From: Phlegmacium glaucopus
Lineage: Eukaryota > Basidiomycota > Agaricomycetes > Agaricales > Cortinariaceae
Assembly: GCA_015039465.1 (NCBI GenBank)
Contig: MU130701.1
Coordinates: 1-64,000 of the forward strand
Direction: 5' to 3'
Length of the DNA stretch: 64,000 nucleotides
The notes under the pieces are model-generated. The model did not search any database. It was given only the letters and a program-made list of their open reading frames with translations, and was not told the DNA's origin. Of this stretch, positions 1 through 64,000 are shown one piece after another. Numbering within the stretch: the stretch's first letter is position 1; each line of letters opens with the position of its first letter. Both the position numbers and the translations under genes were made by a program.

Positions 1-215
1 CATAAAAATTGCATAAAAACTACACAAGGTAGCAATGACAATCATAAGAAATTAAGATTTCATGCATACCAACTACTTGCAAGAAACTGTAGCCATAATA
101 ATTACTATTCCACTAAGACACTGTTGGTATGAATGTGTTTGAGCAATAGATGGTTGACTTTGAGAAGTGCTTATAAAAATAAGGTAGTTAGTGCACTAGA
201 AGAAGCTACTGCAGC

Positions 216-721
216 TAGTGTTTGGTATTTTTGGACAGGACCAGGACTGCAACTGGTCCACTAAGCTTCTAGAAGGTCAAAAGACCAGACTGGACCAATT
301 GGGACCGGTCCACATCGGTTTTTTGCAGTCCTGGACCGGACTTTTGACAAATACCGGTCATATATTCATATATAACATCAAACAAATATGTAGATGTGAT
401 CGATACCTTCAGAATAAGCCCAAGAACGTTAAATTCCGTTGGGAATTGACAATTTTATGATGATATTATTTGTTTTCTACTATTTTGTGTACATTTTTAC
501 TGTTTTATTTTTTTCTCAGTGAATATTTGACCAATAAATACGGTCTTTATGTTGTTTGAAAGGGAAAAATCAGGGCTACAGAACTACTAGTTTAGATTGG
601 TCTTTTTCCAGTCTTTGCTTCTCAAAAACCAAAAAACCGGACTGCTGGTCCGGTCTTTTGCAGTCTGGTCTGGTCTTTTTGCAGTTTTTTTCCAGTCCTG
701 CAACTGGACTTCCAAACACTA
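216..721. mobile_element. TA-flanked MITE, GGACC-rich family, copy 1
   Basis: Starts TA-GTGTTTGG and ends CCAAACAC-TA, so it has short terminal inverted repeats with a TA on each side, as in Tc1/mariner-type elements. Both ends carry GGTCC/GGACC-rich subterminal stretches in opposite orientation (for example AGGACTGCAACTGG near the left, CCAGTCCTGCAACTGG near the right). The AT-rich middle is homologous to the middle of the element at about 1745-2180 (shared AAGCCCAA..CGTTAAATT-type stretch). It contains no coding capacity. The short arc ORFs over it are meaningless. Confidence 0.6.
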
Positions 722-756
722 AAGTCTGCAGCTGCTCCTAAGGAGTGGGCTATGGA

Positions 757-828
757 AATATGGTTTATACTTTGTTTCTTATATTTAAATCAAATTGTTT
801 TTGGACTTATGGTTCAAACCAGTTCTGT

Positions 829-917
<89 letters not shown>

Positions 918-989
918 TTCCTAAGTGGTTCTGGTTCTGGTTCTGAGAAAATGGGTCCCAAACTGAACTGAACTGAACTTCAGCAACCC
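757..989. mobile_element. Right-end fragment of the GGGATGCC TA-element family with a TTCTGG tract
   Basis: The sequence TTATGGTTCAAACCAGTTCTG, then a (GGTTCT)n hexamer tract (about 823-948), then GAGAAAATGGGTCCC and a terminal ACTTCAGCAACCC-TA matches the right ends of the elements ending at 4711 and 51021. The left part is missing. The (GGTTCT)n tract explains the serine-glycine ORF here, which is not a gene. Confidence 0.6.
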
Positions 990-1068
990 TAACACAGATG
1001 ATGATGCTGATGGAACCAATTCAGAGGAAGACTCATATAACAGACCACTTCAGAAAGAAGGCAGTAGC

Positions 1069-1335
1069 TGTTGGAATATTTTTAGTATGAGCTGAAATGT
1101 TTTGATAATGGACCTAAGTAGATAGCAGGAATACTGACCAATAGCAGATACTACTCATAGATAGCTTATCAGTTACCCAGATTTTGTAGGATGTATAAGT
1201 AGTAAACCTTTGAGGACAGAATTCCTCATCGGTTTGAACCAATACACATTGTATTCCCCCTCTAGCTCTAAGCCTGTTGTGTTAGTGCTCTCTGCTAGTC
1301 TGTGTACTTCAACCCAATTACCCAAAATTTCAACA
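1069..1335 (-). mobile_element. Solo LTR, family A (267 bp), with 5-bp target duplication
   Basis: On the minus strand the element begins TGTTGAAATTTTGG and ends TATTCCAACA, so it has TGTTG/CAACA ends. It is flanked by identical GTAGC pentamers (1064-1068 and 1336-1340), the 5-bp duplication expected for retroviral-type integration. It is homologous along its length to the plus-strand copy at 51906-52174 (shared GGTTCA.ACCGATGAGGA and CTATGAGT blocks). No internal region accompanies it, so it is a solo LTR left by recombination. Confidence 0.8.
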
Positions 1336-1565
1336 GTAGCAAGCATTTGGGTTCATCAGGCATGTGATCTGAGTACATTGTTAAATTTTATCCTAACTAG
1401 TAACAACATATTATATAGTGTTTAAAAGTCCGGTCTGTTGGAGTAATACAAGTTTCAACTTGTTGTTTTATTTCTAAGCGCGTTATCTTTCAGATCTTAT
1501 CATTTTTCTGTATTTTTGTGTCCCAATAATGGTCACATCTTATAGTCACAGATTTTAGTATAGCA

Positions 1566-1705
1566 AGTCTCAACTTTCTATCAAAAGTTGAGACATGAGT
1601 TCACTTGTTTATTCCTTAGTTATAATATCTAACATATACCTAGTTATTCATTTATTGTTCTAGGTATATTAATTAAATCAACTTTCTATCAAAAGCTGAG
1701 ACTTA
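1566..1705. repeat. Duplicated small hairpin motif
   Basis: GTCTCAACTTT-ctatc-AAAAGTTGAGAC at about 1567-1594 is an 11-12 bp stem with a 5-nt loop. A degenerate second copy (CAACTTTCTATCAAAAGCTG) lies about 110 bp downstream, near 1679, followed in both cases by a TTATTC/GTTCTAG-like block. It is probably part of an old repeat. No function is inferred. Confidence 0.4.
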
Positions 1706-1744
1706 TTCATTTATTGTTCTAGCTGCAAAATATTACAGCAACAT

Positions 1745-2180
1745 GGTCCAGTCCAGTTTTTGGCACCCAGGGGCTCTAACCAATACCAATACCAATTATC
1801 TTTCATCCCAGAACCAAAAATAACCTAACTGGACTGCAACTAACCAGTTAGGACCATAAAATTGAAAGTCAGCAAAAAATAGGCAAATCCGTCCATATAT
1901 GTCTCAGTAAATATTATTTCCACTTATATTAGCTTTAAAACGAGCCCAATAACGCTTAATTTGGTGAAGAATTGACATATTTATGAAAATAATCTTAAAA
2001 ATCTACAATTTTGACTAATATTTAGAGATTTGACAATAACTCAGTCAAATTTTGAGCATTTTTGACATTCTTAGGCACATTTTGAAGGGGTAAAATAGAG
2101 GCAGTTATAACCGGTTATTTTATTTTCAAAATTGACTAACCCTAGCAGCTTTGCAGTTAGGTCCAGTTAGGTCTCAGTTA
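1745..2180. mobile_element. Diverged second copy of the GGACC-rich MITE family
   Basis: It is rich in GGTCCAGT/ACTGGACTGCAACT motifs at both ends, and its AT-rich centre (GAGCCCAATAACGCTTAATT..GAATTGACA) aligns with the centre of the element at 216-721. Ends are not sharply definable by eye. The solo LTR at 2186 lies immediately to its right and may have inserted into it. Confidence 0.4.
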
Positions 2181-2185
2181 TTTTC

Positions 2186-2600
2186 TGTTAGGGGACACCT
2201 GATTCCAAACCAAACCTCAACCTCAGGACTATACATCCCACCTTTCCAACAACCTCCATCCTTCCATCCAACTCTGCTTCCATCACCAGTTTACTCCATA
2301 ACTCTGTAACTCCACTCCAGATCCAATCCTCCAGTTCACTCCATCTTTTATTTTTATTTTTCACATCACACCACTTCTTAATTAATTAATTAATTATTAT
2401 CATATCATTCCTTTATTTATTTTATATCTCTGTTATGTCTATATTAGTACTTAAATACCCCTCAGCCTAGCAGGGATCCCCATCCTTTCCTCTTTGGATC
2501 CCCTGCTAGGTGAGTCACTTGTAGATATCTCTTCTGAAATATTATTAACTTTGGATTCCCTGCTAGTCTGACTAAAGTCAGTATTGCAGTTGCCCTAACA
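2186..2600 (+). mobile_element. Solo LTR, family B (415 bp), with 5-bp target duplication
   Basis: Begins TGTTAGGGGACACC and ends GTTGCCCTAACA, so the termini TGTTAGGG/CCCTAACA are an 8-bp perfect inverted repeat. Identical TTTTC pentamers flank it (2181-2185 and 2601-2605). A TATA-like TTAAATACCCC near 2450 suggests plus orientation, with U3 to the left. The sequence from about 2235 to 2600 is closely matched by 42130-42488 and, in reverse, by a degenerate piece at 50231-50330. There is no internal retrotransposon region. Confidence 0.8.
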
Positions 2601-4022
2601 TTTTCCAGTTAACTAACCATATTTACTTATTTTATGATCAATTTATGGTAAATCAGCTCAATTTACAGGTTCAATTTATGAAATTGAGCTAGTTCAACAT
2701 TGCACACCCTTAGTTCTTGCCTCCCGTCACTGATTGACAGCTCAGGGTCTCATCCTAACTGGTCAGTAAGCCAGAAACCAAATATCCCTCCCTGCTAGAT
2801 ATAAATCTATATGCTCCTATATGCTTCTTACAATATAGCCTATATATATAGCCTATAATCTATTAATCTATAGCTAGTGTTTACTAAAACAAAACAAAAA
2901 ACTCTAAAAGGAACTTGTTATTGGACACAGGAAAAGGGTGTGGGCTGGCTTACCAAGCTCCCCCATCATTTCCAACACGAACTTCATCAACTTCTCACCA
3001 CTTCCTGATCTCCCTCCCCAGGGTCCCATGCTGATTTACCCAGGATTTACCGGCCCCCGTAAATTTGGCAAAATATCTCTACTTATTTGCATTATTCTAC
3101 AGGTTAAATGGCACAATGTTGTTGAGACAATGAAGGCCACTGTGGACAAAGTTGGTAAGGCCACTGTGAGCAAAGTGTATGTGGCCTAACATGCCACATA
3201 AATGGGCCACCTCCATTGTATCATCCTAATATAAATACCGTACTATTTACACAAACATACCTCAGTCGTTATATCAAGTGACTGAGGTATGCCATCTTGT
3301 TTTATCTTTCACTTGCATCATTTACTCATACTGTATCTAGTGTTACATACTATCTAGGTACAGTTGACCAAATATAGTCGTTATATCAAGTGACTGAGTG
3401 TTACATTACTACCTAGGGTTTAAGATCTTAACAAATGTACCTGTATCTGTAATGAAAATATTTATTCAAGTCACCAACACCATATATTTCCAATCAGAAG
3501 TACATCATTTTTTGGTCTGGCATAGTACATAATCAATAATATGTCTCATTTACTTTATAACTTCAGGTTTTATTGATATTAATACACTCCTATTGCAAGA
3601 ATACAATTCAAAGTTGTCACTAGTTGGCAAAATGATTTAGTAGTATTTTTTCTTTTCATGTTTACTTTTAGTGATGTCATAGTTATAACACCAATACTAC
3701 AAACTTCTGGCCTCAAATTTCAAGATATATTTATTGCTAAGAAATAAGATGTAATTTTAGAAAATAAAATTTAAAATAAGAATTTCTTGTCTAATTGGTG
3801 CAGTACTTTACCCTCCCCCACACATTCCGCTCGGATCCGAGCAGATCCAAGCAGTCCAAGCAGATCCGAGCAGATTCCAAGCGGAATGGTTGGATCCAAG
3901 CAGAGTCCAAGCAGAGTCCAAGCAGAGTCCAAGCAGAGTCCAAGCAGATTCCAAGCAGATTCCAAGCAGATTCCAAGTGGATCCAAGCAAATAAGACACA
4001 AATTTATTGGGAAAATACTTCT

Positions 4023-4381
4023 GTTAAGGCTTTGTTAAGGTTTTGTTAAGGTTTTTTTAAGGTTTTTGTTATGGTTTTGTTAAGGTTTTGTTAAGGTTTT
4101 TGTTAAGGTTCTGTTAAGGTTAGGGAGGTATATAATTTGTTAGGGTTTTGTTAAGGTTTTGTTAAGGTTTTTGTTAAGGTTGTGTTAAGGTTAGGGAGGT
4201 ACATCAGCAAACCTTGGTGTGACCTACAGTCACTACAGGTCACTACAGGCTCTGCCCAGTGCTGCGTAGTGACCTATAGTGACCATAGTGACCATAGGTC
4301 ACACCAAGGTTTGCTGATGTATATGGTTTGTTAAGGTTTTATTAAGGTTTTGTTAAGGTTTTGTTAAGGTTAGGGAGGTAT
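4023..4381. repeat. TTAAGGTTTTG tandem repeat
   Basis: Irregular tandem copies of GTTAAGGTTTT(T)GTTAAGG run from about 4023 to 4198 and again from about 4325 to 4375, split by the foldback at 4202-4319. It lies in the centre of the hAT-like MITE. It resembles no telomere repeat exactly and is treated as simple internal satellite. Confidence 0.6.
4202..4319. mobile_element. 118-bp foldback element with TA target duplication
   Basis: CATCAGCAAACCTTGGTGTG on the left is matched exactly in reverse on the right (CACACCAAGGTTTGCTGATG), and the complementarity continues inward through GACCTA and GTGACC blocks. TA dinucleotides stand on both sides (4200-4201 and 4320-4321). It interrupts the TTAAGGTTTTG repeat, so it is younger than the repeat and than the hAT-like MITE that carries it. 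Confidence 0.75.
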
Positions 4382-5224
4382 ATAGGTTCCATTCCTAGCA
4401 GTCCAAGCAGATCCGAGCAGGTCTGAGCAAATTCCACTCAGAATACACTCAGAAAGTGCTTGGATCTGCTTGGATCTGCTTGGAATTTGCTCAGAATCTG
4501 CTCAGAATCTGCTTGGACTCTGCTCAGATCCAACCATTCCACTCGGAATCTACTCGGATCTGCTCAGACTGCTCAGGGGAGAGTAAAGACCTCAATTGGT
4601 GATATTTTAACAAAAGTCTATTTTTAACTGGTTCTTATGGTGAGAACTGGTTCTGGTTCTGGTTCTGAGAAAATGGGTCCTGAACCAAACCAAACTGAAC
4701 TTTGGCAACCCTATGCAATATGACACAATTAGCACAATAACTAAATAATTCCAACAAGAACATGCCAACCTGGCTCTACAAATACTTTGTGACCACTATT
4801 GACATGAAGTGAAACAAGGGTGAACAACAACAAGAGAGACAATGACAAGGCTTGATTCTGAACTCTGGAGTAACCTTTTCAAACTCACTATTTCTCATTT
4901 TGCCAGCCACTAGTGACATTTCCTGCCATTCAGCTTGTTGAAAAATCTATCATAACACTGACACATGGACATACCTTTCAATATTTAATCCCCTACTCTA
5001 ATATTTCTTAGCGACAGCATACCATCTTCAGAAATTACAGATAGTTGATGAGCTGTCCAATGGCCGTCTCTCGCAGGTAAATTGCTGAACTGGTAACGAA
5101 AGATTGATCACAATATACGGTGAACTGATACACATGCAGATGCCATTTCATTAGTATCACAACGAACATCAAAAACCCATACTTTTTGATGGCTACATGA
5201 CACACAAGCCCAACATACGAAGAA

Positions 5225-7557
5225 TCAGCGCCCAGAACCATATTCCTTCAAATGGTACAATAACACCCTGCCACGGGTGTTCCCAACGGCCACATATTCA
5301 CTCCTAGCAGAGAAATCTACAGCGGTGACGTGTCCTAACGGTGTACTTGAAGTAGGCCAGTTCCCGAAGGAAGTTAAACTCGGAAGGTGGATCTAAGGAG
5401 GGAAAGGATGAGTGAACGAGGCCCTCAGGAGAAAAGAAAAAGCTGGAATGAAGGAAAGGAGGTTCGGCGGAATGCCAGAAATCCAATCGTCACGGGCCAA
5501 ATGTAAATTCGTACGAATGACCGAAGAATTGGGGAAAAAGAATGAAAGAATGAAAAGAAGAAAAACCCGAAAGTCAAGAAGCAAAGCAAATGACCTACCA
5601 ATCTCATAGCATCTTTTTTATCTCTACTTGCCATAGCTAGAATCTGTGCATCATGATTAAACCTCAAAGTTGATATGGGAGTCGTCAAGTGTCCGAGAGC
5701 CTTGACCAGTTTCGGAGATCCAGTTGCAGACGGATTGGTGCCATTGGAAGAAAAGAAATTATCGCCATGATGCATGGCGAAAGAATCGGAGCCGTAGACA
5801 TTGACAAATCCACTGCTGGAACTGTTAAAAGCAAAAAGAAAGAGGAGTCAATAAAATCTGTGGAGCAAAGCAAGAAAAGGGGAAAAAAACCAACCCAATT
5901 GCCATCCACCCGGACCCAACTCTACCAGAACCAGCCAACACCCGTCCAGCACCCCGATACCCACCCTCATCTTTCCATCTTTTCACGCAACGCCTCTGCC
6001 CAACGTCCCAGATATAAACCTCCGCTTCACCAGTTAAAACAGCCAAGTGCTTTTCATCGTCACCTGTTCCACTTCCATTCTCATTGCCTAAGGCTATATC
6101 TTTCCCATCCCCGGGCACCCACCAGAGGCCCTGTATTCCACCACCACCACCGCCACCCCCGGAAGTGCAAGTCAACGAACCCACTACCTGGCCAGCACCA
6201 CTTTTCCAATCGACGAGGTGAACGACACCCCCGCGCCCGGCGACGGCCAGTAAGGAGCCTGTGCAAGGAGAAAAGGCCGTATGTGTGATGGTAGAAGGGG
6301 TACTGCCTCCTCCACTTGCTCCATTTTCTCCCGCTCTCTTTCTCCTCCTACCGACGCCCACGACTGCTGAATCATCAAAAATATCTCCAGAACCCCACAA
6401 CCCACGTCGATGCATTGTACTCGTCCCCTGTTGTAGATCGTATGTGAAGAAAAAAGGACGAGGACCAGAGAGGAGCATGCTATTCCCTTGGGGATGGAAG
6501 AGGACGCTGGTGGGTGAGGTCAACGGGAGAGAGGGCAGATGAAGGGTGGTAAGTAGCGGAGAGAGGTGGCCGTCAATCTAGAAAACGAAAGGTGAGTTTA
6601 AGAGGATAGAAGAAAAGAGCGAGACACACTCACATTAAACAATCTGACCCTCCTATCAGCCGTGGCGACACATAACACTGGTACGTCAGGCTTAGGATGA
6701 AAACTCAATACCCTAACTTCTCCACTTCCAGAATTCTGCACAGACTGATTTGCGTCGCGTACCCTCTCAATGGACAACGTTCCTGAAGGGATGACGACTG
6801 CCCCTCGTTCCTTCGATTTCGTTTTATCGTTAAGGATTCCCGTAGTGGATGTTTTTATATCATTCACATCCTCTTCTTCTTCGTCCTCTTCCATTTGATC
6901 GTGCGCCTTCTTAGCCCATGCAGGTTCAGGATTGACCCGCTCGAACTGGGCTCTCAGACGCGTCTCGTAATCCTTTCCAGTTATAATATCTTCATCCACG
7001 CCGTGCCTCAGCTTTCGCAAACGGGTAGGGCCAGACAGAAGAGAAACTAGAGCAGTAGGTTGTACCTCGGAGGGGTCTATCCACGCGGATTTTTTCTTCG
7101 TCCGGGACTTTTTTGGAGGTAGCAATTCCTTTTGGCTGGATAGTTCTTGGACTGGAAAGGGATTCGGGTCACTTAAAGGACCATCATCTATGAAAAATAT
7201 CTAGATTGAATAAATAAATAAAAGGTAGGATTAGTATTTTTATTGGGAACAGGAGGTCAAGGAACGAACATCCTGATCCAAGAGGTGCCGCAAGCCCCTC
7301 CCACCCTGGTCATCCATCTCATCACCAGAACTATCCTCATCATGGTTCATGATTGTTTCTTTATGTTTCCCTTTGTCCTCTCCCTTGGGCACATATTTGA
7401 CTCCGAACAATAAACTCTCCAACCTCCTCTCCTCATCATCTTTGCTTTCTTCGTCTAACAACTTCTCCAACCTCGCTGCCTTGTTCGGTGATGGTTGGTC
7501 AACATGAGAGCCTTTTGCTTGTGACGTTTTTTGCCGTTTGCGGGCATGCTTTGGCAT
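5225..7557 (-). CDS. UTP18: U3 snoRNA-associated protein UTP18 (WD40)
   Basis: WD40 component of the small-subunit processome, acting in nucleolar 18S pre-rRNA processing. Exon 1 starts MPKHARKRQK and is basic, then acidic. The second exon (to about 6660) carries the family core, including EVRVLSFHPKPDVPVLCVATADRRVRL at low complexity boundaries (first WD repeat). The following exon covers IDGHLSPLLTT through the ITHTAFSP and LAVLTGEAEVYIWDV repeats. A further exon reads SSSGFVNVYGSDSF..STLRFNHDAQILAMASRDKKDAMRL, and the last reads IHLPSLTSFGNWPTSSTPLGH to GRVLLYHLKEYGSGR-stop. Introns are about 55-70 nt except one of about 200 nt. The HLPSLTSFGNWPT block is the UTP18 signature. Gly- and Ser-rich insertions between repeats are unusual but in frame. 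Splice phase at the first donor (near 7262-7270) is uncertain. Confidence 0.9.
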
Positions 7558-9052
7558 GTTGCCAGCGTATTAGTTATGATACTTAGAACAGAGAATCCAA
7601 GAGAGATAAATTTTAGATATATGGTCACATGACGCAAATCTATCACATGATCAAGTAAAAGCCCCAAGCGCGATACTTAGAACTTAGAACTTAGCACTAG
7701 GTAAGTGTATGAAATTTTGAAGCCTGACGTTTCTTGATATAATACCCTAGGCCTACAGTACACTAACGTTATGGGCAGATCCACGGGTTTGCTGTCAAAT
7801 ATCACAGCTATCATTGGTATCATGGTGGAAGCTTTCATGTTTTGATCACAAGATGCTTGTACCTTCTCCATGACACAACTCTGCGGTAGAGTTAACCTGG
7901 GTCCTGTAGGATGCGTGTCACTGTGGCCAATTTTTGTTATCTACCAATCCATGGACCATAAAAGGTCACAGTGGCTGCTGATCACATATTTTCTCCGTAT
8001 GATTGAACAGCAGCTATCCGACTTGGGGTACAATGGTGGAACTTTAAAAGTGTTAATGAAGGTCCTGTATTTATAGTGAGGCCGTGGACTCCTATAAATT
8101 TAAAGGCAAGTCGTCGTTTTTGTCTCTCTCTCTCTCCATCAGCTACCACACATCAACAATTATCACCTCTTCCCATGGCTCTGAACGAAGCATAGAACAT
8201 GCGAATAGGCGCCCATGTATCGGCCTTTGCCGATACATGGTCACCTATTTACATGCACCTGGTGGCATTTCCGTAGAGCAAAAGCGGCGCCCATGGAGAA
8301 GCTTCCCTTCCCGCTGCATCGCCTATCCTCGGGAAGTCTCTCTAGTTGGTGTCCATATTGACTGGACTATAACAAAGTTAGTAGTTTTTTCTTGAGCATG
8401 ATTTCATTGTAACTTATGAGTATCGACTAGTAGATATGAAGAATCCAGAGTTTTTCTTTATTGGCTTACAGCTGGTCGGTAGACGGCAGTCGTCACCTTG
8501 ACCCCGCTATTGTTAACCTCTCAGGCCATTGACCTGGAGGAAGCAAGGGAAGAACGCATATTAATAAACGGAGGTTACCTTAACTGCATGTGTGTTTCAC
8601 TACTATATTTCTCAAAAAACCCGATGTTTAGCGTGCATAAAACACCTTGTTCTCAGACTGGCAACTGGCAGAATACTGAATGTTTTTCGCCAGCATCAGC
8701 ATCAAGAGGAGTAAATGGTGCATTAGCGGCAGGCGAACACAGATGCTCATATTGAAGATTATACAATATTGCTTTTTCCCTATGAAGGCGGCATTTAGCC
8801 ATGGGTGGAATAGAGAATGGCAGCCAGACCTTCGAATAAGTTCTCCCATTATCCGAATACCTAATATCGGGGATATAAAGCTTGGGCTTGGGTCTTTACA
8901 AATACTTTGAACCCAAGCGATTGCGTCAGTACTGCTTGCTTTGCGTTCATAAGATGACTTCAGCTTCATATCGGTTAAAAGGATTTGTGTTTCAATACAT
9001 ACAAAATATAATGATTCGGCGACTAATAGTTACAGCAGCAGTAAAATACATG
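7558..9052. other. Intergenic spacer with one strong hairpin
   Basis: This stretch of 1.5 kb lies between the UTP18 start and the RTF2 stop. I see no convincing coding exons. The only structured element is the perfect 12-bp inverted repeat at 8213-8240. The region must hold the UTP18 promoter (just right of 7557) and the RTF2 3' end. Confidence 0.5.
8213..8240. repeat. Perfect 12-bp inverted repeat (hairpin), 4-nt loop
   Basis: CCATGTATCGGC-CTTT-GCCGATACATGG. The stem is perfect and GC-capped at the loop. It is not followed by a T-run and is 650 bp from UTP18, so it does not look like a bacterial-style terminator. It could be a small foldback or a binding site. Confidence 0.6.
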
Positions 9053-10179
9053 TCATGCATACTAAACGATGAAGAAAGACATGGTTAGGCAATATGTGAC
9101 AATGAAGAAGTATGATCAGACGCACCCTCGTAAACGTTCCCATCGTCATGAAAGTTTCCTTTCTCTTTGTGCCATCCCCATACAAGCTCTTCACAGCCTC
9201 GCTCATACCCGCTTTCCGCTTTGCCTCCTCCATGGCTAGTCCGCTAACCACCGCTCGACTTGCAGCCGCCATCGACGGATTGAGACTCGGCACAGCAACG
9301 GGTGGCAGCTGTTTCTTGGTTGGTGGCTCAGCCTCTTCAGCCGGCGAGTCAGCGTTCTTCCTCTTCTTGGATTTCTTCTTGGTCGGTTCTAGCAATCTCT
9401 TGCGTTCCAATGCAAAAAACATGTTCTCCTCCTCTTCCTGGGATGGATTGAGCAGAATGACATCGCCAATGGTTGTATATTTCTTGGCACATTGTGGACA
9501 GAGGCTGAGAGCTTCTTGGTCCGGTTCATCATCCAAGGATTTCTCCTTTTCTTTGGGAGAAGCCGCAGATGTAACTGTTTTCAATCCAGCTTGAGAGAAA
9601 ACGCAGCCGCAGGTGGAGATGTAAACGAACGGCTGCACGCCGTTCATCTCTTTTAACGTAAGAGGGCAGACGAATTGAGGGCGTTCCGATGACTCTGCCT
9701 GTGGGTCTGTCGATAGAGGTGCAGGATTTGGCGTAAGGGTCAATGTTTTCACATCCTTTATTTGCCAGTTTGAAAACGTGGATGAGACCTGAAAAATGCT
9801 TAGGACATACCTTAAGAGACCGAATATGCCCGCATATCTTTTGTCCGTCGCCGTACGCTGATTTATCTAGCAAATACTCAATTATCGAGTCCTTGTTGTA
9901 TAGTTTACCCAGTGCACACGACACGACTGGTTCCTGGAGTTTGCGCTGCAGAAGGAGGAAGCAACAGTTAATAATGAGGATTTTTTAACGTTTGAACTTC
10001 TGCTCACCTTTGATAAAGCACAGAAGAACCATCGGGCTCGAGTCTGGTTAGCCTTGTCTGCCTGTTCAGCCTAAGGAATCTTTAAGATATATTCGGTATT
10101 TTCTGAGAATTTCACACACCTTTGGCTTGTTTCTGACTAGATCTCTGCGGTCTGGGATACTTCCTCCATCATTACCCAT
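9053..10179 (-). CDS. RTF2: Replication termination factor 2 (RTF2 / C2HC2-type RING-like)
   Basis: Five exons join in phase: 10120-10179, 10008-10070, 9811-9945, 9126-9755 and a 9-nt last exon 9053-9061, giving 298 residues. The start MGNDGGSIPDRRDLV is the RTF2 N-terminus, followed by RARWFFCALSK (the AxCALSxxxL motif). PQFVCPLTLKEMNG and FVYISTCGCVFSQ with LCPQCAKKY give the RING/U-box-like cysteine set. The protein ends GTFTRYA, the conserved RTF2 tail, which is reached only by splicing the micro-exon TATGCATGA. A lysine-rich linker (KKKSKKRK) is a likely nuclear signal. RTF2 stabilises stalled forks at replication barriers in fission yeast and is linked to ubiquitin/SUMO. It is divergently transcribed from MED21 with 174 bp between the start codons. 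Confidence 0.92.
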
Positions 10180-10353
10180 GCTAGCTACTGGTCAAGAACG
10201 AGCTCGGGTTGCTGACCAAGTTGATCAGGCACCGTGAGAAGAACAACAACAATTATGGTAAACAGTTCTGAACTCCGACCTTTGCCATAGCTATTCGAGG
10301 AGTTATGTTTTCTTAAGCTTGACCGCAGCGCAATGCTGCAGGAATTGTCGCAT
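10180..10353. promoter_or_regulatory. Bidirectional promoter between RTF2 and MED21
   Basis: Only 174 bp separate the two start codons (RTF2 leftward, MED21 rightward), so both genes must share this promoter. No TATA box is obvious. A short antisense reading through here has no family support. Confidence 0.6.
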
Positions 10354-10998
10354 ATGGACAGGATAACGCAACTCCAGGATGAAATACAACAGGTCATTAA
10401 TCCTCTAAAATACAGTTATTTGATGTTATAACCGAATCATAGCTGCTCATGATCATGTCGAAAACCATCGCCTATCTCACCTCGCGCTCTAATTTCGTTC
10501 AAGTCAGTGAAGAGGTGCCAATCACAAAACAAAGGAATCCAGAAAAATATGATCCCCCTGATGTCTTTGAAGGTAATTGATGTCAAAAGTCTCGCTCTGG
10601 AGTGTGCTAAAAAATCTCCATAGCAAATCAGAAAGAACTTGTAGCCGATCTGATAACCAAGGGAAAGCAAATCGAATATTTGATTAACTCACTACCCGAA
10701 CCAGAGCCGGAAGAAGAGCAGGTAGTTTCAGGCTCATGATGTACCGTCTTGGAAGGCTGAAAGTCATAACAGGCAAAACGACTTCAAACACTGGAAGACG
10801 AGATGACAGTAGCTAACGAGGAATATATACACGCGGTTAATCGTGCCAGTCAGTCAATTTTTTATGTTTCGTGCCGAACATGATTGTGGAACTTGGTCGC
10901 TTTAACTTCTAGAAGATCTTCATTCCCAGATTGCGGACGTTCTGCGCATGATGCTTGTTGATACAGACGGGGATCCAAGCGAAGGCAATGCGGGATGA
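10354..10998 (+). CDS. MED21: Mediator complex subunit 21 (Srb7)
   Basis: Five exons are in phase: 10354-10392, 10443-10572, 10624-10721, 10773-10848 and 10913-10998, giving 142 residues, the normal length of Med21. It begins MDRITQLQDEIQQ, then LLMIMSKTIAYLTSRSNF, an acidic/proline linker, ANQKELVADLITKGKQIEYL and a C-terminal coiled coil ending RMMLVDTDGDPSEGNAG. These match the Med21 helical bundle that pairs with Med7 in the Mediator middle module and contacts RNA polymerase II. The first donor (CAG/GTCATT) is non-optimal. None of the exons is long enough to stand out on its own. The join is supported by phase and by family identity. Confidence 0.9.
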
Positions 10999-13754
10999 TA
11001 TCACATTCCATCTTTCAATCTCGAATTGCAGCCGGTCGCCCACTCGTATTTTCTATTGACAATTGTGCGCCATTTCCGCCAATTCTGTCTGGCCTTCAGA
11101 ACGTTGGTCATTTACTTCCCACCTAGTTGCAGACCTCAGATATGCAATGACGTCCCCTTTTTGTTGATTGCACGCCGTCTGTATACTTATCGAGCGGGTG
11201 TTTCGACCACGTCCTTCGGAGAAGAGTTCGATTTCTCATCTTCAGTTGACTTACAAGTGTTACTTACATTCAATTCAGAATTTTTCCCTTCTTAAGTGCT
11301 GCATTTTCGACGCATGGACCGTAAACTCAACGCATCCAGAAACAATGATCCCCAAAATCCTAGCAGCGTAACAGGACGTTCTCCACTAATAATAGTGTCA
11401 CCAGAGAAATCTGCACTAGCGTGGCAGAAACGGCTACTGATCTGTGGAGAATTTATTGCAGATGCCATGTATGCAAGATCTGCTTCTTTGCTGTCTAGTT
11501 TATGAGGGTCATTTGAGCTTGGGATTCGCTACACATATGACATGGCAAAGCTGCTGCTTCTAGGTCTTGAGTTACTGAAAGATCGGCGTAAAACTATGCA
11601 ATTCGCTTGTTCTTGAAACATGATAGGCTCTCACTTCACCTTTCGTGTGTCACCTGCACATAATGTTCATTCTGCGACAATAACACTCTACCGGAGCTTC
11701 CTGGTGGTTCTGAGTTCATTCTAAATTCGAATACTTGGTCCCCAGTCAGACACCACTGATTCCCCAGTAAAACTCTTTGGTCTCAGCGTTCAGACGTGCG
11801 GCGCTGGTGCTTGCTCATCGTTCAACATTTGACAGGCACTTTCCACCCAATCTCCGTTATGTCTGATGTCGAATTGAGACGAATTGTGAACAGTTCGGCA
11901 CTCAGGTCTCGTTGGCGCCAATGAACACTCGTCTGGCGCAGTGATTTAGGATCTAGAAGAGGCCTATATACTATGAACGACCTTAGCGCAGCTCATTTTT
12001 TGAATGCCCAAGAATCAAGATGGAGTTTGTCCGTCTATCTTTTGGGATTTTTTACTTCGGCAGTCAAAGGAACAAGTCTTCGAAATTGCATAAAGTGGCG
12101 AATTGTATGCTTCTGCCTGCGTTGTCTAAATCAAATAGAACCTTAACGCCTTAGGTCCAACGCCCAACCCAGCTTACGGTACCGCGATGGTGTCGGGAGG
12201 ATTTCAACAACAGGATATCCAATCGGACTTGGTATCAAAGCCTTCGCAAACTTATCCATTTCTAACCCAAACCTGACTAGTCACATAAGGCAGCCCCAGC
12301 AAAATTGAGCTTTGCGGGGGGCCTGAGCCAAACAAAAATCGGATGTCAGAGCAGACACAGATTGAAGACATTCAGTCTGATTACTAGATGGAACAGTCGT
12401 TGGGCGCCAATGCCTCTTGTTGTTTTTTTTTTGGCTAATTTAGAGGGCGTCAATGCTTAAAGTCCAAAACTCCCATTATTGACATTCCCTACTTTGAATG
12501 ACCAACTGAAATCTTGACATTGAATTATCTCGTGAAAATCAATCAAGCACTGAAGTCCTACAAGCTGCAAGAATCTGGCATTCAAAAATTCAATACTTCT
12601 CAATATTACACTGTTCCCATAGGAATTCCTCTCATCTCCGGCATCTCAAAACATAATTCTCACAAATAATTAAGAGCTGAGACTGGGAGAACGAGAGATA
12701 ACTTTGGAGGTAACTTGGAGGTCTTGGATTCTGGTGGAGGTTGGTCCCAATGGCAGCGCCTAATAATATCCTTGAATCAAATCACACGACTCTGAGTGGT
12801 AATAATAATATTAATTACGGTGGTTGGTCACTATCATATTAGCTTTTCTTTTTTTATTCTTACAGCGCCCACTTATAAGTAACTTCTACTCAGTTCAATT
12901 TGGATGCAAAGTCATCAAATTGCAATAGATAGGATATAAAAGTATAAATACAAAGGCGGAGTCATTGAACGCCTGACAAACACCCCTTGCTGGTCGACTT
13001 GCCTTGGAACAAATGAATCGGACTGGGTATATGGTATAGCCTCACATGAAGAAGTATCGGTGCCTTATCATGAAGGGTTCGAAAGATATCCAAATACAGG
13101 TACTCCAGTTGGAAAATCATCGATTGATCAATGAACAGCCTTCTCATGTTTCAAGTTGACGCATCAGAATAATCATCGGAATGTACCGTGATCATTTGAG
13201 TTGCAGCAGATACCACAATAAGAGAAGACCATAGGGCTTTCATCCAGATTAGACAGTCTTGAGACTCATTAACAGGAGAAAGAGGGGGACGGCTACTTTC
13301 GGATGTAAGTTGACATCGACCAAGTAAAGTAGTGGGCATAGCTGAAAGTGGAATGGTCAATTACGGCAGGAGCACAGTACAATGAACACGGAAGTGATGT
13401 AATTACTCAGACCGAGCCCATGATCTATCTAACTATAAGGCATACGGATACGTGAAAGGAACCAGTTTCAACTTAGACTAAACAGAATGGAACAGTGCAA
13501 AGGGAGCTAAAGAGTAATGGCGCAGAAACAGAGCAGTTATCAAGTCGGAGTTCGAGGATAACAGTGCGAACGAAGGGAGAGTTCAGGGATTCGAGTCAGG
13601 TGAAGCCAAGGGAAAAGATGCACAGGAATGATAAACAATCGAAGAGATGGACCGAGTTAGATGAGACTGTAGCCAGTGCAACCTAGGATACCACATATGA
13701 CAAAGGCTCACGCCAGAACCCAGGCCTGTTGAAAGTCCCATGTCCTCCAGAGGC
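10999..13754. other. Spacer without recognisable gene
   Basis: This stretch of 2.75 kb between MED21 and SPO22/ZIP4 stop codons. Several short open frames occur (for example near 11030-11505 and 12960-13360), but none shows family motifs or joins to another by convincing splice sites. No strong repeat or inverted repeat was noticed. Confidence 0.4.
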
Positions 13755-16700
13755 TCATCGTTCTGGCCCATAGCGTGAAAGAAGATGGGAATACGTTTCT
13801 GAAATCTTAAGCGGATCGATTCATGTTCCATCAGTTACGAATCCCAAGATATATACCAATGGAGAACGCATCTGACGCACCTTCTCAGCGCGCTCTTTCC
13901 CACCAGGTACAAACCTACAGATAACAGTCGATGCTTCGAACCATCGTTTTGCTTCGTCCAACATTGATGAACTAGGTAGCAAGAGAAGAAAAGGTCAAAT
14001 GAACGACGGGAGCATGAGCATGTTACACATCACTAAGGTTATAGTTAGCAAAGTGATCGTACTGTAGGCACTCGGTCCCAGTGTTGTACGCTGTCGCTAG
14101 TAACCATTGCCGTTCGTCCATGGGGTAAGACTAAAAGATGTGCGTGTTAGGGTTAGTATAAATATCTCAAGATCAGATCATTTGGAGGCGAGAATGACTT
14201 CGGACCTCATTATTGTTATTGTCAGAATAGTCTTTCATCACATTGAGGGCCTGCTCAACGTATCCGATGGCCTTGACTTTGTCGGCTGGCCTATCTCGGG
14301 CCAGACTGATTGTGCAGATCGCCCGTAACCAGCGGGAAAACTTCTCAACCGAGAGAGAGTTATGATGCAGACTCGCGTGGAGGATCGCCTGAAAAGTGAC
14401 ATAAGATCAGCGCAGCACGGAGACGTGTGATTTTGCCAAAGTTAAAACCTCTAAGCATTTGTACAGTACTAATAGAAATGAAATAGCATATGGTCAGTTT
14501 GGGTTACAAAGAAAAAGAAAGTAGCTGCCGTACCGTCCACGGGACAGGCTTTATCAAGCCACTACTCATGACAACTATATGAGACTCTTCGCAGAATGGA
14601 AGACATCAGAAAACGGACCAAAATATCAGCTATTGCCTCATATGTTCTCGCTGCTGAGGGACCCAAATGGGTCATTTCCTGTGGGAGTCAAACCATGGTA
14701 CAGAAATCCCAAATAGCTCGTTAAGAAACAATACCTCTACAATTTGGGATAATTGTTTCCACTCTTTCAGCTGAACGCAGAACTCTGCTTCATAAATCCG
14801 TAATGCATGGACAAAGTACTGCAGACAATCACTGTCTTGGCGATCTTGGACTACATTTCTATTAGAAATGTCAGTAATTTTGTCCCTTGCGGCCTTGATT
14901 TCCGCGATGCTGGTACGAAGTCGGTCTTCCTATTACGAACATATTCATGGTTTGTATTCGTATACGGAATAATTGACTTACATCAATGGCACCAGTAGAC
15001 ACCATTATCTCACGAGCCGAGAAGACTTGTGGGATATAGGTTTCTAATTAGAACTTGAACTCATTCTCGAAATGGTTTGGATAAACAAACCTCGACCAGA
15101 TGCTGATGCAAAGGTTGAATTTGCGAGATGGAGAGACAATTCGGCGTCAGTGTCAACCGGCGATGCGTGGCAGCATGCTTCCAGTAACTGCACCGACAGC
15201 GGCGACAGAAGGCAGAAAAGAAGGAAGTCAGTAGTTATCCTCCGCGTAGATCGCTGCACATTACCTCTTTTGCAATGTCAAATAATTCTGAGATTTGTTC
15301 TCCAACGCATTCCCACTCAGAACACCCCTGGACAGCACAATTGTATGCTGTTCTCCATAGCCACGAGATATCTTTGGAGATCAAAACTATCACTTTCTGT
15401 GCTGATGCTGCTTCTGTCAGGATACGTGCTACATATATGAGCCCTGAGTTAATCACGACATTGATATGGGGTAGTTGAGGGGATAAACCTGTTCTAAACT
15501 GATTTACCACGGTGTCAATTAGGACTGTCCTAGGAAATACATTGAGATTAACAAATCCCCGACGGTGCAATGAGATCAGTCCTTACTTGTTTGCTGCCGG
15601 TTCAACTAAGAGGCTAAGAACAAGTTTAATGATGCACCGAATTAGCCTCATTGCTTCGATAATTATTTCTCCACCCGAACCGATTTTCAGGGTTTTGAGA
15701 AGGCTTTCTAACACAACAAGAAGAACGCCTTTCATCTCCGACTGGTGGGAGATCTGCGTGGCTAATAACAACATCTGGCGGTCGAAATCCGGAGCTTTCA
15801 ACATGTCATGGATAGTCCGGATGGCTATTATTCACGTATATCAAAGGGGAGTGCTAAACCAGGAAGGAATCATTTACCTTCGTCCTCTAGACCTGGTTAC
15901 AAGCGTGGCATCAATCGAAATTTCCAAATCAATATTTTTAGCTGTCTTTGAGTTTATGCAGGAAGATGCAGGGTCATATGAACGAACCTTGGTGAACGGC
16001 GGTGAGAAACATAACGTAATGTGTTGGCGCCTCATTTAGAGGACAAAGACGGATCACCCTAGAAGCCTGTGCATATTCCCGTCGTTCGATGTGACAGAGA
16101 GCTGCTTTTCGAAAACATTTTGCGGTGCTGGTGGGACTATTGGTCCTAAAGAGTTTATGGCTGCCAGCGATGTACCAGTCCGCTGCATCCGACCATCTTT
16201 TGGCTTTGTAGTGACGACCACCGTATTGCCATATGAGCTTCGCAATTTTAACTGTATTAACCAACAAATGTAGACAATAGAACAAGGGGCGTATACCGTA
16301 AGGCATGCTATTGTGGGCACAGTTGTAAGTTCAACTTCCGCTTCACAGATAGCTGAGATAGGGAGTTCAAATGCGGTTACGACAAAGTGAAGCGCAGCCA
16401 CGATGACGTACATGTAAAAGCAAATTCAAGACTCTTGATACATCTTGCGTGATCTTCGTCCTTGGAACAGTGGATTATCAGGGATAAAATCAACCGGTGA
16501 ATAGGATCCAGGTCAGTCATGTGGCATCGGAGGGCTTGTTCTAAACAATACTGATTGACAGCAGTTACGAGTGTGCTTGAGTCCACTCGTTAAGTTTGAC
16601 TCCGCGTAACTCCGATATAATGTTTCTAAACTCACTGGCGGTGGGAAAGTGTTTTAAGATCTTGTAAGACGCTGTCCGAAACACGCTTCAGCTAAGTTCT

Positions 16701-18477
16701 GCATGGGAAACCTGAGAACAAACTCTGTGATGTTGGATTCCGATAATTCCATATGATGGATGATGGCTTTGAAAGCTGTTCGGAAAGCATGAGGAGAATT
16801 AGGAATACCCAAAATGTTATCATCAACTGACCATCAAGGAGAGCAGAATCAGGAGCCTTTCTCCTCTTTAACACTGCCAATCTTAACCAGCGGAGTTCTT
16901 GATGTTCGGCACTTGCCTAGATGAATGGTTCTAATATTGCAGAAATGAAGATATGATATACATTACGTGATCCTGGGAAGTCTTTATCATTGGAATAAGT
17001 TCATCTAGAATAGTTTCTGCACGGTCATATGATTCGGATAAAAAATACGCCCTAGCTAAGGATATAAGTCAGCGAAAAACCAGCTCGTTGAAATTGATAT
17101 GGAATCTACTAACCCAGAGTTCTCAAAATCGATATCTACGGAGGAAACAATTGATGGACATTAATGGGACTTGTAAACTGACTTCCGCCTACCTTTAGTT
17201 CCGTCATACCAGGCGCCGTCGTATCTTCAAGCTGATCTATAATAGAAAAGGCCCGCTGTAACCATTGTACCGCATCCACAGGTTTGAACTCTTCCGGAAG
17301 AGTAGGGTCTTTCAAAAATGATCTGCCAATTTGATGCAGTTTGGAGGCGAGAAGTTCGCGCTGAAATAAGGCATAACCTTGTGAACGGACGAGAATAAGC
17401 CTAATCTGAACGCTTACGGTGTGTGGAGGAAGTAGGCTGAGACGCTGATTGTCATCTGGATTCAGGACGTAAGCTAATTCCATCTCGCATCTTCAAAGGG
17501 GGGCGCCACTGAAAACCTGTAATTTTTCGTGACATGTACTCTGCCACAGTATGATTACCCTCTTTCCACGCCTACTGGGAGAGTTAAATTATGAACAGTC
17601 GTGGGAAGTGCGATGAAACGCACTGCTTCCATTCTCCCACAATGATACACCACAGTAGCGCATGCTATGGCCTGTTGATGGGTACCTTCTGGATCACTTG
17701 CAACTTTCAGTTGATCTTCGAACTAAAAATGGCGATGAGCAAAAAAATGAGAAAATAGGATAAATTTACTTTCGCGGCACTTGACAAAACACTCGCCGCA
17801 ACTGAGATGTTTCCAAGGTCTGGACAAAAGGCGGCGTTAGACTCGGTGTCGTACCGTCAATATTACCGAGCCGGCACTTGGCAACTCACCGGCAAGGGCT
17901 ATCGCAGTCTTACTTGCTAGCTGTAGCACATGGATAAGACCTGAGCCGTTCACGATTAATACGTGTTTCCACGAGGCCTGCTATCCGTGGCAAGGAGAAC
18001 GAACTTTCTATCCCTGGCTTGGTTTCTATCCCTGCTTCGACAAGGCGAAACGCCGCAAGTCTGACTGAATTTACGAACCATTGAATAAGTGAACATAAAT
18101 CGGGACCATTAAACTTACGAGCAGCGGTATGTTCATATCCATCGTTTTCCGGATATTTGGCAATCAAACCAGATATATTCCAAAGATTAACGCCTGATAG
18201 CAATTTCCAGCATTGCACCATTCAGGCAAAACATAATTGTACCTTCTTGGTCAAGGGAATCTGCGAGATGATTCCACGCAGTTTTACCAGCCTTTGGGCG
18301 CTGTTCCGTGAAGGTTTCGGCCAAATGTGCTATATGATTAAGATCTCGGGCAAGAGAAGGCCCATTTGATTGTTTGGGGCCGTCAAGCAAAGGTTTAATG
18401 TTGGACAACCGTTCTGCACAGAAAATATTAGTAACAGATTGCCAGACAACACCGACGACAAGGACCCATGATTGCAT
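13755..18477 (-). CDS. SPO22/ZIP4-like: SPO22/ZIP4-like meiotic TPR protein
   Basis: Large multi-exon gene. The start is MQSWVLVVGVVWQSVTNIFC at 18477, followed by exons with WNISGLIAKYPENDGYEHTAA and SLIHVLQLASKTAIALA. The middle has KHTVAEYMSRKIT-like sequence, ELRWLRLAVLKRRKAPDSALL and the diagnostic block KRWSDAADWYIAGSHKLF plus AKCFRKAALCHIERREYAQA and APTHYVMFLTAVHQG. The C-terminal exons read WLRAICTISLARDRPADKV, SYPMDERQWLLATAYNTG, AKRWFEASTVICRF and the terminal KISETYSHLLSRYGPER. This is the SPO22/Zip4 (PF08631-type) family, a TPR scaffold of the ZMM group promoting crossovers on meiotic chromosomes. More than a dozen short introns separate exons. Not every join was resolved, especially between 15.0 and 14.4 kb, but no obligatory frameshift was found. 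Expression is expected only in meiosis. Confidence 0.88.
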
Positions 18478-18870
18478 CGTAAATTTCTAGAATTTTTCCT
18501 GCTGAAATCTTCTTTCGCGACGACATTCGAACTAAGATTGTCAACCTGTTTCGTATTGTACGCGAAAAAAATTGGCGGGCACTTTGGTATTTGCCAAGAG
18601 GAAAGGGCTTTCCGTCAACGTCACAGATGTGACTTACGCGACCGTCACGTGCTTAGTCCAGTCGTCGTTGCTCAAGTCTCGACCTGGCTCGACTCTCAAT
18701 TCATTTTGGAAGTCTGATTATTATTCTCACTTGAACTGCATCCATACCCTAGTCGGCCAGACGTCTTACCTCGACCACGAAAATCTCCGGCAATTTATCT
18801 GCTTCCAACCGTCACACGTTATATTCGTCAAAAGTCTGCAGCGTAAGGCTTGGTGAAAAGTAACTCAAAT
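18478..18870. promoter_or_regulatory. Divergent promoter region between SPO22/ZIP4 and the small membrane-protein gene
   Basis: These 393 bp separate two outward-facing genes, so both upstream regions lie here. Short open frames on the plus strand have no family support. I could not assign specific factor sites. Confidence 0.5.
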
Positions 18871-19550
18871 ATGGACAAATCTGAGTCGCACAGTGGGATC
18901 CAACCAACTAATGCTCCTGGACTTCCCCCTGACGCAGAAGCGCGCGTTATATTGGTACGTTCATACCCCGGACCGAGCATTACATCTACCTTGAACCATG
19001 CAGACTACTGATGGGTGCTGTATTTGCAGGAAGCGAAAAAAGAGGGTGTCTTTGCTGGGCTTACATCTGGATTAGCATCAGGCGAGCACCCTTTCCGTAA
19101 TAACGCATCACGAGTCATCATGTCGTTTTTCTATGTGCCCTGATTCTTGCCGTACTTGTTATGCCCATATCGTCGTCTTGCTTGCTTCGTTCATTCAGCC
19201 GTTATTGGATCGCGTCTTTTTGGCTTCAAGAGAAACGTCTCCTTTTTCTGTGGCGCTCGTAAGCACATTTCCTAATGTTTGAATGGCCCTGAAACTGTCA
19301 CCCCTTCCCCTACCCCAGTCAGTGGTGTTTTAGCTGGGTACTTCTTCACAAAGGTCCGTAAGTTCCCGTATCCCCTTTAGCCTGCTGACACAAAACTTGT
19401 CACTCTCATCTTCCTTTGTATCTATACTAGGCTTTCAAGGACACGGCATTGGCTCAGCTACGCGCTGAAGAAGCACGTCTGCAGCTGACACAGCCAAAGA
19501 ACCCCGAAATTCTGCCGAACCCTCCGCAAAACCGCAAGCTCCCGGGCTAG
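18871..19550 (+). CDS. Small putative membrane protein, 116 aa
   Basis: Five exons join in phase: 18871-18954, 19030-19081, 19199-19258, 19319-19353 and 19431-19550. The start is MDKSESHSGIQPTNAPG. Two short hydrophobic Gly/Ala/Ser-rich segments follow (AGLTSGLASAVIGSRLFGF, about residues 37-55, and VSFFCGALSGVLAGYFFT, about 60-78), then a charged amphipathic helix and a Pro/Asn-rich tail ending NRKLPG. The GxxxG-like spacing suggests packed helices in a membrane, possibly an organelle membrane. I do not recognise a named family. Intron 2 (19082-19198) uses a GC donor (CAG/GCGAGC) with a normal AG acceptor. Without it the frame is lost. Confidence 0.65.
19082..19198 (+). other. GC-AG intron in the small membrane-protein gene
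   Basis: The donor is CAG/GCGAGC and the acceptor is TTCAG/CCG, keeping codon phase (GCA TCA G + CC). No GT donor close by restores the frame. Confidence 0.6.
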
Positions 19551-22500
19551 CCCTGATCTAATTTGGTACCGCAGTACTGCACCTAAATTTATTTACGGTA
19601 GGGATGTACGTGACCAGCGATAATCGTACAAGCCGCGGCGTTCAGCACTAAAAGGCCTGACTTGGCCTGTGTCCGTGTTCTTCTCCTCGGAATCGTTCAT
19701 GCAAATCTTCACAGTCAAGGATGAGATAACGGCAATTTTCAACCGGAGTTCTTGGGACAGCAAATATTAAAATCCAATAGCTCGGGAGTGAGTTTAGCTA
19801 CTGCACCGATTGGAAACAAAAGGCTGGATCAGGATGTTCATTCATAAAGGCAAACGCCGATTGGTTGGACAAAGCAATCCCTAACAGCGCCTGCGTCCTA
19901 GGCTCATTTCATTCTGACAACAAGGCTCTTTTTTTTGATCAAACACCACCTTTTGATATGGTTACATCGAGAATAGTGGTGGTGAGTTGACATTGGCTCT
20001 ATGGGTTATTTACATCACCGCGTCTTTGACAGTGTATGACAACTGCCCGCTGACTCAATTGAGCTGCACTATAACTCTTTCATTTCTGAACAAGACTTCT
20101 AGTTGCTCATGCTCAGAGGGTTCACGCTGTCAATAAACAGGTCCGGCCTTGATACTAAGGTTAAAAGGGGATTTCAATATTATTGCCAAACGACTGCCTT
20201 ACCTTGTCCTTATGGATGATTTGATATTAGACTCGAACCAGTTTGGGCTGATAAAAATGTTGTTGACGGAAAAAGTACTCGTTAATTCCTTCTTCTATCG
20301 ACTCTCCACTTATCATCAGGACATCGATGGCTGGGTTCGAATCCAAATGGATACAATTACAACATTCCCATTCATCCGACGTAAATGGGGAAACGCCCAA
20401 GATTGGATGTTGTAGTTTTTCCTGCGAAGGGTCGGCCGAGCTCACCAATCTCATCCTCGATGCATTGTCAACAATAACTTGTGACATTTTTTATCCCCAG
20501 TCATTGGGTCGCCTCCAGGTGAGTTTCAATGCGCCGACATTTGATCCGTTATCTGGCTTAAACATCAATAATAAAGATTTATCCAGTTCCCGAATAGATT
20601 ATAATCTAAAAAGGCGTCGCCTACTATAGGGATTACATACTACGCCGGGTTTTAATGTACTGAAATTTTTCAAACCCAGGGATGTCATAAAGGTCACGGG
20701 CTGCCTCTTTTCCGTTTCAAGTTCTAACAGAAATCTTTAAGGTTGTTATGATATAACCCGATCTTCCATCGCGCGCCACACTCTATTACAAGCCATGAAA
20801 TTCTATAACAGAACCTTGAAACGAGGTGAAAAACGGGTGTTGGTTTGTATCTGTATCAAGCCGCGCGCTATTTCCTGCAGGCTGATTCCTCGATCCCCGG
20901 ATCACATCATCATAGATGATGCCATGTACACTGGCGTCTACTGGCATTCATCCGACAGACCGCTACTGAATTACCAATTGCAAACGTTGTATAAGTCAAG
21001 TGAGTTATTCCGGCGTAATCGATGGATGGTTTTGCCTGCGAGAGGAAAAGCCCCGGCATGTTTACTAACGTACTTCGGAGCACGGGTGTGTGACAAGTAT
21101 ACCAATTTATACGCACTGTGCTTAAATGTTTTCCAGCTCTAGATCTCGCGGACATCCCGTAACCGTTTCCGTTACACGACCGCCCAAGCTTACTATCAGA
21201 TATGAGATCAAAAGCCGACTATTCAGACAGTGCTCCAACATTTAATGTAGGTTCCGATACTAGCGCTATGTACGACACGTTCAAGTTAAATTTTACGGCA
21301 AAGGTGTTCCTTCCAGATTTATGGAAGTGCAACTGCGTACATAGTATGCTATGGAGGTTTGCTTAAAATTACCTATACTACATTAACATTGCGCGCGATC
21401 GATACGTACCTTTGAGTGTGACTTGGAACATCTACTAATCAACTTGGAGCTCGCTGACTTCTTAAACTTCTACTTAAGTCCATCTCCAGCACAGGCCTTA
21501 CAGTAAACATGGAGTCAACCGGGGCTGTTCGAATCTAGAGGGCTGTGGACAATTTGGGATTGGCACCGCGTCTGGTGGTAGTACTCTAATTCTTCAAGAC
21601 TTCGAAATTCCGACCCCACATCTCACATAAATTAATGTCGAGTAGATCTCGGCTGCCTGGCATATCGGTCCAAATAATTTAGTAACTACAAATTTTCAAA
21701 GAACATTACGATTTTTTTTTTTGAACACTTGTTACTAATACCAACTGTCAAGGCACTGGCAGATGTCAATGAGGTCTAATGTCCGTTCATGAGCCATCTA
21801 CCATTGTGATACCATTTTTACCATCTGCTACTTTGCATTTGGAGCGGCGCCCGATACCCTTGTGCTCATATGGCTTACTTACCAGTAGGTATATGTATAT
21901 CTTGGACAGTGGAAATCGAATCGGCGACGCCAAATTCAAATTCAATTCTATCAGAAACGGGAGATTTCCCAGGTGTTAATTATAAAATGATTACTACTAG
22001 TATTCAGTGTGAGAAGCTTGCTTATTTGGGGGGGTACTGTCTGAGGCCAACTGGTTGTAAGCAATTTACCAAACGTAGAGCACCCTCGAAAGTAGAGTGG
22101 CGCATGAGCTTGGCATGTGTTGGTATGCAGATCAATAGGGTTGCGTCGCGGTGATAAAAAAACATGTGCAGATATGTGCACCGGCATATATCAGAGTTTC
22201 TGAACATATGATTGCCAGAACATAAATAAATACACACGGGCGCTGAGACCTCCCCGAGGAAATCCTGTCTACCCAAGATGGGTGCAGGGTTAGATACCCA
22301 GTTAGAACCCCTTTCGAATCTAAATTATCTAAGTTATTCTGATCGAGTGAATATGAATTGAAAGCTTGCCGCGCTTGATGAGCATGCGCAGTTCAAGTGT
22401 CTTACTTGTGCCCCAGGGCTAAAATTTATTGGCTGCGGCCCGCGGGGTACCAATATTATTGGGAAACTGCGTTGGTTCTGACATATGGGGTTATAACTTT

Positions 22501-23551
22501 ACAACTTTTTGAACAAACAATTTTATTATCATTATTATATATTTTGATTGGGATGCAGTGGCATGGCAAAGTGTGTACAAAATGAGGTACTAATAGCCTA
22601 ATAACCAAACATAAGGTAAGGGGGTATATAAGTATAAAAGGGGTGGCCGTAACGGCAGATGTTTTCTAGGGTACGAACGGTCAAGGCATTGGCGGATACC
22701 GGTGTGATCACGTCGACTTTGAAATTGATCGATAAAAGTATGGTGTGGGAGGGATAGGGGGGAGAGAGGTGAACACGAGTTTGCTTAATGCAATCGGGAT
22801 AAACACGGCACTCTGAATAATAACTGGGCGGAAAGGGATTCAAAGGCGATGTGACAAATCGAGCTTTGTCCGATTGTCAGGGATAGGAAGGATAGGAGGA
22901 TTTGATAGAAAAAAGGAATACAAAAGAGTGTCCGTCCATTTTTAAAAAACAGAGAATTAATGGAATGAATAAAATGGATTTCTTTTGGACGTAATGTATC
23001 AATAGGTGTGTCTAATGCCAAATTGTGCAAGTGAGCGATGATCTCGAGTGCCAAAAAAAATTGTAGGGATCGAAAGGATTGTTATAGCGCTATGTAGTAA
23101 CGGATGGGGTTTGTGTTTGCAGAAAAAGGCCAAGGGTCAAATGATAGATAGTGCGGCCAACCGAAAAGAAACAAAGGGAGGTTGGGTGGGGACACAAAAA
23201 ATGGAAATTTGAATGCGAAAAAAGATGCCAATGAGGAATGATGAGGATTGTACTAGTATGTATGCTGGGTTTTGTAATAATGATAAAAATGAATTGTATA
23301 TGTACAATATGGAGGGATGATGCTGGATGGTCGAAATAAGACAAGGTTGCGTTGGATTTGATGTGTCTCTGTGTGTAGAATGCCAAAGTAGCTTAATATG
23401 TTAACATAAGGCGTCGTGAAATTCACATCGTGAAAAAAAAAAGGAAAATTTGCAGATGGGCAGGTAACGAAAAGAAAACAGAACGCCCCAAGACAGGTAA
23501 AAAAAAAAGAGAAGGTGGGAGGGGGTTAAAGGGACATAAATGCAATCCGGA
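19551..23551. other. 4-kb spacer without recognisable gene
   Basis: Lies between the small membrane-protein gene and the cyclin stop codon. Open frames of 80-115 codons near 20150-20630 and 20795-21142 were examined; they lack recognisable motifs and supported splice joins. The region closest to 23551 should be cyclin 3' UTR. I see no transposon ends. Confidence 0.4.
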
Positions 23552-26199
23552 TCAATATCCGACACCGTTACGCATCCTCACCCAGCTTGCATGACCCCCT
23601 TGTCTGGGATTATGCGGATACGTATACCCATAGGCATGAACAAGTGGCGGTGGATATGTCGAGCTCTGTGAGGGTGTGGGATAAAACTGGACTCCAACAC
23701 CTGGAGGGCCGGCGTTTGCGAACGGCGCCGAGGGAACAGGGACGCGTTCATGTTGTTCCTGCTGTGCAGAGACAGTGACAGAGGCAGTACCAGCGGGATG
23801 ATGCTGATGCTGACGGTGGCGGTGATAGTAAGGCGCAGGCGCAGCTGAATGGGATGAGGCGGAGGACGTCTCTTGAACAGGACTTGAAGGGTACACGTGA
23901 CGCGTAGGAGCGTAGTCCATTTGCTGGCTGTCTGGTTGCTGTGCCGCATACATCGGTAAATCTTCCTGCTGCTGCTCGGTAGTGTAGTCATAGCCGTATC
24001 CGTACGTGTCAATTCGATCACACTCCCTGCCCGATTGTTGCTGTTGCTGTTCTTGTGAGGACAATTGTTGAGACACACGAACGATAGGGGCAGCCGGTGG
24101 TCTCGCCCAAACATCATCATGGAAATATGGCAAGTGACCACATTCAACATCCTCCATTCCCATGGCCATCGCGGGACTTGTTGACGCGCTTTGAACGACA
24201 GCTGGCATCATTACTACTTGTGGCTGTTGGAGGAATCGCGCCGCCGCGCCACTGTAAGAATGTGTTTGGGGAGCAACAGTGATCTGATTCAGGGTGCTGT
24301 GCCCATTGACCTCAGTGTCGTATAATGGTCCATTCGGCGGTGCGTTCATATCTCCATATGAGTATGACGTGGAAGATGAGGTTGATGAGGTGGGTTGGTG
24401 ATATCTCAAGAGCGCTTTTCGAGGACGCGATTCTTCACTAACAGACGCGTCGTATAGAGGCGAGCTTGCCAGTTTATAGAAGTACAATGCCTGGGATTAG
24501 AATATATATTAATTATGGGAAAAGTTGAAAATGTTAAATGGAAAAACTAACCTGAGGAGCAGTCGACTTCTTTCCCTCATCTAACATATAGGCCGTGACC
24601 AACGTCTCAGGGACAATCGTGGGTCTCGCTGTTGTCGCTGCCATCCTACTAATCCCATTGCCATTTTCAGCCCACGGGCTGCTGGCTTCTAGGGGTGAAT
24701 GACCACCCATACTCGTATTTAGTGACATCTTCGAGAAGGATTGCAGCCCATCCAAAGGTGAATGCGAGCTCGAATGCGAGCTTGTTCCGGAAGAACTCAA
24801 ACACTCCGGAATATGCAACGACATCGATAGTGGACGCTTGCTAGGAAGCTGAGACAAGCTAGCGGTAGTAGGCGAAAACGCGTCTTGCGCAGAGCGTTTG
24901 GAACCAGATCGTGGTGTGGGTGAAGCATTTTGAGCAGAGAGAAATTGAGACGTGTACTGGATAGCAGACGCGGGTGGAGGAGGAGGCGGGGGTTCAGGAT
25001 ATGAGACGTTATGTGAGACTTGTGGATGTGAGACTTGTGGATGTGACAGCGTTCGACTTGTAGGCGAAGTTGAACGTGCCCTATGACGGTACACTGGTGG
25101 TTTTTGTCTAGACGAAGATACGTAGGTCCTAGTCGCCGGACCTGTAGACGAAGGATGGTGTGGGGTAGCTGCAAGTCGAGACTGGTGCGCCAGGCTCCTT
25201 GACTTCCTAAAATGCTTACTATCCCGCTCCTTCGCCATAATCAACCCTTTGAGAAGGTTGAGCCAAGACTCATACGTGGATTTGTCCACATATAAGTTAA
25301 AATCGACCCCAACAAGAAATTCGCGCTCCATTCGATTAATTTCTTCCAAGTCGATCCCAGAAACCTCTGACCACGTCTTATTCGTATACGTATTACTATA
25401 GAATAATGAGATTTTTTTGTTTTGACAAATAGCAGAAATAACAGATGCGTACTCGTCCAAAAATTTGTTCGCCATCATTAACCCAGCCACTGCTATCCGA
25501 AACTCACTCCCTGACTGTGCTGGTGTAAAACGATTACGTTCCTTTAAACGGTGAATGTAGTGTAGCGATAGAACCATGACCGACTGGGATACTTGAGTTG
25601 TTTCAAGTAGTTTTTGCATAAATTGAACAAAATTAGGGGTGGCCACTAATTGGAGCGTTGAGGGTGATGAACCACGTGCAAATAAAGGTGGAGAGCCATT
25701 GGAAGAGGGTTGTGATCGCTCTGGTGGTGAAGTAGCAAACCACAGGTAGCAGATCATCTCGCAAGTTTTCTCGGCCACCGAGTGGGCTGACCGCCGTGTC
25801 GAATCCAACCAATCTACAAAGTACGACAGCTCTACTGGTTGTTTTGATTGAAAGACATCCATTGAGAGTTTGGGTGGAGGTTCCCGAGACGTAGGTGGAA
25901 TGTCTTGTGGAGGTGTTACTTTTGTGAAAAAAAGAATGATGAGATGAAAGACGCGTTAATTAGGAGAACATACGTGGCGGTAGACTTCGTTCGAGATGAG
26001 CTATTGGTGGTAGTGTCGTTCTCTCGACGTGAGGTTGTTGTTGAAGAACTTTTGAATGGAAAGTTGAAGACAAAGGCGGAGTGAGAGGAGTCTTTGAAGA
26101 TGACCTCCAGGGTGCCCATGAATTGAATCTAATAGTGGCGTTCATTTTGAAAGCGTCGGGAGTACGAGGAAGAACCGTTGCAGCTGTATAAAAGGCCAT
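23552..26199 (-). CDS. Pho80/Pcl-type cyclin, 843 aa
   Basis: Three exons are in phase: 25974-26199, 24552-25918 and 23552-24490. The cyclin box begins about residue 100 with ELSYFVDWLDS and TCEMICYLWF, then FVQFMQKLLETTQVSQSVMVLSLHYIHRLKERN, FRIAVAGLMMANKFLDE and the Pho80/Pcl signature KTWSEVSGIDLEEINRMEREFL with DFNLYV. That identifies a regulatory subunit of a Pho85-like CDK, acting in cell-cycle, polarity or nutrient control. The long tail is disordered, with Ser/Pro runs, a polyproline stretch (PPPPPPPA), Gln runs (QEQQQQQS) and His-rich segments. A short N-terminal exon MAFYTAATVLPRTPDAFK matches the usual start in this subfamily. The tail is much longer than yeast Pcl proteins, which is common in basidiomycetes. 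Symbol left open because Pcl subtype cannot be fixed by eye. Confidence 0.9.
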
Positions 26200-29100
26200 G
26201 GCTGCAAAGGGAGGATGAGGAGGCGGGACATTTTTTATTGATATTTAAAACCGAAGCGGGTTCGGAGGGCTGTTGTACGAGGACTCACTCTCCATTTTCC
26301 GCTTGGAGACACAGGGGAACTTATTCTCAGCTTTGCTAATCCTTTATTTATTTATTTCTCTTTCAAATTCATTCCATTTCTCCCTCCTCGGCATACACGG
26401 CCAAGGGGATTCCCCAGGGATTCCCCATAGCCTTACCCTTAACCACCTCCCTTTTTCGGTCTTGCTATGTCTTAGCTCCATCACGTGCGACCCTTTTCTA
26501 CTCCATCGCCTTTTAAAGCCTTCTTTTCATGGTTACTCCTCCGAAATCTCTCGGAACCCTTCCCTTCTCTGGTTGTTCCGTAATCCATGTGTACAAGATC
26601 CATTCCTAATCCCTTACTCTATATATCCATTTTTCTGTTTTTGCTAATCCTTCCAGGGCAATGAGTAAGTGCTCCTCACCAATCGCCTTTCAGATCAGTG
26701 GCGCACGCCTGTGGAACTCTACCAAAAAAAGAAATATAGTCCCCTTCATCTCATCGATATCTCAATCTATCTCTCGATCAAAAATATACCTTTTGCTCTA
26801 TTCAGAAATGCATAATAGACCCCTCATCTTACAAAGCCATCTATCCCATTGACTTATTGCCTTTGAGCCTGATAATGGGAGAACCCAATCGTAACAAACC
26901 CTTCGGATCTCCATCCATCATCTCCTAAGTATAAACCGCAACCAACGTTCATCTTCCTCTTCTGTAAACATGATATATTCAATGAAAATCAAATTATCTA
27001 TCACCGGGTCCATCTTGAAAAAAAAAAAAAAAATTCAAAGGACCAAACTAAAAAGCGTACGTTCGACATGATGCATGATGCACTGATGCACTGACCGTTG
27101 CAGGGCAGAGACATCCAGACGGCAGGTCGGCCCCGACTGTACACAACAAATAATGTATCAGACCACATTCATCGATCACCTAGGTTCACCTTCAGCCTAC
27201 ATCCCATCACCGCACATAGGTTTAACATGTCATCCGATGCCGCATCAAGTACATCTTTACTCAGACTGACGCAGACTAGGAAATAATAACAAAAACTTCC
27301 GACTCAGCCTTTTTGGAACTAATTGAGTTTTTGACATTTTTTGCTCCGGATGGTAAATAAAAAATAAAAAATAAAAAATATCTAATTTGCATTATGTATT
27401 ATACATTTAAATAAATAAAATTTGATTACTTTTATTGTTTTACTTGCTGCTAAGTCAAAAACAGACGCGGTACAAGCGCGTCTTCTGACCGTATACTGGG
27501 CGGCGTGCGCAGGGTAGCCAAATATTACTCACTCATGGACATCGGACCATGATCCATCCATCCATCTATCTTGGTATCCCATCTACATATCTATCACTCG
27601 TCTATACAACAAACTGCCAGCAACGGCAACCACACTCGGACTAGTCCCAATGCTAGCGCGCTGTCCGTTCTATACTTTAATTTTTTTTCTCATTGTCTTG
27701 TGAACGCGTGAATTTGGAATTAGAAGGGCAGATGGATGGATTCCGAAAGATGCATATCGAGACAAAACAATCCGTCAAACAACTTGATAACTCGACAACT
27801 TTAATTTTCTCCCTCTCCACTTCAACTCCCCTAACTTGGGACCAGGCTAGAATACAACACATGCCAAAAAAAAAATTATGCAATGTGATTTCATGATTTC
27901 GTGATTTTTCCTTCATATGAACGCTAGCGCAAATTATATATCGATTCAAGAAAGAGCAACTGAGGTAAGGTTGCAATTTTTTCTAAACCAGGTAGATACG
28001 ATTAGTCCTACTGGGTTCTGTATACTAAAATGAAAGTCTCTAGAGAAGGGAACTTCAGAAACCCCGGTCATGTGTAAGTCGCTTACTGCCGATCTTTTAA
28101 ATTTATGTAGGTGCATGATTCTTCCTTAACAACTTCCCAGCGCGGTGGGTAATGGTTCCGATTCAGAAGATGCCAGTACTTTGAATGGGGGAGTCAGCAT
28201 TGTTTTAGTACTTTGTTCAGTTTTAACTTAGGGTGATACGTATACGACGGCCCAGCCAGACCCCTGAGGGAAATGGTGTATACATACATGGTGGTAACCA
28301 TACCTCGCCTAATTGTTATTTTGAATTGCTCCGTCAATTTATCACTGTTCGGCAAAGCTGCAAGCTTAGGCGATCCCGCCATCTACTATTCTTGCAGGCT
28401 TCCGTTTTTGAAATTTCAAACCCCTCCACATCAAAATAAAGTTTTTGAAATTCAAGGTTCAAAACGTACTTTTTTTACAACCCTACACAAAACACTCAAT
28501 TAGTTTTCAAAAGGGAAATAAATATGGCTTCCATCTATTTCTTCCCGCCACTGTTCGGCAAGATGGATAGGTCACAGCGCTCAGGTCATCTCCATGGAAT
28601 CCTTTGTATCAATACATTATTGATATCGCCAAGATGATCAGAGCGGGCAAACATGGGCCTCGTCATCAAAGCACTCACTAAGTCACAGCCAGTCACCCAA
28701 CCTTGCACAAGAATTCCACCGGGAAAATCACCTTATTGGAGTTACTTCTTCCAGCCGGCAAGGTCAGACGAAATTTGTTTCATTCGCCGTTCAAACTTCA
28801 CATGTCATTCCGTAGCTGCAGGGAAGAGGAGAGGTAGGCTGAGGCTTGGCTCCGCCTTCCGGACCAATGGTAAACCGGTGCCAGCGCAGTTGTGATCCAC
28901 GGTTTGAAAGGATCTATATTATTATTATTTTGCCAAGCGAGAAAGATAACTGATGGTTTTGACTTGCCATATCATAGATATTTGGATGATGGTGATAAAT
29001 AGCTGTGGTGAAATTGACATCGATGATATCGATCATTCTTCTCACAATCCCGGGCCACATGTGTCTGGATCCTTCTGGATCCTGGGTCCGCAGTTCTTGT

Positions 29101-32100
29101 TCATATCAAAATATCCACTGTTGAAAGGTTTTTGACTAAATTGAAGCCACGTTGTGGTTTACCATCACCAGGTTTGACCTGGGCAACTGTCCGCAGCCTC
29201 CGATATCGATATAGCGCATTGACCCGGCGCATCTTCACGTATTTGGTTTCATTTTTCTCAAACTAAAGAATGCAGACCTGAGTTTTTTTTTTTTGCGTTT
29301 GTTTTAGCTTCGTTTATCTTCTCTTTTTGAACCTTTTGATTTTCAGCGGAATGTTTACGTCTACCCAGAGTAATAATCAGTCTCTTTGGCCGCGTTTGTG
29401 ACGTACACCTTGCGAAGTCGCAGAGGACCAGTTAACATGCATATGGAAGCTACATAGCTAGACTTTGATAGCATCTTTTGAATTTGTTGTTTCTTGAAGG
29501 ATATATCTATCCCCTTATTAGTCAAAATGGACTGATTGGACACCAAGAAATCGATGCTGCAAGTTGTTACCTACTTTGCATTCCCATTTATGTGAATTGA
29601 TACCAACCCCATTCGAATCGTCCAAACTGTCCCGGACAGGTCCATATGACAGGCTATGGTATTAGGCAGTAGTCAGCATGGTTTAGATCCACCTGTGGGT
29701 TTGTGTATATTCATAGATGCCGGCGGAGACGACCGTGACTTGTCCAAGATTAGTATCCTAATACAGAGTGAAGCTTGTAAGTTCCGTTCTGAGTTGTCCA
29801 TATGAAAATATATAATTACAAGCACTCGTTGGAAATTGCCGGCCACAGTAGTAAGTCCCTATATTCGTGTACAAAGTCAGGTTCATACTAGCAGCCCTAG
29901 ATGGCCTGTGACGATGACGCTTTGTCTGTGAGCCGGCACAAAAGATCTGTCATGTGAGAGATGGCGAGCAAAGCGGCCATCAATATCGATATCCCCGCAC
30001 GCCCCTCCGACATCTGAGAAGAGTGGGCCTAAAGGTACGTGTGCAAGCTTTCACTTAAATTTGAAGATTGCTAGGCCCGAAAGCAGGATGACGAGGAAAG
30101 AAGGGCTGTAGCCGGTAACGAAACACCGTAAAGACAACGACGTTCAAACCCCAAGGATCAAACTATGGGCGGACTTGATACGAAGGGAGGATCTCATGCT
30201 TTAATAATGTTGTGTCTGTTTACAGAACGTACGGTGAGCTTATGTGTTGGAATATAGAAGAACGGGGTGGATAAATGGAAGTACGAAATCTCAGGCAAAC
30301 TTTGTATGTAAAAAAGAAATACCAGCGTTTGTCTTCCCTGCGCAGGTGGAAAAAAATTGCTGAATTTGGTTTTCCATGTCAAAAAAGAACCACACCGTTC
30401 TTGGTGAAGCCTGAAGCATCGAAGGTCAAATCTATGGCTGCTGCGGTTGGCAGAATAGAAATTGATGTACAATATCAATACGTGAACGAGAACTCGCACA
30501 GTGCTAAAACAGCCTTAGAAGGTCAACTAACAGCTTTGTATATAGAAAGGAAGGGAAGTATCTTGAAGCCCGAGCTACTGGATAATGAGTATATAAAATT
30601 CGACAGACCAAGTGCTTGCTATAGGTTAATTGCTTCGTAGGTGGGTATATCGATGTCGCTTGCTTTCCCTGCTTGCTTAGTGTACCACTCCCGGTATTCC
30701 CATATGAGACGTACGCCAAAGTATTCCCAAGACAATTAGAGGCATGAAGAGTGATCCAAGGAGTTGATATAGGAATGGAAGCAGTTAAGTATAGTCCTTG
30801 GACTGCGCATACATCCCGGTTGTCGCTGATCTACAATTTGAATCAGACTTCCGTAGATGTGTTGCTGATTACACATGCTCGGGGTAGCAAAGTAGCAATC
30901 ATGAGCAAGTTAACGGCTACAGTTAACGCTTTTGGTCTTCTTTGGTGAACCAGACGTAGGGTAGAGTACAGGTGACTGGAGCGAATCAATACACTGTGAC
31001 TGGCAGCACCTTGCAAGCTCCAAGAATTCCCGAAAGGAAGGTGAAAAAAAAAATGGAAGGAAAATAGCCCTTGTTGGTAGGTAGCACCAAGCGTGGATGA
31101 GCGGTGATAACAGTCTCTTTCATGACACTGACAACACAATTGCCTGCATCGTGATTTCTGAGTCCTTGAATCAAGCCTTTCTAAAATATGATACCTGAGG
31201 CTAGGAGGAAACATATGTGTGTCAACCCCATTATGCAGATAACATACGACAGTTGCCAACATTCGCTGTCAGACTTTTTTTTATCGGAAGCACAGTAGGC
31301 AAAGGTAGCGAATATCGCAAAAGGGACCGATTCAAACAAGGACAATGATGCGCTTAAACATATGTATGTATCATACTTGGCAGTTGAACTTGAAACATTC
31401 TGATTAGAATATGAGTTAGGTGCTCAGTTAAAGTGATTTGCTTGTCGCTTGCGGATGATATTCAACACCTCCGAAAAAAAAACAACATTACCAAAAAAGG
31501 GAACTTGTGAAATGTTGTTGATATGAACGGGCAGTATATACGGTACCTGATGGATTCACCGCCACCAAGGGCCATGGAGATTTGAGAGTAGATTTGTTAG
31601 TCACACGAGATCTAACTAGATCTCGATCCTGATCTTGACTTCTCTGAGCCTAAACTCTGATTTGGTCCGATACTGATATTTGGGACAATTATTAATGTTA
31701 AAATAAATAAATAAATAACTTATGGTGCCTAACAATACCAAATATGCCCGGGTGATGCCTGCAAATCCTTTTATATTTACTTCATGTCCACTCAATTCGC
31801 ACCCTTGCGAAACGACCTATTTACATTGAATATAAGTCTTCTTCTGCTTTTAACTATTCGACGGTGCCTCAAAGTTCACGAGAGCTCTATGTACATACCT
31901 ACTAGGATTAATACTTCCGGGCCCCATGTATATTCTAGCGGAAACGCCCCTAAGCAGGAGTTTCCTTTCTCTGGTTACAACTTGAATTGAAGTCGGAGCC
32001 TTAAATTACACTATTATTATCAGGCTAAACTAGTCGGAGGATGCTAGTAGAGTTGTAGTTAAAGAATTACTTAAATAACGCCCCTGTTTTTATATTCACC

Positions 32101-35100
32101 ATTGAAATATATTTCAGCGGTGTACTTACAATTACATTCGCTTCAAATTCAATCAAATGGGCGCTTTGAGTTTTGAATTTCCTTCAAGTCGCATGCAACG
32201 ATAGTGAGTGGGATTTCGGAAAATTCTGGATTACGGTATGACAAGCCGGGCGCCGTCGTTACTTACAACTTACTTAAAACTTACTTAAATAATAGTTGTA
32301 TAAGTTGGCATCGTAGTGTGGCGTGGGCTCCAATTTATTGACAATCATGACAGTTGAAGTTAGCTGTGTATTAATAATAAAAAAACAAATAACGGAGGTT
32401 GGACGTTTAGAATGTTCTCCTAATCATCAGATGTCCGGGTAGAATGCGATTGTTTTGATGAGTCTGCACGGAGCTCCCAAAACCGAATTTATGATTAATG
32501 GCTGTGTGGGAATGGTTTATGGAAAGTGCCTGATAGAACATGTACCTGGGCTGGATTCAGAAGGTTTCAGAGGGGCTAGCTTGAACCTAGTCTCCCGTCA
32601 GATACAAAATTGTAACACGTCTTTGGATGGAGGGGTCGATTTAACCAATAAGATGAACGGATAAATGTTTTCGGAAAGGTATAGCATTCATATTCTGGAA
32701 AGTTGTGGAGTAAGAGAGCCGTTTGAATCCATGACTTAGCAGCACTGCCGCAACTCCTTTTCTACATTCGGGATCATACATGGAACCAGCGAAGTTAGAA
32801 GCTCAGTGTCAGCTGAAATTTATCAATTGTAATATTGAATCATTGATATTAAAGACGATCACCCTGGTGAGCAGAACAAGTATAGCGCAAGAGTCCAAGA
32901 ACCGTCGTTTCATTTTAAATCACGGATACATCAAATTATCATCGATGCATTTATCAACTATATCACTGGATTTGACATCAGATACCGTCATCCCAGGATA
33001 GGAACTCGTGAAGCCGCAGTACACGAGCGTTTATCTTGCCAAGATCAACCTAGTCGGGAGTTGAACAACATCATTTGTTGGCTGTGGTATTCATCTAGTA
33101 AATGTGAGCCTCACGCCACCCTTGCGCCACACCCAGAAAAAAGATGTGTAACCGCGAATCAAAATTCCGAGCATACTCAAATCTTCAAATCTCCCATTGT
33201 TCCAAACCCCTAGATTTGGTGTGAGTCTTAGCCTAACCTGGCGAAGGCGGAAATTATAGAGGAGGTTCTCCGTTTCACATGTCTTTACGACATAAACTTC
33301 ATCACCTTATCTTATCAAAACGAAAAGAAACGAGGTCCAAAAGGGGAAAACTCTCTGGTAAGGTTAATCTTTAAATAAAACAGGATGATGCGATAGCGTA
33401 CGTACAGCGTACGTCCGAAATTCCAAACGCAGGGCGGCGCTGGCCAGAGAAATTCAGAGTCAATGGTGCTTCTCGTGAATCATTAAGAATGCTCAACCAT
33501 GACATCGAAAGTCATGTTGGTCCCATGCAAGATTTACAGTGGTACCGGCGGTCCTGAGAGGAGTTTTGAACAGCCGGTCGGGACATCGGAGCTAGGTATA
33601 TATGTCGGAGGGGTTAAAAAGGCTGGGAAGGCGAGTGGTAAACTGCGTCGGGCGCTGACAAAACATTTCCATGTGAACGGGAAGCCACTCTTTCTGAGGA
33701 AGTCAAAAAAGAAGGTTTGTTCAAGCGTGTACATTAGCGTTTAACGAGAGCTGAAGGCAGACAGACGAAAAGATCTATTCCGATGAATGCCTGGAAATAC
33801 GTGAAAGCACGCGCTCCTATAGTATAAACTGGTAGCGTTCTCTTCGACGGATGGAACCGAGAGAAAGACACCGGAAAGAGTCCACGGTTAAATTGTAGCC
33901 AGTTGCGTGATAATGAATTGCAAGGACATATGTGATTGCCGTCCCACATGATACTTCATCCAGACGGTCTCAAGGGTAACACTGACGAAGGCGGATTAGC
34001 ACATGTAAACCACAGACTGGGGATGCAATTTGATCCCCTGAACACAACTCGAGTCGGAAGCTGAGCCAAGCAGTAAACAACGGATTAATCAGAAGTCCAT
34101 TTTACTTGAATGAACGCTCCGCAGCAAGCCATCCGATAAGAACTTTCCACAAGTACATCGTAACCAATATCAAGAGAAAAATTAAATGTCCAAGCCTGAG
34201 ACTGACAGCTCGGTAGCTCCCCCAAGTCACGATTAGCAAGGAGAAGTCACGTAGAATCTTGATACACTAAAAGATGTCCATCCAACTTGGATGTGGAGTC
34301 AAGTTCCGAAACCAGGGTGAAAGTACAGCCAGCGCAGTACGTACACTGTGGCCCTGGTCTCTTCATGGTGAGACGAACAAGGAGATATCAGGCCACCTAG
34401 ACGTATACATAGTCACCAGACAAGACCCAGACGGCGGATGGAGCTGTGGCAGATGTTATTTAAAGAATAGCCACCACCGCCGCATCTAGAAAGAAAAAAA
34501 AATATGACCGCACTGCAAGCGCTAATGTTAATTCTGTCTGTATGGCCACTGACAGCCAAGGAAGGTCCAAACAAGACAAAGCACCCACAGGTTAGCGTCC
34601 TGATTGACATTGTGGGCAATTTGTTCAAGTTGCAATTGGTATTCGGGAGAAGTTTTCCGGTTAACGTCAATCCGTGCACGAGCCAGGACGTCGGGGATTT
34701 TGCCAGCTATGAGAATTCCTTTGAAACCATCGCGTAAACAGAAGGATATACTTTCCGGGTACAATGGCTATTATCTGTGCAAAGGAGCAAGTTGGCAAAG
34801 AGTTAGCTGTGTACGAAAGGTTGGACCAATGAAACTGAAACTGCACAACCATCCCATAAGCTTTGAAATTTGGACGTCGAACGTTGAACCGCCGACCTCA
34901 TGAGGTGTGATCCTTTTCGTTGTGGTCGTCTGGTATTCCTAATTACTACTTTGGGAAGGTATTTATTATTTATTATTTACTCAAGGCTTTCGGGAACAAC
35001 CGGCCTCCTTCTGACTGGTCCACGAGTACTGAGTACTGCTGACGACAATCAGGTTAACCGACACCGCGCACGTTGCGTCCTTTCGAATCGTGAGATCTCT

Positions 35101-38100
35101 TTATTTTACCTAGGCTAAACTGCTACTACTTAGATATGTCATTTCATCTTTGTGAATGCGGGTTAGCCCAAGTCGGGAGGAGAGGGCTTTTACTGGTTAC
35201 TATTGAATGCGAGATTTTTTTCTATCTTCGTCTTTGACTAACTCCTATATAGGTAGCCAGGTATGACGTTTCTTCGATGCGCACCAGTGCCGAGTGGAAA
35301 GGAAGACTTTACCAGTGGTTACCGTTTGGCTAACTGAGACGGTTATACGTCGAAACAATTTTTCGCTTGCTCTGGTCCCCACTGCCCCACTGGATCTAGT
35401 CCTCCTCTGGTATCAAATCTACGCTGCGAAACAACTAAGAACCATAATTAATAGTTGAATCTCTCGCACGCGGCCGATCCACGCATATTGACATACTAGT
35501 CTCACCGTCGCAACGGTCTATCTGCGTTCTCCTTCTGCATGCCTGAAGCTTTTGCGCACTATTGAAAGCCTGCTTGGCTCCGACATAAATGGGCGTTTTC
35601 CCCTCAAGGCTTAGATTGAAAAACTTCAATACATCATCGTCATGATGATGACCCATGGAAACTCATTTCCGTATATTCCGCCAAGTATAAATACTCTTTC
35701 AAATTTAATTGATGATAATTTTTTTAGCCTCACTATGATCAAGGTATCGGTGTGGTTAGTTGCTGGATTAGCCTTTTTTTCAATATAAAATTCATTGCTA
35801 ATACCCTCTGACCGTTAGGATCTGGGGCTTAGGGTTAGATTTGATGACCTGCAACAACAGGCTGGGGTTCGACTGGCAGCTTGCTTACACGAGGCTCGAT
35901 CTCGCCATACTTATGAGGCTAGTTTACTAGTACTTAGCTGCTTCAGGTGAAGCATCAAGACCTACCAGTACACAATCTAGTTTGCGACCCCCCGGCGGCT
36001 GTTCAGAGTTCTGAAGCTTCTCCCTTGCCATTAACCTTGACTCTATACTTCCAAATAATACCCACTCCATGACGTTTGACGTTCAACTCCCCATTAAGAA
36101 AATTAACTATGCAAAGCCGTCAATAGGCTGGGTTTCAACGTTCAACTTCAAGCCAGTTCACCTTGTGTTTCTGCGAAAGTGGTGTTAAGTCGGTGTGATG
36201 GGATCTTTTTTGTTTTGTTTTGCTAGGGATGGAGTATGTCCAGTACACATTAGCTTGTCCTAGTCCTCAGGTATATACGGGGGTGAGTATTTATATATAT
36301 CCGTTACCCTCTTACGATGTTTGCTAGATCGTTGATATCAGAACCTTCCTTTTTTCCAATTACAATTGATATGTATCATAGACCTCTTCTTCGGAAAACT
36401 GTCAACCGCTCTATGTCTCTGTCTGCCTCTCTGGGCTCGCCAAATGTATTGTCATCATGAGCGCACCGATGCAGACCTGGATGTGTTTCTCCCCATCAAG
36501 CCCTGTCTCCAAGATCTTGAATCATATATATGAGCCATTGTGAGTGAACATTTCCCCTCACAACCCAAGGATGTACCAGCACGACATCCTTTCCGTGATG
36601 AGACTAGAACCGCTTGCCGTCAGTCACGCAGTCCATCGGCCGTCAGGATCTCAAAGATACGTTTTGGAGCCACCTCCTGGCCGGTGCCATATCACAGGTT
36701 GACGGTATTGCGCAGCCGCCGCGTAATCGATCCTCAACATCCTCAACATTCCGTTGTGGCATTCTGAGTTTTGAATTCACTTGGCATCTGACTACTCTTT
36801 TAAAGTTATCCCTGGAGTCGGCGAATCTACCTCGTTTGCTCTTCGTCAGTGCTCTTCATTTGCCATCTGGGCCGCTTGTTCAAATGTACCGGGTTTCGTC
36901 GGGACCCGAGCTTGAGTATTCATTTTCCAAGTTTCTTTTCGAGTCATGCCCCAAGCGAAGAGCGGTCATGTTCGAGTCAGGACATCAAACAAAGCCTTAC
37001 GTGTTGGGTTCCTAGAATACGAAGCTCAGTTGTTCACGGCGAGAACGACTGATATATATATATACATACCTTAGTAGGGAGCTGGGTGAACAAGGAATAA
37101 GTACAAGTGATCACCTCAGCTCAAGTTGTTTGCTGCGCAAACGACTGAGGGAGCGACAAGAAAGTACAAAGCTTGTATACGATGGTTAGATTCTTAAAGC
37201 AAGATAGGAGTATGAAATTGACGAACTGCTTGGTAAAATAAAGAGTGTATTGACGGTGGTAAACGACGGCGTTCCGCTTTGAGCAAAATTTTATGCACAG
37301 GTCGCATTTGCCCGCTGTATCCCAATATTACGACACCCAGACTAATAGGAGGATATGACTCTCCTTTCCTTTTGCAAATGAATTTAAAGCTCAAACGCGT
37401 GTCTCTGTTACCTACAAACTCTGTCGATGTGGTGCTTGACTTGAATTCAGATGGTGATGACTCGTATTAGGACATGATCTATTTTCATCAAGTTGGTTCA
37501 TCTCCCCTCAGTTCCACCCAAAATTAGTTGTGATTGATGCGAATGCTCATTGTTGTAGGTTCTTGCAAGAACATATTTGGCTTTCGACTCCACTAACAAT
37601 GCATACTTCGGATCATTGGATGTCGAAGAGAAAGAGGGGGGTAATAACCACACAGCAGAACACCATTCACAAACCGGAATATACGTTATATCGCCATTCA
37701 AGCTATTCAAGGTTCTTTAGTGAAAGCTCTTGGTAGGTCACTAAGACGGCGTTGAAGATGGTCCAGGTTCCAAACCGCAGATTCTCCACCTTCTAAACAC
37801 CAAGCTACCAGATACCTCTTGAAACAACCTCAATCTAGACATTTCTACCTCCTGTAACGAGGATTTTACCGAACGTACCAATTTATCGCGCCAACAGACT
37901 CATCAAGATCTCAAACCTACGAGAATACATCGTATCTGACGAGGCTAAGATGCCAAGACCCCCGGCTTCCTCGAGCGTCGAGACCGACTGAGTCTGGTAT
38001 CCACATGCGGGCAGATTACTGCCTAGAAGGTCTCGGTTTGCCTATGCCTTTCGAAACACTTTTTCAATGTTATTCTCGGTCGATAGGCCCGTTTTATAAG

Positions 38101-38520
38101 TTTATTCACTAGGAACGTCGTGGAATCACTTGCCGATTCGATTCTTCGGAGAGGGTTCGACTCCACGGTCGAGCTATACAAGAAGTGTCTTCGTAGTCCG
38201 TGCGTGAAGAGTTTGGGTGTATCACCTATCCAATGATGGTGCAAAGTTCGAGCGTGCTGACACTCCCCTCTCTTTTGAAGGATCCTTTAGGATGGAGGTG
38301 GTAGATGACAAAAAGAAGTTCTCAGAAGCCTTCTTCATTCTACCTCCGAGATATGCAGTGCTGGTCTGTTTCATTTTTATCGTGCCACTAAATGCTCTTT
38401 CACCTTTCCTTATCAAGAGAATGTCAGGTATCTGTTCTGAAGGATCTGTGGCAGGAGAAATCGCTGCGTATGGGTTACAGAACTCGCTCTAAAATCTAAA
38501 CGGTTGAAAGCAGGATGCTT
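26200..38520. other. Gene-poor 12-kb region
   Basis: Right of the cyclin start come pyrimidine-rich sequence (about 26300-26650), which is probably promoter or leader, and an A-run near 27020 with a TAAAAAA(T) repeat near 27355. Beyond that no coding region is recognised up to the kinase relic. Isolated open frames (30275-30640, 33499-33744, 34528-34764 minus, 35435-35656 minus, 36614-37015, 38217-38492) carry no family motif. Some, such as the minus-strand segment near 34530-34760 (KIPDVLARARIDVN), look exon-like. No strong repeats were seen, unlike 40-53 kb, so it reads as decayed unique sequence or contains intron-rich genes I cannot assemble. Confidence 0.35.
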
Positions 38521-38800
38521 TGCCCATCGTAAAATGTCGCTCGTCCATTATTAATGTTTTTCTGTTGCAGAGTTGTGCTATTCTGTATTGCCGATGTGGT
38601 TGAACGTACGTGCTTATCCAATTTTTAGTTGACAATTCTAAGACTCTCTCTACCAGTCTCAACAAGCGTACGAATCTGGTATATTACACCGCGATCTGAG
38701 TGCCGCCAGTATAGGGATCGTTAAAGATAAAGACACGAATTGGGAGGCGTTCTTATCGGCTGGGATATGTGCCTACTGTGGGAGATGCCTTGAGGGTAGA
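38470..38800 (+). pseudogene. FunK1-type fungal protein kinase relic
   Basis: A conventional intron (GTACGT..CTCTACCAG, about 38608-38657) joins ELCYSVLPMWLN to SQQAYESGILHRDLSAASI. The block AYE.GILHRDLS is the catalytic-loop signature of FunK1 kinases, expanded in Agaricomycetes. The expected DFG-region equivalent, VLIGWDMC, follows but in the +1 frame after TNWEA, so the copy carries a frameshift. No N-lobe or C-terminal exons could be assembled on either side. It is best read as a truncated, inactive copy. The kinase loop Asp (HRD) is present. Confidence 0.6.
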
Positions 38801-39314
38801 CTATGCACCAAACAAATCATGAGTTATAGTGCATACATATATCTAACTTTGTGGTAACTGACAGTTTATATGCAAAGCACTTGTTCCCGCCCAAATCCTA
38901 CAGAACGAGTCCTTGTGACGCATATGCTATGGGATGATATGGAGTCTGCCAAATCTTGTGCTATAAAGCGGGCTGCGGAATGCCGCTTGTCCTGGCTATG
39001 AGTCATTCAACAGAGCTACGTAACTTATAATGCATTCCATGAAATTTGGTTACATATCATAGAAAACATCTGTGGAATCATTTGCTGAACGGCAACAGGA
39101 TGCAATAAAATTCAAATAACCAACAACGGCATCTTGAGCGTTGTGAAGGCAGTGCCATTGCCACAAAGCCCCGAACTTAGCGGATGTGGCTATGGCATTG
39201 CCACGATTATGACAGGGTCCGGGTTTCTCAGCGTCTTCCAATCTACACGCCATTCAGATTCTCCTCAGCGCGTTGTCCAGCAAACTCGTGAACGACCAAC
39301 AACTTGCCAATCCA

Positions 39315-42046
39315 ATGCATGATTTACCCGAAGGCCCTCAGTCACCATCGTATGGCTCCTTCCTTCCCAACGCAAATAGGGTCATTATGAACCAACCCAC
39401 ATTCAATATGGTTGGTGGAAATATGATCGATAATCGTAGGGAAAAGCCATCTCATGTACGTAAGGTCGAGTCAACTACAGCCCAAAAACTGACTACATTC
39501 AAGTGGAATACGTACCGATGGGTCGAGTTCGATCAGCAAACACTGCGACGTCTACATACCAGTTCCACTGGCATTGTGACCAGTGAGATGGAGCTGGTGA
39601 CATCAGTGGCCTCGCGTGTTAAAGTGTATCGCATCCATGAGTACAGAGATAGTGAAGATCTTTTTTACAATCATCTGGAATTTGCCAAATCACCGTGTGT
39701 TTTGTTGCCTTGCCGTACCATTTTTTAAATTTCTGACACATACTATAAAGACTGGCTCGTCGGCCAGATATATCCCAGTTCCTCGGAACTTCTATTGATA
39801 ATGAAGATGGTGACCGATTTATTGTCCTTTCTGGTGGTATGAGTGTAGCCTTACAATGTTTACATGTCCCTCACATTGCATTTCTGCAGGTGGTTCGTCT
39901 TTGTCAAGTGTTTCCATCAGAAGTCATGCAGACTTAGAAATAGCAAAGATGGCTGCTGTATGTTCTGATAGATTGAGTTTCTGCCATCCTTTCATAATGT
40001 TAACTGACTGTTGCTCAGTTATTTCAACTAGTAGTGAGCACTTATACTGGCATATATCTTTTAAAAATAACTGGAATTTTGTAGGACATATTCAACACAA
40101 TCCCCTTCACTGTGTTACACTGGAATTGGTCAACATTTTGGCACCTACCCATATTTTGCCCAAATTATGGACTTCTTGTGGATGTTATTCTCCTAGAATC
40201 ATATGGCTTACTAGCAAGTTCCAAAGGGAGTAGTAGCAAGAAGGTAATATATTCACTGAGTGACATAGAACCATAAAATATGTACTTACTTGTTCATCAT
40301 AGGGTCTCAATATTGCAAATATACATGCAAGGCTACAAGACCAGACATGTGAGTGATATGGCTTTCATCAAAGAGATAGAAAGAGCCTCACAGTTGTTCA
40401 TGATATAGCACCTGGTGATAAGGAGAGAATATTGCATTTCAGGCCAGACATCAACCCAAGAGAGACTGTTAGAAAAAGCTTCAAGGTGGCAAGAAAAATA
40501 GTCAGTACTTGAAATTAGTCCTTACTGTCATCCCTAGCTAACAACAATGAACTTTCTCTGCATCACAGTTTGTAAGTGCTGTCTCTCCTGGCTGTTATCT
40601 ATAACTGACAACAATGACCTCTCTCTGCATTGCAGTATGTGAGTGCTCTCTCTGTTGGCTGTCATTTATAGCTGACAACAATGGCCTCTCTCTGCATTGC
40701 AGGATGTGAATGCTGACTTTCATAAGTGTCATCCCTAGCTGACAAGAATGACCTCTGCATTGCAGGATGTAAGTGCTCTCTCTCCTGGCTATCATCCCTA
40801 GCTGACAACAACAACCTCTCTGCATTGCAGGATGTGAGTGCTCTCTCTCCTGGTTACCATTCCTGGCTGACAATAATGACCCCTCTCTGTATTGCAGGAT
40901 GTGAATACTCTCTTTCATAGGTGCCATCCCTAGCTGACAACAATGACCTCTCTCTGCATTGCAGCATGTGAGTGCTCTCTCTAGGGCTGCCATCCCTGGC
41001 TGATAACAATGACCTCTCTCTGTATTGCAGCCTGTGAGTGCCCTGTCTCCTCTGGCTGTCATCCCAAATTGACAACAATGACCTCTTTCTGCATTGCAGA
41101 ATGTGAGTGCTCTGTCTTCTGGCAGTCATCTCTAGCTGATAACAATGGCCTCTCTCTGCATTGCAGGATGTGAGTGCTCTGTCTCCCAGCTGTCATCTCT
41201 AGCTGATAAAAATGACCTCTCTCTGTATTGCAGCCTGTGAGTGCCCTGTCTCCTCTGGCTATCATCCCAAATTGACAACAATGACCTCTTCCTGCATTGC
41301 AGAATGTGAGTGCTCTGTCTCCTGGCAGTCATCTCTAGCTGATAACAATGGCCTCTCTCTGCATTGCAGCTTGTGAGCGCTGTCTCCCAGCTGTCATCTC
41401 TAGCTAACAACAATGATGTGCATTGCAGAGTGTGAGTGCTCTCTCTTCTGACTGTCATCTCTAGACTCTGGCTGATAAAAATGACCTCCTTCTGTATTGC
41501 AGATTGTGAGTGCTCTGTCTCCTGGCTGTCATCCATAGCTGACAACAATGACCTCTCTCTGCATTACAGTTTGTGAGTGCTCTGCCCTTGGCTGTCATCC
41601 TTAGCTGACAACAATGGTCTCTATTCATTGAAGTTTGTGAGTACTCTCCTGGCTGTCATTCCTAGTTGACAACAATGATCTCTCTCTGCATTGCAGTTTG
41701 TGAGTGCTCTCCTGGGTGTCATCCCTAACTGACAAAAATTGTCTCTCTCTGCATTGCAGGATGTGAGTCTCTCTCTCCTGGCTGTCATCTCTAGGCTCTA
41801 GCTGAAACAATGGCCTCTTGCATTGCAGGATGTGAGTACTCTGTCTTCCAGCTGTCATCTCTGGCTGACAACAATGACCTGTTTTTGCATTGCAGTTTGT
41901 GAGTGCTCACTCTCCTAATTGTCATCCCTAGTTTATAAGAACAAACTCTCTCTGTGCATTGCAGATTGTGAGTGCTCTGTCTCCTGGCCATCACCCCTAG
42001 TTGACAACAATGACCTCTCCCTGCATTGCAGCTAAGGTTACACTGA
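39315..42046 (+). CDS. Unnamed multi-exon protein gene leading into a tandem intron array
   Basis: Seven exons join in phase with GT-AG introns: 39315-39694, 39751-39836, 39890-39957, 40019-40033, 40085-40243, 40303-40348 and 40394-40500 (287 codons). The protein starts MHDLPEGPQSPSYGSF and has FNMVGGNMIDNR, resembling the GGxFxxVxGD-type start of many Agaricomycete kinase-like and NLR-like proteins. It continues LARRPDISQFLGTSIDNEDG, where a decayed kinase-like N-lobe would fit, then FIVLSGGGSS and ARLQDQTFVHDIAPGDK. Exon 7 ends at a codon boundary and is followed directly by the first of 23 intron-like units. If all are spliced, 22 single-codon exons, then LRLH-stop at 42046, complete a product of about 313 aa. 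Alternatively everything from 40501 to 42031 is removed as one intron, leaving the same short tail. An LTR fragment follows within 100 bp, so the original 3' end may be lost. Function unknown; the kinase-like comparison is inference. Confidence 0.5.
40501..42031 (+). repeat. Array of 23 intron-like units separated by 3-nt spacers
   Basis: Each unit starts GT(G/A)A(G/A)TG-like, carries CTGAC/CTGAT/TTGAC as a branch site, a CT-rich tract and ends CAG (once AAG). Lengths run 56-71 nt, mostly 64. Unit starts are 40501, 40572, 40639, 40706, 40769, 40834, 40901, 40968, 41034, 41103, 41170, 41237, 41306, 41373, 41432, 41506, 41573, 41637, 41700, 41763, 41832, 41899 and 41968. Every spacer is exactly three bases of form NNT: GAT seven times, TTT five, CCT, AAT and ATT twice each, TAT, CAT, CTT and AGT once. 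The array lies on the sense strand of the host gene, directly after a phase-0 exon end. The CCT/AAT pair recurs 203 bp later, indicating segmental duplication. Confidence 0.9.
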
Positions 42047-42129
42047 GTCGTAAACTAGGTATTTATAGTAAATAGAGAGTGTCGTGCATAAGGTGGAACG
42101 AGCACATGTAAGAGAGTATGCATATTCCG

Positions 42130-42488
42130 CCTTTCCGATGACCTCCGACCTTCTGTCCAACTCCACTTCCATCACCAGTTTACTCTGGAACCCCGTAACT
42201 CCATTCCAACTCCGATCCTCCGGTTTGCTCCGCCTTTTATTTCTATTTTTCACATCACACCACTTCTTATTTGATTAATTAATTATTATCATATCATTCC
42301 TTTATTTATTTTATATCTCTGTTATGTCCATATTAGTACTTAAATACCCCTTAGCCTAGCAGGGATCCCCATCCTTTCCTCTTTGGATCCCCTGCTAGGT
42401 GAGTCACTTGTAGATATCCCTTTGAAATATTATTAACTTTGGATCCCCTGCTAGCTTGACTAAGTTAGCGTCGCAGTTGCCCTAACAG
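42130..42488 (+). mobile_element. LTR family B, 5'-damaged copy
   Basis: From GCCTTTCCGATGACCTCC to TTGCCCTAACA the sequence matches the solo LTR at 2186-2600 almost throughout, including the TTAAATACCCC TATA-like box and the CTAGCAGGGATCCCC block. The left 50 bp with TGTTAGGG cannot be found, and the pentamer GTTCC after the right end has no partner on the left. It abuts the Ty3/gypsy pol fragment in the opposite orientation, so it is a separate insertion that cut that element. Confidence 0.75.
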
Positions 42489-43822
42489 TTCCACTATGAA
42501 GTCCACACTAATTGTGTCCCATGGAGCATTCAGAATTGGGAGGGGGTGAAGTTCACTGACCGGGTGACGTCTTTGAGCCTTGGTCCGAAGACACAGGTCA
42601 CAGGTTGAGGCATATTTTCTGATATACCGGGACATCTGTGGCCACCAATAGTTTTGGGATACAAGTTCGAGGGTTTTCCACCTTTTTGGATGCCCGGAAA
42701 TTAGAGTGTCATGGCAGAGGGATACAATCCATCTTCGCAAGTCAAACATGTCCAAAACATAGATTTTTCCTTGGAAGGAGAGGATGTTGTTGTCATGAGA
42801 CCATTCTGCTGATCGGACAGATTGTGTGTGAGTGGTTTTCAACTCCTTTACCACTTTAGCTATGGCCTCTTCTTTTACACCTTCACGGGTGCCTTTCCGG
42901 ATGTCTTTCAAGACGTCTCGTTCTTCTCCTATGACTTCCAGTCCTTCTAAGGCTCGAATCGCGAAGAAGCCTGGAGTTAGGAGTGTGATGTTGTCATTGT
43001 CACTGGTTCTGGTTCTGTGGTCCACTTGTCTAGATAAAGTGTCTGGTTTTCCCATACTTTTGCCTGGTCTGTGGTGCATGAGGAAATCAAACCGGGCCAG
43101 GAACAATGACCAACGGGCTTGTCTCTGATTGAGCTTTTTGGCTGTCATGAAGTATTTCAAGTTCTTGTGATCAGTCCAGATCTCACACTTATGTTCCGCT
43201 CCTTCAAAGAAGTGTCTCCACTCTTCTAGGGCTCAGATGATCACTAGCATCTCTTTGTTGTGGATCTCATAGTTCCGTTCAACCGGGGATAAGGATTTAG
43301 ACAGGAATGCGACCTGGTGCCATTTTTCATCACTGAGGGATTGTTGGGAAAGTACGGCTCTGGTTGCAAAATCGGAACTGTCTGCTTTGATGCGGAACGG
43401 CCTGGAGTTGTCCGGAGAGGCTAGAATTGGGGTTGAAGTGATCAGGTTTTTGAGAGAATCAAATGCCAATTGCTCCTCCATATTCCATCTCCATTTGATG
43501 TAATTTTTGGTGAGATCAAACAAGGGACGGGCATGATGAGAAAAGTCTTGGATGAACCTTTGGTAAAAGTTGGTAAAGCCTAGGAATGACTGGACTTCCT
43601 TGTTGTTTGTTGGAGTCGGCCATTCTGCTACTCCAGCAACTTTTACAGGGTCCATCTCGATGGAGTTATGAGATATTATGACTCCAAGGTATTCCACCTT
43701 GGTTTGTTTGAACTCGCACTTGTCTGGTTTTAGGAAGAGTTTATGCTTCTGTAGAAGTTCCAGTACTCTCCAGGTTATGGACCGGTGTTCTTCCAGTGTC
43801 TCTGTGAATATCAGGATATGTT
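42489..43822 (-). pseudogene. Truncated Ty3/gypsy pol (RT end, RNase H, integrase start)
   Basis: Reading leftward from 43822: HILIFTETLEEH (directly after the missing reverse transcriptase catalytic DD box), LKPDKCEFKQTKVEYLGVIIS, a connection domain with WPTPTNNKEVQSFLGFTNFY, RNase H (KADSSDFATRAVLSQ, IHNKEML, WTDHKNLKYF), PGKSMGKPDTLSRQ, then the integrase HHCC zinc finger (HDTLISGHPKRWKT, CDLCLRTK) and WDTISVDF. It stops there at the LTR fragment, so most of the integrase core and all of gag and the RT palm are gone. One in-frame TGA follows EMLVII at a position where the family usually has Arg, consistent with a CGA to TGA change. Not functional. Confidence 0.9.
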
Positions 43823-44124
43823 ACATTCTGTCATATGTTACTCCGGTCCAGCTCTGTCGGAGCTGTTTCCAGTAGTCCGTACTCCATACAGTGCCTTCCC
43901 TTATATTGGGGGTGACCACCTCCTGTTATGGTTGCGGGAGCGTCACGTCACGTCACACAGCCAAAAGCGTGACAAACTGTGAAACACATGAATCTTTTGT
44001 TGCTCACTCAGTTTTGCATGCTTTACCTTGATTCTTTTTAGTGTAAAAAAGTGTTAAAATATATTAGAAGCTTTAAAACCATAATTTATTGTCCAAATAA
44101 CTAAGTTAAAGTGACGTAAACTAC

Positions 44125-46758
44125 CTAATCATCATCACATGACTCCCATGCATCTATATCCTCATTTCCTTCTTCTGGGAAGTCAAATTCCTCCCCAGAC
44201 TCTGAAATATCATCTGTCTCTTTAAGGGGATTCCATTTCCCATCATTGTAGAGATCTACTGCATCTCTCAAGGCCTGCCTAATCTCTTCAACTTTAGCAC
44301 CACTCTGCTTGAAATTCTGCAAGTTTGGTGCTCCAGCACTGTGGAAAGCCTTTAAGTGATCTTTGAGGGCTTTTCCTTTAAGTGCAGTAACTCTGTCTTT
44401 GTCCAAGATTAGATTGATTCCAGCCAATCAAAGTTTAGTTTCTTCAACTGTTTGCTGCTTCTTTGCTTTTTTAGCCAATTTATTTACTCGGGTAGCCTCT
44501 CTGTGGTCAACCAACTCTTTCTTTCTCTGCTTCTCCTCTCCTTGAGACTCTCGTGCCATTTTATGCAGAAATGCATAATCTTCCTTCTCTGTAAACATTT
44601 TTGCCATAAATGCTTCAGTATCATTCCGGAAGAACATAGCAAGTGCATTATGCTGAAGTAGTGTCAGTTGAGGTTGTTTGCACATTAGAACACGGAATGA
44701 CCCAAGAGCACCTTCATTCACATCATTAGTGGCTGGCATCCAAGCCAGCTTCTTTTCCTCTACAGTTGCTTCATCAATTAAGCCACCAGGAGCAAATTCA
44801 GAAGTAAATCGTTTCCATGTTTCTGCAGCACCCTTAAAGAAAGTGACAAGTAGTGGTTTCAGATATGGTAGTTCTGGTTCCATTTTATTGATAGCCTTGA
44901 TTACATCTGGGTAATGCCACTCCTCTCCATCAAGTGATCCCATCTCAAATGATGCAGTTGGTCCAATAAGAAAAGTTGGATCTCCAATTATACGCTGCAT
45001 ATGAGAATAGACCTTTTTGTGGAAAGGACCAAGGTCAAGCATATTCTGCTTATTTTTGCCAGATGCACGAATTACCTTCATATATGGATGGGAAATTGCT
45101 TGGGAATATAATGCCATGACAGCAAGTTCAGTCTTTGTAGCACTGCAGTGAAGAGCATTCCACAAGTTTTGTTCCATGTGGTTGAATTTAGAACTTTGCT
45201 TGTTGTCACGAAGGCTTGTTAGGAATTCAATAAAGCAGGGAAGATGAAGTAGCAGAACCGCTGCAGCATCACAATGTGATTGAAATCGGGTGTTGGAGGT
45301 GTCAGGAAATGTAAATTGTGTTCCAATGTTCTCATACCACCACCACCGAAATGTATCATGGTGCCCTTTTTTGTCATCTTTGTGGTTAAAAATTGCACCA
45401 GCCAGCTGTGTTGCCTTGACTCCACCTCTTGAAGTCATTTCAAAAGCTCGCTGTTGTGCTGATGTAGCCACATTGTCAGAATCAGACCCTAGCTCTTTGA
45501 GAACAGCAGCATTATCTCGGTTTGCAAGAAGAATAGGAGGTTCAATTTTGTTCTCAGACCACCATTTCATAACAGCAGCATACCCTCCCCGCACAGTGTT
45601 GAGATCCTTGTGGCATCCACAACCAGCCCAGATAAATAGTTTGAGAATTCTCTTTTCATCATCAGAAAGCATGTCAAATGCTTCTCTTCCTAGCTCAATA
45701 ACCAGCTTCTCCATTGCCACAGCCTGTTTTTCTGCTTGCTCCTCCTCTGATAGTGCCTTCCATTTTTCCTTTCCTCCTGCTGCCTTGATCATTGCTTTTT
45801 CAGATTGTTGAAAATATGGAAGTAGCTCCTCTTCAGTTTTATCCAACATTACTTTTTCACCAAGAACTTGATTTGTAGCCTCCTCTTTTTTCTTTTCCAT
45901 TAGCTGAGCATCTTTCTTCTCCTTTGCACAGTGATCAGAGTGCATCCCTGCCAGCTTGATAAGGATATCCACAATTTGAAGAAGATTTCCATTTCTCTTT
46001 CCAAAAGGACTTCTGTTGTAGAGCTCAACAATAGCTTTTAAAGTCTTTTCCCAGTCCTTGATAGACTCCTTGCTACTGCCATCAAGTGATGACTGGATTC
46101 CAAGGAAGCGGGTAACATGCTGTTGCTCAGCTTTTTCTCCAGTACCAGAATAGTCCTCTGCAATGAGGTTGACATGCCTGGAATTATAGTTGATACTGCG
46201 ATGACCTGTTCCATCTGCACTGAATGTCATGCTCTCAGCATTCTGCATCTCATATCCAAGCTGGATCTGGGCTGCAAAGAAACCCTCCCTCATAATCCGT
46301 GCAATTGTGGTTCTGCTGACACTTCCAACTGTTTTAATTCCAGCTGACTTCAGCACTGCAACAATGACTTTGTTGACATATTGTTGGGAGCATCCTGCCT
46401 TAACTAGAAGTCGCACTAAATTGCGAGTATCTTCTGTATAGACACCCTTGTGCATCAGCTTATGAAAGTTTGTCTCCTTGATAAGCTTCTCTCGTGCAGC
46501 CCAGACAGCATGGTTTTGCCTTGCATCAGCCCGATGACGTGCCTTTTTAAGCCGTGTAATTTCTCTAACAGACTGTTTAAGCATTTCACGTGCTTGGTGA
46601 AACTTCTCCTGTGTTGCATGAAGTCTACCCTCCCAGAGTGACAAGCACTGTGATAATTCACTTTGCAAGGATTGATTTTCACCCTGAAGTGCTTTTATGG
46701 CCAATGAAGAATTTTTGGCCTCCTGCAAGCCTGAAATCTCTGCTGATTTCAATAGCAT
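44125..46758 (-). CDS. Unclassified transposase-like protein, 776 aa plus a 100-aa in-frame extension after TGA
   Basis: Intronless. It starts MLLKSAEISGLQEAKN, with an N-terminal coiled coil (about 20-95), a likely helix-turn-helix stretch (about 107-160, VRLLVKAGCSQQYVNKV and SRTTIARIMR), then FSADGTGHRSINYNSRH (Asp182), HSDHC (about 273), WAGCGCHKDLNTVRGGY (about 377-393) and PATNDVNEGALGSFR (Glu682). Spaced Asp/Asp/Glu with a Cys/His cluster suggests an RNase H-fold DDE transposase, but I cannot place it in a named superfamily. A TGA at 44428-44430 ends the main ORF. The same frame continues for 100 residues with an SAP-like helix pair (ALKGKALKDHLKAF) and an acidic tail, so the original protein was probably about 876 aa. 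The lack of other lesions suggests recent activity. Terminal repeats were not found. Confidence 0.6.
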
Positions 46759-46814
46759 CAGGAAAAATGATTTTGGCCCTAGGTAGCCTTGGGTAATTTG
46801 TTAGTATCACATCA

Positions 46815-46922
46815 CTACTCAGGACATCCCAGGACATCCCAGGACACCCCAGGACACCTCAGGACATCCTAGAGCAGCACAGGTAAAATTTTGAGTGTCA
46901 CTCATTTTCTCAGGACACCTTT
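46815..46922. repeat. CAGGACAYCC short tandem repeats
   Basis: About six irregular copies of CAGGACATCC / CAGGACACCC lie just upstream of the transposase-like gene start, with related CAGGACACCTTT to the right. Similar motifs recur at 47595-47630. Confidence 0.6.
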
Positions 46923-47386
46923 AGTGTATCCTGGTGCATTGACCATCTGGACCAAATCACATCAGGAGGCCCTGGGAGTCCCTTAGAATTTATGAATAGA
47001 GCTGCTATTAATATAATTTAAACATATTCAGGGTCCTAAAACAATTCTCTACCATCTTTAAAAAATTTCCTTTTTTGGAATTTATGTAATCTACCCTGAC
47101 CCAGCACCATATGCTTGAAATCATGCTTATCTGTGATCATGTGACCAATGGTCTGTGCGCCATCCAAAAGATATATAAACCACCCACAATTTTGTTTTCT
47201 TATTTCCTACTTCCCCAGTATTATACTAGTATATTTATGTATCACTATTTTATTATTATTTTATTACTAGTATATATGATGTTTAGAATAATTGAATATA
47301 ATTTTATTATTATTATTATTATTCTGTTGTGTGAGACCACTCAAATATCTGGTTTATATATGTTTTCTAGCATCAGATCCAAAGGG

Positions 47387-47635
47387 ACTAAGGCTGCCTC
47401 AGGATGCTCTCAGGTTGCCTCAGGATGCTCTCAGGTTGCCTCAGGTTGCCTCAGGTTGCCTCAGGATGCTCTCAGGTTGCCTCAGGGCGCTCTCAGGTTG
47501 CCTCAGGTTGCCCCAGGACAGCCTAAGACTTTCCATACATAGGTAACTTGCACCCCAGGGCGACCTCTTGACCTGAGCGCCCTGAGCTGCCTGGGGCACC
47601 CCAGGACATTTCAGGACAGCCTAGGGCACAAGTCA
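47387..47635. repeat. CTCAGGTTGC / CTCAGGATGC tandem repeats
   Basis: About ten irregular copies of a 10-11 bp CTCAGG(T/A)TGC unit run from 47396 to 47515, followed by CCCAGGACA-type and GCCCTGAGC motifs partly in inverted orientation. Together with 46815-46922 they may form subterminal repeats of a mobile element that includes the transposase-like gene. Confidence 0.6.
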
Positions 47636-47907
47636 TTTTTCCTGATGTGGATCCTTACACTCTGCTAACTGAGCAGCCATAAATATGGCTGCGGTTTGTA
47701 ATCCATTTCCCCCAAGGTCTGTCCAGCCATATACCCCTTTGTTGGCCTGCTCCATCCTCTCTGCATGGGTGGTCCACCAATATCAACTGGCTCCTTCAGA
47801 TCTTAGACCTCATTTCCATTCATGTCTTTTAGGCCTATCATCTTCCAACTCTCCCTCACCATATGCAGCATGATCTTGCAACACAGATTTTATCCCAGCT
47901 GTGGTAG

Positions 47908-48060
47908 GGCTACCAAAGTTTGGTTTGGCTTGGTTCTTCACTGTTTTTGAAGAACCAAGAACTGAACAGAAAGGTTTCTGGCTGAATAGAACCAGAACCA
48001 GAACCAATAGAACCAGTTCTGTCAGTTCAGTTCAGTTCCAGGACTGGTTCGAACTGTCAA
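47908..48060. mobile_element. GGGCTACC-ended TA-element fragment (GAACC-rich)
   Basis: TA-GGGCTACCAAAGTTTGG followed by GAACCAGAACC and CAGTTCAGTTCAGTT motifs is a left end of the GGGATGCC/GAACC family. The other end is not identified. Confidence 0.45.
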
Positions 48061-48339
48061 ACCAATGAACAAACTTCATAAAGCTGATACTTCAATTATT
48101 TTTCATCTTTTAGTGGTAAATAATACTTGTTTATTCATTTACTAGTACATTACTAGAAATTTACCAGTATCCTAATCAAATAAGATTAGTAGAGGGTGGT
48201 TATTGGGTTCATTGTCATTCATTCAAGTTGTTCATCTATCATAGCTTATATTAGAATTAAAATTAAAATGACTCCTCCAGTTGCCATTCATTCATTATGG
48301 TTCATTCATCATTGTGTTTGTTTGTCTCATTCATCAGCA

Positions 48340-48893
48340 TTCATTTGTCATTCACTGTTCATTTGTCATTCACTGTTCATTTGTCATTCACTGTTCATTT
48401 GTCATTCACTGTTCATTTGTCATTCACTGTTCATTTGTCATTCACTGTTCATTTGTCATTCACTGTTCATTTGTCATTCACTGTTCATTTGTCATTCACT
48501 GTTCATTTGTCATTCACTGTTCATTTGTCATTCACTGTTCATTTGTCATTCACTGTTCATTTGTCATTCACTGTTCATTTGTCATTCACTGTTCATTTGT
48601 CATTCACTGTTCATTTGTCATTCACTGTTCATTTGTCATTCACTGTTCATTTGTCATTCACTGTTCATTTGTCATTCACTGTTCATTTGTCATTCACTGT
48701 TCATTTGTCATTCACTGTTCATTTGTCATTCACTGTTCATTTGTCATTCACTGTTCATTTGTCATTCACTGTTCATTTGTCATTCACTGTTCATTTGTCA
48801 TTCACTGTTCATTTGTCATTCACTGTTCATTTGTCATTCACTGTTCATTTGTCATTCACTGTTCATTTGTCATTCACTGTTCATTTGTCATTC
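48340..48893. repeat. 18-bp minisatellite, about 30 near-perfect copies
   Basis: Unit TTCATTTGTCATTCACTG. The sequence repeats every 180 bp without change across the block (48361, 48541 and 48721 lines are identical). Because 18 is divisible by three, all three plus frames stay open and give hexapeptide repeats. These are not genes. The edges decay into CATT-rich sequence to about 49170. Confidence 0.95.
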
Positions 48894-49760
48894 ATCACCA
48901 TCATTCATCACTCTTCATTCATGTTCATCACTCTTCATTAAATGTTCATCGTCACCATTTGTTCATTGTTCATCACCTTTCTTCATTATTTGTCACTATT
49001 TGGTCATCAATCCTCACTATTTGTTCATCCTTCATTACCATTTGTTCATCATTACCACTTGTTCATTGATTATCATTCGTGGTTCATCATTGTTTGTTAT
49101 TTATTGTTGTTCATTCATCAGTGTTTGTTTGTTGTTCTCTGTTGCAGTTTACATTAGAATTAGAATTTGAAATAAATTTAAATACCCCATCATTGTGTCT
49201 GTTGTCCATGTCCCTATGTGTTGTTGTTGTAAGTGACAGTAAGTCATAGTCATTCATCCTTGTTTGTCATTTGTTGTTGTTCATTTGTCACCATTCATTT
49301 GATATCATTCATCTGTCGCAGTGTCTGCTGTGTAGCTTGTTGTTCCCTGAGCAGTGACATGGAGAGACGATGATATGGTGATGCTATTGGTAGGTGGTGA
49401 TGATTGTTCATCATTGTTTGTCCTTGTCATTCACTACCTTTTGTCCATGGGGGATGTTGGGGGATGTTATTCTAGTAGCACCTAGATAATAAAAATAGCA
49501 ATTGTTAGTATTAAAAAAAAACAAGGAAGAAAAAAGAAAAAAGAAACTTAGTAACATCATGTTGAGAGGCTTCTCAACATGAGTTGTCATTGGTGGTGAT
49601 GGTGGTTTGTTGTTGTTGTTGTATCTCAGCATTGTGGTTTATTGTTGTTGTTGTTGTGGCTGGCATTGTGGCTGGCATCGCCATCAATGGTCATGTTGAA
49701 ACTTGAAGAGTGAAAAAAATAAGCATGCATTAATGTAAATAATTTCAATCTCTGACTCCT
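48894..49760. other. CATT/TTG-rich low-complexity region
   Basis: TTCATC- and GTTGTT-rich sequence continues from the minisatellite, including a TTGTTGTTG run near 49605-49660. A short inverted repeat CATGTTGAGA..TCTCAACATG lies at about 49558-49581. No gene is seen. Confidence 0.5.
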
Positions 49761-49820
49761 GAAATGTTGGTGTGGGATCAAAACACAATATTTCATTGAT
49801 AATTAAGTCAATTATTTATA

Positions 49821-51021
49821 GGGATGCCGAAGTTTGGTTCTGAACCGGTCCAGAGAACCAGAACCAGCTGAACCGAACCACAGTTCTGGTTCGGTTCTGG
49901 TTCTGGTTCACCCCCAGCCATCTGGTTCTGGTTCTGGTTCTGGATTGGCCAGAAATCTGAGAACCAGTTCTGAACCGGTTCTGAACCACTTTATCCCAAG
50001 GCAAATATTTAAGTAAGATATCTACCTATTTGCATGTTAAATGACACACTACCTGTATCTATAATGAAAATATTTATTCAAGTCACCAACACTATATATT
50101 TCCAATCAGAAGTACATCATTCTTTGGTCTGGCATAGTACATAATCAATAACATGTCTCATTTACTTTATAACTTCAGGTTTACCATGTTATTAATATAC
50201 TCATATTGCAAGAATCCAATTTATAGTTGTCACCTAGCAGAGGATCCAAAGAGGAAAGGATAAGGATCCCTGCTAAAGTGAGGGGGGATTTAAATACTAA
50301 TATAAAGGTAATGGAGTTATGGAAAATAAATAATCAAATAGTGTCATGTGAAAATAATAAAATGATAAGTGGTACAATACCAGAATAAATGAAAAATGAC
50401 AAGTTTGTATTTCATTATTAATATTATTAGTTTTACCTTTCACTGATTTATCTGGAATAAGAGGTAACTGATTTAGACCTTTTATAAAAAATGATTTAGA
50501 GTTTGGGCTGGACTGGTCATGTTCAAGTACTCAGGTGAAAGTTGGGGCCAAATGAAAATGAAGAGTAGAAATGAGAGGGGAACTAAGTTTGTTGGTGAGG
50601 TGGAATTTACAGTTTTGGAATTAGGTTTGGGCTTGGGTGTGAAGCTCATTGGGTCTGGGTGTCCATGTGAAAGACTGAAAGTCAGGAGTTGGACTGATTG
50701 GATGGAAAACTGAGTGTTACCTAACAATAGTATTTTTTCTTTTCATGTTTGCTATTAGTGATGTCATGGTTATAACACCAATACTACAAACTTCTGGCCT
50801 CAACTTTTAAGATATATTTATAAATAAGGTGTAATTTTAGAAAATAAAACTTAAAATGAAAAATTCTTGTCTAATTGGTGATATCCTAACAAAAGTCTAT
50901 TTTTAACTGGTTCTTATGGTTTGAACTGGTTCTGGTTCTGGTTCTAGTTTTCCTAAGTGGTTCTGGTTCTGGTTCTGAGAAAATGGGTCCCGAACCAAAC
51001 CGAACTGAACTTCGGCATCCC
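49821..51021. mobile_element. GGGATGCC TA-element, copy B, 1201 bp with both ends
   Basis: TA (49819-49820) then GGGATGCCGAAGTTTGG at the left, and AACTTCGGCATCCC then TA (51022-51023) at the right. The inverted termini share GGGATGCCGAAGTT. Both ends carry GAACC/GGTTC tracts in opposite orientation. The interior matches copy A (3060-4711). A minus-strand piece of LTR family B and about 400 bp of unrelated sequence are inserted at 50231-50727. No transposase is encoded, so it is non-autonomous, Tc1/mariner-type by its TA duplication. Confidence 0.75.
50231..50330 (-). mobile_element. Degenerate piece of LTR family B
   Basis: CTAGCAGAGGATCCAAAGAG and GGATTTAAATACTAATATA are the reverse complement of the central block of the 415-bp LTR. 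Both termini are lost. Confidence 0.6.
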
Positions 51022-51059
51022 TAATTATTTACAGAAAATTTATAAAAAAAAAATGTATG

Positions 51060-51473
51060 GCCAGTTCAGTTTGAACCGGTTTGAACCTGGTTCTCAAAAT
51101 TTTGGAAGAGCCTGAACCATGAACCGGAACCAACAGTCCAAAAGCCTGAACTGGAACTGGACTGAACCAAACTTTTGGTACAGTTCAGCCGGTTCCAGTT
51201 CTCTGCATTGGTTCTGAACCGAACTTTGCACTGAGGATTCAGAAATGATGAAAACCCAGTTTGCGCCCGAGGGGAGTGGCATTGAGCGTATATGGAACTG
51301 GGGGGTCTACAGGGTTTGGGGGTGGCTCGATGGGGTGCATGTGCGTGAGTGTGGTTCCTGTGCAGCCTCGTCGCCGCCTTCGGCGGCTCCTCGGCTCCAC
51401 TTCACCAAACTTTTGGTACAGTTCAGCCGGTTCCAGTTCTCTGCATTGGTTCTGAACCGAACTTTGGTAGCCC
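51060..51473. mobile_element. GAACC-rich element with an internal 60-bp direct duplication
   Basis: The 60-bp block beginning CAAACTTTTGGTACAGTTCA and ending GAACCGAACTTTG occurs at about 51168-51232 and again at 51406-51466. The second ends in GGTAGCCC-TA, a family terminus. Between the two copies is a GC-richer 170-bp stretch (GCCGCCTTCGGCGGCTCC includes a small hairpin, about 51370-51387) that is not homologous to the other copies. Confidence 0.5.
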
Positions 51474-51905
51474 TAAGTCACAGTATCTTGACTATACACC
51501 AAGACGCCCCTTTTTACCAAAGGCAGGAGGTATATGACCTCTCATCCACATTGTACCCTCCTGTCCTTTAGTCTCTGCACAACTGTCTTACACAGAGGCA
51601 CTTTATATGGCCATGGGTTGATGGTGGTTGATTGTGGATGGCCTCACTACAGTCATGATATTTAAAGTGACCCATACCTGTCAACCCTAGGAAATACACA
51701 TACATATTGCCACAGGGGCACCTTGGTGGCCATATATGACTGACAGCTTCCATACTGGCCTTGGGCTGCAGCCAGTTGCTACCCCCCATTTCCTAAAGCA
51801 GGTCCACTGGCCTGCTGTTACTGGATACATTGTATGTACTCTATATACAGTGAGCCCACTGGTGTCCAGTGGGCCCCATTGTGTCACTACATTGTATGTC
51901 TTTGG

Positions 51906-52174
51906 TGTTGAAATTTGGATGGTGTGAAGTACTAGAACTTGTCAGAACAATAGAGCAATGCTTATATGTCTAGACAATGGTGGGGTAATGCAATAGTATT
52001 GGTTCACACCGATGAGGATTCCCCTCCTCAACAGTGCAGTACTTATACTAATTACAAACATGGCTGTTACTTGATAGTAATCTATGAGTGATATCCGCTA
52101 TTGGTCAATTACCTACTGATGCCATGATGATGCAATATGATGTGATTAGCATGAAATACTAGATATTTCCAACA
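51906..52174 (+). mobile_element. Solo LTR, family A (269 bp), with 5-bp target duplication
   Basis: Begins TGTTGAAATTTGG, ends TATTTCCAACA, and is flanked by TTTGG at 51901-51905 and 52175-52179. It is homologous in opposite orientation to 1069-1335. The palindrome begins six bases after its right flank. Confidence 0.8.
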
Positions 52175-52180
52175 TTTGGT

Positions 52181-52540
52181 GCACTTAGTGTTGTTCATGG
52201 CTCAAGCTGCTTTTTTTCTATCTTGCTAAATAAATTTTGTAAAATCACCAAAATATTTGAGTAGCTAGATCGCCTCAGGAGCCGGGGGGTCTTCTGCCAA
52301 CATTAAGCGACAGGAGCCGAATTTCCCACGCTATTTGATCAGCTCTGAAGTGGCTCAATTCAAGCCACTTCAGAGCCAATCAAATAGTGTGGGAAATTCG
52401 GCTCCTATCGCTTAATGTTGGCAGAAGACCCCCCGGCTCCTGAGGCGATCTAGCTACTCAAATATCTTGGTGATTTTACAAAATTTATTTAGCAAGATAG
52501 AAAAAAAGCAGCTCGAGCCATCAGCAACACTAGGTGCACT
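52181..52540. repeat. 360-bp near-perfect palindrome
   Basis: Two arms of about 175 bp read as reverse complements around a 7-nt centre (CAATTCA, 52356-52362), with roughly eight mismatches in all, near 95% identity. The outer ends read GTGCAC. It contains CGCCTCAGGAGCCGGGGG and its partner CCCCCGGCTCCTGAGGCG. No open frame of note. Any transcript across it would fold into a long hairpin. Confidence 0.9.
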
Positions 52541-52541
52541 G

Positions 52542-52794
52542 TGTTACATGTAACAATGTAGCTTATATATGTGAGAGGGTGATTAGATGAACAAAATAGC
52601 CAATAACTCTGTATAGGCAAATACCTGGTATATTGGTATAAACCAATGAGGATTCACCTCAATTGGTTGACTACTTATATACATTCAAATGTGGCTATGC
52701 TTATCTATGAGTGATTAATGCTATAGGTCAGGGATTCAGTACTAATAATGATGCAATATGATGCAATATGATGTGATTAGAATGAAATATTTCA
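52542..52794 (+). mobile_element. LTR family A, 5'-diverged copy
   Basis: From about 52552 the sequence follows the family A LTR (ACCAATGAGGATTC, CTATGAGTGAT, TGATGCAATATGATG) to a terminal TATTTCAACA. The first 40-50 bp of the LTR are missing and there is no target duplication. Same orientation as the copy to the left of the palindrome. Confidence 0.65.
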
Positions 52795-53951
52795 ACAGGT
52801 ATGGGTCCCTGCAGGTGGGGTACAAGTTGATGCCAAGTTACCCTGGGGTTACCCACAACAATCCCTACTTCTCAAGAGCTATCTCTTTTTGTTCAACTAA
52901 TTGTAGTTTAGTTCTCATTGAGTCATATATGCAGTGATCCATTGTATCATCTCCCCTCAGTCATTTGGCTTTGCAAACACTGAGGTGAGATCAACATTCT
53001 CTTACATTCATCAAATATTCACCTTGTATTTCTAGTTACTTGTAAACTAATACTATGCAGTGCCAAGACCCTGAACACAAGAAGTTGGCATTTGCTGCCT
53101 AAATTCTAATGCATTATGCACCATGACAGCCTGCTGCCCCTAAAAAAACACCAGTTGGTAAAAGAACAAACTTGATACATGGAACTCATAATTAGGTGTG
53201 TTTAGAAAGAAGTGAGAGGCACTGAACCAGATACTGAGAGTGAACAAATGGTAAATGAAGAAGCATGTGACACTGTGACGCACATTCGCTCAAAGACTCA
53301 ATTCTACTAGGGTCTGTGCTTATTTTTCACTAAGATAAGAATATTGAATTTTCTAACATAGCCTTTATGTTACTAGCAGTGTTATAATTGAATTTATAAC
53401 ATGTTAGAAACCAAAATGTTAGAAATGTTACCACATGTGTCACGGCCAATTTCTCACGGAACCCTGGAGCAGTTGGTTCAACTCGAAATTCCCTTTGCGC
53501 CTCCTTGAGTAGTGCCATTGCTTCCTTTCACCTTTATTGTGCGAACATGATAACATGATCTACATATATCTGTATTTGTAAAAATAGGTGTAAATTACGT
53601 TACCCCAAGTTTAAACATTGACGCACGAGGCGGACACCAAAAGAAAGTCAGCCCAATTGGTGTTGAAATTCCCACAGCCACCTACCACTTCACCATCATT
53701 CATTGTCCAGACGACTGGCCCTATCGTAAGCTTCGTCGTTGTTGTTGTCCTTACAAATCTTCTCTCATTTCTCTCTCTCTTCCTTTCTTTATCGTACGCT
53801 TGCAGTTCCGCAGTGAGATCGTCGTGTCACTATCGTCGTCTGAAAGGCAAACTAGCAACAACCCTGCAGACCCATCTAATCAATCAAACGCCTTCCTTCC
53901 TTCACATAAACCAAAGGACTATAACTCTGCATTAAGCGCGTGGTTAGCATA
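52795..53951. other. Spacer and CHS7 upstream region
   Basis: No recognisable gene. A small inverted CTCAGT..ACTGAG lies near 52955-52985. The last few hundred bases, with CT-rich runs (53755-53800), are the probable CHS7 promoter and leader. Confidence 0.45.
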
Positions 53952-55457
53952 ATGGGAGTCCAATTCGGATCCTTCAATGGAATCTGCGAAACAGCTGCGC
54001 TCGTCATCTGTCCTCTAGTGGGGACTGCCCAGGGTGTGGTACCAACGTGTTATAGCAGAAATGTGGATATTGGCGGTACTTTGATCTTCCAACCTTGTAA
54101 GTTACTCCTTTTTTTTTTGTCCCCGCCTTTTGTCCCTTTCTGCCTTGATTTGGTCCATGTTCGTCGGACTATTGTCCACTTTTCTGTTGCCTTTTCGCCT
54201 TGCTTGGTAGCGTATAATTGATCAATTTTTATTTTTATCAGCAACATGTTTCGTACACATCGTCGCCATTATCATGACCGCCATTATGATTCTCCACATC
54301 CGAAGCAAATATACCGCCGTCGGTCGGAAAGAAATCGTTATGTTCTTCTGGTTATACGCCGCCATCAGTTTACTCGCCATGTTCCTTGACTCGGGGGTGA
54401 TACCTACTGCTAATGTCAGCTATCCGGTATGGTCCATCTCACTCTGGGTTTGAGGTTATAAGCTTATTCTTCCCCTCTCTTCAAAGTGGTTTGCGGCCGT
54501 ATATACGGGATTGGTAGCTGCTGCATATTGTTGTTTACTCGTCAACGGATTCGTGGGTTTCCAATTCGCAGAGGATGGGACGCCATTATCTCTTTGGGTG
54601 AGGAATAAACATTGACTCACTTTATCCCGTCTAACAACTCTCTGGGTTTAGCTCTTACGCATATCTTGCCTACTCATATTCGGCGTCTCCTTTTTCATCG
54701 CCATAGCCACATTCAAACAACTCTTCGGATTTTCATACAGCAAACCCATCGCTCTCTTCATAGTCTACATTATCTGGCCTCTCGTTTGTGTCCCCATCTA
54801 CATCATCTCACAACTCATCCTCGTCTTCCGTACACTTGAAGACAGATGGCCAATAGGTGATATCATCTTTGGTACAGCGTTCTATGCTGGAGGTCAAGTG
54901 TTATTGTTTGCGTTTAGTGTGACCATTTGTGACGCGATTAAGCATTATATCGATGGATTGTTCTTCTTCACACTTTGTGTGTTGTTGAGCGTGATGATGG
55001 TTTATAAATACTGGGATAGTATTACGGTAACTTTCTCCCTCCCTCCTCCCCGATTTTGTACTCTCTCTTACTTTTTCTTTTTCTATAGCGAGAAGATCTT
55101 GAATTCTCAGTCGGTTCCAAAGCTGCGGTGTGGGAAGTCAAAGATCCTTTACTGGCTCCTTCAGGAGAATACCTGGACGAAGACTCAACCTCAGATCGAT
55201 ACCCTTACTCAGGGAACAATTTGTCTTATAACGCACCACCTGCGAGTCAAATGTCATATCAACAACCACAATATGGCAATGGTGGCGGACAGGGACAAGG
55301 ACAGGGACAGGGACAGTACCAGTCGTATCCGGCGTTTAAACAAGGAGGTGGGAATGCACCTAGTCTTGTGGGTGGTGTTAGTGGTGGACAGTTTTATGGA
55401 CCGAAAGGAGGGAATGGAGGTGGTGGTGGTGGGAGGGCGTACCCTCCTGGGATGTGA
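53952..55457 (+). CDS. CHS7: Chitin synthase export chaperone CHS7
   Basis: ER membrane protein needed for export of class IV chitin synthase (Chs3) to the cell surface. Exon 1 (53952-54096) starts [20 protein letters not shown] and has [15 protein letters not shown], the family signature. Later exons give [89 protein letters not shown] and YKYWDSIT, about seven hydrophobic segments. After an intron ending at about 55088 comes [22 protein letters not shown], fully conserved in the family, then a variable tail with (GQ)n and Gly runs ending YPPGM. Five introns, all GT-AG. Nothing appears broken. The low-complexity tail is longer than in ascomycetes. Confidence 0.95.
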
Positions 55458-56398
55458 GTGAGGAAGGGGGAGGGTTTGCGTTAAGGAAGGAAAGGTCTAT
55501 GTGTGACGAACAGTTTTATAGATTACGACAAAAGGCATACACTACTGTTAGCAGGTATCTACTACCTAGCTATCTACCTATCATTGATTGATTGATTCAT
55601 TATTATCATAGCAATTTTTTTTATCGATCGGCTAGTACACCATGGTCATTTCTTTTTCTTATACCCCAACCTTTCTTTTCTTTTTCCTACGTTTCCTTTT
55701 CTTACACTCGTTGCCTTTTTAATTTCTTTCTTGTCTTTTTTGACATGTACATGGACATATTTTTTTGGAATTTATATTTATTGAGTTATTTTCTCTACCT
55801 TTCTCTCCTTTTCCCTCGCTTTCTTTTTCTTTGGCTTGATTTCTTTTCCTCTTTCAATTTTTTTTTGAACTTGTTGATTATCCATATGGTCTGGGCAACC
55901 ATTAATGTATCATCACAATTGAGGATTAAAAATTGTGAGGCGGCCTGAGAGTACCTATCTACCTATCTACTCAGCTATTACTTACGAACGGTCGATTTTC
56001 TGACCAGATTGCATATGCTTACGCCTGCCTGGTGAGACAAAAAAAATGTAAGACTCGAAACGAATCCCGAATTATTTAATTCCAGGTCCAGTTCGAAAGC
56101 CCTAGTGCCCCTGGGCTAAGCGCTCGCTAACAGGCAATCCTATAAGTGCCCTTCCATCTCAAAAAATCTCTCTGATACATGGAGACTGAAGGTTCAGAAC
56201 TCCTAAATACTGCAGTTGACACAAGTTTCAGGGGGGAACATTGAGATTAACTTCGAATATTTGAAAAGTACTCCATGCATGTAAATCCACTCTAAATAGT
56301 AACAACGAGCAAGCCGCTTGCTCGAAAAAAGTAACTGGAATTCAAAATAAGTACTCGTGTCCATCCATAGGTACAACGACACTCGTACTAGATGCTAA
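55458..56398. other. Convergent 3' spacer between CHS7 and carboxypeptidase
   Basis: T-rich runs (55590-55870) and TACCTATCTACC simple repeats. Both flanking genes end here, so it holds two 3' UTRs. Nothing else is evident. Confidence 0.5.
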
Positions 56399-58586
56399 CT
56401 AAAGAGTTTCCCGCCTTAACCATCGATTAACAAGTGCCAGTGCTTCTTTGGGTTTATCATAAGGCACCTGCGCAACAAGTCCATTGTCAACTTGGGGGAA
56501 GGCTGAACCAAAAAAAGTCAAGACGCACCATATGACCAGCACCATTAATAGTCGCAAACGTCAAGCCATGCGCACTACGTGTCGAACCTGCCGTTTTCCC
56601 ATCGACTTTCCATTCTCTCAAAGCCTGTGAAGAGAACTCGTCATGCCCAGACCATTCAAGATTTAACGTCCAAGCTTCATTTCCAACGTGGTTGCATATC
56701 CAGTCGTATTTGCCTACATAGATGAGAACTTTAACGTTCCGTTCCAGAAGAGCTGCGACGTAGTGTTGGGTAGGATGGAATTCATCCATGTTACTTCCAA
56801 AGTCGATATTAACTTTGGTGGCGCATGAGGAAAAGTTACCAGTTATGGATTTGTCGACACCGAGTAAAGTGCGAACCTCAGGACGGTCAAGGTAAGCTGA
56901 GATGTGTCTGATAAGGACCCGTAAGTAAATCAAAAATGCTTCCGTGGACAACTAAATGTAAAAAAAGAAATAAACGTACTTTGTGACTGGGTAGCACAAA
57001 GTCTCTGAGATTTTTCCGTCGCAATCCCGGCTTATATCGTATGGGTTCCTGTCTGTAGTTGACGTCAGGAAAATTGTAAGCAAGGCGAGCGATATAGTTG
57101 ACTGACTACTGGCTGCAAATGGTACCGCCATATAATCACTGCAGAACGACACGGCGGCACCACAGTCCATCTTGTCGAAGTGATCCACGCAGGCGCTCTT
57201 GAGCCACGATTCGCATCTAGGACGCTATGAGGACGGATAAGTGGATAAGCCACAAGACAATAATAGACGTGTGGTGCTTACTGCTTGCTTCATTTTCATA
57301 CATGTCCTGACCCATTTCTTTCAATTTCATAACTTTGAGAAAGGCAGACAAAAGGACCCAACTTACGATATGTCTAGCACGGGAGGAAAGGACACGGGTG
57401 TGCATGCCATATCGTAATATGAAGGTGTCATGGTCGCAAAGTCCGTAAGGCCATTACCTTTTGGAACAATCAGGATATGTAGGGTAAAGAATCGAATTAT
57501 TCATACCGATCATGACGGAAGTGAGGTTGATTGGGGTCAGTCCTGCGCTCACAAGCTTGGCATTCTGGTCATAGACTTCAGCAGCGAAAAGGGGAAGATA
57601 ACGTCCCTGTATGATCAATTGAGTCAAGCTGATGAAGATGAAGGGGTGTTAGAAGAACTGACACCGTATGACTCTCCTGCCATATGGAATGCTCTTCCTT
57701 TGAATTTGCTGAAATTCTCGAAGAATATAGAAACGAAAGCTGCTATGTCCTTGGCTGCTTCCTCTGTGGTACCCTAAACAAGAAACACGATCATTACGTT
57801 CATACACCGGTTCCTTTCAAAAAGAATGAATACGTACAACCGATTCACCATATTCAGCGTAGGAGAAGCCTACTCCGATTGGTTGGTCGACAAAGAAAAT
57901 GTTTGCATTAGAATTCCATGCTTCGGGGTGGAACTTGGGCCCGCTTGCGTCTAATACCCTGCATGGACCTTTGAATCACGAAAAATTAGTGTCAGGTAAC
58001 TAGTATTTAAATGTTTGAAGAGTTTTACCTAGCTCCATGAAGAGGCCGAGTGAGGAAGAACAGCCAGGTCCTAACACAAGATTATCATATGGAGTATGGG
58101 AATCAATGAAATCAAGGTACCTCCGTTGGTCCAGAAGATAACATCGTCTTTATCAGGATTACTCCTACTCTCAAAAAAGTAGAAAAACAAGTGTCGGGCC
58201 TGAATATCAATATACCCAGTGAAAGAACTGAAACCATATAGAAAATTTTCTTAGTCAGGGTCGATAGCAACAGGCTCTAAACAACCCACTTGACAGTTTT
58301 ATCGCAGAACGATGTTTTCTTGATTCTCACACTGTATTGAGGAAATGCAGGATGTCCGAGCGTTGTAAATTGGGTTTCGGATAGTATGGAAAAGTCTTCA
58401 ATTGGACTGAAGAGACCATGATCGTAGGCATGGGAGTCTTCAGTTAATGGAAGAGGTTAGTTTTATATCATATTTTCAGTGGCAAAACGTACTGATTGGG
58501 ATTTGAGAGAAGGTCTGCTGTGCCTGTACGAAAGTGGTTCCAATGAGGAAACCCAAACAGGATCCTAATGTACGCGACCACAACAT
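56399..58586 (-). CDS. Serine carboxypeptidase, carboxypeptidase Y type (S10)
   Basis: Vacuolar or secreted exopeptidase removing C-terminal residues. The start MLWSRTLGSCLGFLIGTTFV with AQAQ after it is a signal peptide. Following exons read SVRIKKTSFCDKTVK, SFTGYIDIQARHLFFYFFES, DKDDVIFWTNGG (oxyanion region, split by an intron before PGCSS), PCRVLDASGPKFHPEAWNS and DQPIGVGFSYAEYGE. The nucleophile lies in HMAGESYG/GRYLPLF, split by a 58-nt intron. The catalytic Asp is in VLIYVGKYDWICNHVG and the His in TINGAGHMV/PYDKPKEALALVNRW, split again. The DRNPYDISRDC and ETLCYPVTK blocks match CPY. It ends RRETL. About ten introns, total near 500 aa. All three catalytic residues are present. Confidence 0.92.
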
Positions 58587-59732
58587 GTTAGTTGACAACC
58601 AGCAGAGAGTGAGCAACTCGACAGATGGTTGATTGTCACGTTACCGCGGGACAGTGATGAATATGTAATAGAATCACCACGCTGGACCGAAATCATATGG
58701 TTTGTCATCATAAATCCGCGAACGCTGAATGAAGGTTTCGTTCAGTTTCCCTGCAGGGAACAGAAATAAAAGGGGTTTAGCACCCCGTGTCAGGATATAT
58801 GTATGAGGAGCAGGCCTCAAGGCTCTGAACAATTCCAACTTGTCCAAAAATGGCAACCTCGCAATACAAAATTATCAAATCATGTGATTTATGCGGGGTG
58901 AATAGGGGTGAATTCCATTCAGAAGGATATGCGTTGCCCCACCGTAATATTCAAAATATTTAGGGTTAAGCAGCATGTAAAAACCTCAGGTTCGCAATGG
59001 TTACCAAAATGACTGTTTTTCTCAAATTCTGTCTGGCGAGTTTTCGATGGAAATTTCTTGTTTGTCTACGAGATGTCTCTTGTCATATATTCCCCCCCCA
59101 AAACAGAATAAAATACCTACGACCAGACGTCAGTCAATAGCCGGAAGCCATAGTTCACCGGTTGCCGGTCTTGAAAACTAAACAGAACTGTTGTGTGTTT
59201 TTGTAGACTCCGATATCCGTCAATGATCGTTGATAGATTGGGCCTTTTCTTGACTCTTGAGTACAGTAATAATTTGCTGAAGACTCTCCCTCATAGATGG
59301 CGCGGGTGAACATTTTATACAATACAATGTAGCATCCGTCCGGTCTTTATCAGCAGGCCTATTACAACCCGTTTCGGCACCGGACTTTCGGTCTGTGCCA
59401 AGGAGTAAAGATAGACCGACACCGGGGTTTTGAGATTCCCCCCTGACTAAGGACTGATCTAGCTATTCCAGGCCTGCCAATCTCTGTATTTTGTCCACCA
59501 ACAACGACGACGGTCGTGATTTTTAAAATTTTCTCAGTTTCAAACCTTTTTCTCCTTTTTCTTGTGTATCCTTTTTATCGCTTTCTTCCCTGTCCCATAC
59601 TTTTAACTCTTGAGTATCCCATCGTCTTATCTTCGGACATCCACAAACTGGGACGGATCCAACATTCCTGTCCTCTGTTCATATAATCCATCGCACTCCA
59701 GTGTCCAATCGCATACCTCAAAGCACCTCGCA
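58587..59732. promoter_or_regulatory. Divergent upstream region of carboxypeptidase and Galpha genes
   Basis: These 1.15 kb separate two outward-facing starts. The right part (59520-59600) is CT-rich, typical of a fungal leader or initiator region before the Galpha start. No specific regulator site is claimed. Confidence 0.5.
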
Positions 59733-61375
59733 ATGGGTGCATGCTTTTCCGCTCCCGATGTCAATAAAACCACAGAACATGACCGCATGCTTCATCGAGA
59801 AGCAGAGAAACAACTAAGAGAAGTATGTCTCAAACTTTCTTCATCCTCATCATCGCCATTATCGGTGGCTTGGTATCTCACACACACTAACGCCACGTAC
59901 TATCATTTTTCCAGGCAAAGGCTAAGCTGGCATCTCAGGTCAAGGTAAAATGCCACAATTCCACTACAAGCCTGACCCTTTCACTCATCACTTCACAAGG
60001 TGTTACTCCTAGGATCAGGCGACTCGGGGAAGTCAACGGTTCTCAAGGTGCGTAATCGATGACTCTTTACGCGTTACTTCCTACCCCGTTAACATCCCTT
60101 GCTCATAGCAAATGCGCCTGATACACAAACTTCCTTTTTCGCCCTCAGAAATTGAATACTATCGACAATTAGTCTTCGATAACCTAACCCGCGGACTCTG
60201 CTACCTTCTCGATGCAATGCAGGACATGGACCTGAAAGTTTCAGAAGAAAATGTGCAATACTTGGATCTAGTAGATGGCACACGGGATATCAGAGATGGA
60301 GAACCTTTCCCTGTAACATACTATGCGCCACTCAAATCACTCTGGAGCGATCCTAATGTCAAAAGAGCTTGGGAACGGGGTAACGAAGCTGCACTACCGG
60401 AAAAGTATGTATTCATTATATCATCCACTCAAATCTCCGTTACCCCATCTCACGAATCGTCATCAGCCTGTCATACTTTTACTCTGACCTGGGTCGGCTA
60501 TTTGAGCCAACCTACCATCCAACGGAACAAGACATAATCCGATGTCGAGCGAGAACAATTGGTATCACAGAGACGACATTCTTACTTCGAGACCATGAAA
60601 TGTTAATGGTGGACGTCGGTGGACAGAAAAGCGAGCGGCGGAAATGGATACACTGTTTTCAAGATGTCACTAGCATTCTCTTCCTTGTGAGTTTGAGTGG
60701 CTACGATCAGTGCCTGGTGGAGGATAAAGATGCGGTACGTTTATCTTGTTATCGTCCTCGCCGTTGATCAAAGTTAATTCGTTGCCTTAGAATCAAATGC
60801 AGGATGCCATGACGATCTGGGACTCAATATGTCACTCACAGTGGTTCAAAAAGACTTCAATTGTCAATCATTTCCCAACTTATCACAAGGCCACGATTTT
60901 ACTGATAACCCTTCTATCTGATCAGATTCTGTTCCTAAACAAGAACGACCTGTTCGAACAAAAGATTCTAACGTCGGATATAAGATCCTTCTTCCCTGTG
61001 AGTCTATTCTAGCTATTCTTCCCATGCTACTGTGACCTTGAGAAAGAGTTGCTTACGATACTGCGGAATTTCAATTAGGATTTCGACGGCGAATCAGGAG
61101 ATGCGAGAGCCGGTCGGGAATACTTCAAACGACGATTTGCTAAGCTTGCGCAAAAGGCTGGTCGTTCTAAGGACCGAGAGATCTATATTCAGTAAGCGCG
61201 ATCACATCTCATTTTTGGGGCGAACAAGTATTTACTGTTTTCTGGATGAAAAGCATAACGACAGCAACAGATACAGCTCTGCTCCGAGTAGTCATGGCCG
61301 CAGTTGAAGGTAAGCTTACTCCAAGATCTGAGAATAATAGCAACGGATTTCTTACGTCGTCTTTTTTTAGAGTGA
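59733..61375 (+). CDS. Heterotrimeric G-protein alpha subunit
   Basis: Starts MGACFSAPDVNKTTEHD: Gly2 and Cys4 allow myristoylation and palmitoylation. G1 is LLLGSGDSGKSTVLKQMRLIH, a GSGDSGKST variant common in expanded basidiomycete Galpha proteins. Switch I is RCRARTIGITET (Arg and Mg-binding Thr kept), G3 is DVGGQKSERRKWIHCF with the catalytic Gln, G4 is ILFLNKNDLFEQKI and G5 is ITTATDTALLRVV. Exons are joined through GT-AG introns at about 59822, 59947, 60050, 60404, 60734, 60860, 60998 and 61192. It relays receptor signals (pheromone or nutrient) to cAMP or MAPK pathways. The C-terminus is uncertain. After VMAAVE the standard 60-nt intron (61311-61370) gives an immediate stop, while an atypically short intron gives a tail ending TDFLRRLFLE before the same TGA (61373-61375). 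The receptor-contact helix is therefore not typical in either reading. Confidence 0.88.
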
Positions 61376-62881
61376 GTCCTTTCCGCTTTCTACTTTCTAC
61401 GTGCCTGCTTTTTGAGTCTGGCCCCTTTCGACTGGCCCATGCAAATGACTGCTTTGTCCATCCTACGTGCGCTCATCACTCTCTTTTGGCCGTTATAGTA
61501 TCGTGTTGCGCTCAAACCTTGAGCACGCGGCCCTGATATAGCTGTCCGATTACCCTGTCCTCCCTTATTTATCGCTTCTCCACATCTAGCTCTAGTTTCT
61601 TTCTATCAATTGTTACTGTGCATTGTTCCATTCATCTCGCCCATCTGGTTTTTCCATCTCCTGCTTTCCTCTCTCATATTGTCTATTTTCAACTGAAACT
61701 CATTGCTCTCTTGTCTCTCTTATATCTGCTGACAAAACACATTGTCTACTCTATTCTGAACAACCATCTCAACGACATCCAACTTATTATGGCACTGAAA
61801 TAATACACGACACAGTTCTATCGTGAGCAGAAACGTGAGTGTTACCTATTATTTGAAGCCCAGACCTATTTGCTCAGACCTGCCACGCAGATCCGAAGTG
61901 TGATGCTATGAAATGCGACCAAACATCATGATCCGTTTCTCTTCATCTCAATTTGCGTTTCAGGAGATACGGGGAGGGGGGAGGGGGGAGAGAGAGATAG
62001 GAGGTCTGTCGAATAAAGCACTTTTTACCCCCAAACTTGCTCATGTCTCGTCAGGGTTTTTCTTTTGGGACAGGCGAACACTGGTAGAGCTCGGTGCTTT
62101 ATATCTATTCTTACGACATTCATTTAGTTTTCCTCCGCTCCACCCACGGTTGTAACGCGTGGTTTACTTGATAGGAGCAAAGGCGGCGGTGGACGGGAGG
62201 GATTCGTCTGGATTTGTCTGGATTTGTGTGCCTCGTGTCACTCGACCACGCAACGATGACTGCCGACGACAGTAACTTCAGAACGTGGGGGGGGAAGTTA
62301 ATCAATATTCCCCCCAAAGGCGTTGGTCCCAATTGGTTGTTTTCCGCGTGTGTTTTTTTAATCAAACTTATATATGATGCGACGCAAAGTTATTCCCATT
62401 GTGCCCTGATAGCTTACTATTATTCTAATATGTACATACACGTGTTGTTGTTTCCGTTATTTTTATTATTTTTTTGCATTTATATCAGCCTGTCATTATG
62501 CTATCGAGTTTCATGTAAAAGTTGTTGTACTAGTCTGCCCTCCGAGTCATCGGGCTCCTTTTTCTTGTTCGTTAGCGCATATATTTTGGTATACAACTTA
62601 TGCGATAGCGGGTGTCACTGATAACGCCATCCTGTGGTTTCTTTTTCATATTCACTGACAACCATCACTATAGGTACATACGCATCTCGTGGTCAGCACG
62701 ATAAATATAAAGCGTGTAAAGGGTTTTCTTATCCATAGGCGTTTCTATTTTAAAATGTTACATAAAAAAACGGGGAAGGGACTCTATGAAACACCCTACT
62801 ATCTAATGTCATTACGGAAGTTGTGTAGTATGACCATCTATCTTTACCAACCTTACATAAAGATAGCATAAAACTTGTAAA
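61376..62881. other. Spacer without recognisable gene
   Basis: CT-rich sequence (61540-61740) and short GA or G runs (61970-61995). No family motifs. Open frames of up to 135 codons (62214-62621) look like chance. Confidence 0.4.
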
Positions 62882-63066
62882 AGTATTGAACCCTTCTTAA
62901 CCCATACCCGTCGGTGGATGGCCCAAGGTATGGGTTATGGGAGGTTATGGGTTATGAGAGGTCAGTTTTGGTGTAAATTTCGGTTTGGTGCCCGCCAAAA
63001 TCTATGGGTTATGGGGGGTTACCGGTTATGGCTTAGTAGAGGTATGGGTTAAGAGGGGTTCGACTG
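62882..63066. mobile_element. Small MITE with 20-bp inverted ends (CGAACCCCTCTTAACCC type)
   Basis: The left end reads GAACCCTTCTTAACCCATACC, and the right end in reverse reads CGAACCCCTCTTAACCCATACC, one to two differences. The interior is made of GGTTATGGG-type repeats. The right end is followed by TA, and the outer CAGTCGAACCCC resembles pogo/Tigger termini. The left outermost bases have decayed. Confidence 0.65.
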
Positions 63067-63189
63067 TAAGCCTACACATTCCAATTTCGTGCTAGCTTCA
63101 TGATACTGATATCCATCATGTATCATTCAAATCACTGTAAACCTACGATTCCCGGGATCAGATTTACGATTAAATCACAATCAGATTAA

Positions 63190-64000
<811 letters not shown>

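What the first reader, a model, noticed from the sequence alone, without database searches (positions are those of the whole stretch)
40501..42031. Twenty-three consecutive intron-like units separated by exactly 3-nt spacers inside a gene
Seen: 23 tandem units of 56-71 nt, each with a GT(G/A)A(G/A) donor, CTGAC-like branch site, pyrimidine tract and CAG acceptor. They are separated by 22 spacers of precisely three bases, all NNT. The units diverge internally and in length, yet donor, acceptor and the 3-nt spacing persist. The first two spacer bases vary freely (GA, TT, CC, AA, AT, TA, CA, CT, AG). The array sits on the sense strand directly after an exon ending at a codon boundary, so full splicing would add 22 codons without frame loss, and NNT can never be a stop. 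Inference: either an extreme chain of one-codon micro-exons, or a ratchet in which a 1.5-kb intron, far longer than the 45-70 nt introns seen elsewhere, is removed stepwise at juxtaposed acceptor/donor sites. A minisatellite that merely grew from an intron plus three bases is the null explanation. I know of no described array of this kind.
Basis: partly seen in the sequence, partly recalled or inferred. Interest (0 to 1): 0.95.

Follow-up and report, generated by a model that had tools for sequence, protein, structure and literature searches.

The report
Mushroom genes with one-codon exon chains
In a mushroom genome, parts of some genes seem to be cut up so that each single codon is its own exon between two short introns, tens of times in a row, a gene layout that the literature searched here does not describe.

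Summary
In detail: 23 intron-like units (40501-42031) with 22 three-base spacers, all NNT, entered in phase 0. The genome is that of the mushroom Phlegmacium glaucopus. The window copy is one of 7 paralogs with arrays and looks degraded: usual start lost, 3' part missing. In the 7 arrays 180 of 181 spacers are 3 nt, one is 6, none of the 180 is a stop. The same design occurs in other, dissimilar families. In family A (19 loci, 954 spacers) there are 3 stops against 87 or 46 expected by two shuffles, and 502 of 508 spacers are exactly 3 nt. Stop avoidance means that spacers are translated: these are chains of one-codon exons, with up to 81 junctions in a chain. Four of five short contigs from relatives run past the array position into array-like peptides; one continues into the downstream exon. 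Against: none of 10 annotated P. glaucopus models includes array codons, no RNA of this fungus was available, and relatives' DNA was not seen. Ten literature searches gave isolated 3-nt exons and schistosome micro-exon genes, but no one-codon arrays.

The parts
39504..39694 (+). host exon 1b (WNTYRWVEFDQQ...EFAKSP); the first part of exon 1 (MDRLL... in most paralogs) has lost its usual start here
   Evidence: open in all 7 paralogs, AG before and GT after
39751..39836 (+). host exon 2
39890..39957 (+). host exon 3
40019..40033 (+). 15-nt exon (LFQLV here; FFQLM or FFQLL in annotated models of paralogs)
40085..40243 (+). host exon 4
40303..40348 (+). host exon 5
40409..40500 (+). host exon 6 (...VRKSFKVARKI), ends at a codon boundary before the array
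40501..42031 (+). array of 23 intron units and 22 one-codon micro-exons (peptide FYDDDDHPNDPNLSIFFFDDFI)
40501..40568 (+). unit 1, whose 5' half (GTCAGTA..) is unlike the repeat and shared by all 7 paralogs; probably the 5' end of the ancestral intron
40569..40571 (+). micro-exon 1 (TTT). The other 21 start at 40636, 40703, 40766, 40831, 40898, 40965, 41031, 41100, 41167, 41234, 41303, 41370, 41429, 41503, 41570, 41634, 41697, 41760, 41829, 41896, 41965
41968..42031 (+). last unit (23); in the six other paralogs the array goes on to the TSxIEELSD exon, in this copy it does not
42465..43160 (-). open frame with Integrase_H2C2, probably of an antisense retroelement, just beyond the place where the gene copy is cut off

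Best explanation
The array is a chain of one-codon exons. Each 56-71-nt unit is a normal short spliceosomal intron and each 3-nt spacer is a whole codon that is kept in the mRNA. The units are probably removed one after another: when an intron is spliced, the next codon joins the growing exon and, with the following GTRAGT, forms the next donor, the codon being positions -3 to -1 of that donor (inferred). Because every junction is in phase 0, any donor can join any later acceptor without frame loss, so skipping only drops codons (inferred). The result is a C-terminal tail, rich in F/D/L/W/N in this family, followed in the other paralogs by ordinary exons (TSxIEELSD...DEMHVDS...). The window holds one of seven paralogs and is probably a decayed copy, without the usual promoter and start and without its 3' part. 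The same design is used in other, dissimilar gene families of the genome. Shown: structure, length rule, stop avoidance, phase, copy number. Inferred: order of splicing, use in this fungus's own mRNA, function of the tail.
For: (1) Seven loci, 181 spacers: 180 of 3 nt, 1 of 6 nt (one artefact dropped). The parser requires AG and GT/GC, so the telling fact is that it ran to the end of every array with no unit over 73 nt, i.e. no junction lost; donors are GT 179, GC 2. Meanwhile 109 of 181 units differ in length from the modal 64 nt. (2) Stops: 0 of 180, expected 8.2; family A 3 of 954 (2 TAG, 1 TAA, 0 TGA), expected 86.7 +- 6.9 by within-array shuffles (lowest of 3000: 65), or 45.8 +- 4.5 when only the third base is shuffled (lowest 31). 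TAA and TGA create no splice signal, yet are 1 against 44.7 expected from pooled base frequencies. (3) Spacer lengths in family A, from strong acceptor to strong donor: 502 of 508 are 3 nt, 4 are 0, 2 are 6. (4) The last micro-exons of family A lie between introns that differ from each other; in 15 of 19 loci (L015, L027, L028 gave no anchor match; L017, with a large insertion there, left out) 74 of 75 are 3 nt and one is 6 nt. (5) Host exons are open in all 7 paralogs, dN/dS median 0.51; the array leaves in phase 0 into ordinary exons in the 6 other paralogs (read by eye). (6) Family 1 relatives on contigs under 2 kb: 4 of 5 (P0007, P0009, P0012, P0021) continue past the array position into a tail; the fifth (P0014) ends upstream. 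P0009 (352 aa in 1110 nt) reads YKKDFEFDDELFDLDFFLDDFFFKEDELFDLDFFFG there; P0012 runs through about 45 residues into STSKIEELSDDEMD, the downstream exon. None of the contigs has room for array introns. For family A, P0029 has such a tail. (7) The last spacer base is almost never C (0 of 180; 1 of 954), as expected if it is position -1 of a used donor.
Against: No RNA of this fungus was available. None of the 10 annotated P. glaucopus models found includes array codons: P0003, P0004 and P0026 skip the array, P0001, P0002, P0025 and P0028 end in the intron before it, P0005, P0006 and P0027 end earlier; the Flammula model P0011 also ends in that intron. Of three family A relatives on contigs under 2 kb, one (P0029) continues, one (P0030) ends before the array and one (P0032) does not reach it. 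The DNA of the relatives' contigs was not seen: a relative with an uninterrupted exon there would show translation but not splicing, and tail compositions differ (P0007 is short and hydrophobic). Spacers are not independent, since units were duplicated. In this small family the third-base shuffle alone gives only P = 0.06; the weight comes from family A. The spacers of family 1 vary far more than the introns, so their residues do not look conserved. Three stops do occur in family A. Assembly of long arrays may hold errors.
Confidence: 0.86

Rival explanations
1. Minisatellite null: the array is one long intron that grew by tandem duplication of an intron plus three bases; it is removed whole and the spacers are never in mRNA.
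For: Tandem duplication clearly happened (W units 8-10 copied as 11-13). Annotated models P0003, P0004 and P0026 splice over the whole array.
Against: Stop avoidance (3 of 954 against 87 or 46 expected), 3-nt spacing kept between non-repeated introns, no junction lost although units differ by about 17-18%, and array-like peptides on short contigs of relatives.
Confidence: 0.06
2. The protein normally ends in the first intron (KIVSN stop) and the array is untranslated.
For: Models P0001 and P0002 end so, and family A models P0025 and P0028 and contig P0030 end likewise in the intron before the array. May be a real isoform.
Against: Spacers would then be free to become stops; P0009, P0012 and P0021 continue past this point.
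Confidence: 0.06
3. Recursive splicing ratchet without exon inclusion: internal acceptor/donor pairs only help to remove a long intron stepwise.
For: Juxtaposed acceptor and donor at every junction; stepwise removal is likely also in the preferred model.
Against: Classical ratchet points are zero-length exons (recalled), but the spacer is 3 nt in 682 of 689 cases, and codons would not be kept free of stops.
Confidence: 0.04
4. The chains are real and spliced in, but the tails have no function: arrays spread by drift because errors only drop codons in frame.
For: Codons in the family 1 arrays are nearly saturated; arrays differ widely between paralogs (19-32 spacers); the window copy is decaying.
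Against: Composition is far from the host's (F/W/Y/L 48%, D/E 22%, K/R 1% in family 1); amino acid kept at one aligned family A position (E in 8 of 9 loci with the same flanking introns, 7 GAA and 1 GAG); 7 of 8 codons kept in a run of a diverged block copy at C41, 8 of 17 over the whole offset (offset chosen after looking).
Confidence: 0.3

Closest known systems
Micro-exon genes (MEGs) of schistosomes
   Same: Many small symmetrical exons that can be skipped in frame, up to 75% of the coding sequence (PMC4015677, passages)
   Different: MEG exons are longer than one codon (recalled), mostly in secreted proteins; here dozens of exactly one-codon exons separated by similar short introns, in a mushroom
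Isolated 3-nt and 1-nt micro-exons (mouse Ncam, Drosophila TnT, plant APC11/VPS55)
   Same: Exons of one codon or less are spliced in (PMC8042270 and PMC8831610, passages)
   Different: In what I saw, single micro-exons or two adjacent ones (5 and 12 nt), not arrays
Introner-like elements of fungi
   Same: Families of similar short spliceosomal introns multiplying in a genome (PMC4457414, passages)
   Different: Those lie in hundreds of copies in unrelated genes; here the introns are stacked side by side, one per codon, inside gene families
Stwintrons and recursive splicing
   Same: Consecutive splicing reactions at adjoining sites (listing and starts of abstracts)
   Different: There an intron splits a splice signal of another, or a recursive donor is used; here a full codon is left between complete introns

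Membership tests
Micro-exon genes | several consecutive symmetrical micro-exons in one gene | tested here: met
   180 of 181 spacers 3 nt, 1 of 6 nt, all symmetrical; that they are exons is inferred from stop avoidance
Micro-exon genes | transcripts shown to include and skip the micro-exons | not testable with these tools
   no RNA of this fungus; relatives' contigs suggest inclusion
Micro-exon genes | homology to schistosome MEG families, secretion signal | not tested
   host proteins here are a protein with no Pfam match and a GTPase relative (P0027, PF01926)
Introner-like elements | near-identical introns in many copies | tested here: met
   an 81-base family A query has 1211 matches, 40 of 52 candidate places scored
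Introner-like elements | copies dispersed at single positions in many unrelated genes | tested here: inconclusive
   in what I read, copies lie in arrays inside paralogous loci; the match lists were truncated
Stwintron | donor, branch or acceptor of one intron interrupted by another intron | tested here: not met
   complete donor and acceptor in every unit with 3 nt between
Recursive splicing ratchet point | zero-length exon (AG directly followed by GT; definition recalled) | tested here: not met
   3-nt spacers; 4 of 508 are zero in family A
Intronic minisatellite | tandem repeat | tested here: met
   TRF
Intronic minisatellite | no constraint on the repeated sequence | tested here: not met
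   stop avoidance, fixed 3-nt spacing, no junction lost

The most novel reading that the evidence does not exclude
Phlegmacium glaucopus uses codon-by-codon splicing as a protein-building system: in several dissimilar gene families, chains of up to about 80 one-codon exons are spliced stepwise, each codon doubling as the exonic half of the next donor. Because every skip is in frame, each gene can yield a large set of tails, and in one family the codons change much faster than the introns around them.
Probability: 0.4. Interest if true: 0.98.

Novelty: categorically new. Interest (0 to 1): 0.95.

Why it matters
It would be an extreme of exon-intron structure: coding DNA diluted about 20-fold, with each codon a separate exon. 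It tests how a spliceosome handles overlapping acceptor and donor sites in long series, gives a tractable case for how introns multiply (introns stacked between codons, nearly identical in at least one recent array), and the annotated models seen here miss these protein segments entirely. It is directly testable with one long-read cDNA run.

Tried and rejected
Coding tandem repeat read straight through: rejected, units are mostly not multiples of 3 and 19 of 22 units in the window have an in-frame stop if retained. Laccaria as host, a first guess from genome size: dropped once the protein search named Phlegmacium glaucopus. Structure of P0009 with its relatives: mean pLDDT 34.5, not interpreted, no fold search made. 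Nearest-neighbour unit distances were distorted by gaps; redid them around each spacer. The column alignment misplaced the donor end and so its indel count (112 of 181) is inflated; I use unit lengths instead. Its spacer columns are direct counts; two interior columns (commonest base 44% and 50%) are as variable as the spacers, so a notebook remark that spacers are the most variable columns is too strong. Reversed-sequence control: 53 chains of 4-30 against 30 real chains of 4-81; not a fair control for tandem arrays, but it shows that chaining alone proves little. In one search the fifth-last codon of the second clade is probably not homologous, so E is counted only in the 9 loci with matching introns; a notebook remark of 13 of 15 is superseded. 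The 32nd junction of C93a is a parsing artefact (a real exon), dropped before later counts.

Full report
What was checked. The region 40501-42031 holds 23 intron-like units and 22 three-base spacers, all NNT; TRF sees it as 22.7 copies of 67 bp. The chain finder sees no other chain of 4 or more in the 64-kb window on either strand; Markov versions of 26 loci give none, while reversed copies of the array loci give 53 chains of 4-30, so chaining alone is not evidence of function.

Where it is. The genome held for this window has 60.5 Mb in 259 contigs. The protein search returns Phlegmacium glaucopus models. Contig lengths given for them equal those of this genome for C93 (174591), C209 (279338), C8 (459859) and C62 (880866), and differ by 4-6 kb for the models that match C67, C17 and C41; P0001 is 100% identical to the C67 query over its matched part. 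The upstream gene region occurs 8 times: 7 full-length matches at 81-100% identity, including the window, and one 63-base fragment. All 7 full loci carry an array.

The host gene. Six exons plus a 15-nt exon lead in phase 0 to the first donor; all are open in the window copy, and the six longer ones in all 7 paralogs, with median dN/dS 0.51 and dS 0.24. In the six other paralogs ordinary exons follow the array, in phase 0, read by eye, with smaller arrays of two or three one-codon exons between them where I looked. The window copy lacks the stretch with TATATAA and the ATG start that 5 of the 6 others have (no TATATAA) and stops after unit 23, about 430 bases before an antisense frame with an integrase domain, so it is probably a decaying copy. 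No Pfam family matches the host protein.

The length and splice-site rule. In the 7 arrays, 180 of 181 spacers are 3 nt and one is 6 nt; donors are GT 179 and GC 2; the parser demands AG and GT/GC but ran to the end of every array with no unit over 73 nt, so no junction was lost (one artefact dropped). Units differ by 17-18%, and 109 of 181 differ in length from the modal 64 nt. The last spacer base is T 139, G 36, A 5, C 0.

Spacers are codons. In this family 0 of 180 are stops against 8.2 expected (full shuffle P about 1e-4; third-base shuffle P 0.06); this alone is modest. Searching for the same grammar with other splice signals gave 1098 hits against 54 for the reversed pattern, and led to family A: period about 56 nt, chains of 7 to 81 junctions (the 81 run to the end of the fetched stretch), in a GTPase gene family. 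There 3 of 954 spacers are stops against 86.7 +- 6.9 or 45.8 +- 4.5 by two within-array shuffles, no shuffle of 3000 being below 65 or 31. TAG could also be avoided as a competing acceptor, but TAA and TGA (1 seen, 44.7 expected) could not. Of 508 spacers between a strong acceptor and a strong donor, 502 are 3 nt. Translation explains this best. At the 3' end of family A arrays, one-codon exons sit between introns that are not repeats of each other; over 15 of 19 loci 74 of 75 are 3 nt and one is 6, and at one position the residue is E in 8 of 9 comparable loci. Family B (C6, C16) adds 49 chained spacers without a stop, and a further repeat type was seen in 901 bases at C106. That the families are dissimilar is by eye.

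How the codons evolve. In family 1 the commonest base holds 51% and 38% at spacer positions 1 and 2, against 77-99% in most intron columns. Spacer-centred comparison shows 75% of codons differing where the flanks differ by only 5% (20 pairs, mostly within C93a). In a block copy at C41, chosen after looking, 7 of 8 codons in a run are kept while the introns have diverged to background level. In a recent family A array (C78, L035) introns are nearly identical while codons differ (by eye). So codons and introns follow different rules; diversifying selection on codons, or homogenisation of introns, would fit. GTN and TGT spacers are absent in family 1 (0 seen; 17.8 and 8.7 expected), perhaps because they make a competing donor; in family A they are fewer than expected but present (26 against about 92, and 9 against 29).

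Transcripts. I had no RNA from this fungus. Among relatives in a protein collection, five family 1 proteins or protein pairs lie on contigs under 2 kb. Four continue past the residue aligned to the last one before the array: P0009 (352 aa on 1110 nt, no room for the host gene's introns) into YKKDFEFDDELFDLD...; P0012 into about 45 residues and then the exon found after the array in P. glaucopus; P0021, whose contig still holds some upstream intron sequence; and P0007, with a short hydrophobic tail. P0014 ends upstream. None of these contigs could hold the introns of an array, so they are mRNA copies or come from relatives with an unbroken exon; I did not see their DNA. For family A, P0029 continues, P0030 ends before the array and P0032 does not reach it. 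The P0009 tail (F/W/Y/L 50%, D/E 39%) resembles family 1 codons (48%, 22%) more than the host (22%, 9%); the other tails vary. None of the 10 annotated P. glaucopus models includes array codons.

Mechanism. The simplest account is ordinary short introns removed in sequence, each splice adding one codon and rebuilding a donor. That the codon is also positions -3 to -1 of the next donor fits the near-absence of C in its last base. All junctions are phase 0, so any skipping is in frame. What the tails do is unknown; acidic and aromatic residues in family 1 suggest a disordered interaction tail (a guess).

Literature. Ten searches of the open library gave isolated 3-nt and 1-nt exons, schistosome micro-exon genes, introner-like elements and stwintrons, but no arrays of one-codon exons; subscription papers are mostly not held. 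I saw passages of PMC4015677, PMC4457414, PMC8831610 and PMC8042270 and only listings with starts of abstracts of the rest.

Noticed in passing
G000:C3, C8, C9, C11, C15, C52, C62, C71, C127, C145, C190, C220, C225, C237, C246, C78 (L015-L033, L035): Second, dissimilar family (A) of one-codon exon arrays, chains of 7 to 81 junctions in L015-L033, in a GTPase gene family; an 81-base query has 1211 matches in the genome.
   Followed up: yes
G000:C6 (L034), C16 (L037): Third array family (B), period about 74 nt, 34 and 15 codons chained without a stop, in another host gene.
   Followed up: partly
G000:C106:302200-303100 (L036); C82, C60, C181 by pattern only: Further array-like repeats with one-codon spacers and other intron sequences.
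   Followed up: no
window 48340-48894: Perfect 18-bp minisatellite, 30.8 copies at 100% matches.
   Followed up: no
window 42124-42490 and 2235-2603: Two copies of a repeat at 89% identity; the first begins about 90 bases after the array.
   Followed up: no
window 3836-4528: Arrays of 11-bp units (TCCAAGCAGAG, TGTTAAGGTTT) and later one close to the reverse complement of the first.
   Followed up: no
window 24534-25862 (-): Open frame with a cyclin domain (PF08613, PF00134).
   Followed up: no
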